Source: Candidatus Poseidoniales archaeon
GTDB lineage: Archaea > Thermoplasmatota > Poseidoniia > Poseidoniales > Poseidoniaceae
Reading direction: 5' to 3'
Assembly: GCA_009887135.1 (NCBI GenBank)
Contig: QXYA01000101.1
Location: forward strand, 1-50,964
DNA length: 50,964 bases
The position numbers and the translations under genes are program-made. The notes beneath the pieces are model-generated. The model worked only from the letters and a program-made list of their open reading frames with translations, had not been told where the DNA came from and did not search any database. Of this stretch, positions 1 through 50,964 are shown piece by piece (position 1 is the first letter of the stretch; each line of letters begins with the position of its first letter).

Positions 1-815
1 TCCTATTCGCTGAAGGCTTTGGATTTGTCTGGGATGGGACTGGCCACGTAATGGGTGGTTCATCCCCGCTCATTGGTTTTTATGATTGGACCTATGATAC
101 TATTCACTTCCCAGCCTTTGTGACAGATACACTCGGCATGTCCCATACTCACATTCCATTCCACAGAGCAACTGGCGCTCTCACAGATTATGTTCTTCTT
201 TCCGTTTACATCGGAGCCCTTCATCTCTTCATCGGATTCATTATTGGATTCTTCAACGTCATGAAGGCTCATGGAATCGTCGCTGCTTTCTTCGAAAAGG
301 GAAGTTGGATGATGATTCTCCTCGGCGGTTTCTTCCACATCTACGGATACATGAACAAGGATAACGAAGTCCTTGCGGCAACTCTCCCTGCTATGATTAT
401 GCTTGCAGGTGTAGGGCTGCTCATCATCGCTCTGGCAATCTTCGAAGGATTTGGCTGGGCTGGTGGCGTTATCATGGGTCCAATCGAGACCTTTGGATTG
501 TTGGCAAACACACTCTCCTATCTGAGAATCATGGCAGTTGGTGTCGCAGGCGTCAAGATCGCTGAAATCGGAAACGACATGGGCTTTGCCTCCATGACAG
601 ACGCTGTTTCAGCAGGTGACTATGTCATGGTCCCACTCTTCTTCTTACTCTGGATTGGCGTCCAAGTGTTTGCAATAGCACTCGGCCTCCTATCACCTTC
701 AATTCACGCAGCCCGTCTCCACTTTGTGGAATGGATGGGCAAGTTTTACGATGGCTCAGGCAGGGCTTATTCCCCGCTTGGCGGCCAACCCCTACATGTT
801 GAGGGGAATTCATAG
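1..815 (+). CDS. atpI: A/V-type ATP synthase subunit I, C-terminal part (5' end truncated by window edge)
   Basis: Frame is open from base 3; multi-TM C-terminus with 'GPIETFGLLANTLSYLRIMAVGVAGVKIAEIGNDMG' typical of subunit I/a; first gene of the ATPase cluster. Confidence 0.93.
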   Translation, partial: LFAEGFGFVWDGTGHVMGGSSPLIGFYDWTYDTIHFPAFVTDTLGMSHTHIPFHRATGALTDYVLLSVYIGALHLFIGFIIGFFNVMKAHGIVAAFFEKGSWMMILLGGFFHIYGYMNKDNEVLAATLPAMIMLAGVGLLIIALAIFEGFGWAGGVIMGPIETFGLLANTLSYLRIMAVGVAGVKIAEIGNDMGFASMTDAVSAGDYVMVPLFFLLWIGVQVFAIALGLLSPSIHAARLHFVEWMGKFYDGSGRAYSPLGGQPLHVEGNS

Positions 816-843
816 TCCACTGGACGTTAAGGAGGTAGAAAAT

Positions 844-1155
844 ATGAACAAGAATACCCTAAAGAAAAGCCTACGAATGATGATCGTGCTCGGTGCACTC
901 GTCCTGATTGCTCAGGGCGTATCTGCTCAAGCAGACGCTGACACAACAGAAACAACCGAAAGCTGGGGCAAGGACATGGGAGCAGGAATTGCTCTCGGTC
1001 TTGCTGGTCTCGGCGCTGGGTTCTCCCAGGGAAGCATCGGCAGCGCAGCTGTCGGTATGCTCGCTGAAGACTCAAGCAAATTCGGTCCTGCACTCATTTT
1101 CACGGCTCTTCCTGAGTCGATTGTAATTCTCGGTGCATTGCCACTCTTCCTATGA
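844..1155 (+). CDS. atpK: A/V-type ATP synthase proteolipid subunit K (c)
   Basis: Signal-like N-terminus, then a single hairpin 'GAGIALGLAGLGAGFSQGSIGSAAVGML...TALPESIVILGALPLFL' with the carboxylate in PES; RBS ggaggt upstream. Confidence 0.92.
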   Translation: MNKNTLKKSLRMMIVLGALVLIAQGVSAQADADTTETTESWGKDMGAGIALGLAGLGAGFSQGSIGSAAVGMLAEDSSKFGPALIFTALPESIVILGALPLFL

Positions 1156-1207
1156 AGTTGTGGCGTTACAACAGACACTCGTCTGTTGATTCGCTGGAGA
1201 TGATGAT

Positions 1208-1771
1208 ATGACACTTGAAACACTTGCTAAAGATATCGCTGCATCAGCCGAGGCGCAAGCCAAAGCTATGCTCAAAGAAGCGAAAGCAGAAGCAGATGCA
1301 ATTGTCGGTGAAGCAGAAACAAAGGCATCGTCCATCTCGGACGAAGCAAGTGCCCGTGCTGGGCGTGAAGCTGAACAAATCTCACAAGAAATGGTCGCCA
1401 GTGCGCGACAAGGAAACCAGAAAGAATTGCTTATTGCACGTCGTGGCGTCTTGGATGCTACGTATGATGCTGCAAAAGCACAACTTGCCGATCCCGGAAT
1501 GAAGGGAAGAGCAACTCTACTGAAGTCTTTGTTGAAGCATGCAGGAGATATTTCTGGAAAGGATTTCGTTCTAAGGCCAGTTACTGTCGATTCGGCTGCA
1601 TTGAAGAAAGAAGCAGGTTCTCGTACAATCGGAGACGAAATTAACGGACTTGGTGGCTTCATGATGGAAGCTGCAGATGGTTCCGTTTCATTCGACTTCC
1701 GCTTTGATACACTTCTTGACAGAACGTGGAACGACGAACGCGCTGCAATTAACGAAACACTATTTGGATGA
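1208..1771 (+). CDS. atpE: A/V-type ATP synthase subunit E
   Basis: Ala/Glu-rich coiled-coil N-terminus 'ASAEAQAKAMLKEAKAEADAIVGEAE' and position in the operon. Confidence 0.88.
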   Translation: MTLETLAKDIAASAEAQAKAMLKEAKAEADAIVGEAETKASSISDEASARAGREAEQISQEMVASARQGNQKELLIARRGVLDATYDAAKAQLADPGMKGRATLLKSLLKHAGDISGKDFVLRPVTVDSAALKKEAGSRTIGDEINGLGGFMMEAADGSVSFDFRFDTLLDRTWNDERAAINETLFG

Positions 1772-1778
1772 GGGATGA

Positions 1779-2819
1779 ATGATGTTATCGGGTAATACAC
1801 CATATGTTGCTGCACGGGCTAAGGCTCGTCGTCAAGCATTGATGGACAAAGCTCGACTACGTCAATTGATCAATCAATCACCCGACCAACTCACCAATGC
1901 TGTTGCAGAAAGTGGGTATCAAAACGAAATCAACCTCTATGCTTCCAAGTACACTGGTGGCGACTTGGTTGAAGCTGCACTTGCGCACAATCTCGAGAAT
2001 GAATTGTCAAAGATTCTCTCGTATTGTAACGGAAGAGTACGAAAAATCGTTGAGATTTATACGGGCCGATATGAATACCAAAATGCCAAAGCAGTATTGA
2101 GAGCAGTTGCGAACGACATTGACTCTGAAAAACTCGGGAAGGATATTTTACCTGACTTGAATGAAATCAATACTCCATGGATTAAAATCCTTGAGAGCGC
2201 AGATGACTTACCGTCTGCTGCTTTGCAAATGCGTCGAAAATCATTCGGGTCAGCTCTAACGAGTTTACCAGAGAATGCAAGTCTTGCACAATACGAAGAT
2301 GCTCTTGACCGACATTACTTCTCATACGCAATGACTTCTCTTTCACACAGCAGCAATGATGCAAGATACTTGCGAAATGTCTTGGCCACAGAAATTGACC
2401 ATCGAAACATCCTCAACGTTATGGAAGCATCCGCTTTCGGAATCGAAGGAAACGATCTTCTCGATGAACTCTTATCCGGAGGAAGGCTATTGCCAAAGCG
2501 TGCGTTATCCTCTGTCGCCAATGGTGGCAAAGATGCAATGATGGATCTTCTTCGAAGCAATTCACGCTTTGATATTGCAGGATTTGAAACCGCATTGGAG
2601 ACCGCAGAAAAAGAACGATCTTTGGACGCTGTTGTTACATGGCTTCACGCACGAGAATATCAACAAATGCAGAGGATGAGCTACCTCCATCCAGTATCTG
2701 CGTTGCCGATTGTTCACTATGTTGCAATGAAAGTCAAGGAAGTTACGGACCTTCGAATGATTGTCCGAGGACGTCTAGCAGGTCTACCGCCCGAGTTACT
2801 CGAGGCGCACGTACTATGA
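1779..2819 (+). CDS. atpC: A/V-type ATP synthase subunit C
   Basis: Helical V-ATPase d/C-like protein; operon position; ATG at 1779 or 1782. Confidence 0.88.
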   Translation: MMLSGNTPYVAARAKARRQALMDKARLRQLINQSPDQLTNAVAESGYQNEINLYASKYTGGDLVEAALAHNLENELSKILSYCNGRVRKIVEIYTGRYEYQNAKAVLRAVANDIDSEKLGKDILPDLNEINTPWIKILESADDLPSAALQMRRKSFGSALTSLPENASLAQYEDALDRHYFSYAMTSLSHSSNDARYLRNVLATEIDHRNILNVMEASAFGIEGNDLLDELLSGGRLLPKRALSSVANGGKDAMMDLLRSNSRFDIAGFETALETAEKERSLDAVVTWLHAREYQQMQRMSYLHPVSALPIVHYVAMKVKEVTDLRMIVRGRLAGLPPELLEAHVL

Positions 2820-2825
2820 GGTGAT

Positions 2826-3128
2826 ATGATGGAAATTGCAGTAGTCGGTTCACCAGAATTCACACTTGGATTCCAGCTTGCTGGTATCTCAACACTATTC
2901 AATCCAGAAGATGAAGAAGAGCGTATCAAGGTCTTCCGTAATCTTCTCAATTCAAAGGATGTAGGAATCGTCGTGGTTGACTCCGCGGTTCTTGCGTCCT
3001 TGCCAGATCGTTTGCGTATGCAACTTTCTGGTTCTGTCTCTCCGACCGTTCTTGGTATCGGTACGGAAGAAGACAACACGCTCAGAGAAACCATTCGAAG
3101 AGCAATTGGAGTCGACCTATGGAAATGA
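2826..3128 (+). CDS. atpF: A/V-type ATP synthase subunit F
   Basis: 'MMEIAVVGSPEFTLGFQLAGI' is the characteristic subunit F N-terminus. Confidence 0.92.
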   Translation: MMEIAVVGSPEFTLGFQLAGISTLFNPEDEEERIKVFRNLLNSKDVGIVVVDSAVLASLPDRLRMQLSGSVSPTVLGIGTEEDNTLRETIRRAIGVDLWK

Positions 3129-3152
3129 TATTCCAAAAAGGAGGAAATAAAT

Positions 3153-4892
3153 ATGAGTAATGAAGGAGTAATTTACAGAATTTCGGGGCCTGTGGTCACC
3201 GCGACAGGAATGAGCGCAGGAATGTACGACGTTGTCCGAGTTGGCACCGAAGGATTGATGGGAGAAGTTATCGAATTGCACGGTGACAAAGCTGTTATCC
3301 AAGTATACGAAGATACGTCAGGCATGCGACCAGGCGAACCAGTTATCAACACTGGGGAAACCTTGTCCGTATCTCTCGGACCCGGTCTATTAACACAGAT
3401 TTACGATGGAATTCAACGACCACTTCCAACTCTCGAAGAAGTCATGGGTGTTTTCATCACCCGTGGTGTCGATGCTGATGCATTTGACCTCGAGAAGAAG
3501 TGGACCTTTGAGGCAGTTGCTGAGAAGGGCTCCGCAGTTGAAGGTGGACAAGTTATTGGACACGTTCAAGAAACCGAAACCATCGTTCACAAGATTATGG
3601 TTCCTCCAACAATGAACGGCGTCATCAAGAGTATCAAATCTGGAGACTTTAACGTAACAGAGACTGTTTGTGTTCTCGAAGACGGTGGCGAAATTCAGAT
3701 GATGCAAAAGTGGCCTGTACGAACACCTCGTCCATACCGCCAAAAGTACGCACCTGACACTCCTCTTGTTACAGGAATGCGTATTCTTGATTTCCTTTTC
3801 CCACTTGCTAAGGGTGGTGCAGCAGGTATTCCTGGTCCATTCGGATCTGGTAAGACCGTTACACAACAATCTCTTGCAAAGTACTCCGACGCCCAAATCG
3901 TTGTCTATATCGGATGCGGTGAGCGTGGAAACGAGATGACTGAAGTATTGGACGAGTTCCCTCACTTGATTGATCCAAATACAGGAAAGCCTCTCATGAA
4001 CCGTACTGTCATGATTGCGAACACTTCCAACATGCCTGTCGCTGCTCGAGAAGCATCTGTATACACAGGAATCACCATTGCAGAATACTTCCGTGACATG
4101 GGATACGACGTTGCCCTCATGGCAGACTCGACCTCTCGTTGGGCTGAAGCAATGCGTGAAATTTCATCACGTCTTGAAGAAATGCCTGGTGAAGAAGGCT
4201 ACCCAGCGTATCTTTCATCACGAATTGCAGAATTCTATGAACGTGCTGGACGTGTTGAAACCAACAATGGTGACGACGGATCAGTTACCGTCATCGGTGC
4301 TGTAAGTCCACCTGGTGGAGATATTTCTGAACCAGTTTCACAAGGTACACTTCGTATCGTTAAGGTATTCTGGGGATTGGACGCAGGTCTTGCAAGACAA
4401 CGCCACTTCCCTGCAATTAACTGGTTGAATTCATACTCTTTGTACCCTCAGAGTTTGAATCAATGGTTCCGAGATAACATCGCTCAGGACTTCCCTGAAA
4501 TAAGAACCCAAATCAGTGGTTTGTTACAAGTTGAATCTGAACTTCAAGAAATCGTACAATTGGTTGGTTCCGACGCATTGCCAGTCGATCAACAATTGAC
4601 GCTTGAAGTTGCACGTATGATTCGTGAATACTTCTTGCAACAGAACGGATTCCACGAAGTTGATGCATTCTGTGACATCAATCTACAATACTCCATGTCG
4701 AAAGCCATTCTAAGCTTCCAAGAAGCTGCAAAGAATGCTATGGCAGCAGGTGCACAACTCAACGACGTTGTCAATATCCCTGCTCGTACTGCGCTTATGC
4801 GTGGTCGATTCGAAAAGGGCTACGTCGATACAATCGAATCCATGGTGAAAGACATGGTCGATGAAATCGCTGCCACCGTGGAGGAAAACTGA
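3153..4892 (+). CDS. atpA: A/V-type ATP synthase catalytic subunit A
   Basis: Walker A 'GPFGSGKTV', '[13 protein letters not shown]', '[16 protein letters not shown]'. Confidence 0.98.
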
Positions 4893-4904
4893 GGACGTGA
4901 AATT

Positions 4905-6284
4905 ATGACAGGAAAGGAATATCGAACCATTACAGACGTAAAAGGGCCGCTCGTGTTCTTGAACAAGACTGAACCCGTAGCATTCGGTGAAATCGTCAGC
5001 CTACGACTTGCTGATGGAAGCATCAAGAATGGACAAGTTCTCGATACATCAGACGATTTGGTTATTGTCCAAGTTTTCGAAGGAACTGCAAAGATCGACC
5101 GAACAGCTGGTGTTACATTCATGGGGGACGTTTTCAAACTCCCAGTTAGTACAGACCTTGTTGGACGTATTCTCGATGGTGCAGGACGCCCAAAGGACGG
5201 TGGACCGGACATTGTTGCAGAAGAAAACGCCGATATTATCGGGGCTGCAATCAATCCATTCAGTCGACAAAGCCCTCACGATTTCATTCAAACTGGAATT
5301 TCGGCTATCGACTGCTGTACAACACTCGTCCGTGGACAAAAGTTACCGATTTTCTCGGCTTCTGGTCTTCCACACAACGATATTGCACTACAGATTGCTC
5401 GACAAGCGAAACTCCCTGGCAGTGACGAACAATTTATCGTCGTATTCTGCGCAATGGGTATTACTGCTGAAGAATACAATTTCTTCCGTGCAGATCTTGA
5501 ACGAACAGGTGCTCTCGAAAATGCGGTATTGTTCGTCAACCTTGCTGACGACCCTGCTGTTGAGAGAATCATTACGCCACGTCTTGCTTTGACTGCTGCT
5601 GAATATCTGGCATTCGAACATGATTACCACGTACTTGTTATCTACACAGACATGACAAACTACTGTGATGCACTTCGTCAAATTGGTGCAGCTCGTGAAG
5701 AAGTTCCTGGTCGACGTGGATACCCTGGTTACATGTACACCGATCTTGCAATGCTCTACGAGCGCGCAGGTATTGTAAAGGGCAAGAAGGGATCGATTAC
5801 CCAATTCCCAATTCTAACCATGCCTGGTGACGATATTACACACCCGATTCCTGATTTGTCTGGATATATTACTGAAGGACAGATTGTTATCTCCCGTGAG
5901 TTACATCAACAAGGAATCTATCCGCCGATTAACGTTCTTCCATCTCTTTCCCGATTGATGGGATCATGTATCGGTGCAAAGACAACTCGAGAAGATCACA
6001 AGTCTGTTTCTGACCAAATGTACGCTGCATATGCTCAAGGCCGTGAACTACGTGGTCTCGTTGCTATTGTCGGTGAAGATGCACTCAATGAGCGTGACAA
6101 GCAACTGCTTGACTTCTCAGGTGTCTTTGAAGACCGCTTCCTGCGTCAATCACGTGATGAAGACCGCTCTATCGAAGATACATTGAATCTATGCTGGGAA
6201 CTTATGGCTTCAATCGATACCAAGTACCTTGTTCGTCTTGACCAAGATTGGATTGACAAGTACCATCCTGAGAACCGCTCCTGA
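4905..6284 (+). CDS. atpB: A/V-type ATP synthase subunit B
   Basis: '[40 protein letters not shown]', '[33 protein letters not shown]'. Confidence 0.98.
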
Positions 6285-6300
6285 ATACTGAGGTGAACAA

Positions 6301-6918
6301 ATGGCGCTTGACATTAAACCAACCCGAAGCGAGTTGATTAAACTCAAGGGGCGCATCAAGCAGACCAAAAACGGATACAAACTTCTGAAAATGAAGCGTG
6401 ATGGTCTTTTCCATGAATTCCGTCAACTTCTATCGGTCATGATCGAAGCGAAGAAAGAAATCACTGAAGCATATCGACTTGCAAAACAACGCATCGATTT
6501 AGCTAATGCAATTGAAGGAGGTCTTGCAGTTCGAGCCGCAGCAATCGCTAACAGTGCTCATCCTGAGGTCGAAGTTGAACGAAGAAACATCATGGGTGTT
6601 GTCGTTCCTTCCGTCAGCGGTACCAACCTGAAGTCAACATTTGCAGAACGCGGTGTCGGTTTCATTGGTTCATCCCCATACATCGATGAAGCAAGCGATA
6701 CATTCAGCGAATTGATTGAGAAGATTGTCACTGCTGCTGAAATGGAAGCAACTCTAAAACGACTTCTCGAAGAGATTGAAGCAACAAAGCGTCGTGTCAA
6801 TGCTCTCGAATTCAAGGTCATTCCAGAACTTGAAGAAGCGAAGGTATTCATTCAACTTAGACTTGAAGAAATGGAACGTGAAGAAACGTTCCGATTGAAG
6901 CGATTCAAGAATAAGTGA
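6301..6918 (+). CDS. atpD: A/V-type ATP synthase subunit D
   Basis: 'MALDIKPTRSELIKLKGRIKQTKNGYKLLKMKRDGL' is canonical for subunit D. Confidence 0.96.
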   Translation: MALDIKPTRSELIKLKGRIKQTKNGYKLLKMKRDGLFHEFRQLLSVMIEAKKEITEAYRLAKQRIDLANAIEGGLAVRAAAIANSAHPEVEVERRNIMGVVVPSVSGTNLKSTFAERGVGFIGSSPYIDEASDTFSELIEKIVTAAEMEATLKRLLEEIEATKRRVNALEFKVIPELEEAKVFIQLRLEEMEREETFRLKRFKNK

Positions 6919-6999
6919 TTCTTCCATTTGCCTGTCTAAAGGGCATGATTGATGGGGGAGTTATGACCAGCCCAAACTACAAGGGGGGTGTTTCAACGT

Positions 7000-9465
7000 A
7001 TGTCTGAATCTAAAGATACTGAATTAATACCCCTTTCTGCACACAAAAACACGTGGACTCAACGTGATTTACTTGCAAGTATTATCGGTCGATACATGAC
7101 TGTGAAGTCTCACCTTGGGGGCCTCTGGCCAACGTGGGATGTGGAATCTGAACATCTCGACAAACGCTTAATTGAACTGAACATCTATCTCGAAAAACTT
7201 GGATGGATGGCACGTTTACGTCGCGGCGATAACAATCAACTCACAGCATTACCACTCCCTCACGGTCAGTTTCCTGGAAAAAGAATTCACATGTATATGT
7301 GGATTGCTTCGATCATAACAGTTCTTATTTCTGGCGTTCGTTGGATGGATTCTGGTAGGCCAGAAGGTGGCTGGTTCATTGAATCGGTCTACCTTGATGC
7401 ATTCATTGGATATGTATTGCCTATTCTCTTCACTCTCGGACTCGCTTCCTTTGTACAAGCCAAGATTTCATCGCATTATGGTGTTCGAAGCGGGCATATT
7501 TTGCCTATACCAGACCCTTCGATACTTCTTTGGCTCTTCTCAGGTTTATCAGCATCTTATTTCATCTGGCCGTTTGGAATCTTCTTCATACCGACATTGC
7601 CCAGGATGGATGCCCGCCCATGGCCAGATCGTAAATCACTTGCCTACTCTTCACTCAGTGTTCCCGTGGTTATGCTGCTAAGTGGATTTATCCTCTGGAC
7701 AGTAGGGATATTCCTCTCATCTGACCCGTTCACACTTACAAGTGAGCCAATTCGACTCAATGCTCCATTCTTGATTGAACTCTTTGGCTCTGGTTTCGAT
7801 CAATACTTTGATATTCATCTCGATTGGAGTCATCCTTTCCTCTTTGCTGCATCGTATATGACATTGGTTGGATGGCTTCTTCTTCTTCCAATTCCCACTT
7901 TCCCTGGCGGCCGATTACTTGTTTCCAGAATGGGGATACATGAGGCTAGAAGCTCTAGCACTCAAATTCTGATGTTTATGATTCTAATCACTGCAGCATT
8001 TTTCATATTCAATGCCTTTGAAGGATTCACAATTTGGATTCCTATACTTGCAGTCGTTCTTCCGTTGTTATTGTTTATTGGTGGAGATCCTCGGATTCCA
8101 GTTCTCCTTGACGGCGATGTACCGCTTGATGAAGAATCTCATCGCAGTCTAGGGATCATTCTCTTTGTTGCACTTCTGTTTGCCATTCCTCCCGAATTTC
8201 CTCTAGAACCCGTTGATCGTTGGGACTCAGATTTAGAATATACAATTGAGGATGCAGGATATGCGGAATTGGTTGATGATTTTTGGAATTCGACTCAAAC
8301 TATTATCCTATCAAACCCTTCGATGCAAGCAAATAGTTACAAATTATCCCTTGCTTTAATTTCTGACTCGGATTGGATTTCGACACTATCGTGTGAATCA
8401 ACGAATTGCGAGGGAATTCTTGATTCTGATGATTCCCTCTCCATCACAATAGATTTTAGCCATGTCAATTCATCGATAATGCCGACATATCTTGTTTATG
8501 AGATCCAACTCGTTCTTGGAGAAGAACAATTCTTGGAATCCTTCATGCTTTATCCTGACTTGAATTCATCAGTTGGTTCCGAATGGAGTTACCTTCGAAC
8601 TGAATCGAGTGTCTTAACTTGCCTTTCAGTATATCTTCTTGAAGACATGACTGCAACTGTATCATTGCCTAATCTCGATGCAAAATGGGCATCGTATCTC
8701 TGGTTTGCTGGTGAAGCAGGTCTGGAAACAGAAGTTGACTGGCAATCCAATTCAATATGCTTGGAGAGTAATGACCACGGGCTGACAGATTCTCTCTCCA
8801 CCGAGTTGGAACTTGTTGAACTCGATGGTAATCAATTTCATGTTGGTTTCGACAAGACATGGCCGCATGTTGTATCTGCTTCTGAAGCAGGTTGGCTGAT
8901 TAATGATGAACTTGGCTGGGGTGCTCCGTTTGGAAACGATACAGGTTTACTTTACAGAGAAAATAGTACGACGTGCACCGGTAATGAATTCTTGAGCACA
9001 CCTCGACATTCAAACACAACCAATTGGACATGGGACTTGAGTATTTGGCCTAGTCAAAGGATACCTCTAATCGATGAGAATGAATCAGTCCACGTCAAGT
9101 TCCCAAGTGGCCATTATTATCATTGTAATATTGAATCATTAGAACAAACCAGGTTTATGATTCAAGAGGGACCTGATATCGTTCTTAAAATCGATGACCA
9201 ACTCCTGAGACTTTGGGATGCTCCATTGAATATAAGCGGTGAAAGCATAGAGTTTTCACTCTACAATAGCAACAATGAATCTGTTCTTCTTCGACATGAA
9301 ACAAATGGAGATGCTCAATGGACTCTTTCATCCCTCCCCAGCGCTTTACCTCAAGGTTGGACGCACTTCGATGTGCCTGTTCCAAGTACTGAACGTTCCA
9401 CAGTTCAACTGATTCATCAAGATGGAGCAATACTGCTTCAGTTCGGTGGCTACTTGGAGGGTTAG
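7000..9465 (+). CDS. Large membrane protein: multi-TM N-terminal half, extracytoplasmic C-terminal half, unknown function
   Basis: Long ORF (alternative GTG start at 6988); many hydrophobic segments followed by an Asn/Ser-rich soluble region. Confidence 0.75.
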   Translation: MSESKDTELIPLSAHKNTWTQRDLLASIIGRYMTVKSHLGGLWPTWDVESEHLDKRLIELNIYLEKLGWMARLRRGDNNQLTALPLPHGQFPGKRIHMYMWIASIITVLISGVRWMDSGRPEGGWFIESVYLDAFIGYVLPILFTLGLASFVQAKISSHYGVRSGHILPIPDPSILLWLFSGLSASYFIWPFGIFFIPTLPRMDARPWPDRKSLAYSSLSVPVVMLLSGFILWTVGIFLSSDPFTLTSEPIRLNAPFLIELFGSGFDQYFDIHLDWSHPFLFAASYMTLVGWLLLLPIPTFPGGRLLVSRMGIHEARSSSTQILMFMILITAAFFIFNAFEGFTIWIPILAVVLPLLLFIGGDPRIPVLLDGDVPLDEESHRSLGIILFVALLFAIPPEFPLEPVDRWDSDLEYTIEDAGYAELVDDFWNSTQTIILSNPSMQANSYKLSLALISDSDWISTLSCESTNCEGILDSDDSLSITIDFSHVNSSIMPTYLVYEIQLVLGEEQFLESFMLYPDLNSSVGSEWSYLRTESSVLTCLSVYLLEDMTATVSLPNLDAKWASYLWFAGEAGLETEVDWQSNSICLESNDHGLTDSLSTELELVELDGNQFHVGFDKTWPHVVSASEAGWLINDELGWGAPFGNDTGLLYRENSTTCTGNEFLSTPRHSNTTNWTWDLSIWPSQRIPLIDENESVHVKFPSGHYYHCNIESLEQTRFMIQEGPDIVLKIDDQLLRLWDAPLNISGESIEFSLYNSNNESVLLRHETNGDAQWTLSSLPSALPQGWTHFDVPVPSTERSTVQLIHQDGAILLQFGGYLEG

Positions 9466-9466
9466 T

Positions 9467-10393
9467 ATGCGGATTGGAATCATTGGAGCCGGTTCAATTG
9501 GTTCCCTTGTTGCAGGATGTCTAGCTTCAACTGATAGCACTCTTCTTCTCTATGGAAGAGGGCTACATGCTGCTGAATTGATGGTTAATGGATTGACACT
9601 ATCGGGAGTGAAAGACGATCAAATCAATGGCGATCGCTGGGAGGTAATTCCTTCTGAGCACCCACTTCCTTCTACAGTGTACTCCTCTTGTGATGTTGTT
9701 ATTTTTACTGGAAAACCTTCCACTGACATGGAGTTTCTTGAAGTCGGTAGGCATCTTTTGAAATCAGATGGTATTGCATTTTCACTTTCAAATGGAATGG
9801 GGTTCGAGGAAAAGATGGTTCATGCATTTGGTGCAAACCGTGTCCTTTCTGCAACGACAACTCATGGTGCTTACAGGCCAACCTCCGGTCATGTGGAGTG
9901 GGCTGGGAAAGGAGAACTCCTTCTTGGATCTTTTATTCACCCATATTCCTTTGAAGATTTCAAACCGCTCCTCTCCACTCTAAACAAATCAGGACTCGCT
10001 CCACGTTGGGTCGATGATGGGAGAGTGGCATTATGGAATAAAATGCTTCTAAACATTGCAATCAATCCCGTTGCAGCAGTAATTGGGAAAGAAAATTCTG
10101 CACTTCTTGAACCAATTCTATTCGATTCCGTTGTAGCTCTTATGCTTGAAGGTGTAAAGATTGCCCGAATGGAAGGAATCCAACTCGAGAATGATGAGCA
10201 ACTTGTCAATCGTTTACGAGAAGTGTTGGTTCATACTGGATCAAATTATTGCTCAATGTTACAAGATGTTCGGGCAGGAAGGCCAACCGAAATTGAAATT
10301 CTCAATGGAGAGATTTGTAGGAGAGGGGAGGGAATCGGCGTCCCCACGCCTCTGAATCAACTCATGACATCCCTTATTCATCAATTGAGATGA
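9467..10393 (+). CDS. panE: 2-dehydropantoate 2-reductase (ketopantoate reductase)
   Basis: N-terminal Rossmann 'MRIGIIGAGSIGSLVAGCLA', 'WNKMLLNIAINPVAAV', 'RPTEIEILNGEICRRGEGIGVPTPLNQLM'. Confidence 0.93.
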   Translation: MRIGIIGAGSIGSLVAGCLASTDSTLLLYGRGLHAAELMVNGLTLSGVKDDQINGDRWEVIPSEHPLPSTVYSSCDVVIFTGKPSTDMEFLEVGRHLLKSDGIAFSLSNGMGFEEKMVHAFGANRVLSATTTHGAYRPTSGHVEWAGKGELLLGSFIHPYSFEDFKPLLSTLNKSGLAPRWVDDGRVALWNKMLLNIAINPVAAVIGKENSALLEPILFDSVVALMLEGVKIARMEGIQLENDEQLVNRLREVLVHTGSNYCSMLQDVRAGRPTEIEILNGEICRRGEGIGVPTPLNQLMTSLIHQLR

Positions 10394-11978
10394 TGTCTTT
10401 ATTGTAATGAAGGCCTCTGTTCTCAGTTCGCTCATTTGCATCTTCGGCTACAAGTCGACCAACCAAAATCATATTGCGAAGTTCCACGATTTCACGTGTG
10501 GGAATACTCGCTTTCCAAATAGCATCAATCTCTTGCTCCAAGAGAATCAGGCGACGAATGGCTCGTTGAAGTCGTGAATATTTCCTCGATATACCGACTT
10601 CATATCGCATCGTCTGATTCAATGTTGTACGGTCATGAGCGATGGGTCCATGTTCAGATAAGGTGTCGAGTCCATCGGATCTCCACTCAGGGAGTTGTTG
10701 AGGATTGGATTGAGGTTGATTTTTAATCAGATATTCTGAGGTTTGATGAGCAAAAACAACGGCTTCCAACAAACTGTTCGAGGCTAACCTGTTTGCTCCG
10801 TGCATACCAGTGCAAGCCACTTCACCGATGGCAAATAGACCAGGTATGACGTGATTATTGGAGGCGAGCAAAGCTCTTCCGTGAATGTCAACTTTCATTC
10901 CACCAACCATGTAGTGTGCGGCAGGGCCAACTGGTAATGGGTCCTTTCCAAGAGTCAATCCATAGGTCTCTAGACGATCAGCAATCATTGGAAATCGTAG
11001 TTTTAATTTCTCACTCTCAAGGTGCTGAGTTACAAGCCAAACATGTGACTTTCCAGTCTCAGCAAGTCTTTGATCGATTGCTCTGGCAACGATGTCTCTG
11101 GTTGCCATCGATCCTTCTTTTGATGCCGTAAGCGTGAACGAGAGTTCAGCAGGGTCCTGTTTTTTGTTTTTACACCATTCAACATATCCTTCATGGTCAA
11201 GAAGAACTGCTCCTTCACCTCGAAGGGCTTCTGTAATCAAAAATGGGCGCTCACCTTCCATCATTAAGGCTGTTGGATGGAATTGAACATAGGCCATACT
11301 TTCTATGCAAGCACCTGTTCTATAGGCCATAGCGACTCCATCTCCAGTAGCAACTGATGGATTTGTTGTCTTATCCCATAGTTGTCCTGCACCACCTGTT
11401 GCCAGGAGCACTGAATCGCCTGCAATCGTCTCGACTTTCCCAGAATCTTGATCTAATGCCCAGACGCCACATATTCCTTTTTCAGGGGATTTGTGCTCCT
11501 TCTGAATGAGGTCTATTGCTAATGTATTTGGTTTCATGAAAATATTTGGATGACGCTGCGCAGCATCGTTCAAAGCGCGTTCTATTTCTCTCCCTGTCGC
11601 ATCTTTTGCGTGCAGAATACGACGAGATGAATGTCCACCTTCTTGGGCTAATTGGAATTCGCCTTGTGTGGTTTTCTCAAACTGGACGCCAATGTCAAGT
11701 AAATCTTGGATGCGTCCGCCTGCTTCTTCTACAACCATCTGGACAACAGCCCTGTCACACATTCCATCGCCTGCACGCAGGGTATCTGCTACGTGACCCT
11801 CGATTTCGCTAACATTTGTTTTGTCAAGAATAGCTGCAATTCCTCCTTGCGCCCAATTTGTCGAGGAATCTTTTGGACGTTGTTTTGTCAGAACGGTAAC
11901 CGTCTGTCCTGCATTCGCCAACCGAAGCGCGGCAAATAGGCCCGCGATTCCAGTACCGATGATGAGCACTCTTGGCAT
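10374..11978 (-). CDS. nadB: L-aspartate oxidase
   Basis: FAD 'VLIIGTGIAGLFAALRLANAG', 'TNWAQGGIAA', 'HYMVGGMKVDIHGRALLASNNHVIPGLFAIGEVACTGMHGANRLASNSLLEAVVFA'. Confidence 0.95.
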   Translation of the reverse strand: MPRVLIIGTGIAGLFAALRLANAGQTVTVLTKQRPKDSSTNWAQGGIAAILDKTNVSEIEGHVADTLRAGDGMCDRAVVQMVVEEAGGRIQDLLDIGVQFEKTTQGEFQLAQEGGHSSRRILHAKDATGREIERALNDAAQRHPNIFMKPNTLAIDLIQKEHKSPEKGICGVWALDQDSGKVETIAGDSVLLATGGAGQLWDKTTNPSVATGDGVAMAYRTGACIESMAYVQFHPTALMMEGERPFLITEALRGEGAVLLDHEGYVEWCKNKKQDPAELSFTLTASKEGSMATRDIVARAIDQRLAETGKSHVWLVTQHLESEKLKLRFPMIADRLETYGLTLGKDPLPVGPAAHYMVGGMKVDIHGRALLASNNHVIPGLFAIGEVACTGMHGANRLASNSLLEAVVFAHQTSEYLIKNQPQSNPQQLPEWRSDGLDTLSEHGPIAHDRTTLNQTMRYEVGISRKYSRLQRAIRRLILLEQEIDAIWKASIPTREIVELRNMILVGRLVAEDANERTENRGLHYNKDIISIDE

Positions 11979-12063
11979 CGTCTGTTCCTAGTCGTCGTGG
12001 TTCTTGACAACATCGGTTTGTTCCTGCGATACTCCTATTTGTTCCCGTCTCTAGGCTCGGTCT

Positions 12064-12822
12064 ATGTTGCGTAAGTTAATCGGTCTAACTGGCTTGTTAA
12101 CTCTCGTTTTTGTTATTGCCAATGTACACTTCGGTGCTATGGCGCCTTATGTGGTCGATGGTGCGCCGAATTCTAGGCTTGATGTTCTTCGATTAGCTGA
12201 CCCTGGATGTACAATTCCAGAAATGGAGAAAGAAATTTCGGAGACAGGTAACGCCTTCTGTCTTTCTGAATCAGGTACCTGGGGTACAGCTGATATCATG
12301 CTCTTGTGCTGGGGCTTGCTGATTGTAACTGCAGGGCGATTCAGAATGCCCGCTAATCCTAAACTTGCTCGAAGAATACGTCGAATGATGATGATTTCAG
12401 GTTCGATGCTCTTTGGATTGGCAATTCTAGATCGCTTTGAACTATTGCCTACAGGGGCAAATTCAGAGTCTCTCTCGGATTTGATTCCACTTCCACTATC
12501 TTCTTGGCTTGTCCAAATCATCATGGCTGTTGTCGGTGCTTTACTCCTTAGAGGTCCGAAGTATCACGTTTCTGAGTTTGAAGAAAACTACCGTTCACTC
12601 GAATCCGAACGCGAGAAGGAATTGAGAATGCAACAAGTATTCAATGAAAAAGCACGTTCTATGGCTGCTTCAAAAGAAGGAATTGCAAAGAGAAGTCGAT
12701 TATTGGACAGAGATGCCGGACTTGTTCCATTCAGGACACGAACCTCTCCAAGAGTACGTGCAACTTGCCCATATTGCAAAGGCGGCGGTTGCAAAGAGTG
12801 TAGGATGGCTGGTGTTGTCTGA
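12064..12822 (+). CDS. Hypothetical membrane protein with C-terminal CxxC...CxxC putative zinc ribbon
   Basis: Predicted TM helices plus 'CPYCKGGGCKECRMAGVV' at the C-terminus. Confidence 0.7.
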   Translation: MLRKLIGLTGLLTLVFVIANVHFGAMAPYVVDGAPNSRLDVLRLADPGCTIPEMEKEISETGNAFCLSESGTWGTADIMLLCWGLLIVTAGRFRMPANPKLARRIRRMMMISGSMLFGLAILDRFELLPTGANSESLSDLIPLPLSSWLVQIIMAVVGALLLRGPKYHVSEFEENYRSLESEREKELRMQQVFNEKARSMAASKEGIAKRSRLLDRDAGLVPFRTRTSPRVRATCPYCKGGGCKECRMAGVV

Positions 12823-12947
12823 GAAACGGCACCATTTTTACTCCTATCAAACGTGTGCCTCAGACGTATAATCAACCTATTGTTTAAATCCCCTCGACGA
12901 ACGGTGTTCGCGTTAAGGTCAGTGAAATATCTGGCAGAGGGATTGGG

Positions 12948-15900
12948 ATGTTTCTAAAAGCACTTGAAATGGAGAACTTCAAATCGTTTCGTGGAGAGGT
13001 AGTAATACCTCTTGATCGTGGCTTTTCAGCAATTACAGGCCCTAATGGATCTGGCAAGTCCAACTGTGGAGATGGCATCCAATTTGTATTGGGGCCTAAA
13101 TCGACTCGAACCATTCGAGCTCAAAACACAAAGCAGTTGATGTTCAATGGTGCTGAGGGATACAAACCTGCTCGTAATTGTACAGTGACATTGGTATTTG
13201 GAAATCCTGTCCTCTCAAACGGAAGACGACGCCTCCCTATCGAAAACGATGAAGTCCGCATGACTCGATCAATTCGATTAACAGCCTCGGATAACGTCGT
13301 TTCCTCATACTTACTCGACGGAGAAGAAAGTTCTCAGAAATCGTTCCACCGTTTACTCAATGCTGCAAATGCACGTCCTGATGGCTACAATATTGTTCTT
13401 CAAGGCGACGTAACAGGTTTGGCTCGAATGACTCCTATTGAACGCCGTAAAGTTCTGGATGGAGTTGCTGGTGTAACATCCTATGATGATGAAATTCGTA
13501 AAGCTAAGAAACAACAGGACAACGTCGATTCTTATCTTGAACGAATTGGTATGCTTCAAGAAGAGCAACAAGTGCGTCTTAAGGAACTCTCAGAAGAGAG
13601 GAAAATTGCTGTTAAAGCTCAGTCGATCACAGATGAACTTACACTTTCTCGTTCTCAACGGTATCAAGCCATGTATGCAAGTTTACAATTTGAACTTCAA
13701 CACCAAATCGAAGAACAACTTCGGTATGTAGAAGAAGCTTCTGCCCTGGAAGGGGAAGTCAAAGAAGGAAGTAAAACACTTGTCAGATTAGATGACCGGA
13801 TTGGTGAAATCCAGAAACAAATCGATGACCTACTCGGTGGGGACGGTAATGCACTCTCTCAAGCCATTCACAGTTTGCGGGTTCAAGTCGACAGAGATAA
13901 AGATCGTATTGAAGATGCCAAACAAGCAGATATTGATGATAATGAAGAACTCGAGATATCACTTGAACGCTACAATGAAGCTGCTCATGCTCTCGAATTG
14001 TTGCTCACAGAAGTCAAAACCAGTAAGGCTCAACTTGAAGAATGCGAGAGAATGTTGGCTGAAGCACAATCTGAGGAAGATGAAGTACGTTCACTTCTCG
14101 AAGGTTCAGGTAAAACCAATGCGGAACTCAACAGAGCACTGGGGGATGCTATTGGGGCGCTTGAAGAAGCGAAAAAAGCAGTTGCTGCAGCCCAATCAGA
14201 AGTTGATAGGACTGCTGCTCAAGTCGAAATCATCGCATCCTCTCTTGGGGAAGCAGAAGAAAAATTCGAGGAATCTCGACTTGAACTTGAAGAAAAAGAA
14301 GCAGAATTCAAAGCTGTTAGTGGTTCAGGAAAGAAGGTTGATCGTTCTTCTTTAACACAAGGAATCATCGATTCAGAGAAAGCAGAATCAAGGCTACTCG
14401 AGGAAAACGCAGCAATTGAACGGAGAATGACGGAAACAGAGCGTCAACTTCGTTCTGCCAGGGCAGAACTCGAATCTAAATCAAATTCCAAAGGAATGGC
14501 AGGAGGGGCCGCAGCAGTGCTAGGGGCACGAGATCGTGGCGAATTACGAGGCGTTATCGGCACCATTGCAGAACTATGTGGTCCAATAAATGCTGAACAT
14601 GAAACGGCTCTTGCAACTGCATTTGGTGGAGCTATGACCTCCGTTGTGGTCGATTCAGACCAAGTTGCAGCAGAGGCTATTCGTTGGCTTGCTCAGCGTA
14701 AAGCAGGTAGGGCAACATTCCTTCCACTGAATAAATTAACAGCGAACCGGGCCGGTGGAAAAGCAATGATGGTTGCCAGAAAGCCAGGAGTTATCGGATT
14801 TGCATACGAACTTCTCGAATATGATCCACGAATCGATGCAGCAATCAAATTCGCTCTTCGAAATACTCTCATCGTTGACAGTATGGAAATAGCCCGACAA
14901 AACATGGGCGGGGTCCGGCTTGTAACAATGAGGGGAGACATAACCGAAGCAGGTGGTGCGATGGTTGGAGGTTCACGTGCACGTATGTCCGTTGGATTTG
15001 GCGGAGGAATTGCAGGTGCAAAAGAAGTCGAGCGTCTCTCATCAGAGATTGAACGTCTTCGCCTAATGTCAGATACTGTATCTGCAGCACTGGTTGATGT
15101 ACGCGCTGAACAGAAATCATTGCGAAACCAAATCAATGAACTTGCTAATGAAGAAGGGACTCTCAAGAGAGAAACGCTTCGAGCAGAACTTTCAACATTC
15201 AAGAAAACTCATGCGACATTAATTGGTGATGTAAAGAGATTAAAAGAACAACTGCAAGCACTTGAGGCACTTGGAGGCGTTCAACTGGAAGCACTGGATA
15301 CTGCTGAATGCAGTGTGGCTGATGCCGAGATTGTCCGTAAGAATGCTCACAATGCACTTGAAGATGCAAGTCCACAGCATCTGAAAGATCGGTTGCACGA
15401 ATCAACTGTCAAGCGTACAAAAGCCGAAGGCATTCGTTCGAATGCAGAAGTTACGTTGAAAGGTGCATCTGAACGTAAAGATTTACTTACAAACAGTGCT
15501 GATGGCGAGAAAGAACGTATTTTACAACTTGAAACAGGTCTTTCAACGAGAGCTGAATCTGTTATCGCCTTGAAAGCGTCAATTCAAACCAATGGGGCTG
15601 CCCTTGCAGAAAAGGAAGCAGAACGCGCCCAATATCTTGAGGAGAATAAGGGGCTTGAAGATGAGCGATTGGAACTGGTTGAAGAGCGTGCAGGTCTTAA
15701 TTCCTCATTGACTCAAAAAGCCAACCAAGCCCGAAGCCACCGTAATCTTTCTTCTGAATTCGAACGTACGATTCAACAAAAGCGACAGGAACTCCATGGT
15801 GTCGAAATGGACATGGGGGCCACTGGAATTGAACCTGCGGAAGAAGGAACAGTGCTTGACAGTGTTGCAGACATCGATCGTAGAATCCGTCGACTTGAAC

Positions 15901-16817
15901 GACGCTTGGAAGAGTTCGGAATGGTCAACATGCGTGCTATCGAACAATACGATACCGTAGAAGAGCGATTGAATGCTATGGACGGTGACTTCAAGAAACT
16001 CAGAGATCGCAAGAAACAGTTGATTGAAGTTGCAGAACGCCTAGAAGAACAACGTAAGATTCGCTTGATTGCAGTCCTCGAAAAGGTCAATGAGAACTTC
16101 AAGAAGGTGTACAAGGCTGTCAGTAATGGTGGCCGCGGAGAATTATATCTTGAGAATAAAGATGAACCATTCAAAGGTGGTCTTGAACTATGGGCTCAGC
16201 CGAAAGGAAAGTCATCAAATGTTACCCGGCATCAATTATCTGGTGGTGAGCAATCTGTTGCTGCTTTGGCACTTATCTTCGCAATTCAGGATTATGACCC
16301 AAGTCCGTTCTATTACTTTGATGAAGTCGACCAGAATCTTGACAGTGTAAATGCTGAATGTATCGCTAAGATGTGTCGTGAGCGCAGTAAGCGAGCACAA
16401 TTCATCATGGTCACGCTCAGAAAGGTCTCGCTGCAACTCGCCGATCATCACATTGGAATAACTCACGGTGGAGATGGCTGCAGCCGAAGGATTGTGGATT
16501 TCGATCAGGAGCAAGCCATTGCTCTTGGAGAACAAGCTCTCAAGGAAGCCGAAACTGCAGCAGCAACCAATCTGAAGCGGGCAGAAGAAGAGCAAAAAGG
16601 ACTTGCAGAGATGCCAACAGTTCCAGAACCACTTCCTGCTCCACAAAGCCTTGGTGGCTTGTTAAAGCACATGGCAGAGGATGAAAGTATTGCTTCTCTG
16701 ACCGAACGTACACTTGAAACGAATGAGGATATTGAAGAGCGAGCAAAGCTCGTAGAATCAATTGCATCAATGGATGAAGAAGAACAAACTGAATCCTCTA
16801 TAGAAAAGGCTGAATGA
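12948..16817 (+). CDS. smc: Chromosome segregation protein SMC
   Basis: 'ITGPNGSGKSNCGDGIQFVLG', coiled coils, hinge 'RGVIGTIAELCGPINAEHETALATAFGGAM', signature 'LSGGEQSVAALALIFAIQ', Walker B 'FYYFDEVDQNLD'. Confidence 0.97.
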   Translation: MFLKALEMENFKSFRGEVVIPLDRGFSAITGPNGSGKSNCGDGIQFVLGPKSTRTIRAQNTKQLMFNGAEGYKPARNCTVTLVFGNPVLSNGRRRLPIENDEVRMTRSIRLTASDNVVSSYLLDGEESSQKSFHRLLNAANARPDGYNIVLQGDVTGLARMTPIERRKVLDGVAGVTSYDDEIRKAKKQQDNVDSYLERIGMLQEEQQVRLKELSEERKIAVKAQSITDELTLSRSQRYQAMYASLQFELQHQIEEQLRYVEEASALEGEVKEGSKTLVRLDDRIGEIQKQIDDLLGGDGNALSQAIHSLRVQVDRDKDRIEDAKQADIDDNEELEISLERYNEAAHALELLLTEVKTSKAQLEECERMLAEAQSEEDEVRSLLEGSGKTNAELNRALGDAIGALEEAKKAVAAAQSEVDRTAAQVEIIASSLGEAEEKFEESRLELEEKEAEFKAVSGSGKKVDRSSLTQGIIDSEKAESRLLEENAAIERRMTETERQLRSARAELESKSNSKGMAGGAAAVLGARDRGELRGVIGTIAELCGPINAEHETALATAFGGAMTSVVVDSDQVAAEAIRWLAQRKAGRATFLPLNKLTANRAGGKAMMVARKPGVIGFAYELLEYDPRIDAAIKFALRNTLIVDSMEIARQNMGGVRLVTMRGDITEAGGAMVGGSRARMSVGFGGGIAGAKEVERLSSEIERLRLMSDTVSAALVDVRAEQKSLRNQINELANEEGTLKRETLRAELSTFKKTHATLIGDVKRLKEQLQALEALGGVQLEALDTAECSVADAEIVRKNAHNALEDASPQHLKDRLHESTVKRTKAEGIRSNAEVTLKGASERKDLLTNSADGEKERILQLETGLSTRAESVIALKASIQTNGAALAEKEAERAQYLEENKGLEDERLELVEERAGLNSSLTQKANQARSHRNLSSEFERTIQQKRQELHGVEMDMGATGIEPAEEGTVLDSVADIDRRIRRLERRLEEFGMVNMRAIEQYDTVEERLNAMDGDFKKLRDRKKQLIEVAERLEEQRKIRLIAVLEKVNENFKKVYKAVSNGGRGELYLENKDEPFKGGLELWAQPKGKSSNVTRHQLSGGEQSVAALALIFAIQDYDPSPFYYFDEVDQNLDSVNAECIAKMCRERSKRAQFIMVTLRKVSLQLADHHIGITHGGDGCSRRIVDFDQEQAIALGEQALKEAETAAATNLKRAEEEQKGLAEMPTVPEPLPAPQSLGGLLKHMAEDESIASLTERTLETNEDIEERAKLVESIASMDEEEQTESSIEKAE

Positions 16818-16827
16818 GGCGATTTTG

Positions 16828-18003
16828 GTGATTCAAAAAGGTCTAGATCAATGGTTCCTTCGCCAGGATGTCATCGATCAATTGCTCCAAAGTGGGGATG
16901 ATGACCTTGAAGGAATCAACGCTTATGCCGACAGAATCATGATGATCGCTCAAACTGAAGAGGCTGAGCATCAAACACTTGACGACCCATTTGACAGAAG
17001 CGTAGCCTTAGTCATGTCTTTGGTTGGTAGTGAAGGATTAGATGCTTGGAATATTGATTTGACCAGTTTTCTGAAACAATTTACAAATCGGGTAAAATCC
17101 CAGGCGAGCGATTTGGATTTACCTGCCTGTGGCCGACTTATTCGTATGGCATGGGAAGTGCTTCATCACCAAGCCGCTCTACTTTTCGATCGTGTACAGT
17201 ATCAAGATCAAGGGGACGAATGGGATACAGGTTTTGATTTCGGTTGGGAAGCAGAGTATGATGACCAAGAATTTCACTTTACCAACACTGTTCTCCAAGG
17301 TGATGCTGACGATGTACTTGCAGGGCTTTTTGATGAGCGAGTACGTCGTGAAGAAGGGCGCCCAGTCACATTAGGTGAACTTCTATCGGCACTAAAGGAT
17401 GCGGCTGAAGATGCTGATGCGATTAAACAACGTGAGGTGAATAGAGCTGTGCATGCAGTCGAATTAGAAGACATGCTCTCGAATGTCGGGGGACGAATGC
17501 ACAATGAAGATTTAGATGGAGATATTGAGCGATGCTGGACAGCTCTTCGTCAAACTACTCAATCAATGGAATCGGATAATGTTCCTCTTTCAGAAGTGAT
17601 GAACGCTCTGCGGCCGATCTTAGAATTGACATTCGGAGTAATTCCTGAAGGTTATGAAAAGGATGCCAAGGTGAGTTCCTTCATTGCCGGATTGTTCCTC
17701 ACTCACAAGGGGATTGCTTCCATTACACAAGGGAATGGGGTTACAGACGTCATTATGATTGAAGATCTGTGGCCACAACTAGGTACCTTTTCTGAAGTCA
17801 TTGAAGCGAGCCAGGAAGAAGATGAAGTGTCTTTAACAAAACGTGAAGACGCCAAAACGGGTTCTATGCTCCATGCTGAGAGATTGCAATTAAGGGCTGA
17901 GAAGGCACGTGAGGCAGAAGAAAAACAGCGCCTGAAGAGGGAGAAGGAACTTCTCCATGAACAACATAAGGTCGATGAAAATCTTGACTGGCTTGTTGAA
18001 TGA
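16828..18003 (+). CDS. scpA: ScpA-like segregation/condensation protein (kleisin)
   Basis: Immediately after smc and before scpB; N-terminal 'DPFDRSVALVMSLVGSEGLDAWNIDLTSFLKQF' is ScpA-like; GTG at 16828 (or TTG at 16825). Confidence 0.87.
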   Translation: MIQKGLDQWFLRQDVIDQLLQSGDDDLEGINAYADRIMMIAQTEEAEHQTLDDPFDRSVALVMSLVGSEGLDAWNIDLTSFLKQFTNRVKSQASDLDLPACGRLIRMAWEVLHHQAALLFDRVQYQDQGDEWDTGFDFGWEAEYDDQEFHFTNTVLQGDADDVLAGLFDERVRREEGRPVTLGELLSALKDAAEDADAIKQREVNRAVHAVELEDMLSNVGGRMHNEDLDGDIERCWTALRQTTQSMESDNVPLSEVMNALRPILELTFGVIPEGYEKDAKVSSFIAGLFLTHKGIASITQGNGVTDVIMIEDLWPQLGTFSEVIEASQEEDEVSLTKREDAKTGSMLHAERLQLRAEKAREAEEKQRLKREKELLHEQHKVDENLDWLVE

Positions 18004-18012
18004 GGTGATCAT

Positions 18013-18615
18013 ATGACTGAATTAGCATTAGAAACTCTCTTGGAAGCCACTTTGTTCGGATCAGGTAAATCAATGTCAATCCCTGAACTCGCAGAATCTC
18101 TCGGGTATGAGGCGGAAGAGATTACAGAATCGCTGAATACTCTTCAAGGTACTATGAAGCGAAGACGAGGCGGTGCATTGCGACTTGTCGAAATCGGTGG
18201 TAAGTGGGCGATGGAGGTTCGTAATGAGGTTACGGAGCATCTTCCTGCAAGCACCAAGACAGACATGCCAAAGAAGTTACTCAAGGCTGCTGCATTGATT
18301 GCCTATCATCAACCAATGCATCAATCAAGACTTGTTGAATTACTTGGTCAAAAAGCGTATGACTACGTTCGAGAACTTGCTCAGTATGGGATGATTCAAA
18401 GAAGAAAGGAAGGCAACACTCGTCGCTTAACGACTACGCGTCGCTTTTCAGAAGCCTTTGGCTGCCCCCACACTGACCTTCGAAAAGTACGAAAATGGTT
18501 CAGAGAGCAAGTTACTGATGCGGGTCTATTCGATGGGATGGAAGAGGTAGATGCACTACAAGAAATTGGCGAAGATGGCCTTATTCAGGCCACGTTGCCT
18601 CTGGAAGAAGAGTGA
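18013..18615 (+). CDS. scpB: ScpB-like segregation/condensation protein
   Basis: Winged-helix pair: 'LALETLLEATLFGSGKSMSIPELAESLG', 'LLKAAALIAYHQPMHQSRLVELLGQKAYDYVREL'. Confidence 0.93.
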   Translation: MTELALETLLEATLFGSGKSMSIPELAESLGYEAEEITESLNTLQGTMKRRRGGALRLVEIGGKWAMEVRNEVTEHLPASTKTDMPKKLLKAAALIAYHQPMHQSRLVELLGQKAYDYVRELAQYGMIQRRKEGNTRRLTTTRRFSEAFGCPHTDLRKVRKWFREQVTDAGLFDGMEEVDALQEIGEDGLIQATLPLEEE

Positions 18616-19911
18616 TTAAGCACGATATGCTTCAAGTATCTCTGAAACTTTAGTTTGAGTAATTGGTCCATCGTGTTCAATCAAGAGTTTCGCAACATCC
18701 TCTATTTCTTTACCTTCTGCACCAGCACTGACGGCCATATTCCTTGCGTGGAGTCTCATGTGACCTTTCTGTATCCCGCTTGTAGCAAGTGCTCTAAGGG
18801 CTCCTAGATTCTGAGCAAGTCCTGCTGCAGCCATCACTGAAGCGAGTTCTTGAGCAGATTCAACACCGAGAATTTCGAGGTTCGTTCGGGCAACAGGATG
18901 TACTTTGGAGGCGCCTCCAACAATCCCAACCGCCATAGGCGTCTCAATTGAACCAACCAGATTACCTTCTGAATCAAGTTCCCAGTGAGTCATGGATCCA
19001 TATCTGCCTTGTGAATAGGCAACATACGCATGACAGCCTGCTTCGATTGCTCTCCAATCTTGGCCACATGCTACAGCAACGGCTGATATGCCGTTCATGA
19101 CGCCTTTGTTATGCGTTGCAGCCCTGTATGGGTCTGCAACTGCAAAATGGTATGCTTCAAGTATGCCTTCAATGATTTTGGAACCATCGAGTTTTTCCCC
19201 GGAGTTACTAATTTCCTCCGGAGTGAACGTAGCCCTTACACGTGCAAGTCTTTCAGTGGCTAGATTGCTTAGAATCCGTAACAAAGCCCTCCCATTGGTT
19301 ATTCGTTCGAGTTCTGGTGCCAGGAGTTCAGCCATTGTATTGACGGCGTTTGCCCCCATCGCATCTCTGCAGTCTACGTGAATGTGGACGATAAACATCT
19401 GTCCCGAGAGAGTTTCTATGCTTCGAGTTGTGATATCTTTGCATCCTCCTCCTAGACGTACCATGGTCGAAGGTAAGCTGTTTGCCAATTTGATTAAGGT
19501 ATCCTTATTCTCAAGAACTCCTTGTTTTGCCTCATCATGATCGTCAATATCTAGGAGTTGAATTTGAGCAATCATCATTGGTCCATCATTGCTTGATGTG
19601 AAACCTCCATGCACATGACAACGCTTAGCCATGTTCGATGCAGCAGCGACAACGCTTGATTCTTCAAGACAAAATGGGATGACATAGTGCTTTTCGTCGA
19701 TGATGAAGTTTGTTGCAACCCCGACTGGGAGGGACATCGTTCCAATGACATTCTCAATCATTCGATCTGCTGCACTATCGTCCAGTTCTCCGTTTTTCGC
19801 TAACGCAGCAACTTGTTCAGGGAGAAGATTAGAACTTTCTGCAATAAGTTGTCGTCGTTCAATGACAGACAGTTTGTAGAATCCTTTCAAGCGGCTGTTA
19901 TTGACAGGCAT
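18616..19911 (-). CDS. mvaA: Hydroxymethylglutaryl-CoA reductase, class II type
   Basis: 'LPVGVATNFIIDEKHYVIPFCLEESSVVAAASNMAKRC', 'HVDCRDAMGANAVNTMAE', 'HNKGVMNGISAVAVACGQDWRAIEAGCHAYV'; start set at MPVNNSRL. Confidence 0.95.
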   Translation of the reverse strand: MPVNNSRLKGFYKLSVIERRQLIAESSNLLPEQVAALAKNGELDDSAADRMIENVIGTMSLPVGVATNFIIDEKHYVIPFCLEESSVVAAASNMAKRCHVHGGFTSSNDGPMMIAQIQLLDIDDHDEAKQGVLENKDTLIKLANSLPSTMVRLGGGCKDITTRSIETLSGQMFIVHIHVDCRDAMGANAVNTMAELLAPELERITNGRALLRILSNLATERLARVRATFTPEEISNSGEKLDGSKIIEGILEAYHFAVADPYRAATHNKGVMNGISAVAVACGQDWRAIEAGCHAYVAYSQGRYGSMTHWELDSEGNLVGSIETPMAVGIVGGASKVHPVARTNLEILGVESAQELASVMAAAGLAQNLGALRALATSGIQKGHMRLHARNMAVSAGAEGKEIEDVAKLLIEHDGPITQTKVSEILEAYRA

Positions 19912-19967
19912 AGTCTCTCTCCCCGTGCGAGCCAGATGTTCTTGAAACATCAACCAATCGGAACAAG

Positions 19968-20059
19968 TTAACGCGTTTAACGCTTTAATTAACGCGTTAA
20001 AAAAGCGTTAATGGTGCGTTAATAGGGGTTGTTTATAGATTCTCGTCGTCGGATTAACG
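19968..20059. promoter_or_regulatory. Cluster of TTAACGC / GCGTTAA boxes arranged around the palindrome TTAACGCGTTAA
   Basis: Forward boxes start at 19968, 19977, 19989; reverse boxes end at 20000, 20011, 20022; degenerate ATTAACG at 20053-20059; lies between divergent mvaA and the AAA+ gene. Confidence 0.85.
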
Positions 20060-20092
20060 TGTCCTAACAGGTCTCTCATAGCCCCAAATTCC

Positions 20093-21835
20093 ATGAAAGG
20101 TCATATACTTGTTCGAAGTTGCTCGTACATGCATACTGGAACGGTTGATTTGCGACTACCAAGTCTCCGAAAAGATCCCTTTTCCCAAGGAGCTATCTCG
20201 GCAAAGGAGTCCAACCTTCTTGTTGGAAGGCACTCACACTTCGAAGAGATGGAGAAGAATATCCAATTCAAATCATCTCGAAGGATTCTTCTTGTAGGCG
20301 AATATGGGTCTGGGAAGACTTCATTCGTCAACTGTATTGGCGGTAAGACAAATTTGCACATCCATGTTGACCGAATTGATACAATGAATCCTGGTTTGGA
20401 GTTACTTCGAGATATTTATTCCCAAGTTGTTAATGCCACAGCGCCTAATGATCATAAAAAACTTGAACGAGAACTTGAAGCCTCTCTTCACAACAAAAGA
20501 AATTACTTGCCGTTAATATCAGTTGATGCTGATATGGCTAATATTGCTTCTTTAGAGGCTTGCTTACTGGCCTCAATGCCCTTTTTCGAACGTTTATCTG
20601 CATTGATTGTTGTAGCCGTCAATCCAAATCAAAAATCTCTTCTCTCTGAACAGATAAGAGAACGTTTCGAAGTAAGACTGATGCAGGAATTGGATGTAGA
20701 TTGTGTAAAAGCCCTTGTTGAACGCCGAATTGCGACGTGTTCAAACGAACCCTATCAGATGACTACAGAGGAAGCTGGAAAGGTATTGGCTGCGAGCCGA
20801 AACGGTCATCCAGGATCTATTATCAAAGTTCTACGAGCCGTAATTGATGGTCAGATGTTACCTGAATTACCAAGGAGTTCGATTGCAGAACAGACCGTCA
20901 TCGAACAAATTGCCCCCCCCACTCCTCAAGAAGTTGATGCGAGCCCTTTCAATCAGGAAGAGGAACTACTCGATGAACTTGAATCAGCGGGAATTCCTGA
21001 GCAAGAAGAAGAAACAGATGTCCAAGCTACCGATGAGTGGGAGGATGGGCCTGGTATGTCTGGTACCATGGGCTTTGATCTCAATCTCGAATCACTTGAA
21101 GAACCAATTATGGAGGAAACTAAGGAGAAGCCCATTGAGGATACATATGTGACTGAAGACAGTTTACAACCAGTTGGTATCTTTGGAGGACTTAGAGGTC
21201 GTTGGAAACAGACCAGCCAGTCGATAAACGAGGCAGAAGAACCGGAAGGCGAGTATAAACAACTCGATGGTGCTAATTCCTTATGGGTGAGCAAAGACTC
21301 ACTTACGTTACAGGACGATTCTGAAGAGGATGTTTTAGAGGTTGTAGACGATCAAGAACCTGAAGATCTCATACCGGATTCCTTTGAGTCCGACTACCAA
21401 CAGATGGTTGAAGAAAACACTCCTCTGCCAAACCAATCGATGTTGGAAACACTTACCGATTTACTCTCAAAACTTCTTTCTCCCTCAGGAGATAATACGG
21501 TTTCGAACAAGCTTGCTGAAAGCCTACAAACTCTTTCTCGCCCCAAAATAGGAACTAAAGCAGAACATCCTCTAAAAGTCCAAGTTCTGACATCACTCAC
21601 GAATGCAGAGACGATTGTTGTTTCAATCGCTCAACAACGAACGATATCTCCTTCCGACAAACAGTTGTTGGAGAAATTGAACATTAAACGAGCAAGACTG
21701 TCACAGATTTGTAATCGATTACACAAAGCAGGCATACTTGATGTAAGGATGGTTGGACGGTCGAGAATGTTTGGTCTAACCCGAACAGCACTTGCCCAAA
21801 TGATGGCATGGGGCCTCGTAGGAGGTGATGTGTGA
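20093..21835 (+). CDS. AAA+/Orc-like ATPase with acidic linker and C-terminal winged-helix (MarR-like) domain
   Basis: Walker A 'LLVGEYGSGKTS', Walker B-like 'LPLISVDAD', arginine-rich sensor region 'SEQIRERFEVRLMQEL', acidic ~200 aa linker, C-terminal HTH 'LLEKLNIKRARLSQICNRLHKAGILDVRMVGRSRMFGLT'; start may be ATG 20129. Confidence 0.82.
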   Translation: MKGHILVRSCSYMHTGTVDLRLPSLRKDPFSQGAISAKESNLLVGRHSHFEEMEKNIQFKSSRRILLVGEYGSGKTSFVNCIGGKTNLHIHVDRIDTMNPGLELLRDIYSQVVNATAPNDHKKLERELEASLHNKRNYLPLISVDADMANIASLEACLLASMPFFERLSALIVVAVNPNQKSLLSEQIRERFEVRLMQELDVDCVKALVERRIATCSNEPYQMTTEEAGKVLAASRNGHPGSIIKVLRAVIDGQMLPELPRSSIAEQTVIEQIAPPTPQEVDASPFNQEEELLDELESAGIPEQEEETDVQATDEWEDGPGMSGTMGFDLNLESLEEPIMEETKEKPIEDTYVTEDSLQPVGIFGGLRGRWKQTSQSINEAEEPEGEYKQLDGANSLWVSKDSLTLQDDSEEDVLEVVDDQEPEDLIPDSFESDYQQMVEENTPLPNQSMLETLTDLLSKLLSPSGDNTVSNKLAESLQTLSRPKIGTKAEHPLKVQVLTSLTNAETIVVSIAQQRTISPSDKQLLEKLNIKRARLSQICNRLHKAGILDVRMVGRSRMFGLTRTALAQMMAWGLVGGDV

Positions 21836-22872
21836 TGTCTTGGACAGTTTCATGGTCTTGGCAAGCCCCATCGCGGATTAGTGCAATAGCCGTAATAGAT
21901 GGTCAACTTGCAGTAGCCTATGGTTTGGATTTGATTCTCTTTAATGAGTCCAATGAGATCCAATGGAAGCAAACAATGCCGTTCAAGGTTCACGCTATTT
22001 GTAATGGTGAAGGGACAATTGGTATCCTAGCAGCACACGGTTTCTTTGTTCTGAAAACAGTTGATGGGACCATGCTCCACGAAGGTAGAAGCAGCCCAGG
22101 TGGCTTCTTGCACCTTCTTCATCGACCAGGAGGAGGATGGATTCTTTCTGGGAGAGATGGAAATCTCCACCTTTTCGATTCAAATGGTAAAGGAATTCGC
22201 AGAATTTCCTCTGGGATTGTTCGAAGACTTGTCGGATGGCTAGATCGGGAACATTTGCTATGGCAATCTTCTGAAGGAGTTATTTTATGTGGGCAAATCG
22301 CTAACCAAGACAAACGTAGAGTCATTGATACAACAGTTTGGAGTTGGTGCTCTTTGCTTATGGATGGCCGATTGCTTCTGTTATCTTCCGATGGTCAATT
22401 GTGGGAAGGAACCCCCCATCCATTTGGATGGGATTCCATGAATCGAGTTGAAACAGATTCTCTGGAACCTCTCATGGCTACAAGGGCAGGAGATGGATGG
22501 TGGGTGCTCGGAATTGAAGGGCATCTTGACCATTTAGCTACTGAAAACGAATTATCTCGAATAGGAGATGGTATGGAACTTGGCGATTTACTTCTACGAT
22601 TAGGCCGTAATTCGATGATTACTGCTCGTAGAGATGGTTTGACAAGACGTTGGGTTGATCCTGCTCTTGCAGAAGAAGAAAAGCGGCACAGGCATCAAGA
22701 AGCAGCAGATGCGAAACTTGCTCGTAGCTGGGAAGAACGACGAACATTGTTCCAGAGAGCACAAACTGCAGAGGATGAAGGTCGCCTTTCACGAGCGATC
22801 GAATTGTATGAAGCTCTTGGTAGAAAAGACGACGTAAAGCGTCTCTTAGGGCGACAAAAAGGTGGTGATTGA
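21835..22872 (+). CDS. Beta-propeller-like protein with helical C-terminus
   Basis: Repeated 'GxxxVLSGRDGNLHLFDSNGK / LLLLSSDGQLWE / WWVLGIEGHLDHL' blades, then 'LFQRAQTAEDEGRLSRAIELYEALGRKDDVKRLL' (TPR-like); translationally coupled to the AAA gene (TGATG). Confidence 0.75.
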   Translation: MSWTVSWSWQAPSRISAIAVIDGQLAVAYGLDLILFNESNEIQWKQTMPFKVHAICNGEGTIGILAAHGFFVLKTVDGTMLHEGRSSPGGFLHLLHRPGGGWILSGRDGNLHLFDSNGKGIRRISSGIVRRLVGWLDREHLLWQSSEGVILCGQIANQDKRRVIDTTVWSWCSLLMDGRLLLLSSDGQLWEGTPHPFGWDSMNRVETDSLEPLMATRAGDGWWVLGIEGHLDHLATENELSRIGDGMELGDLLLRLGRNSMITARRDGLTRRWVDPALAEEEKRHRHQEAADAKLARSWEERRTLFQRAQTAEDEGRLSRAIELYEALGRKDDVKRLLGRQKGGD

Positions 22873-23169
22873 ATGGATCCAGGGAAAACGTTGACCGAAG
22901 AGCGAGTTGAACATTATCTCTCAATTACTCGAAAAGCCCGTGAAAAAGCAACACCGCTCGTTCAAGAAGGAAGTCCAGAAGCGGACATGCTCAACACATT
23001 GTTATCTATGGCCGATGACTATTCTTCCGATGCTCAATATTTCTTGAAACAGGGCGATTTCATACGAGCCTTTGGAGCAATAAATTACGCCCATGCCTGG
23101 ATTGACGCTGGAGTTAAATTACGCCTACTAGATGGGCATGGTGATGACGTATTGTTTACGCTACCATAG
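22873..23169 (+). CDS. DUF357-family protein
   Basis: 'VEHYLSITRKAREKA...MLNTLLSMADDYSSDAQYFLKQGDFIRAFGAINYAHAWIDAGVKLRLL' matches the archaeal DUF357 pattern; directly abuts the propeller gene. Confidence 0.87.
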   Translation: MDPGKTLTEERVEHYLSITRKAREKATPLVQEGSPEADMLNTLLSMADDYSSDAQYFLKQGDFIRAFGAINYAHAWIDAGVKLRLLDGHGDDVLFTLP

Positions 23170-23575
23170 ATTCTGAACCTTGTTCATTGGAAATAGAATG
23201 TACGATATTTTTGACTGTATCGATCCCACAAAGGATATCTTTGGCGCGAACTTGTGCAATTTGTATAAATGGCATAAGAGATTGTTCTAATGTGTGTCTC
23301 AAACGATACATGTGAGCAGGTCTCCCGCGATTGCTCTGATTAATAGCACTATGAACAATAAGGTTCATTTCACGAAGTTCATTAATGGCGATACTTACAT
23401 CAGGTTGGCGTAAATGACACTTTGTTTGCAGATCTCTGGATGTCGATGCTCCATGATAATGGAGGCATGTAAGGACAGTGGCCGTATGTGCTTGTATTCC
23501 GAGTTCAATTAGTTGTTTACAAAGAGAGTTATGTAGGATTTTAGAAGGTCTATTGACAGTTGTAGGTTCATCCAT
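23156..23575 (-). CDS. Winged-helix transcriptional regulator (TrmB/MarR-like)
   Basis: 'LGIQAHTATVLTCLHYHGASTSRDLQTKCHLRQPDVSIAINELREMNLIVHSAINQSNRGRPAHMYRL'. Confidence 0.8.
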   Translation of the reverse strand: MDEPTTVNRPSKILHNSLCKQLIELGIQAHTATVLTCLHYHGASTSRDLQTKCHLRQPDVSIAINELREMNLIVHSAINQSNRGRPAHMYRLRHTLEQSLMPFIQIAQVRAKDILCGIDTVKNIVHSISNEQGSESMVA

Positions 23576-23692
23576 ATATACCCCATTTAGTTACCTTATT
23601 TTAACTTCTCACCTACTTGTATCCAAAAACCGCTAGGTATAATGGAAAGACCTATTATTAAAGGCTAAAGTCTCCAATGACGTTTCTGTCTT

Positions 23693-24067
23693 CTATAGAG
23701 AGGATACTAGACGCAGGGTTTTTCGATTCATAACTTCAATCACATCAACACTTGATTCGAAGCATCTTCGCTTCAGGTTTGCATCAACGGTAAGGAGAGG
23801 GATTTCATTTATTCTTGCATGTTCTAGGAGTAAATCATCTGTATGACCAGATTTCTCCTCAACGATTGTTGATCGTTGAAGGAGGAGTTCAAGCATGATG
23901 GTATTTCTGAGGTTTCTTTTTTCTTGAATGAGTGTAAGTTCTTCCAATACTGAAGGCAGGAGAATGAAATGTGGAGGCCCAATAAGTGAAGACAATGCGC
24001 TGTCAATATTGAGTCCAGCATCGATAAGTGCAACCCAGCCACAAGCATCAATGAGCACATCGCCCAT
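23693..24067 (-). CDS. PIN-domain protein (Fcf1/UTP24-like)
   Basis: 'VLIDACGWVALIDAG...PSVLEEL...TDDLLLEHARINEIPLLTVDANLKRR'; next to aIF2-gamma. Confidence 0.83.
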   Translation of the reverse strand: MGDVLIDACGWVALIDAGLNIDSALSSLIGPPHFILLPSVLEELTLIQEKRNLRNTIMLELLLQRSTIVEEKSGHTDDLLLEHARINEIPLLTVDANLKRRCFESSVDVIEVMNRKTLRLVSSL

Positions 24068-24076
24068 GACATCATC

Positions 24077-25315
24077 TCACTGGATGGTCCCGTGACCAAT
24101 TAATCTCCATCGTGCGCCAACTCTTCTTGAGAGTGAAACACGTTGACCTTCATCAGCGCAGATTGGAAGTCGTAGATGGAGTGTGGCTTTTCCTTTCTCA
24201 GCACCCTTCACTACACCTACTGATGTTGAAGTTGCTACGTTTACCATCAACATCTCATTGTTTCGAAGAGGATAAATTTTGTCAGCTCCTTCTCCATCAC
24301 CTGAAACCATCGTATCCATTAGTTCCACTGAGATAGAACACTCAGTTCGAATTGTCGGTAACTCGCCCTTCTTGGCTAGAACCTGTCCAGAGAGGTTATC
24401 CGCAGTTGTAATTGACGGGTCGAGAAGAGTTCCAAGGCCACACAATCCACCTGCCATCATGACGTCACGTTTCCCGCCTCCGCCTTGCATGCTCGTGATG
24501 GTGGTTTCAATGGGCTCCCATCGTGTTTTGTTTCCTTGTTCGATTTTTCGTCCTGGTCCGATGATGATTTCGTCACCTTCTCTGAACGCCCCCTCGACAA
24601 TTGATCCTCCGATGACGCCCCCTGTCAGTTTTGCAGGGCGTGTGCCTGGTCGATTTACGTCAAATGAGCGAGCGATATGCATGACTGCTCTTTCGTCTTC
24701 TTGACGGTTTGGAGTTGGAATTGTTTGTTCGATTGCTTCGATCAGGATATCGAGGTTTACATCATGGTGAGCAGATACTGGGATTACAGGAGCATTTTGA
24801 GCAATTGTTCCCTCTAGGAATTCCTTGATTTCATTGTAGGATTCCATTGCTCTTTCTTTGGTGACAAGATCAATTTTGTTTTGAACAATAACGATGTTCT
24901 TGATTCCTGCAATTTCCAGTGCCATAAGGTGCTCTCGTGTTTGTGGTTGAGGGCATGTTTCATTCGCAGCAACCATCAACATAGCGCCATCCATAATGGA
25001 CGCTCCAGTGATCATGATTGCCATCAAAGTCTCGTGACCGGGTGCATCGACGAAGGATACAACCCGTTGTAGTTCAGAATCAATGTCTTTCCCACCCTCT
25101 GGGCGGCGGCCTGTGGCATAGTATTGCCCAGAGTCGGTTTTGTAGAATGCAGTATCGGCATATCCCAACTTGATCGAGATACCTCTACGTCGTTCTTCAG
25201 AATGAGTATCGGTCCAAACTCCAGAAAGAGCTTGTGTAAGAGTTGTTTTCCCGTGATCAACATGTCCAACAAGGCCAATATTGACTTCAGGTTGGGACGG
25301 AAGCGTTCTTGCCAT
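24077..25315 (-). CDS. eif2g: Translation initiation factor aIF2 subunit gamma
   Basis: 'VNIGLVGHVDHGKTTLTQALSGVWTDTHSEERRRGISIKLGYAD', 'SFVDAPGHETLMAIMITGASIMDGAMLMVAANE'. Confidence 0.98.
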   Translation of the reverse strand: MARTLPSQPEVNIGLVGHVDHGKTTLTQALSGVWTDTHSEERRRGISIKLGYADTAFYKTDSGQYYATGRRPEGGKDIDSELQRVVSFVDAPGHETLMAIMITGASIMDGAMLMVAANETCPQPQTREHLMALEIAGIKNIVIVQNKIDLVTKERAMESYNEIKEFLEGTIAQNAPVIPVSAHHDVNLDILIEAIEQTIPTPNRQEDERAVMHIARSFDVNRPGTRPAKLTGGVIGGSIVEGAFREGDEIIIGPGRKIEQGNKTRWEPIETTITSMQGGGGKRDVMMAGGLCGLGTLLDPSITTADNLSGQVLAKKGELPTIRTECSISVELMDTMVSGDGEGADKIYPLRNNEMLMVNVATSTSVGVVKGAEKGKATLHLRLPICADEGQRVSLSRRVGARWRLIGHGTIQ

Positions 25316-25355
25316 GCTTCCATTCCTCCTTATTCAACGACGACCCTCTCGGGTT

Positions 25356-25877
25356 TCACTCCGCAGGTGCTGCACCTTCGCCTGCACCGAGCAATGTGTC
25401 AAGTCCGATGTTTCCTGCATCGACAACTTTCAGATTGATTTGACGTGTGTCTTGAGTGATTGTGTTTCCACGGAATACTCTACGCATTCGCATACCTTCT
25501 GGCTTGTATCGGAAACGCTTCTTTTCACCTTTCTTGGTCTTTGAGACCAAGTAATGTCCTTTGAAACCAGTTGAAGCAGTAACAAGAATTGCTTGTCGGG
25601 AACCTCCTTCGAGGTCACGACGCATTGGAGTGCCAGTTTTGTCTGAGCCTCCAGTGATTTCGAGTTTGTAGCCAGTAAGGAGTGATTCCCCTTCGCCGAC
25701 GAAGACACCTTCGATAACATCGCCGATCTTCTTTCCGAGTAATTGAGCATGGTTTGTACCTGAAATAACCGTCTTGTATGACGGGGAGTACGTCTTTTCC
25801 TTACCACCGTTTGTGGTTCGAGTCAACTTGGTTGTGGTGTCGTTGACCACTGCAACAAATGAGTTTCCTTCAGCCAT
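25356..25877 (-). CDS. rps6e: 30S ribosomal protein S6e
   Basis: 'LLGKKIGDVIEGVFVGEGESLLTGYKLEITGGSDKTGTPMRRDLEGG'; start at MAEGNSF. Confidence 0.95.
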   Translation of the reverse strand: MAEGNSFVAVVNDTTTKLTRTTNGGKEKTYSPSYKTVISGTNHAQLLGKKIGDVIEGVFVGEGESLLTGYKLEITGGSDKTGTPMRRDLEGGSRQAILVTASTGFKGHYLVSKTKKGEKKRFRYKPEGMRMRRVFRGNTITQDTRQINLKVVDAGNIGLDTLLGAGEGAAPAE

Positions 25878-25944
25878 AAAGCATTCCTCTAGCAACTTAG
25901 CGACAAACGACCCCTATTTAGCCTCACCGCATTGGATTCGTTCA

Positions 25945-27129
25945 TCATCCGTTCAGTTTTTTGACAACACGGCCTTCAATTCTGGCAGCAACATCCATTG
26001 GAAGGGCATGCGGCATCGAGATATGGGTCGTTCTTCCACGACCATCACCAACAGTATCTACGCGAGTGTCAATAATGCTCAACCCCTCAATTATTTTGAG
26101 ATATTTCCAAACTGTTGTGTGGCTTCTAGGCTTTACTTCGTATTCTTCACAAACGACCGTGTACATCGATTCTACATCTTTACTTGTCATGAATTCAGTT
26201 TTGCGTAGGCGTCGGCAAATACCCAAAAGAACCAGCATCGGATGGCCTGTTAACTCATCAAGAACATCTTCAGGCATGACCTGAGGTATGGCTTTAGCCC
26301 GTGTTTGAACATGTTCTGGCTCGAGCATGGATTTCCCGTCAGACTCCGCATGTTCGACAGCACCATTGAGTAATTCGATGACTTGACGCGCATCGCCAGA
26401 AGGTGCTGCAGAAGTGGCAATAAGTTTGAGAATTTCTTCAGTCCATGATTGTGGGTTCAGTGCAGCTTCTGCTCGCTGACGAGTAATCGCTAGTAAACCG
26501 TCGTAATCATATGATGGAATCGGCAAATGGTTCGTGTGTCCAAAGCGAGAGATGACTGCATTTTCGAGTACATCAAGAACCTGCTCTTGACTGATTAGAA
26601 TAAGAGAAATCGTCCCACTACCTTCCTGATCTTCATCAATACGAAGGAGTTGGTAAATCAGATCGTTTCCAGATTTTCGCAGCAGGTGATCAACCTCATC
26701 GAGTACAATAATCAGATGTCGTTCATTTGAGCGTAGTAGGCGTCGAAGGCTGTTGAGCAACTCGCCCATTGAAAGTCCTCTATCCGGATGCCCTGCATCC
26801 AATGTCTGAACAATACGTTGTGCGACTCGGACATTTGTTGTTGCATTCCTACAATTGATGTGGACGCTTCTAATCTGACGTTTATTTCTTAGATGATGTT
26901 CAATATCACGACAAAAAGTCCTAGCAAGTAATGTCTTACCACTTCCGACTGGTCCCGTGATGACAACGTTAGCACTACTGTTTGGATGGGATATCGAATG
27001 AAACTTTGCAGCGAGGTTACTTTGAATCTCTCCGCGCCCGACCATCGCTTCTGGCATGAAATCAAAATCCAACGGACCAGGGTCTAGAAGGATAAGACCA
27101 GAACCAATTCGATCAAGGTAGTCGCTCAT
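25945..27129 (-). CDS. cdc6: Orc1/Cdc6 replication initiator
   Basis: 'VVITGPVGSGKTLLARTFCRDIE', 'LIIVLDEVDHLL', C-terminal winged helix. Confidence 0.93.
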   Translation of the reverse strand: MSDYLDRIGSGLILLDPGPLDFDFMPEAMVGRGEIQSNLAAKFHSISHPNSSANVVITGPVGSGKTLLARTFCRDIEHHLRNKRQIRSVHINCRNATTNVRVAQRIVQTLDAGHPDRGLSMGELLNSLRRLLRSNERHLIIVLDEVDHLLRKSGNDLIYQLLRIDEDQEGSGTISLILISQEQVLDVLENAVISRFGHTNHLPIPSYDYDGLLAITRQRAEAALNPQSWTEEILKLIATSAAPSGDARQVIELLNGAVEHAESDGKSMLEPEHVQTRAKAIPQVMPEDVLDELTGHPMLVLLGICRRLRKTEFMTSKDVESMYTVVCEEYEVKPRSHTTVWKYLKIIEGLSIIDTRVDTVGDGRGRTTHISMPHALPMDVAARIEGRVVKKLNG

Positions 27130-27196
27130 GCTGATTGGCTCTTGTCGCCAACCGTTCTTGAACACTCGTACTCAATCAAGAATGAAAAGTAGAGTC

Positions 27197-28306
27197 TCAG
27201 GGTATCTCATCAAATTGATATCCCATTTCCCACTTCTTTTCGCCAAGTGCTACTTCAAGTTCGTAAGGAGTAATCAGCGGTTTAGCATACCTGACCGCAT
27301 CATCAATAGCGATACGTGGACAAGCAGTGTTCACAAAGGCATCTACTGGATAGAAGTCAATGAGCTCTGGTCCAACGTGTTCGAGAGCGAGAAGATATCC
27401 CTTCTTTCCATGCTTTTCAAGGAGTCTTTTCATTCGAAGAGCGAGTGTTCGACGCATTTGTCCAGGCTTCTCTCCAATCAGGATTCCAAATCGATTTGCG
27501 TCCATGCACGACATAATCAGTCCAGATCGCTGTCGTAGAATGCGCTCGATACGTTCAAAGGACATTTCAATTGCATCGCCTGAGTAAGGATCGAGCATAG
27601 CAAGTGGTTTTCCAGTATGCAAGACAAGGCCAATCGGATGGAAATCTCCACTTCCGAGGAAGAGGTAATGCCCAATCGTATCATCGTCACCGGAATAATT
27701 GCAACCAAGAACTTGACCGGGGAATGTTAAACGAGCCCCACCCATCGGTATTGTGACATCATATCCTGCTTTTTCGAGACGGTCATGGAAATCAGGTAGG
27801 AGGTGAAGATGTTGGATACTCCCCACAAGCCCTAATTTGGTGTCTTTAAGCGGAGTCATTCTTCCCACAGCATCCATAAATCGATCTTTTGCTTCTTCTT
27901 CAGAAAGGTCAGTCTCGACATCTTGATTCTCCATACGTCCCTTGGCGATTGCAAGATGCTTGTTCAACATTGGAATGACAGGAGCCAAGTCTGGATCTCC
28001 ATCATATGTGACGTCAATAAATTGAGTTGGCATACCCGATTCGATATTCATCTGAGAGTGGCCCATGTGGGCGACTAATTCCACGCCCATCATCTGCATT
28101 TTATCGTGAACAAGATCACAGGCCCCGTAACAAGGATCTGCAGCCAAAACAACTTTTGCACTTGAAGCAGTTTCAATTTCGTCCATCATTTCTAATGCCT
28201 GCATTTTCAACCCTTCAGGAACTTGTAAGGCCACAAGGCGATGATCATTTTCCTGAATACGTCCAATTAGTTCGTCAAGTTTGAAATCGTGTCTGTCTAA
28301 GTCCAT
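27197..28306 (-). CDS. dph2: Diphthamide biosynthesis enzyme Dph2
   Basis: 'LVALQVPEGLKMQALEMMDEIE', 'ADPCYGACDL', 'GCNYSG', 'NTACPRIAIDD'. Confidence 0.94.
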   Translation of the reverse strand: MDLDRHDFKLDELIGRIQENDHRLVALQVPEGLKMQALEMMDEIETASSAKVVLAADPCYGACDLVHDKMQMMGVELVAHMGHSQMNIESGMPTQFIDVTYDGDPDLAPVIPMLNKHLAIAKGRMENQDVETDLSEEEAKDRFMDAVGRMTPLKDTKLGLVGSIQHLHLLPDFHDRLEKAGYDVTIPMGGARLTFPGQVLGCNYSGDDDTIGHYLFLGSGDFHPIGLVLHTGKPLAMLDPYSGDAIEMSFERIERILRQRSGLIMSCMDANRFGILIGEKPGQMRRTLALRMKRLLEKHGKKGYLLALEHVGPELIDFYPVDAFVNTACPRIAIDDAVRYAKPLITPYELEVALGEKKWEMGYQFDEIP

Positions 28307-28887
28307 TATACCACCTCATCAAGAAGAACTATCTCTGCGCCGTCCATTGTTAATCGAACAATAGAAGATATATCGATAGTTGGATATTTCTTTTTGAGCA
28401 TCTCAAGGCCAGGACCTTTTTCGACAACAGCCACAATAGTCGTGACGCTTGCTCCGGCCCTTTGGACACCCTTGATGACTGCATCAAGTGTCCCTCCAGT
28501 CGAAAGTACATCATCGACAATAGCAATTGATTCTCCTGGTTTGATATCGTTGAGATACATACTTCCTTTGGAATAGCCAGTATTTTGATCGATGACAATT
28601 TCACCATCAAGACCATACGAACGCTTCCGAGCAACAACTTGTGGTAATCCAGTTCGCAAAGACAGAGAAGATGTGAGCGGTAAGCCCATGGCCTCTATAC
28701 CAAGCAGCAAGTCAATTTTACTCCAATCCACTGAGTCGAATACAAGGTCAACTACTGCTTGAAATACATCTGCTTCGAGTCGGGGCACCCCATCTGTAAG
28801 TGGATGGATAAAGTAAGGATAGTCTCCTTTCCAAACAACAGGGGCCTCTTTGAGTGAGGCTGTAAGTCGTTGAATAGCATCGAACAT
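28306..28887 (-). CDS. apt: Adenine/hypoxanthine phosphoribosyltransferase-like protein
   Basis: PRPP loop 'SIAIVDDVLSTGGTLDAVI'; 'LLLGIEAMGLPLTSSLSLRTGLPQVVARKR'. Confidence 0.88.
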   Translation of the reverse strand: MFDAIQRLTASLKEAPVVWKGDYPYFIHPLTDGVPRLEADVFQAVVDLVFDSVDWSKIDLLLGIEAMGLPLTSSLSLRTGLPQVVARKRSYGLDGEIVIDQNTGYSKGSMYLNDIKPGESIAIVDDVLSTGGTLDAVIKGVQRAGASVTTIVAVVEKGPGLEMLKKKYPTIDISSIVRLTMDGAEIVLLDEVV

Positions 28888-28903
28888 GATTCCACGTCTT
28901 TGC

Positions 28904-29308
28904 TCAAATCTCAGAGAGGTACTCTACGTACTCATCTGGTTCGAGTAGGTTTTCCATGTCCAATTGGAATGGTTGGAGGACAAGAATCCACCCTAGGTCA
29001 TATGCGGATTCGTTGACGAGATCCGGATTGATTTCAACCTCTCCGTTTACTTCAGTGATTGTTCCTGAGAATGGGGCGCTAAAGGCTATTTTCTCTTCAC
29101 CAGTCCATAATGAGAACATGTCTTGTCCTTCATCAACAACGGTTTCAGCTTGTGGGAGTATCACTCGAAGCACTTCGCCAATTTCTACGCCGAGAAACTC
29201 GCTAATACCGACCATGATCTTCTCATCATCTTTTTCTTGGTACCATAAATGGTCAATCGAATATTTACGATTGTGGGCTATGTTAAATTCAACGACTTCT
29301 TCATCCAA
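28904..29308 (-). CDS. Glycine cleavage H protein-like protein
   Basis: 'HLWYQEKDDEKIMVGISEFLGVEIGEVLRVILPQ...FSAPFSGTITEVNGEVEINPDLVNESAYDLGWILVLQP'. Confidence 0.85.
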   Translation of the reverse strand: MDEEVVEFNIAHNRKYSIDHLWYQEKDDEKIMVGISEFLGVEIGEVLRVILPQAETVVDEGQDMFSLWTGEEKIAFSAPFSGTITEVNGEVEINPDLVNESAYDLGWILVLQPFQLDMENLLEPDEYVEYLSEI

Positions 29309-29427
29309 GTCACGTCACCTACTCGCGGCTCTTCCAACTCCTATTTGAACCATCGCTATTTCTGATGTGACATGGTGATTACACATTCATTAAGTGAGAT
29401 GCGCCCTTGCATTGGATTGGTGAGAGT

Positions 29428-30597
29428 TTGGATTACAAATCTACAGACGAACAAGACATGATTCGAGAAATGGTTCGAGACTTTGCCGAAACAGTTCTAG
29501 CTCCAACAATAGAACATCGAGATAAACATCAAATCCCTCCTTCAGAGGAATGGTCTCAATTCATCGAATACGGTCTCCAAGGTGTTACAATTCCCGAAGC
29601 GTATGGTGGTTCTCCAGTCGATGATATATCTGAATCGATCATTGTTGAAGAACTTGCAAGAGTAGATCCTTCATTCTCAGTCATGTACTGTGTTCACGTA
29701 GGCCTCTGTGCTAAGACGATAGCACTCCATGGTGATGAATATCAAAAAGAGAACTACCTCAAAAGACTTGCAGCAGGCGATGTTGGTGCTTACTCACTTT
29801 CAGAAGCTGGAGCGGGTACTGATGCAGCAGCCATGACCTGCAAGGCAAAACTTTCCGATGATGGAACACACTACATTCTGAACGGTGAGAAGATGTGGGT
29901 CACGAATGGAGCACAAGCTGAAATCATCGTTCTGTTTGCAAAAGATGTCGATCATCCCGACTATGGTGTCAAGAAACATGGAGGAACAACTGCCTTTATT
30001 GTTGACTCTTCTTTCGAAGGTTTCACTGTTGGTAAAAAGGAAGATAAACTCGGAATCCGTTCGTCTGATACCTGTACGCTTATTCTTGACAACTGCAAGG
30101 TTCCTGTAGAAAATGTATTGAAAGGGGCTGGAAATGGATTCCCAATCGCCATGAATGCATTGGACAACTCTCGAATCGGTATTGCTGCACAAGCCCTTGG
30201 AATTGCTCAAGGAGCCTACGAAGCATCGCTTCGCTATGCTCACGAAAGAGAGGCTTTTGGTAAACCAATCGCACATCATCAGATGATTATGGGCTATCTT
30301 GCTGATATGGCTACAAAGATTGAGGCTTCACGTCATCTCGTTTACAAAGCCTCCTGGTCAAAGCAACAACACTACGAGCACGGGGGCCCACGCCATTCGA
30401 AAGAAGCGAGCATGGCGAAACTGTATGCGGGAGATACTGCGATGTGGGTTTCAGAACGAGCGATACAGATTCACGGTGGATACGGATATACCAAAGAATT
30501 CCCTGTAGAGCGATTTTTCCGTGATGCAAAAATTACACAGATCTACGAAGGAACTCAAGAAGTTCAACGTATTGTTATTGCACGAAGTCTTCTCTGA
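29428..30597 (+). CDS. Acyl-CoA dehydrogenase
   Basis: 'YSLSEAGAGTDAAAM', 'WVTNGAQAEIIVLFAK', 'RIGIAAQALGIAQGAYEASLRYAHEREAFGKPI', 'QIHGGYGYTKEFPVERFFRDAKITQIYEGTQEVQRIVIAR'; TTG 29428 preferred for ggtgag RBS, ORF track gives 29407. Confidence 0.94.
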   Translation: MDYKSTDEQDMIREMVRDFAETVLAPTIEHRDKHQIPPSEEWSQFIEYGLQGVTIPEAYGGSPVDDISESIIVEELARVDPSFSVMYCVHVGLCAKTIALHGDEYQKENYLKRLAAGDVGAYSLSEAGAGTDAAAMTCKAKLSDDGTHYILNGEKMWVTNGAQAEIIVLFAKDVDHPDYGVKKHGGTTAFIVDSSFEGFTVGKKEDKLGIRSSDTCTLILDNCKVPVENVLKGAGNGFPIAMNALDNSRIGIAAQALGIAQGAYEASLRYAHEREAFGKPIAHHQMIMGYLADMATKIEASRHLVYKASWSKQQHYEHGGPRHSKEASMAKLYAGDTAMWVSERAIQIHGGYGYTKEFPVERFFRDAKITQIYEGTQEVQRIVIARSLL

Positions 30598-31572
30598 TCA
30601 GTTGTACTCATACGAGTGTACAGAGAAAATGGGACGTTTTCTACCGATGTTCCAGTTCGCAATATGAGCATTGATTTCAACAATATGATTCATTTGAAAA
30701 CTGCTCACAGAGTCGTTTGCTTCGGGTTGGAAAAGAAGTTCGATTTCCACTGAATTATCCTCTACAAGTGTTCCAATAATGGTTTTTCCATTCTTAAAAG
30801 ACTGAGGGGCAATGATGGTCGACTCAATCTTTTCAATCTTGACTGAAAAGTGATGATTATTTGTCGTTTTTTCCACAGCATCTCTTATCTCACTGCTTAA
30901 TTTCATGGAATTCAAGGCTTCGATTATTTCCAGAGGATTATTTTGAGGAGTTGTTGCTGGAACTGGATTTTTAACTTCAACGACTTCTTTGGTTTCTTCC
31001 ATCACTTCGTTTACAACGACCTCGGGAACTTCTTCTAATTCGATATCAATTTCTTGCATTGACTTCTCAAGTTCTTGTTCAGCGATAATTTGAGCAGCCT
31101 CTTGTTCAGCAGCCAATCGGGTGGCCTTTTGTTCAGCAGCCAATCGTGTGACCTCTTGTTCAGCGGCAAATCGAGCAGCCTCCTCTTCTGCAGTAATTCG
31201 AGCAGTCTCAGCAGGGTCTGGGATTCCGAGAGGTAATCCAATCTGCTCAAAATAGGTGAATAAATCGCCAACTGTAACCGTTTTGTCATTATCAGAATCA
31301 AGAAGCGTCAGTAAGCCATTGATAACCCAAGCAGGAGGTGATGTTCCAGTTGTCTTTTCCAATGCAGCAGAGAGTTCATGAGGTTGAATCACAGCGTCGT
31401 TATTTGAATCAATTGTGTTTGCAATCTCTGCTCCAGTCAGTCCTGATCCAAGTAACCAACTTGTGAATTGTTCATTCAATTGCCCGATCATTGGGTTCGT
31501 AGAAACCATTTGTTTGATGTGATTACGCATTTTTTCTTGAACCATATTCTTAGCAGCAGACATAGTACTCAT
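30598..31572 (-). CDS. EF-hand-containing protein with 9-aa coiled-coil repeats
   Basis: Two EF-hand loops 'DSNNDAVIQPHE' and 'DSDNDKTVTVGD'; Ala/Glu-rich repeat region. Confidence 0.78.
   Translation of the reverse strand: MSTMSAAKNMVQEKMRNHIKQMVSTNPMIGQLNEQFTSWLLGSGLTGAEIANTIDSNNDAVIQPHELSAALEKTTGTSPPAWVINGLLTLLDSDNDKTVTVGDLFTYFEQIGLPLGIPDPAETARITAEEEAARFAAEQEVTRLAAEQKATRLAAEQEAAQIIAEQELEKSMQEIDIELEEVPEVVVNEVMEETKEVVEVKNPVPATTPQNNPLEIIEALNSMKLSSEIRDAVEKTTNNHHFSVKIEKIESTIIAPQSFKNGKTIIGTLVEDNSVEIELLFQPEANDSVSSFQMNHIVEINAHIANWNIGRKRPIFSVHSYEYN
31074..31208 (-). repeat. 27-bp tandem repeat coding for (RLAAEQEAT)n, ~5 imperfect units
   Basis: Consecutive 'RFAAEQEVT RLAAEQKAT RLAAEQEAA QIIAEQELE'; DNA repeat of ttgttcagcagccaatcg... 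Confidence 0.8.
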
Positions 31573-31607
31573 TCACCCCATTTCGTCGTATGGTATCAAA
31601 CTGCCTC

Positions 31608-32918
31608 CTACGGGAATTGAAGTTTTGGCCAATGAGTGAACTCGTCCTCATGCCAGGATAAGGTGCATAGAAGGGTTTCAATTTGATCTAGGTCAGTTAG
31701 ATTCCGAGCAATCTGTTCACGATGCAACCAGTTCTTCAGTGCCCCGAGTTTTGGACCTTGTTGCACATGGGTTTGAGACATTATCCATTCACCTGTGGCT
31801 AAGGATTTGGATGTTCGGCTTGTAACCAAGGCTTCGTTCCGAGAAATACGTTCCTGAATGTCTTCCTTGGAATGTCCACCTTGATTTAATGGTGCGAAAA
31901 GGGCTTCAATTCGAAGATGTTGCTCTGCCCAATCTCCTAGAACATGTCTGTGAATACGCAAACTTGAATCCAAGAGTTCTGGAATATGGCCTAAGCAGAG
32001 GTGACGGAAGATGAGTGTTTTCTTTTCCAGATTGCTGAGTTTGAGAGTTCTGGCTGCGTCCTCACAGGTTGTAATGGGTGTGCCACGGAAGAGTATGACA
32101 AGCCTATCGAGTACATCATCACCTTCAAGCAAGTCGAGTGAAGAAATTCGATAATCATCTAACATCCAGTCGAAATTAAAGATTTGTCGAAGGATACCAT
32201 CATCAGCCATTTGTTGAAGTATTATCGAAGCGTTTTTTCCTATGAGGATGCGTTTTAATTCTGCCCAAACTCTTTCAACAGCTATCTTTGAAAGCATACT
32301 TCTTGTCGACCTTAAAGCATTGGCTAGGCCATGTTCAGGTTTCCAAACACCTGCATCACCTTGATCCATGAAACGATACGTTCGTAGAATTCGTAATGCA
32401 TCTTCAGAAAGTCTTGATTTTGGTTCACCTACTGCGCATATCCGTTTTCTTTGCAGGTCTTCAAAGCCCCCATAAGGGTCATAATAAACGGCTTTGTTGA
32501 CATCTAAAGCCATCGAATTCATGGAGAGATCTCTGCGAGATAAATCAACAGAAAGAGAAAGTCCCCATTCAACTTCATCCGGTCGCCTTCCATCACCATA
32601 TCCTTTCTCAGTTCTAAGCGTAGTAATCTCATAAAAATCACCTTCTGAACGAAATGTGATCGTACCAAATTTCTCACCAGTAGGGATCATTTCAGGATAT
32701 GTCTTCATCTTATCAGGAACCATTGTGGTTGCTAAATCATATTCAACAATGGGTATCTCAAGCAATGCGTTTCGTATTGCTCCACCAACAATCCAAACAG
32801 AATGACCTTGTTTTTCAAACCAATCAACAATCACCAACAGGCTCGATGGAAGGTTTTGAACCATCTGAATAAGTTCTGGAGTGAGAGGTTTTGCATCAAT
32901 GCCACTTGTCGGTTCCAC
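31608..32918 (-). CDS. cca: tRNA CCA nucleotidyltransferase / poly(A) polymerase family, class II (bacterial-type)
   Basis: 'VWIVGGAIRNALLEIPIVEYDLATT', 'TGEKFGTITF...YEITTLRTEKGYGDGRRPDEVEW', 'DLSRRDLSMNSMALD'. Confidence 0.9.
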   Translation of the reverse strand: MEPTSGIDAKPLTPELIQMVQNLPSSLLVIVDWFEKQGHSVWIVGGAIRNALLEIPIVEYDLATTMVPDKMKTYPEMIPTGEKFGTITFRSEGDFYEITTLRTEKGYGDGRRPDEVEWGLSLSVDLSRRDLSMNSMALDVNKAVYYDPYGGFEDLQRKRICAVGEPKSRLSEDALRILRTYRFMDQGDAGVWKPEHGLANALRSTRSMLSKIAVERVWAELKRILIGKNASIILQQMADDGILRQIFNFDWMLDDYRISSLDLLEGDDVLDRLVILFRGTPITTCEDAARTLKLSNLEKKTLIFRHLCLGHIPELLDSSLRIHRHVLGDWAEQHLRIEALFAPLNQGGHSKEDIQERISRNEALVTSRTSKSLATGEWIMSQTHVQQGPKLGALKNWLHREQIARNLTDLDQIETLLCTLSWHEDEFTHWPKLQFP

Positions 32919-32988
32919 ACATCTCCCTCATGTTACCCGTTGCTCAAGTAAGAAAAAGCATTATCCTCTGAATTTGATTGGCAATGTC

Positions 32989-33432
32989 ATGGCTTGGGAT
33001 GAATCTGATGTGCGACTTGTTCCTCTCGAGTGGCTCAAACCTCACGAAGAAATCAAAATTAAAAACATGAAAAAGCTTCTCGATATGACTCTTCGATGGA
33101 ATGGATTCACAAAACCCCTAATCGTTGACAAAGCAACTGGAGTAATTCTTGATGGCCATCATCGACACGCTGTTGCAATGCGACTTGAACTTGCTCGAAT
33201 ACCTGTGATTGTTGTCGATTACTTTGAGAATGAATCAATCGACATTGAGTTGTGGCCAGCTTCAGAGCTCGAAGAAATCACCAAACAGGACGTCATAGAC
33301 ATGGCTTTGTCAGATCATTTGTATCCACCAAAAACAACACGTCATCGGATTGCAGATTATTTACCACCAATCCATGTTTCTCTGGAACGGTTGTCTCTTC
33401 TCAGTCCTACGACTTCTGAAGAGTCCGAGTAG
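32989..33432 (+). CDS. ParB/Srx-fold protein, SerK (free serine kinase)-like
   Basis: 'LVPLEWLKPHEEIK...FTKPLIVDKATGVILDGHHRHAVAMRLELARIPVIVVDYF...LYPPKTTRHRI' resembles the archaeal SerK pattern (KPHE, LDGHHR, PKTTRH); start ATG 32989. Confidence 0.75.
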   Translation: MAWDESDVRLVPLEWLKPHEEIKIKNMKKLLDMTLRWNGFTKPLIVDKATGVILDGHHRHAVAMRLELARIPVIVVDYFENESIDIELWPASELEEITKQDVIDMALSDHLYPPKTTRHRIADYLPPIHVSLERLSLLSPTTSEESE

Positions 33433-35242
33433 TCGCTTTCCAGAATCGGTTTCCGTCACAAGCAGAAACAGTTGGGGATTTCGGCTCATTTATTGGAGTC
33501 ACGTTTACTTCTTGAATGATTGAACTTCGCGAATAAAGGATGGTAATCTCTTCCTCAGCATTGCCTTTAAGTGCAGTTTTTAGTTGTTCAGAAGAGGTAA
33601 TTCGCTGATCATTTATTGCAATGACTTCGTCTCCAACTTGTAAATGCTCGCGCACGGGTGATCCTTGGAGATGTGATGATACAAGCAGCTTGTTGTTTTG
33701 ATTACGTAAGTTAATTCCAAGCCAACCTTGTTCAAATTCCTTCCATGCAATTTTCTCAGTTCCATCTTTACGCTCTCTTGCTTTACTTGATTCATATGGA
33801 ATACCAAAAAGAGCGAATGCTTGATCTAAATCTAGGACTCCTTTTTTGGTGGTAAGTTCGTCAAGGAAGGTGCCAAGTCTTCTCCCCCCTCGTAGCGATG
33901 TCAAGGCTTTTCGGATATCCCTGTATTGTATTCCTCTATCACCTTTCTGCTCCACATTAATATTGTGCTTATGATAGAGTTCTGCCATGAGATCACAGAC
34001 TCCTGATTCTCCATTTGACCTCTTACGAAGTTCTGCATCAAGTGCAAAGATAGATAATTCGCCTTCTAAGTAGTATGAAATTTGAGTCTCTCTCGAGTAG
34101 GCATGCCCTCTATAGAGGTGTATCCATGCTTCATGACTTGCTTCACAAAGTGATTGAGAATCAATTCCACTTCGGGAATGATGTCGTTTTAGTTTCCTTT
34201 TCATGTCTGCAAAATAATCCTCTTTACTCCATGCACCGCTTTGCAAACAGATAATGTCTCCAAGCCATGATGTCGTACCTTCAAACCACCATAAGAGGTC
34301 AGAGTTGACTTCTCGCTGAAGATCATAATCAAGGAATTTCTTTGGTCTCAATCGCTTTACGTTCCACTTGTGTAAATATTCGTGGCTAAAGAGACTCACT
34401 AAATCTCTATATTCTTCGATATTACCTGGTTGCAATGAAGTTCTTGGAACCATTGAGGTTTGAGAGTTCATGTGTTCAAGTCCTCCGCGTGGTCCACCCG
34501 TCAAATGTAAAATCGTGTGATAGTCCTCTTCAATGATGCCAAATAATGCATGATGCTCCTTGACGATCCTCTTCATGTCATGAATAAATCGTTCCACCAT
34601 GACTGGATGTGGTTCTTTTCCACCAGCGTCCCAAATATCAAGTGTATGTCTTATTCCATCGATGGTGGTTTCGATGACAGAATTTGAGTTACATTCTGCG
34701 ATTCCATCGAGTAAATCATCACGATTTTTTGCTGAATAGATATGAATATTCATGTCATTGTTTTCTTCCAGTTCAATCTTATCGAGTTGAGTCGTAACCG
34801 TCCAACTTTTTGGAAGTTTGAATTGAATTGAATGCTGAAAGTTCATTCGTTCATCTTCTATGCCAGATGTCGGCAAAAACCAAGTAAAGGGAGGCATCAT
34901 ATGGAGATGTGACTCATCAAAATGATTGGAACGCACTGATAAATCTACAGCTAGGAGTTGATATTCCACAGTTACAGACTTGCAGGATTGTACATCTGAA
35001 ATAACAATTGAATCCACTTCTTTTCTCGAAAAAGTCAATGCATTTCCTGAATCATCACTGACTGATAAGTTGGTGACATGTTGAATTGGTTCGCGAAGGA
35101 AGTATGATCCGGGAACCCATCGAGGAAAGGAGAGTGTTAATTTTGACTTTGAAAACGGCGCTTGGATCTGTATTGCAACCTTGAGTCTCTGGTGAGAAGG
35201 CTGTGTCGCATCGACTGTGAAGGTGATACCTGACTCTGTCAT
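33407..35242 (-). CDS. M61-family glycyl aminopeptidase-like protein with C-terminal PDZ
   Basis: 'FPRWVPGSYFLREPIQHVTNLSV', 'LFSHEYLHKWNVKRLRP' (HExxH), PDZ 'SPVREHLQVGDEVIAINDQRI'. Confidence 0.93.
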   Translation of the reverse strand: MTESGITFTVDATQPSHQRLKVAIQIQAPFSKSKLTLSFPRWVPGSYFLREPIQHVTNLSVSDDSGNALTFSRKEVDSIVISDVQSCKSVTVEYQLLAVDLSVRSNHFDESHLHMMPPFTWFLPTSGIEDERMNFQHSIQFKLPKSWTVTTQLDKIELEENNDMNIHIYSAKNRDDLLDGIAECNSNSVIETTIDGIRHTLDIWDAGGKEPHPVMVERFIHDMKRIVKEHHALFGIIEEDYHTILHLTGGPRGGLEHMNSQTSMVPRTSLQPGNIEEYRDLVSLFSHEYLHKWNVKRLRPKKFLDYDLQREVNSDLLWWFEGTTSWLGDIICLQSGAWSKEDYFADMKRKLKRHHSRSGIDSQSLCEASHEAWIHLYRGHAYSRETQISYYLEGELSIFALDAELRKRSNGESGVCDLMAELYHKHNINVEQKGDRGIQYRDIRKALTSLRGGRRLGTFLDELTTKKGVLDLDQAFALFGIPYESSKARERKDGTEKIAWKEFEQGWLGINLRNQNNKLLVSSHLQGSPVREHLQVGDEVIAINDQRITSSEQLKTALKGNAEEEITILYSRSSIIQEVNVTPINEPKSPTVSACDGNRFWKATTRTLQKS

Positions 35243-36249
35243 GATGAGGGTTCATCGGTTACGGTTGATAGGTTTCGCGCTGCACTAAGAACAACTTCGT
35301 CAGAAGATTGGTCCAGAACTTTTCGTGCCAGTTCTTGGACAAGCACCTCATTTTGTCGATGTAAAATCCGTTCTAACATCCTCGACTTGTCGATACTGTC
35401 CACACGTTCATCGAACAGCAGGGTTTCGCGGAGGACATCACTTTTGGAATCATTCCTCCCAACAAGCCAGCGCGAGACTACTGAAGTACAATCCTCAGCA
35501 AGAAGTGTGTTTATTCGGTTGTCATCTGCTTCATGTATGTGCTCTCTCATACTCGCAACGAAGAATCTACGTTGGGAATTTGTGCACCCTTTAGCGAGAG
35601 AAATAAGGTGTTCACTCTCTTCTTTCATTGCTTTAGGGACTGCTAATTTCCATAGTGCAGTATCATTTGATATCGCTGTACTCAAGAGAGATTCTTCTTC
35701 TTTACTGAGGTTCATTTCAAGCATACGAATTCCTGCTTGCTTTCGAACATCGGGATGTGAGTCGTTGAGAGCATCTTGTAGGGATGGAATGTCATTAGTG
35801 ATGGCGAGAGAGGCCGACTTGATTACAGGATCCTTTGAACTCAGAAATATTTCTTCTTCTTCACTGCTTGAAAATTCATTGTCAATTAGATAGACTGAAG
35901 CATTTCTTTTCACGATTGAATCATCGCTTAGAAGTAAAAGGCGCGCTAATTCTTCTGCCAGTTTTAGATCCTGAATATTTCGTAAAACCGAGGAAACACA
36001 CTTATGACCATCGGTTTCTTTTCTTTTAGCCAATTCAATGAGCAGATGAGGGGCATGTTTAGGAGCCCATCTTCGATAGGCTTCGATGGCCTTATTTCTA
36101 AACCAGATATCTTTGTCATTGAGAAGTTTAGAAAAAGCCTCTACGCTTTCGTGAATATCTGAATCGAACAAGACACGTACAGCCCTTCTACGCTGGCGAA
36201 TGTCTTTGTGCTTAAGTTTAGCAATCGTAGACTGTACAGAGGCTGCCAT
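35239..36249 (-). CDS. HEAT-repeat protein
   Basis: Tandem helical repeats 'LLNDKDIWFRNKAIEAYRRWA', 'ALNDSHPDVRKQAGIRMLEM'. Confidence 0.78.
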   Translation of the reverse strand: MAASVQSTIAKLKHKDIRQRRRAVRVLFDSDIHESVEAFSKLLNDKDIWFRNKAIEAYRRWAPKHAPHLLIELAKRKETDGHKCVSSVLRNIQDLKLAEELARLLLLSDDSIVKRNASVYLIDNEFSSSEEEEIFLSSKDPVIKSASLAITNDIPSLQDALNDSHPDVRKQAGIRMLEMNLSKEEESLLSTAISNDTALWKLAVPKAMKEESEHLISLAKGCTNSQRRFFVASMREHIHEADDNRINTLLAEDCTSVVSRWLVGRNDSKSDVLRETLLFDERVDSIDKSRMLERILHRQNEVLVQELARKVLDQSSDEVVLSAARNLSTVTDEPSS

Positions 36250-36258
36250 GTATATCAC

Positions 36259-37206
36259 TCAGGGCTTAAATTCATCAAAAGTTGGTCCAGAAGGTTGATC
36301 ATCGCCATCAATATCACCTGGTCTGGCAAGCGATGGCGCTAACATCAACTGAATCATGGGCCATAGATGGACAAATTGTTGCATATTTTCAACAATAAAT
36401 TCTTCCAACCTTTCATGTTCAGTGTGCTCCATAAGACGAAGTTGGTCCGCTAATTCCCCGAGTGCATATAAATCATTAGGGCCGCACAATTCCATCTCTT
36501 GACAGGTTTCGATCAATGTTTCAATCAAATCAACAATTTCCAATGCCGTTAACGGCTGTGGTTCACTTTCGATGATATTAACTGGACCAAAAGAGACTGG
36601 TCCCAAGGAAGTGGGGTGTAGTTCGTCGCCTTGACGTTCGATTTTCATCAACTCTTGGTTTCTATGTTCGCCTATTGGAGCGATTACAAAGCCATTTTCC
36701 ACAATTCGTTCTTTCATCCATAGTGGGATATCTGGAATCCCTCCTGTTACTACGATGCGATTCAAATCACCTGGTGTTTCAATCGGAGCCACCTCGACCG
36801 CTTCGATTGTTCGTACGTCTATTGTTGGCCAACCAGAGAGGGCTTTTGCAGTATGGCGGATAATTTCTTCTGATGGGTCGAGTAAGAGTACTCGACCCTC
36901 TTCTCCAAGGATTGTGGCTATCAAAGCTGCTAGATATCCACCTTTCGAACCGAGAACAAGAACTTCTTGACCTTTCGATAATTCGAGTTGATGTAACAAT
37001 GTTACGATCATATGTGGTGCAGAAATGGTCTTAACACCACCGTTTTTTGTTTCCATAAAAACAACTGGCCGGTCGTGGAAAAAGCAATCGTAATCATAGG
37101 ATGTAAATTGCTCAAGGTGAAGTGAACACATCGCTTCTCGGACCTCTTCGGGTACGATCATCCCCGAATCTTCAATCCGATTGAGGAGTTCGTGTATCCC
37201 ATCCAT
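36259..37206 (-). CDS. Protein-L-isoaspartate O-methyltransferase-like protein with C-terminal extension
   Basis: 'ISAPHMIVTLLHQLELSKGQEVLVLGSKGGYLAALIATILGEEGRVLLLDPS'. Confidence 0.82.
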   Translation of the reverse strand: MDGIHELLNRIEDSGMIVPEEVREAMCSLHLEQFTSYDYDCFFHDRPVVFMETKNGGVKTISAPHMIVTLLHQLELSKGQEVLVLGSKGGYLAALIATILGEEGRVLLLDPSEEIIRHTAKALSGWPTIDVRTIEAVEVAPIETPGDLNRIVVTGGIPDIPLWMKERIVENGFVIAPIGEHRNQELMKIERQGDELHPTSLGPVSFGPVNIIESEPQPLTALEIVDLIETLIETCQEMELCGPNDLYALGELADQLRLMEHTEHERLEEFIVENMQQFVHLWPMIQLMLAPSLARPGDIDGDDQPSGPTFDEFKP

Positions 37207-37245
37207 GATAATCACACCAATCTGTTACGTAAAAACATGAGGAGA

Positions 37246-38130
37246 CTAATCGATGTCGTTTCGAAGCTCATTTAGAATCTCTTCTGGATTTTTAGATGAG
37301 TCAATCTCATTGAATTCAACAGGATTCTGTTCGAGTTCAAGTTCAATGTTATCTTTCATTCTTTGAATAAGTGATTCGAAACCTTCTGTTGTCATCCCTG
37401 TATCTTGCATATCTATCTCCATGCTAAGAACGATGCTTCGTGCATCTTCGGGACTCAAGCGGACATCGGTCATAGAAGAAAAAATATCATCCATCAGAAT
37501 CCCTTCTATTTTCGTTAGATGCTCGGATACAGTTGCTCTTGCTAAACCCATTTGTTCTGATAGTTCAGTAATCTTGATTCTTTTTGGAAGGTCATAATAG
37601 CCATTATCATAAGCGAATTTGGCGAGTTTCAGTTGCTTTTCAGAGAGGATCGTTTCGTATTTCTGAGGTGTAAGATTTAGGTTCCTTGCACTTGTACGAT
37701 CAGGTTTCGACATTAAGCGCATAACTCCAGACATGAGTCTTAACTTCAACGAAGGTCCTTGTATAATGTATGTGAGACCGCTTTCATCTAATCGTGAACC
37801 AGGCACTGCATAGGTGCCTTTTGTTCGAGCATTGAGGTTTGAAAGCGGATGAATTATTCTGCAGATTATGAGATGCCCTTCTTCTGGTTTTGTGGATTCA
37901 TGCATCACGTCGATTACCTCAAGGAAATCAAGTGAATCTATGTCAGAAATACTTACGCCTTCTTTAAGATGAAATTTCAATAAGCACTGGATGTCTTTTG
38001 GGGCTCTATTGATGTAAGAAAGGAATTCAATTCGTTCTGCAACATCGAGCAATGGAGCAATCTCAATTGCCCCCAAGCGGTCGCGTTTCCAGAAAAAACT
38101 AGCTTCCCGCATGGATTTATCTAAGCACAC
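37246..38130 (-). CDS. Bat-like HTH-10 transcriptional regulator
   Basis: 'LSEKQLKLAKFAYDNGYYDLPKRIKITELSEQMGLARATVSEHLTKIEGILM' is the bacterio-opsin-activator-type HTH. Confidence 0.88.
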   Translation of the reverse strand: MCLDKSMREASFFWKRDRLGAIEIAPLLDVAERIEFLSYINRAPKDIQCLLKFHLKEGVSISDIDSLDFLEVIDVMHESTKPEEGHLIICRIIHPLSNLNARTKGTYAVPGSRLDESGLTYIIQGPSLKLRLMSGVMRLMSKPDRTSARNLNLTPQKYETILSEKQLKLAKFAYDNGYYDLPKRIKITELSEQMGLARATVSEHLTKIEGILMDDIFSSMTDVRLSPEDARSIVLSMEIDMQDTGMTTEGFESLIQRMKDNIELELEQNPVEFNEIDSSKNPEEILNELRNDID

Positions 38131-38166
38131 TATGAATTAAGTGAATCGGCTATATCGGTTGATGTA

Positions 38167-38799
38167 TTATCGCATTTCTAGCCATCCAAGAAATGTTGCA
38201 ATTGGCAAGAAGATGGTCAATAATCGATTGATTTTTTTCCTCTGATTACGCAGTTCCTCGGATAATTCCGGTCCAACCTCGATGGCAGATGTGAATCTTG
38301 ATTGTCTTGTTTTTGAGAATTGCCCATCTATAGTCTCAAGCACAAGCGGCCGTAACCGAGGTTGCCGGCTTGCCGGGATGCCTCTCCCCACAATGTAACG
38401 TATCGGAAAAGTATCAACTAAGGGTAGTGTTGCTAAGAGAATCTCTTGTACTCTTGTTGAGTCATGGAGATCTAGGCGAACAGTCCTACCATCACTACGA
38501 ATATGACTCAAAGCCCTCCACTTTCCTTGCCCTTCATCCAATCCCTTTACGGCATCAAGAACTCGATTAAATGGAGGTATTTTTGAGATGACTGGCCTAA
38601 CTCTTCTTGCCAAAAAAGGTCCGAGAAGAATACTTCCAATGAATGGGGGTAAGACCATGAAGTATACGAGTCGCAAAATTTCATCTGGACGGGTTAGTGC
38701 TGAAACCAAAGCGAGGCTGAATCCAAAATACAGGCCTAGAAAACCACCTGCTTGGAGGCCAAGCCAAAGGCCAACTCGCTCAGTAGCCTGTTCAGTCAT
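38167..38799 (-). CDS. Hypothetical membrane protein
   Basis: Hydrophobic N- and C-terminal helices around a soluble central domain. Confidence 0.65.
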   Translation of the reverse strand: MTEQATERVGLWLGLQAGGFLGLYFGFSLALVSALTRPDEILRLVYFMVLPPFIGSILLGPFLARRVRPVISKIPPFNRVLDAVKGLDEGQGKWRALSHIRSDGRTVRLDLHDSTRVQEILLATLPLVDTFPIRYIVGRGIPASRQPRLRPLVLETIDGQFSKTRQSRFTSAIEVGPELSEELRNQRKKINRLLTIFLPIATFLGWLEMR

Positions 38800-38876
38800 A
38801 ACACGCCCAAGATGTCCAATGAAAAGAAACCGTCGATGAACTCAAGAATTAAAGGCGGTTTCTTTGTCATCGGAAC

Positions 38877-39575
38877 ATGGAGCGTAATGGTCTCAACTCA
38901 AGGTCGAGAGACAAGAAGGCTGGGCTTTGGATAGGAGGGATAAGCTTCTTTCTGTTCATTTCCTTTTTCATTGCCCCACTCATTTCGGAACCAGATACGA
39001 TTACCGACTTATCTGGGAGAGCCAATGCTCTGGACTACCACAACGACGATGGGCAAAATTTCACATGGACTGATTTGGATTTTTACAGTGCTTCAATCTA
39101 TGCCTTTGGAGACCTGAATTGTCATCAAAAACATGAACGATCATGGTCGATAAATGGTAATCAAATGCCAGTGTGTGTGAGGGATGTTGGAATATTTGCC
39201 GGATTGGCTCTCGGTGGATTCATCTATTCACGTAAGGGTGTAAATCGGTGGACGCTTAGAGATACTTTCCTTTCGGTCTTGCCTGATCAATATATGACTG
39301 ATGTGTATATTAAAAATAGAAGGACGCTCATGTTTATTGGAATTGGAGCTCTTTGTGTGCTACCACTTGCCATCGATGGATTTACCCAACTCTTGACAGA
39401 CCGTGAATCAACGGCATTTCTCCGATTAACAACGGGCATACCCTTTGGTTTTGTTTTGGGGCTTTTCTTTGCAGCTGCTTACAGTGCACGGCCGAACCGA
39501 TTCGATAGAGCGGGAGATGTTCGCCTTCCTGGAAATGTTCGATTCCAACGAACTCAAGAGGTTGAAGAAGAATGA
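38877..39575 (+). CDS. Hypothetical membrane protein
   Basis: Three or four hydrophobic segments; coding-like composition; ends in convergent overlap with tmk. Confidence 0.65.
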   Translation: MERNGLNSRSRDKKAGLWIGGISFFLFISFFIAPLISEPDTITDLSGRANALDYHNDDGQNFTWTDLDFYSASIYAFGDLNCHQKHERSWSINGNQMPVCVRDVGIFAGLALGGFIYSRKGVNRWTLRDTFLSVLPDQYMTDVYIKNRRTLMFIGIGALCVLPLAIDGFTQLLTDRESTAFLRLTTGIPFGFVLGLFFAAAYSARPNRFDRAGDVRLPGNVRFQRTQEVEEE

Positions 39576-40939
39576 TCAGGAGGTGGCATTGACCACCAAA
39601 TAAGCAACTGTTCACTGTTTTCTGGAACTGGACAGTTTTCGTGACCGCTCGTTAATATTTTTAATCGTTCAATGATGTTCTCTACAGTCTTTTTAGCCTG
39701 CCCTTGCTGCATACTATGCAGGATTTCATCGAGTCCGTCTTCCCATTTTTTATTTGGGTTACTTTTTCTCCAACTCGAAAGAGGGGTCCTGAGGGGCCAC
39801 ATCGCTAATGTCAATCGAGCAAATCCAATCATTGAATCTCTTAATTTGAATACCTGGCCCTCTGCGAATGGAATGTGATTCTGTTGCCGATGAATCCAAT
39901 TTGTTTCTTCAAGCCATTTTACCAGACGTTGTGTGTGGCGTCTTGTAACCATTCGATGAGGTCCAAGTGACTTGTGTAAACGAGGGATTTCACAAGAACC
40001 AGCCATCAAAGAAAGCGTTCCTAGCACCGACCAACAGGAACGTGCAAATGGGTTGCTTGGGACATCAAATGCCTTCGCTTCCTCAGATCGCCAACAGTCT
40101 TCTGCATATTGCATCCACTGCGAGGGAGATCTCCCTGATAACCATCCGATGTTAACTGAGGTTTTCTCCATAGGTGCCCCTGGAAGCCGAGTCTGTTGTT
40201 GAACATCGTGGGCGAGTTTATCGAGTAAGTACCTGTCTACTTGGTCGGAATCGACGTTTAAAGGAGCAGGTCGTCGATTGAAAAAAGTCCTTAACTCGGC
40301 TCGGAGTTTTTGCCGTAATTCATCAAGGCCTCCTTCATTCAAAATCGGCCCAACAACACAGCATTTGTCAAATGGAGCGGTTACAGCTATTTTTCCTGAT
40401 AAAAGGTCATTGAATCCTTTCCGAATGGTTCTTTGAATCTCAGGAGTTTCAAAATACTCTTGTTTCTCACTACTCATACGAAGCGTAGCATGTTTAATCC
40501 GATCTATTGCTCGGTCAGGGTCACAATCAATCCAAACAACGAGGTCAGGGATCATTGCAGCTGCATTAATACTGCAAACAGTATCTACTCCTAAGTTACC
40601 TACTACGCCTTGGTAAATCAGCGAAGAATGAATATTTCTATCCGAGACAACAACTTCTCCCTTCTCGAGTTTAGGCCGGATCCATGTGTGAGAATGGTCA
40701 AGCCGATCTGCAGCAAAGAGCCCTGCTTCTTGCAACGGGGTTTTGTTACCGATTTTCACCGATTCGAGTGCAAGTTTCCCAAGTTCACTATGTCGTCTGG
40801 GTTCGTGTGTCAAATGAACATCACTGAAAGGATACTGGTTGAGTAATTCAGCAATGATTCGAACTGCTTCTCCTTTTCCAGAGCCATCCCCGCCTTCAAC
40901 GGTGATAAGGTACAACCTATTCCACCTCTGGCTGGTCAA
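39554..40939 (-). CDS. tmk: Thymidylate kinase-like domain fused to ~240-aa C-terminal domain of unknown function
   Basis: 'LITVEGGDGSGKGEAVRII', 'VVVSDRNIHSSLIYQGVVG', 'PDLVVWIDCDPDRAIDRI'; remaining C-terminus not recognised. Confidence 0.85.
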   Translation of the reverse strand: MTSQRWNRLYLITVEGGDGSGKGEAVRIIAELLNQYPFSDVHLTHEPRRHSELGKLALESVKIGNKTPLQEAGLFAADRLDHSHTWIRPKLEKGEVVVSDRNIHSSLIYQGVVGNLGVDTVCSINAAAMIPDLVVWIDCDPDRAIDRIKHATLRMSSEKQEYFETPEIQRTIRKGFNDLLSGKIAVTAPFDKCCVVGPILNEGGLDELRQKLRAELRTFFNRRPAPLNVDSDQVDRYLLDKLAHDVQQQTRLPGAPMEKTSVNIGWLSGRSPSQWMQYAEDCWRSEEAKAFDVPSNPFARSCWSVLGTLSLMAGSCEIPRLHKSLGPHRMVTRRHTQRLVKWLEETNWIHRQQNHIPFAEGQVFKLRDSMIGFARLTLAMWPLRTPLSSWRKSNPNKKWEDGLDEILHSMQQGQAKKTVENIIERLKILTSGHENCPVPENSEQLLIWWSMPPPDHSSSTS

Positions 40940-41744
40940 ACTCGTCCTTTGCCAAGACCATAAGACCCATGCCGCAGAGGATTAAGAACGGGCCAAACAC
41001 GATGAAACCACGACTTAGCAGGGCGATTCCTGCAAAATACTGCGTTCTTCTATACCGTTTTTGATTTCTAGCACCAACAGCCGAGTATAGACCAACTACG
41101 CCTGCTACGATTGTGACTAAGGCGATTCCAGTCGAAAGAGCAACTGCATTTTCAAGTGTCCAACCTGAACGGGAGGTTGTCTCATCTTCTTGGACTAAGC
41201 CTTCACCAGCAGTAAGTGTGAATGCATCCTGATTGACATTTGTTGCACTAATTGTCCGTTCAACAGTTTGGTATCCTTCAAATGTAACCCGTATTATGTG
41301 TGGTTCAGGCACGACATTTTCAAATTCATAATATCCGTAACTGTTGGTAGTCGCAGTTTGTAAGATTGTATTGCTGCCGATTTCAAGCAATTCAATACTT
41401 ACTCCTTCAATTGAATCTCCTGATTCGGATTCGAGTACAATTCCTCTTACATCAATCACATCATCTACCTCAAGCGTGTTTCCAAGTAGGTCTGTAGGGT
41501 TCCCTTGGAGCAGGAGTAATCCAGTGATAATCCCCAGAACGCTGCCGATGAATATGAGGGATGATGCTAAGGCAAGTAACCCATTTTTGTCTTCGATGAA
41601 CAGAAGATCCTCGTTCTGAGTTGTTGACATTGTAATTTCTTGCTCTTGAACAACAAGATCATCCTCTTCAGGGAGATCATCGTCCCCGTCCAATTTTTTA
41701 CGAACACGTGCACGTAGAGCATCACGTCGTTCGTTAATGTCCAT
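40917..41744 (-). CDS. Membrane protein with carboxypeptidase-regulatory-like (beta-sandwich) domain
   Basis: 'VRGIVLESESGDSIEGVSIELLEIGSNTILQTATTNSYGYYEFENVVPEPHIIRVTFEGYQTVERTI' flanked by TM helices. Confidence 0.83.
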   Translation of the reverse strand: MDINERRDALRARVRKKLDGDDDLPEEDDLVVQEQEITMSTTQNEDLLFIEDKNGLLALASSLIFIGSVLGIITGLLLLQGNPTDLLGNTLEVDDVIDVRGIVLESESGDSIEGVSIELLEIGSNTILQTATTNSYGYYEFENVVPEPHIIRVTFEGYQTVERTISATNVNQDAFTLTAGEGLVQEDETTSRSGWTLENAVALSTGIALVTIVAGVVGLYSAVGARNQKRYRRTQYFAGIALLSRGFIVFGPFLILCGMGLMVLAKDEFDQPEVE

Positions 41745-41766
41745 TTCAAAGCCTCAGCATTCCATT

Positions 41767-41807
41767 GCGCGGATAATAGCGCTCTCGGGGTATATCCGCG
41801 CTATACC
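41767..41807. repeat. Three overlapping inverted repeats in the 66-bp intergenic region
   Basis: GCGCGGATA(41767-41775)/TATCCGCGC(41793-41801); ATAGCGC(41776-41782)/GCGCTAT(41798-41804); GGTATA(41789-41794)/TATACC(41802-41807). Confidence 0.8.
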
Positions 41808-41810
41808 TTC

Positions 41811-42989
41811 CTATCGTTTGAAACGTACGCTTCCGTGTAATAACCCGAAAGTGAGTAAACTCGCTCCGATAAAAGTAAAGGCAAGGATTGGATAGATAAT
41901 ACTTAGTTCAGTTGATTGTTTGGTTTTATTATCCGTATCTTCATTCAGGGTTTCGTTCTCTTCATTCAGCCAGGACCCTTGGCGGAGGCCAAGTTCGAGT
42001 ATACGTCCTACATGTGCTAACGATTCAGCAGAAACTTTGTCAGGTGTATCTTCATGAGTATGCCAATATCCGCCCCATTTTGTTGCATTTGGGCCGAAGC
42101 GAATATCGATGAGATCAATCGCAGGAATGCCTACTTCGAGCATTGGGACATGGTCATCGATAACGCCATCAAGTACGTTCGTATTGACAATGTCTATTCC
42201 AAGGCTACCGTCGCATGCAGCAACATCTTTTACCAATCCAAGAGATGATGCTAATCCATCTACTGCGTCCCAGAGTCTGTCGGTCTCTGATAGGCCGACT
42301 TTTGGAGGATACACCCGGTTAATCTGTAAATCAGCATCTCCTATCATGTCAACCAGAAGGAAGGCATGTATGGAATTGATTTCCTCTTGCGTACGGTCTT
42401 GGGCCCAAGCTTTTGCACCGAGCATCTGTGGTACGACGCCTTGGTCCTCTGCATCAGTGAGTAAAATCCAGACCTCATGTTCAAGGCCAAGTGTTGGCAC
42501 GATTCTTGCCAATTCAGAAAGAACCGCAACACCGCTTGCTCCATCATTTGCTCCAGGAATGGGTTCATCAGTCCGATTTTGATCTTCATCGCGCTCAGCA
42601 CGGTCCCTTGAGTCGTAATGTGCAGCAAGGACGACAACTGGCAAGTCGGTAACATTACTCTCTGGAGTATAGATTCCATGTAGATTGGTTAGATTCGTAT
42701 CTAGGTAAGGGTGTTTGTCGAGGGTCCAATTCCATGCTGTGTTGTTTTCCATAAAGGAATTCAACAGGTTATTTGAAGCGTTACTTCCGGGTATTCTTGG
42801 GCCAAGTCCGACTTGAAACGAGACAGATTGGTTCGCCGCTAATCCATCAAATTCGAGGGATTCAATTCCTTCGCAATTCAAGATGCTCTCTAGCGTCCCT
42901 TCGTCCTCGATTTCATCGGCATTAACAGGGTTAAGCATCGAGAATGAAATAACCAAAATAAATGAAATTGCGATAGATTTTCGTGGCAT
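41811..42989 (-). CDS. Secreted, C-terminally anchored M28-family peptidase / glutaminyl-cyclase-like protein
   Basis: Signal peptide 'MPRKSIAISFILVISFSMLNPVNA'; 'VLAAHYDSRD...PGANDGASGVAVLSELAR...LLTDAEDQG'; C-terminal TM. Confidence 0.87.
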   Translation of the reverse strand: MPRKSIAISFILVISFSMLNPVNADEIEDEGTLESILNCEGIESLEFDGLAANQSVSFQVGLGPRIPGSNASNNLLNSFMENNTAWNWTLDKHPYLDTNLTNLHGIYTPESNVTDLPVVVLAAHYDSRDRAERDEDQNRTDEPIPGANDGASGVAVLSELARIVPTLGLEHEVWILLTDAEDQGVVPQMLGAKAWAQDRTQEEINSIHAFLLVDMIGDADLQINRVYPPKVGLSETDRLWDAVDGLASSLGLVKDVAACDGSLGIDIVNTNVLDGVIDDHVPMLEVGIPAIDLIDIRFGPNATKWGGYWHTHEDTPDKVSAESLAHVGRILELGLRQGSWLNEENETLNEDTDNKTKQSTELSIIYPILAFTFIGASLLTFGLLHGSVRFKR

Positions 42990-43011
42990 TATGGTGATGC
43001 TACGGACGCGG

Positions 43012-43061
43012 GGTATTAAATACCTCATTTTCATACCTGTAATTGTGATGCTGCATCACAA
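43012..43061. promoter_or_regulatory. Divergent promoter region with two palindromes
   Basis: GGTATT-A-AATACC (43012-43024) and TTGTGATGC-T-GCATCACAA (43043-43061) between divergent M28 and PKD-peptidase genes. Confidence 0.7.
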
Positions 43062-43078
43062 ATTCTGGTGATTTCTTA

Positions 43079-46000
43079 ATGTCCGAACGACGCTCCACTA
43101 AAGCCATCCTTCTCGTTGCTCTTATGCTGGCCTCTGTTGCTGGTCAGGCTGCAGCAAATGAGCAAGACACATCACCCTCTGAAATTGAATCGGAGATGGG
43201 AGTTGTTTACGGCGACCTGTCCTTGTTCGACACCTCCCACGGTTCCGAATATCTGCTGATAGACGAGGACATTCCAGTGGTATCTGCAACATCATTCATC
43301 AAGCAAGCTTGGATTGAAGAAGGGCGTCCTGGAGTCGATGATATCGAGTACCGCCCTTCCATGGCGCGAGCCACCTGCACTCAGCACGTCGTCGGAGATA
43401 CCCTGACAGTCCCAATCTCTGGCGGTTCAACCAATGTTTATGTTGCTAAAACAACCAGTAGCGTCGCTTTCCTCGTACAATCAGGCAGGACTCTTTCCTC
43501 CACTGTTTTACAGAATCTGGCCTCCACGTGGGATCAGACTATCTACCCCACAATGACGACCTACTTCGGTAAAGACTACGGGGACGGTAGAGGCCTTTCG
43601 CCTCCTGACAATGACAACAATTGTCAAGTTGAGATTGTCGTTTATGACATTGATGGGGCATACAATATTGGTGGCTACTTCTCTCCAGGTACTGCGCCAA
43701 CCCGAGACGTTGTGTATGTTGATTTTGCTGACATCACTCTAAACTGGGGCAAATCGATTATTGCACACGAACTCCAACATCTTCTTCACAATGCTCAAGA
43801 TCCATATGAAAACTTGTGGATTGATGAAGGAAACGCAGACGTAGCCATCTATCTCTGCTTCGGAGCCGACAGCACGCTTGCAGGCCATCTTAACGGATGG
43901 ACTCAAGCATCAGACCTGAGTGTACGATGGTGGAATCAAAGGAATGCTGACTACGGTGCTGGATTCATGTTCACCATGTACTTGGCAGATCATCTAGGCG
44001 GTGGCCCAGCAATACGACAACTTGTTCAAGATTCAGCCACAGGTGGTTTAGGGGTTCAAAATTTAGCACTCTCTCCAGTGTCCGGTCAGGCTGGGAAAAT
44101 TGGCCGAACCATGGGGGAAATATTTGCGAACTTTTCAATCGCTGCTACCATTGATTCTGATCAAGGAATTTATGGATACTCTAATTTGGTGCTCAACCCT
44201 TCTTGCGGGGGGAGTACATTCTGTCGAATCCAGCCTGCTGATACCAACTCAAACTGGGCCACTCCTTGGAGTTCCACCGGCCATACAATGGAAGGTTGGG
44301 GCATTCGATCGTTCCAGTTCACTCCGGGTGGGTCCTCACCTGCTCCGCTAACGCTTAGAGTCACGTCAGATGTATCGAACTTTGATGGTGTACTTGTGTA
44401 CAAATCAACCGCAGACGGTCTTTGGTCTGTCCAAGATTTAGATTTCTCCAACAATGTAGCAACAGGCTTGATTCAAGGATTTGGCAATCTTACGGATGAG
44501 GTTCACGCTATCGTTTGGTACGCAAGCACAATCGGCGACTGTGATTACACCTCCTGCGGACCTTCGTACCCACAAGGTACAATCGATATCGAAGCTGCTC
44601 GAATCACATCACCTGCGACAATGATTCTCAACGGAACGACCCTGAGTGATCGTGATGGGGACGGTGTTGACGACACCGCTCAAGCAAACTACTCGATTTT
44701 GTCAAATGCGTTCTTTGAAGATCTTGATGTTGAAATTGCCGTACGTGATAGCAACGGAACAATCGTCGATTCGACCTCTACACGAGTACAAGCCGGTGGA
44801 GGAGTCTATGTTCCTGAGGATGCGTATTTCACCGCTCGTAAATCAGATCAATACACGTTTGAGTTCACAATGAAGGATATGTTAGGGGCAGTTCTCGACA
44901 CTGAAACTACATCGCCTCAAGCTTTAGGAAACATGGCTCCAGTTGCCAACGGATCGGTCTCCACAAACATGAGTCAAACATATGAGAAAATCCAGTTTAC
45001 TGGGGATGGATTTGATGCATGGGGTCTTTCGCTTGACAATAATACACTCCCTTACTTTGACGCTCCAGTCGCTTACGCATGGGATTTTGGAGACAACATA
45101 TCCTCTGGCCTACGTTCACCTCTTCGATACTTCTCACAAGTGGGTGAATACAATACGACTCTACAAATTATGGATATCGGGGGTACTTGGTCAGAACTCG
45201 ACGTGAACGTCGTGAACATAACTGACAATAGCGAACCTCTTCCGATTATTACGGTCAACAATATTGTCGTTGACACCTCGCTTGAGATTCTAACAAATCA
45301 AAGAATTGTCTTTTCTGCATATCAAACAAGTGACAACGTTCCACTCGAATTCCTTCAATTTGATTGGGACTGGGGCGATGGAACTTCTACTAGTAGTGGC
45401 CAAGGACTGTATTCTTCGAACCATGAATGGGGCGATGTCGAGGGGGCGAATGAAACGTTTAATCTCATCCTGACTGTCTCTGATGGAGTAAATATTGGTC
45501 AGAAAACGATTCAAATTATTGTTAACAATCGATTGCCATATCAGATTTTCTCTGATGTTTTGACGACTTACACCTACACGCCTCTGCCAATGCCGGATGT
45601 CTTTACCGACGATGATGGCGAGAATTTTACACTAGAATGGAATTTTGAAGGTGGAGTTAATTTGGATGGTATTGACGTTGATCGCTCAGATGACTTCGCA
45701 ACCACAAATTCAGCATCAATCTATCCATCTCCTGCTTGGAATTTACCTGGGATCAAAAACATCTCAGTCATAATCACTGACGAGGATGGTGGTATCTCCT
45801 CTGCACAACTTCAGGTGAATGTTGTAAATCAATTGCCTGTGGCTAAATATATTGTCAAAGAATCAGGGGCGACAGGGTCTCCTCAGATTGATTTCCTTAC
45901 TGAAAACGCAAAGGTCAATGTCCCTTATACGTTCGACGGACGAACAAGTTTCGACGTCGATGGTACGACGGGAACTTACAACGATGTGTCGTTTAATTGG

Positions 46001-47257
46001 TCGTTCCCGGATGGGACATTCAGCAACAAAACACTTCCAGCGTATTCTTTTACCGAACCAGGTGAACGTATTGTAACCCTCATTGTTACGGATGAAAATG
46101 GAGAAGAAAGTACGCCAAGAGTCATCATTGTCATCGTTGCAAACCCTCTTCCAATCATTGAATTACAGATTTTAGATGCTTGGGTCAATGGAAGTATTTT
46201 GATGGACTCGGATGTCTTCCCTGAGAATGGACTTCCAGATCAATGGTCAAGAACATTTGATGAGAACGGAGTCAACATCGCAATTCCTGGAGCTTTGCTC
46301 TACTTCGATTCAAGTGGAACCAGAGACGGTGACCAGAAGTTCGAAGGTAAGTACGTACCTCTTGAGCAAGAATCTCCTGATTGGAACGGCCTGCTGGAAT
46401 ATACATGGGACTTTGGTGATGCAACCCCTATTGTACATGACCCAATGCCTTGGCACGCCTATGAAATGGCTGGCCTTTACACAGTTAAACTAACTGTCAG
46501 GGATGCATTTGGGACAGGGGATGTAACTCGAGCGGAGTTCCAAGTCCATGTTGATGCGGCTCCTGTGATTGGTGGAATTGATGTTCCTGATGAAATCTAT
46601 GAGGATTATTCTACAGCGGTCGTTGTTAATGTAACCGATTCAGAATCTCTTGCCGACCTCGTCTTCTATAGAGACCTAGATGTTCTTGATGGTTCCAATA
46701 CTGACCGAGATGAAACAATTAGTAATGATTTGGTAATCGAATGGGAAGAGGACCTCTCTTTCGACAAAGATGAAGATGGTGATTCAGAGAATGATTGGTA
46801 TGTTTCGACAAACTCCTTGGCTACACTTACGACAATGAGTTGGGATACCCCCGGAGAAGTCACTGTCCAGGTTCGTGTTTGTGACGGAATGGGTATTTGT
46901 GTTGTAGCAAAACAGGATTTCACAGTCCTCCCTGAACAAGACGCTGATCCTTCATTATCGGACTTCAGTTGGGATGAATGGAAATCTTGGATGGGTGAAG
47001 CTGGCGGAGACGCACTCGGCTTTATCGCTCTCATTATTGCTGCATTAATTCTCGGTTGGCTCGTAATGCGTCAGCCAAATGAACTCGAAGAAGAAGCCAA
47101 GCAAAGTGCGGAAACCTATGAAGTTGAACATGCTGATGATGGGGGATTGCTCGGCATGGATCATCACACTCCGCCGCCTGCTCCAAAGATTCTGTCAAAG
47201 CAAGAAAGGAAGAGCGATGAAAGCGGATACATCCGGCCATTGCGCCGACGTGAGTAA
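43079..47257 (+). CDS. Large secreted, membrane-anchored HExxH metallopeptidase-like protein with multiple PKD domains
   Basis: Signal peptide; 'SIIAHELQHLLHNAQDPYENLWIDEGNADV'; PKD motifs 'YAWDFGDN', 'FDWDWGDGTS', 'FNWSFPDGTF', 'YTWDFGDATP'; C-terminal TM 'ALGFIALIIAALILGWLVM'. Confidence 0.88.
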   Translation: MSERRSTKAILLVALMLASVAGQAAANEQDTSPSEIESEMGVVYGDLSLFDTSHGSEYLLIDEDIPVVSATSFIKQAWIEEGRPGVDDIEYRPSMARATCTQHVVGDTLTVPISGGSTNVYVAKTTSSVAFLVQSGRTLSSTVLQNLASTWDQTIYPTMTTYFGKDYGDGRGLSPPDNDNNCQVEIVVYDIDGAYNIGGYFSPGTAPTRDVVYVDFADITLNWGKSIIAHELQHLLHNAQDPYENLWIDEGNADVAIYLCFGADSTLAGHLNGWTQASDLSVRWWNQRNADYGAGFMFTMYLADHLGGGPAIRQLVQDSATGGLGVQNLALSPVSGQAGKIGRTMGEIFANFSIAATIDSDQGIYGYSNLVLNPSCGGSTFCRIQPADTNSNWATPWSSTGHTMEGWGIRSFQFTPGGSSPAPLTLRVTSDVSNFDGVLVYKSTADGLWSVQDLDFSNNVATGLIQGFGNLTDEVHAIVWYASTIGDCDYTSCGPSYPQGTIDIEAARITSPATMILNGTTLSDRDGDGVDDTAQANYSILSNAFFEDLDVEIAVRDSNGTIVDSTSTRVQAGGGVYVPEDAYFTARKSDQYTFEFTMKDMLGAVLDTETTSPQALGNMAPVANGSVSTNMSQTYEKIQFTGDGFDAWGLSLDNNTLPYFDAPVAYAWDFGDNISSGLRSPLRYFSQVGEYNTTLQIMDIGGTWSELDVNVVNITDNSEPLPIITVNNIVVDTSLEILTNQRIVFSAYQTSDNVPLEFLQFDWDWGDGTSTSSGQGLYSSNHEWGDVEGANETFNLILTVSDGVNIGQKTIQIIVNNRLPYQIFSDVLTTYTYTPLPMPDVFTDDDGENFTLEWNFEGGVNLDGIDVDRSDDFATTNSASIYPSPAWNLPGIKNISVIITDEDGGISSAQLQVNVVNQLPVAKYIVKESGATGSPQIDFLTENAKVNVPYTFDGRTSFDVDGTTGTYNDVSFNWSFPDGTFSNKTLPAYSFTEPGERIVTLIVTDENGEESTPRVIIVIVANPLPIIELQILDAWVNGSILMDSDVFPENGLPDQWSRTFDENGVNIAIPGALLYFDSSGTRDGDQKFEGKYVPLEQESPDWNGLLEYTWDFGDATPIVHDPMPWHAYEMAGLYTVKLTVRDAFGTGDVTRAEFQVHVDAAPVIGGIDVPDEIYEDYSTAVVVNVTDSESLADLVFYRDLDVLDGSNTDRDETISNDLVIEWEEDLSFDKDEDGDSENDWYVSTNSLATLTTMSWDTPGEVTVQVRVCDGMGICVVAKQDFTVLPEQDADPSLSDFSWDEWKSWMGEAGGDALGFIALIIAALILGWLVMRQPNELEEEAKQSAETYEVEHADDGGLLGMDHHTPPPAPKILSKQERKSDESGYIRPLRRRE

Positions 47258-47288
47258 TCGAATACCTCATGAACCGACCGTACAACGA

Positions 47289-48335
47289 ATGAACAGGGGA
47301 ATAACAGTGCACCAGCGAAAAGCAGCATTCTTGTTGATTGTTTTCTTTGCACCGTTCTTCAGTGACATGTACGGAGTTGAACCAATTGGTTCTGCTTCAG
47401 CAGCAATCGATGATTGCGGAGGGGATCTGTCTCCAATCGTTTGGAATGAAACAATTTCTCGTCATGCAGAAGTTCCATTTTACGATTCATGGGGATGGGA
47501 TGACTTTGGATTTGAAGACAATGAAGATGGTCGCAAGGGTCAAGGCCGCTCTGCTGCCCAAGATGACCCAGAACAGGATTCTACAGATGTTCCAGAAGAG
47601 CCTTACATGTACATGAACTACCATTCCGATGTTGCCCTTGATAAATTTGAATCGAATATTGCTACAACAATCAAGGTTGGAAACGATAGCGTAGGGGCAA
47701 TTCGCGTCAATCTATCGAGCACTCATAGAACGACGATTTGTGTCGAAATTCAAGGTCTAATCGGCGATCAACTCGTGCCAGCTGAGGCCGATGTGTATCT
47801 TATGACCACAAATAATTACGAATCATATCAGGGTTCATATCAGAGGATGCATAGCGATAGCATTGACAAATGGTTTAGGCAAGAAAGCCAAAGTTCAGAG
47901 GAGTTTGTTGCTGAAACATCTCCTGAATGGGCTGCCTTTGAATGGACGGGCTGGAAAACATACCGGGATGTTCATGCTTATGATTCCACAGATTCTGTCG
48001 TTATGAGCGTCTCATTAGATGGTCCTGAAGTCTACAGTTCTCTCTTCTCTGGGACAGTGTATGAAGAGTTCTTCATCGTCATCGATACTTGGGACAATTC
48101 CCACAGAGGAGATGCTCCTGTCCAAAACAAAGTCGTCGTAGCTGACATATCGATCTCAACTGTTGAACGTTCCATTGTCTTGCCAAACTGGACTGTTTCT
48201 TTGGCGTTCTTAGTATTCTTCATGGCTATAGTGATGGCACCACTTATCGTAAACAAGCGATATATGAATGCTGGACTGGAACAAAACATCACTGAAGGGC
48301 AACAACTGATGCCTTCTTTGGAACAAAAATCCTGA
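47289..48335 (+). CDS. Secreted/membrane-anchored hypothetical protein
   Basis: Signal peptide from ATG 47289 (MNRGITVHQRKAAFLLIVFFAPFFSDMYG); C-terminal TM 'WTVSLAFLVFFMAIVMAPLIV'. Confidence 0.75.
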   Translation: MNRGITVHQRKAAFLLIVFFAPFFSDMYGVEPIGSASAAIDDCGGDLSPIVWNETISRHAEVPFYDSWGWDDFGFEDNEDGRKGQGRSAAQDDPEQDSTDVPEEPYMYMNYHSDVALDKFESNIATTIKVGNDSVGAIRVNLSSTHRTTICVEIQGLIGDQLVPAEADVYLMTTNNYESYQGSYQRMHSDSIDKWFRQESQSSEEFVAETSPEWAAFEWTGWKTYRDVHAYDSTDSVVMSVSLDGPEVYSSLFSGTVYEEFFIVIDTWDNSHRGDAPVQNKVVVADISISTVERSIVLPNWTVSLAFLVFFMAIVMAPLIVNKRYMNAGLEQNITEGQQLMPSLEQKS

Positions 48336-48345
48336 GTAGATTTGC

Positions 48346-49143
48346 TCAATACTCAAGAAGCGTCCATGCGTCTCTGAGGTCTCGAACGTTGATGAGGCCC
48401 TTATCGCTGATGCGATGTTCCATAGAGAGAGTTGCATAGACCATTGAGACGCCCAAAACCGGTGCGTGGATTCGAGCCCAATCGCCGCCACTGTTGATTG
48501 CCATGAGGCTGTATTCGTGTCCTTCGCCTTTCAGGTCGATTGCTGCATCAACAATCTGTAATGCATCGAGGTGTGAATGTGCGGTTGAGCAAAATTTGAC
48601 CATGTCTGAAGTTTCACTTCTCTCTCGAACATAAGCTGCGATATCCTCTGAATTTGGGGTTCCGTTGATATCATGTGATGAATGGATGATCTTACATCCT
48701 GCCTTCTTAGCGCCTTCATTCAAAGCATTGAATTCAGCTTCTTCGATGGAGGTTTCGATATCAATCCAACTGACCTTTGAAGCAATTGCTTGTTTAAGCA
48801 CTTCAATTCGTTCTTCTTCAGTACCTGGGAAAAAGCCACCCTCGCGAGCGGGGCGGTTGGTGAAGATGACAGGAATTCCAATTGATTCTTTCAGCTTTTG
48901 TATCGAAGCCTCAGCGTCTAAGGAGGATGCATCGTTTATTGACCATTCTGATTCGGGTGGCATAACCGATTTGGTCTCTCCATCTTCTTGTTCGACTTCT
49001 ACGGGTGCTGGTTTGGAGAGGTAAAGTCTGTCGAAACGGATTTCGACGATGTCTGCGCCTGCAGTGGAGGCTCGTGCGGCTTCGTCGACCATTGCTTTAA
49101 CGGTCGTAGAGTCAAGCGCAACGCAAATTGTAGGTTCAGGCAT
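48346..49143 (-). CDS. aroD: 3-dehydroquinate dehydratase, type I
   Basis: 'ADIVEIRFDRLYL', 'PVIFTNRPAREGGFFPGTEEERIEVLKQAI', 'CKIIHSSHDINGTP', 'VKFCSTAHSHLDALQI'; start MPEPTICVAL. Confidence 0.93.
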   Translation of the reverse strand: MPEPTICVALDSTTVKAMVDEAARASTAGADIVEIRFDRLYLSKPAPVEVEQEDGETKSVMPPESEWSINDASSLDAEASIQKLKESIGIPVIFTNRPAREGGFFPGTEEERIEVLKQAIASKVSWIDIETSIEEAEFNALNEGAKKAGCKIIHSSHDINGTPNSEDIAAYVRERSETSDMVKFCSTAHSHLDALQIVDAAIDLKGEGHEYSLMAINSGGDWARIHAPVLGVSMVYATLSMEHRISDKGLINVRDLRDAWTLLEY

Positions 49144-49267
49144 ATTGCACTCGACTGGGGACCTGTTCTTAACGCTCACGGCTGTAGACGTTCTTTCGAA
49201 GGGGGTAGATTATGTCAAAATGGGTGTTATTTTTGTCTATCATAAACATCACACGGGAGGCTTCTAT

Positions 49268-49289
49268 GGGGGTATGTTTACATACCCCC
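49268..49289. promoter_or_regulatory. 22-bp palindrome GGGGGTATGT-TT-ACATACCCCC
   Basis: Perfect 10-bp arms with TT spacer in the aroD/gyrB divergent intergenic region. Confidence 0.8.
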
Positions 49290-49311
49290 GTCGGCCATCT
49301 TTAACAGTTAG

Positions 49312-50964
<1,653 letters not shown>

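Follow-up and report, generated by a model that had tools for sequence, protein, structure and literature searches.

The intergenic region upstream of an AAA+/winged-helix gene in a Poseidoniaceae (Marine Group II) archaeon carries a box array (O1) and a second site (O2) that together probably form a composite site of the gene's promoter, bound by the AAA+/winged-helix protein, which would thus control its own gene. The host belongs to the Poseidoniales, which are abundant, uncultured archaea of the ocean. We analyzed a stretch of 50,964 nucleotides (the window) and compared the locus with its counterparts in relatives.

Results

All positions given in the original prediction for the boxes, for the palindrome, and for an ATTAACG at 20053 were verified in the sequence (Table 1). 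O1 consists of six exact TTAACGC/GCGTTAA boxes within 55 bp and lies in the 217-bp intergenic region (19912–20128) separating the HMG-CoA reductase (HMGR) gene from the AAA+ gene. Six boxes in 60 bp far exceed chance, as neither 200 simulated Markov windows of 51 kb nor 20,000 Markov copies of the intergenic region held more than 2 boxes in that span. The helical phasing that had been proposed for the array as a whole is strict only in its right half, where the reverse boxes are spaced by exactly 11 bp, whereas the forward boxes are spaced by 9 and 12 bp. Likewise, the ATTAACG at 20053 is present but is not isolated, being half of a second conserved site, O2, the two boxes of which are 10 bp apart and which is 59 bp from the O1 palindrome center. 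A lone GCGTTAA upstream of smc (12910), which had been suggested as a weak site, is not kept in either of two relatives, G033 and G053.

Table 1. Features at the array locus (window coordinates)
Feature	Position	Strand	Remarks
HMGR gene	18616–19911	-	431 aa from ATG 19911; Pfam PF00368
Conserved block CGATTGMTTSAWGG	19950–19961	-	∼41–52 nt upstream of HMGR ATG
Box array O1	19968–20022	.	Exact boxes; conserved in genus, family, and order
O1 boxes B1–B3, TTAACGC	start 19968, 19977, 19989	+	
O1 boxes B4–B6, GCGTTAA	19994–20000, 20005–20011, 20016–20022		
O1 palindrome TTAACGCGTTAA	19989–20000		Center between 19994 and 19995
Second site O2	20054–20071	+	Two degenerate boxes: TTAACG at 20054, cTAACAGG at 20064
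TATA-like element of AAA+ gene, gtcatatact	20100–20109	+	Preceded by BRE-like tgaaag
AAA+/winged-helix gene	20129–21835	+	568 aa; proposed binder
ORF346	21832–22872	+	346 aa; no Pfam or NCBIfam match
MreA/Lrs14/Sta1-like HTH regulator	23156–23575	-	Below NCBIfam cut-offs
Second cdc6 (cdc6-2)	25945–27165	-	More diverged paralogue; matches cdc6 models

The gene order in the window is smc, an ORF in the scpA position, scpB, HMGR (minus strand), the array, and the AAA+/winged-helix gene, followed by ORF346 and a DUF357 gene (both plus strand), the MreA/Lrs14-like regulator, a PIN-like protein, aIF2-gamma, S6e, and the second cdc6. The ORF at 16825–18003 has no significant family match, and its scpA name rests on its position. 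HMGR is the divergent partner of the AAA+ gene at all loci where this could be read, and ORF346, DUF357, PIN, and ScpB are kept in all 35 divergent full-length loci. ORF346 always lies downstream of the AAA+ gene and is the better conserved of the two.

The array is conserved in relatives at every level compared, from the genus and the family to both families of the order Poseidoniales. It was found upstream of the AAA+ gene in same-genus genomes wherever the region was readable, in 70 of 71 loci with a placeable HMGR (the remaining locus is a run of N), and, in the order's other family (f2), in all 23 loci; these locus sets overlap in part. Because the AAA+ proteins at array-bearing loci fall to an identity of ∼25–30%, the site in the DNA has been retained while most of the protein sequence changed. 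Of 144 genomes sampled from the class, 122 have the AAA+ gene, and those without it comprise at least 19 genomes of a sister family (among those listed), G050, and two further genomes. Since G050 also lacks HMGR, its assembly probably just omits the locus. In the sister family, HMGR was present in 9 of 10 genomes tested, and no tandem box pair was found in four genomes tested, all of which have HMGR. The array and the AAA+ gene are present or absent together. At one locus (L040, in genome G025) all boxes have shifted together to CGTTAC with the 11-bp spacing kept, apparently a case of co-evolution, and at another (L046) the boxes have changed in the same way to ACGTTAA; such concerted drift, seen in some genera, suggests that a single protein reads all of the boxes.

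The geometry of the region was examined in a gap-free footprint alignment of 44 non-redundant Poseidoniaceae loci anchored on the palindrome. The O1 footprint has the consensus TTAACGsgtTTAACGcttwaayTAACGCGTTAAwwatgCGTTAAwwatgCGTTAA and is followed by ∼30 bp of unconserved spacer, by O2 (GaTTAACrtsncnTAACrsgt), by another ∼20 bp of unconserved spacer, and then by gtgAAACATcATATACt; the mean information per column in these five segments is 1.15, 0.23, 0.94, 0.17 (second spacer), and 1.02 bits (TATA), respectively. Of 58 loci, 50 have O2 at 59 bp from the palindrome center, the others reflecting alternative palindrome picks (most of them, 10–21 bp away) or 1-bp shifts; O2 is in turn separated from the TATA-like element by 46 bp in 47 of the 58 and by 45 bp in 10. 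The spacers thus keep their length without keeping their sequence, which is what a protein complex of fixed geometry would demand. In f2, the first box lies 129–131 bp from O2 in all 14 loci with a recognized O2, so that the absolute distances differ from those in Poseidoniaceae yet are rigid too. O2 in that family is made up of three boxes, at 0, 22, and 32 bp, and the third enters GCGTGAATATTA, i.e., the BRE/TATA, whereas in Poseidoniaceae O2 lies ∼20 bp upstream of the BRE. The start codon of the AAA+ gene is only 29 nt downstream of the TATA-like element, and its transcript would thus be leaderless or nearly so.

The distances to O2 and the TATA-like element are fixed, while anything between 61 and 139 bp (sd 24) separates the HMGR start codon from the palindrome; it is thus to the AAA+ promoter that the array is tied, not to HMGR. 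The original prediction had offered HMGR (mvaA) as one gene that the array might control, which would make the array an operator for isoprenoid lipid synthesis. Although HMGR is placed divergently, and although B1 lies just ∼6 bp from a conserved block that is probably the HMGR core promoter, so that side effects on HMGR are possible in this genus, B1 is much further from that block in other genera, and the sister family, in the four genomes tested for boxes, keeps HMGR without the array. We thus regard this role as very doubtful. The other gene named in the prediction fares best: the site and the core promoter of this AAA+ gene keep a constant distance, and the array is best read as an operator controlling the AAA operon.

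The AAA+ gene had been taken to start at 20093, but relatives carry in-frame stops between this annotated start and the ATG at 20129, which is therefore the true start. AlphaFold2 modeling with 50 homologues confidently placed an AAA+ fold at residues ∼25–243 and a winged helix at residues ∼484–565 (nt ∼21578–21823), with an acidic, disordered linker between them. In Foldseek searches, the AAA+ part was placed near Orc1/Cdc6, RFC, TnsC, and MuB, and the winged helix fell among MarR/ArsR regulators; the gene next to the site is thus predicted to encode a DNA-binding domain, as an operator bound by its own product would have it. At the sequence level, no Pfam or NCBIfam model scored above cut-off, a PDB sequence search returned nothing significant, PF09079 (Cdc6_C) reached 13.3 bits against a cut-off of 25.1, TIGR02928 (orc1-cdc6) was absent from the matches, and matches to nSTAND1 were weak and limited to 8 of 50 members. 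Because the Walker B glutamate is missing in all 50 members and the Walker A lysine is replaced by arginine in 34 of them, ATP hydrolysis by this protein seems unlikely. In a protein that otherwise evolves fast, the winged helix is conserved best, with a nearly invariant KRxRLSQ, as would suit a domain that reads the conserved box. The protein also has a conserved NPF near its N-terminus and a GxFGGLxxR in the disordered linker, which may be partner-binding motifs.

Wherever the question could be addressed, the array is also the only cluster of its kind. The complete genome G033, one contig of 2.06 Mb in which 15 bases inside the array read N, has one cluster of at least three CGTTAA in 120 bp, at this locus, and so has a contig of 354 kb from f2 (G053:C8). 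Tandem pairs with at most one mismatch occur at this locus only, among the matches listed from 23 same-genus genomes, and scanning G033, G053:C8, and the window with a box profile revealed no second cluster above the shuffled null. With no second cluster, no regulon is visible, and the absence of a second array from the genomes examined makes the AAA+/winged-helix protein look like a local self-regulating factor rather than a global regulator.

A single site that lies beside a winged-helix gene and co-occurs with it also bears on the identity of the binder. The MreA/Lrs14-type HTH regulator encoded nearby (described in the original prediction as TrmB-like) is one candidate if the AAA+ operator is bound by a different regulator encoded elsewhere. 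However, this regulator adjoins the locus in only 6 of 35 divergent array-keeping loci, in some clades only, and is absent from the neighborhood in the other 29, and the single co-occurring site fits self-binding better. Binding by another regulator is thus improbable, and this particular one is an unlikely binder.

A role as a replication origin or initiator-binding site, which had also been raised, is harder still to credit. In its favor, the second cdc6 and the array are ∼6 kb apart in 14 genomes examined for this, and the AAA+ domain is Orc1-like in its predicted fold; the other cdc6 paralogue lies elsewhere. Plain GC skew was too noisy for use; TA skew was computed at third codon positions and corrected for gene strand. 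In G033 its switch points are at about 95 and 1,225 kb, away from the array, which at 695 kb is well inside one arm (this genome contains Ns, and its long-range order was taken as assembled); in G053 it is flat over 354 kb around the array and both cdc6 genes. A scan with the archaeal ORB consensus (PMC4153887) found no ORB-like site in the window at six or fewer mismatches. The TA skew in two relatives and the ORB scan thus both speak against an origin or a terminus at the array, and this candidate was rejected. Sites near cdc6-1 were among the best ORB-like matches in G033 and G053; they lie ∼5 kb from the gene in G033 (L095–L198) and G053:C8 (L325–L342), and the TA skew does not switch there.

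Discussion

Comparative genomics alone has led here to a unique, order-wide cis element of near-base-pair geometry and to a probable binding protein. We propose that the winged helix of the AAA+/winged-helix protein would read GCGTTAA boxes about one helical turn apart and that neighboring copies would contact each other through AAA+ domains that probably bind but do not hydrolyze ATP. The resulting nucleoprotein complex could grow from O1 to O2, beside or over the BRE/TATA, and would there set transcription of the AAA+ gene, most likely by repression. The idea first proposed, that a protein binds cooperatively to the phased array beside this gene, is well supported by conservation, and neither of the two outcomes named as refuting it, loss of the boxes in relatives and equally dense clusters at other loci, was seen. 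Repression is favored because the O2 boxes enter the BRE/TATA in f2, and the protein is thus probably an autorepressor, perhaps one that acts without hydrolyzing ATP; in Poseidoniaceae, the position of O2 upstream of the BRE could suit an activator as well as a repressor. Against this reading, conservation of the whole array exceeds what simple autoregulation usually needs.

The stake is whether the protein is a simple autoregulator or the array an archaeal chromosome-organizing site next to smc-scpAB. In the latter case, the AAA+/winged-helix protein would build a filament or platform on the array that anchors or segregates the chromosome or loads SMC, with autoregulation as a by-product, as at SegB, AspA, or ParR sites; a segregation site was among the roles first suggested for the array. 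This is unlikely on present evidence, but it is the alternative to which we give the most weight. Each genome that allowed a judgment has a single array; smc, scpA, and scpB adjoin it in the window, and ScpB does so throughout the divergent full-length loci; and several of the proteins matched by the predicted AAA+ fold (Orc1, RFC, TnsC, and MuB) assemble on DNA. However, no ParA/SegA-type partner, i.e., no such Walker ATPase beside a DNA-binding gene, was found among the neighboring ORFs scanned against Pfam, and a site so rigidly tied to the TATA box suggests a role in transcription. Moreover, the array lies mid-replichore by skew, unlike bacterial parS sites, which cluster near the origin. 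A more specific version, in which the array is the single centromere-like or SMC-loading site of the Poseidoniales chromosome where the degenerate, non-hydrolyzing protein nucleates, spreads or bridges, and recruits SMC-ScpAB, again with autoregulation as a by-product, is slightly less likely still. The array and the protein are small enough for in vitro work.

A literature search found nothing on the box motif or on the AAA+ gene in Poseidoniales. By its distribution, the site is a composite element, shared across the order, in the promoter of an unstudied family of AAA+/winged-helix genes, and it has no description in the literature searched. The autoregulatory site that we favor has partial counterparts in several known systems. 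The parC/ParR system of plasmid R1 also has autoregulatory arrays of repeats spaced by 11 bp at the promoter of the operon that they control, and in this it resembles O1; ParR, however, is a ribbon-helix-helix protein that works with an actin-like ATPase. MalT-type STAND regulators are likewise ATP-binding oligomers whose HTH reads arrays of short asymmetric sites, but they differ from the protein described here in domain order and HTH type. Orc1/Cdc6 shares the arrangement of an AAA+ domain followed by a winged helix, as well as binding sites (ORBs) near its own gene, whereas here no Cdc6 lid or C-terminal model rises above cut-off, the linker is long and disordered, the box is different, and there is no skew switch at the site.

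Two archaeal segregation systems also have sites upstream of their own cassette or gene (PMC5120986), a point in favor of a centromere-like role of the array. As described in excerpts of that 2016 review, SegB of the Sulfolobus SegAB system binds DNA at palindromic sites that directly precede segA, in its own cassette, and whether these serve as centromere or operator was then open. SegB, however, is not an AAA+ protein and is paired with a ParA-type ATPase, a partner not found here, and the excerpts describe no six-box array comparable to O1 (PMC5120986). AspA of the AspA-ParBA system of pNOB8 is, according to the same excerpts, a winged-helix protein that binds a palindrome upstream of its own gene and spreads from it, multimerizing along the DNA (PMC5120986). 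It differs in that AspA is a plasmid-encoded protein of 93 aa with one 23-bp site and with ParB and ParA partners, whereas here one large chromosomal AAA+/winged-helix protein would act on multiple 7-bp boxes. The array is thus best seen as a variation on known autoregulatory multi-box sites, with a modest chance that it is something larger.

Follow-up and report, generated by a model that had tools for sequence, protein, structure and literature searches.

In archaeal origin-initiator pairs, the gene for an Orc-class AAA+ protein with a winged helix sits next to phased repeats and an AT-rich region. Another group of proteins to consider is the STAND/AAA_16 ATPase-HTH regulators (MalT-like), which combine a nucleotide-switch NTPase with an HTH and have propeller or TPR partner parts. 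The locus that we describe here has an Orc-like ATPase, a repeat array, and a propeller-like protein, along with a member of the DUF357 family.

The DUF357 family (PF04010, arCOG01224; PDB 2OO2 and 2PMR) has been described in the context of RibL/TagD and DUF555. According to one survey, it is found in 463 of 524 archaeal genomes and is a top-priority unknown (PMC6393860). In other archaea, arCOG01224 has been linked to DUF555 and TagD (PMC6393860, PMC9425974), and a fusion of DUF357 to a cytidylyltransferase is described in Halobacterium (PMC3443676). Passages of open papers in which DUF357 occurs as a whole word do not mention a link to the HerA helicase. In the locus that we studied, DUF357 is instead the last gene of an operon with the Orc-like ATPase, and elsewhere in the same phylum it lies beside HerA.

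Our window (the whole stretch of DNA that was analysed, 50,964 nucleotides) is a single contig from an 84%-complete assembly. The host belongs to the Poseidoniaceae (marine group II archaea; order Poseidoniales, phylum Thermoplasmatota). The features that matter here are:

18616-19911, minus strand: HMG-CoA reductase (HMGR), divergent from the ATPase gene, with the array in their common intergenic region
19968-20022 (55 bp), no strand: array of six TTAACGC sites (three on the plus strand and three on the minus strand) around the palindrome TTAACGCGTTAA
20093-21835, plus strand: Orc-like AAA+ ATPase with an acidic linker and a C-terminal winged helix, 580 amino acids if read from 20093
20101-20111, plus strand: TATA-like element TCATATAC, with GAAA (BRE-like) before it, about 23 bp before the ATG at 20129
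21835-22872, plus strand: PROP, a beta-propeller-like protein with seven candidate repeats and C-terminal helical hairpins, 345 amino acids from its ATG (the reading frame is also open from 21832)
22873-23169, plus strand: DUF357 protein, 98 amino acids, identified by a profile match
25945-27165, minus strand: second Orc1/Cdc6 paralogue (Cdc6-2), with Walker A and Walker B intact in its sequence

A sequence-only reading had proposed a tightly packed, uncharacterised operon of three genes, preceded by a TTAACGC array, and both parts of that proposal hold up. The ATPase, PROP, and DUF357 genes (20093-23169) are translationally coupled and have the geometry of a co-transcribed unit: the first two overlap at TGATG (21833-21837), and the stop codon TGA of PROP runs directly into the ATG of DUF357 (22870-22875).

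An Orc-like ATPase with degenerate catalytic residues

The ATPase is probably 568 amino acids long, with its start at ATG 20129 and not at 20093. We take ATG 20129 as the start because two close relatives have an in-frame stop codon just upstream of the methionine at residue 13, because this methionine is the start in most relatives, and because a TATA-like CATATAC is conserved between the array and the start of the ATPase. The arrangement suggests that the transcript is probably leaderless.

Pfam matches are weak for the window's ATPase itself, but in its family AAA_16 matched 22 of 24 members (best E = 3.3e-9) and AAA_22 matched 17 of 24. When we compared profiles with hhalign, the ATPase family matched the Cdc6 family with E = 1.1e-7 over 223 columns, whereas eIF2gamma, which also has a P-loop, gave 0.014 and HerA gave 0.15. 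We therefore place the ATPase in the Orc/Cdc6 branch of AAA+, as had been proposed. It resembles archaeal Orc1/Cdc6 (TIGR02928; AAA_22, Cdc6_lid, and Cdc6_C) across the AAA+ core, from the P-loop to the sensor-2 region, and also in having a C-terminal winged helix and in being encoded beside a repeat array. However, the orc1/cdc6 models (TIGR02928 and PRK00411) do not match the ATPase, while the second paralogue in the window scores 9.8e-69. It also differs from Orc1/Cdc6 in its operon partners (PROP and DUF357), in its linker of about 200 amino acids, and in its winged helix, which is nearer to MarR/ArsR. As for the MalT-like regulators, nSTAND1 gave 14.8 bits for the window's ATPase, which is below the cut-off of 27.1, and weak matches in 8 of 24 family members. 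The ATPase differs from these regulators in that the propeller is a separate gene, the closest profile is Cdc6, and only one putative genomic target site was seen.

The acidic linker and the C-terminal winged helix that had been noted from the sequence are both present. The linker spans residues 257-450 and is 28% D/E and 4% K/R. It contains two motifs that are candidates for docking of a partner: FDLxLExL (amino acids 328-335), which is present in part of the window's family, and FGGLxxR (amino acids 364-370), which is present in almost all of the ATPases (21 of 24, by pattern). The winged helix (amino acids 485-580) gives weak matches throughout: E = 0.0034 to MarR_2 and 0.087 to Cdc6_C, and by hhalign 0.044 to Cdc6 and 0.0014 to the MarR-like family. 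Even so, conservation within the family is highest here. Of the 23 invariant columns, 11 are in the last 75 residues, and the invariant columns include R533, R535, S537, and Q538 of the putative recognition helix. The AlphaFold model of the ATPase is poor (pLDDT 34).

Throughout the family, catalytic residues have degenerated. In Walker A, 35 of 58 distinct sequences have arginine in place of the P-loop lysine, and the other 23 have lysine. None of the 66 ATPase sequences has an acidic residue directly after the Walker B aspartate, so the Walker B glutamate is absent. In a midpoint-rooted tree, the lysine forms are nested within the arginine forms, but the branches are long and the direction of the change is unsure. 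In the window's genus, the P-loop lysine is kept and there is an aspartate two residues past the Walker B aspartate, so the ATPase of this genus may still hydrolyse ATP. Because the Walker B glutamate is absent and most members have arginine for the P-loop lysine, we interpret the ATPase as a DNA-binding switch that is gated by ATP rather than as a motor. The earlier suggestion of a DNA-associated machine is unlikely to be right in a motor-like sense.

We also considered a role in phage defence, by way of the resemblance to IetA. We rejected this because the match is just 23.8 of 510 bits and covers the P-loop only, and because the locus is fixed across the order and is not patchy. We found no relatives in viral contigs.

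The TTAACGC array

The six TTAACGC sites within 55 bp compare to 3.2 expected for the whole 51-kb window, and further half-sites of the array lie at about 20053-20067. The array is found across the order. In 55 Poseidoniales loci, the 420 bp before the ATPase gene contain an average of 4.7 TTAACGC sites, versus 0.22 in shuffles, and 51 of the 55 loci have at least three. The commonest spacing between sites in the same orientation is 11 bp (58 cases), and 22 bp is next among reverse-oriented sites. As 11 bp is one helical turn, this is what we would expect for cooperative binding. In all 27 genomes with a match to the pattern of the array core, the match was at this locus only. By eye, TTAACGC is unlike any published ORB repeat that we know of.

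Since the array lies between divergent genes in Poseidoniales, it could serve both HMGR and the ATPase. We do not favour the idea that it is an operator for HMGR only. In a sister family that lacks the ATPase (f3), we found no array upstream of HMGR in five loci, which implies that the array accompanies the ATPase and not HMGR. Nor is the array tied to a MarR-like neighbour, as it remains in loci without a called MarR-like gene (L058, L060, and L061). It is also kept where the PROP gene is missing (L068 and L071). We rejected a wider TTAACGC regulon: this genome has only one other pair of TTAACGC sites, which is in coding sequence on contig C47, with a DUF87 gene about 400 bp away, and which seems to be fortuitous. 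A single GCGTTAA at 12910-12916, 32 bp upstream of smc, is shared with the nearest relatives (L005, L006, and L007) and not with other genera. It is probably due to chance or of local significance.

DUF357, PROP, and the gene neighbourhood

The third gene certainly encodes a DUF357 protein, as the sequence-only reading had stated: PF04010 matches with E = 2.9e-21 and 75.7 bits, as compared to a curated cut-off of 29.4. The match is full length and the protein is a typical DUF357, helical and 98 amino acids long.

The proposal that the second gene encodes a WD-type propeller with a TPR-like tail fared less evenly. We found no propeller match for PROP in Pfam. Nevertheless, seven candidate blades can be read in its alignment, and pairs of segment profiles scored 20, 17.8, and 14.5, which is above all 63 column-shuffled controls (maximum 12.9). 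The AlphaFold model was made from a shallow alignment and has low confidence (pLDDT 49.5), but its best 50 PDB matches are essentially propellers. The confident part of the model is the C-terminal helical hairpins, whose matches to TPR are weak. A propeller with a helical tail is thus supported by the repeats and the predicted structure, but not proved.

The sequence-only reading would have been refuted if the genes were not co-conserved outside this genome, but the operon is conserved well beyond it. In the window's family, 140 of 146 genomes encode the ATPase. In our sample of the phylum, it is present in 43 of 43 genomes of the window's family (f1) and in 38 of 39 genomes of the second Poseidoniales family (f2), and in other lineages we found only short P-loop matches. 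DUF357 is broader: it is present in 266 of 293 genomes of the Thermoplasmatota. PROP is narrower: in the sample it is present in 43 of 43 genomes of f1 and just 8 of 39 genomes of f2, and we found none outside of Poseidoniales. The f2 genomes that lack PROP keep the ATPase, DUF357, and, where read, the array, and the ATPase abuts or overlaps DUF357 directly (L068 and L070). We conclude that the ATPase and DUF357 are the constant core, since they adjoin each other where PROP is absent. A scaffold that is missing from most f2 genomes cannot be obligatory, contrary to the initial picture of a machine with the propeller as a part. The lineages of f2 that retain PROP mostly have larger genomes, and PROP is absent from the smaller-genome genera g12, g13, g14, g16, g18, and g20 (also at L068, L070, and L071). 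In all, we consider this to be a real, order-wide, and uncharacterised system of the Poseidoniales.

The surrounding block is also conserved. With small losses, the gene order throughout the order is smc, scpA, scpB, HMGR, the array, ATPase, PROP, DUF357, HTH, PIN, eIF2gamma, S6e, Cdc6, Dph2. The closeness of smc-scpAB and cdc6 had been taken as a functional hint. Because the whole block is syntenic, including metabolic and translation genes (HMGR, eIF2gamma, S6e, and Dph2), we reject this and do not treat the proximity as independent evidence of a common function. The HTH gene, at 23156-23575 on the minus strand, is convergent with DUF357, is MarR/Lrs14-like, and was not called in several genera. 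Its best NCBIfam match is MreA, at 76 bits, below the cut-off of 100. At L071:10137-12309 (minus strand), the reading frame of the ATPase is in two parts with a gap of 238 bp, which may reflect a frameshift, an assembly error, or a real split.

Outside of Poseidoniales, the commonest partner of DUF357 in the Thermoplasmatota is HerA. In 26 of the 47 loci outside of this order that could be evaluated, and in 18 families, the gene immediately before DUF357 and on its strand encodes a HerA-family ATPase (DUF87, E = 2e-37); the loci were chosen for family spread rather than at random, and another two ran into contig ends. The two genes usually overlap or are a few bases apart; these pairs are among L076-L119 (for example L078:8064-9859 and L081:8298-10111). 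Some of the other lineages have HerA elsewhere in the genome, and some have DUF357 and no HerA. The Poseidoniales lack an orthodox HerA: a single distant DUF87 protein is present in f1 and almost none in f2. HerA is like the Orc-like gene of the Poseidoniales in lying directly upstream of DUF357, although the two ATPases are unrelated (the E of 0.15 above). At L076:9649-10641 (minus strand), a GNAT acetyltransferase domain is either fused to DUF357 or lies in frame with it.

A putative switch and the alternatives

Our preferred reading, to which we assign a probability of roughly 45%, is that the ATPase is an Orc-derived, ATP-gated switch, partnered by DUF357, that assembles on its own TTAACGC array and controls the two promoters that diverge from it. 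An Orc1/Cdc6-class AAA+ protein would have turned into an ATP-gated DNA-binding switch, whose invariant C-terminal winged helix would bind the helically phased array upstream of its own promoter. With an AAA+ module that would mostly be unable to hydrolyse ATP, the subunits would assemble cooperatively on the repeats, along one face of the helix. The nucleoprotein complex would then control both its own operon and HMG-CoA reductase. DUF357, which is on the same transcript, would be the constant partner, and PROP would be an auxiliary subunit that was lost in the smaller-genome lineages. What the sequences show is the structure of the operon, its conservation through the order, the homology to Orc, the loss of catalytic residues, and the conserved, phased array at a single locus; we infer the binding of the ATPase to the array, the regulatory output, and any contact of the ATPase with DUF357 or PROP. 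The second Cdc6 paralogue, which within its class is specific to Poseidoniales, could be what binds the array instead of the ATPase.

The array could also be a chromosomal replication origin, main or secondary, with the Orc-like protein, with or without Cdc6-2, as the initiator and with DUF357 and PROP as loading factors. We think this unlikely. In its favour, the Orc-class gene, the phased repeats, and the AT-rich stretch are arranged as in archaeal origin-initiator pairs, the second Cdc6 is in the same block, just 4-6 kb away, and the array, the ATPase, and the second Cdc6 are all found in Poseidoniales; genomes of the sister family have a single Cdc6 but no array and no ATPase. However, catalytic residues are missing from the ATPase, the orc1/cdc6 models that match Cdc6-2 do not match it, and the repeats, by eye, look unlike ORB. 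Also, in the complete genome G011 (2.06 Mb), the strand-averaged TA skew at fourfold sites is for the most part above zero over the first 1.2 Mb or so and below zero after that; this is from about 39% of the genome of the only complete relative, and total GC skew was uninformative. The skew switches near 0/2.06 Mb and 1.25 Mb, and there is no switch at 0.695 Mb, where the operon is. Because of this, and because the stronger Orc1 match of G011 is at 1.83 Mb, we disfavour the array as the main origin in G011. A broader idea, which we find rather unlikely, is that a diverged, hydrolysis-deficient Orc paralogue, a unique phased site, and DUF357 form an order-wide chromosomal nucleoprotein complex (a secondary origin, a segregation site, or a global switch) that replaces the pairing of DUF357 with HerA seen in other Thermoplasmatota.

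Could the operon be housekeeping, with a DNA role of no more than simple autoregulation and a metabolic DUF357? The reported ties of arCOG01224 to DUF555 and TagD (PMC6393860) and the fusion in Halobacterium (PMC3443676) fit this, but an AAA-winged-helix protein and a phased array are DNA-related, and the commonest partner of DUF357 in the Thermoplasmatota is HerA, so we consider it improbable. We are more doubtful still of a reading in which the operon is a segregation module that works with SMC-ScpAB and the array is centromere-like or serves to load SMC. There is one array per genome beside an NTPase-HTH gene, and in nearly all genomes it is 2 kb from smc-scpAB; but synteny fixes unrelated genes between and beyond these, we did not find homology to ParA or ParB, and other Thermoplasmatota have smc-scpAB without this operon (at L081, SMC and ScpA are beside HerA-DUF357). 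Finally, an active, ATP-driven DNA machine composed of an NTPase, a scaffold, and an adaptor seems very improbable. The P-loop lysine in the window's genus and the placement of DUF357 after the HerA translocase elsewhere would suit it, but not the arginine in 35 of 58 sequences, the lack of the Walker B glutamate in every sequence, or the dispensable PROP.

DUF357, which is universal but unexplained in archaea, gains a testable, DNA-linked setting. Across the Poseidoniales, which are abundant in the surface ocean, it is tied to a putative DNA-binding protein derived from Orc and with a candidate site, and in 18 other families it is tied to HerA. If the reading as a chromosomal nucleoprotein complex were true, then DUF357 would partner DNA-bound ATPases of archaea generally. 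The change of the P-loop lysine to arginine across most of an Orc-like family is unusual and should be useful for understanding AAA+ switches.

Some other observations may be of interest. The window has a 1392-amino-acid reading frame at 43079-47257 with an N-terminal sequence that resembles a signal peptide. Most of the sampled Poseidoniales genomes have two Orc1/Cdc6 genes (window 25945-27165; G000:C167:2315-2515); the more divergent of the two is the one in the operon's block, and genomes of the sister family have one. The TA skew of G011 is weak, and the points where it changes sign, near 0/2.06 Mb and at about 1.25 Mb, are a possible lead to the origin and terminus of Poseidoniales.
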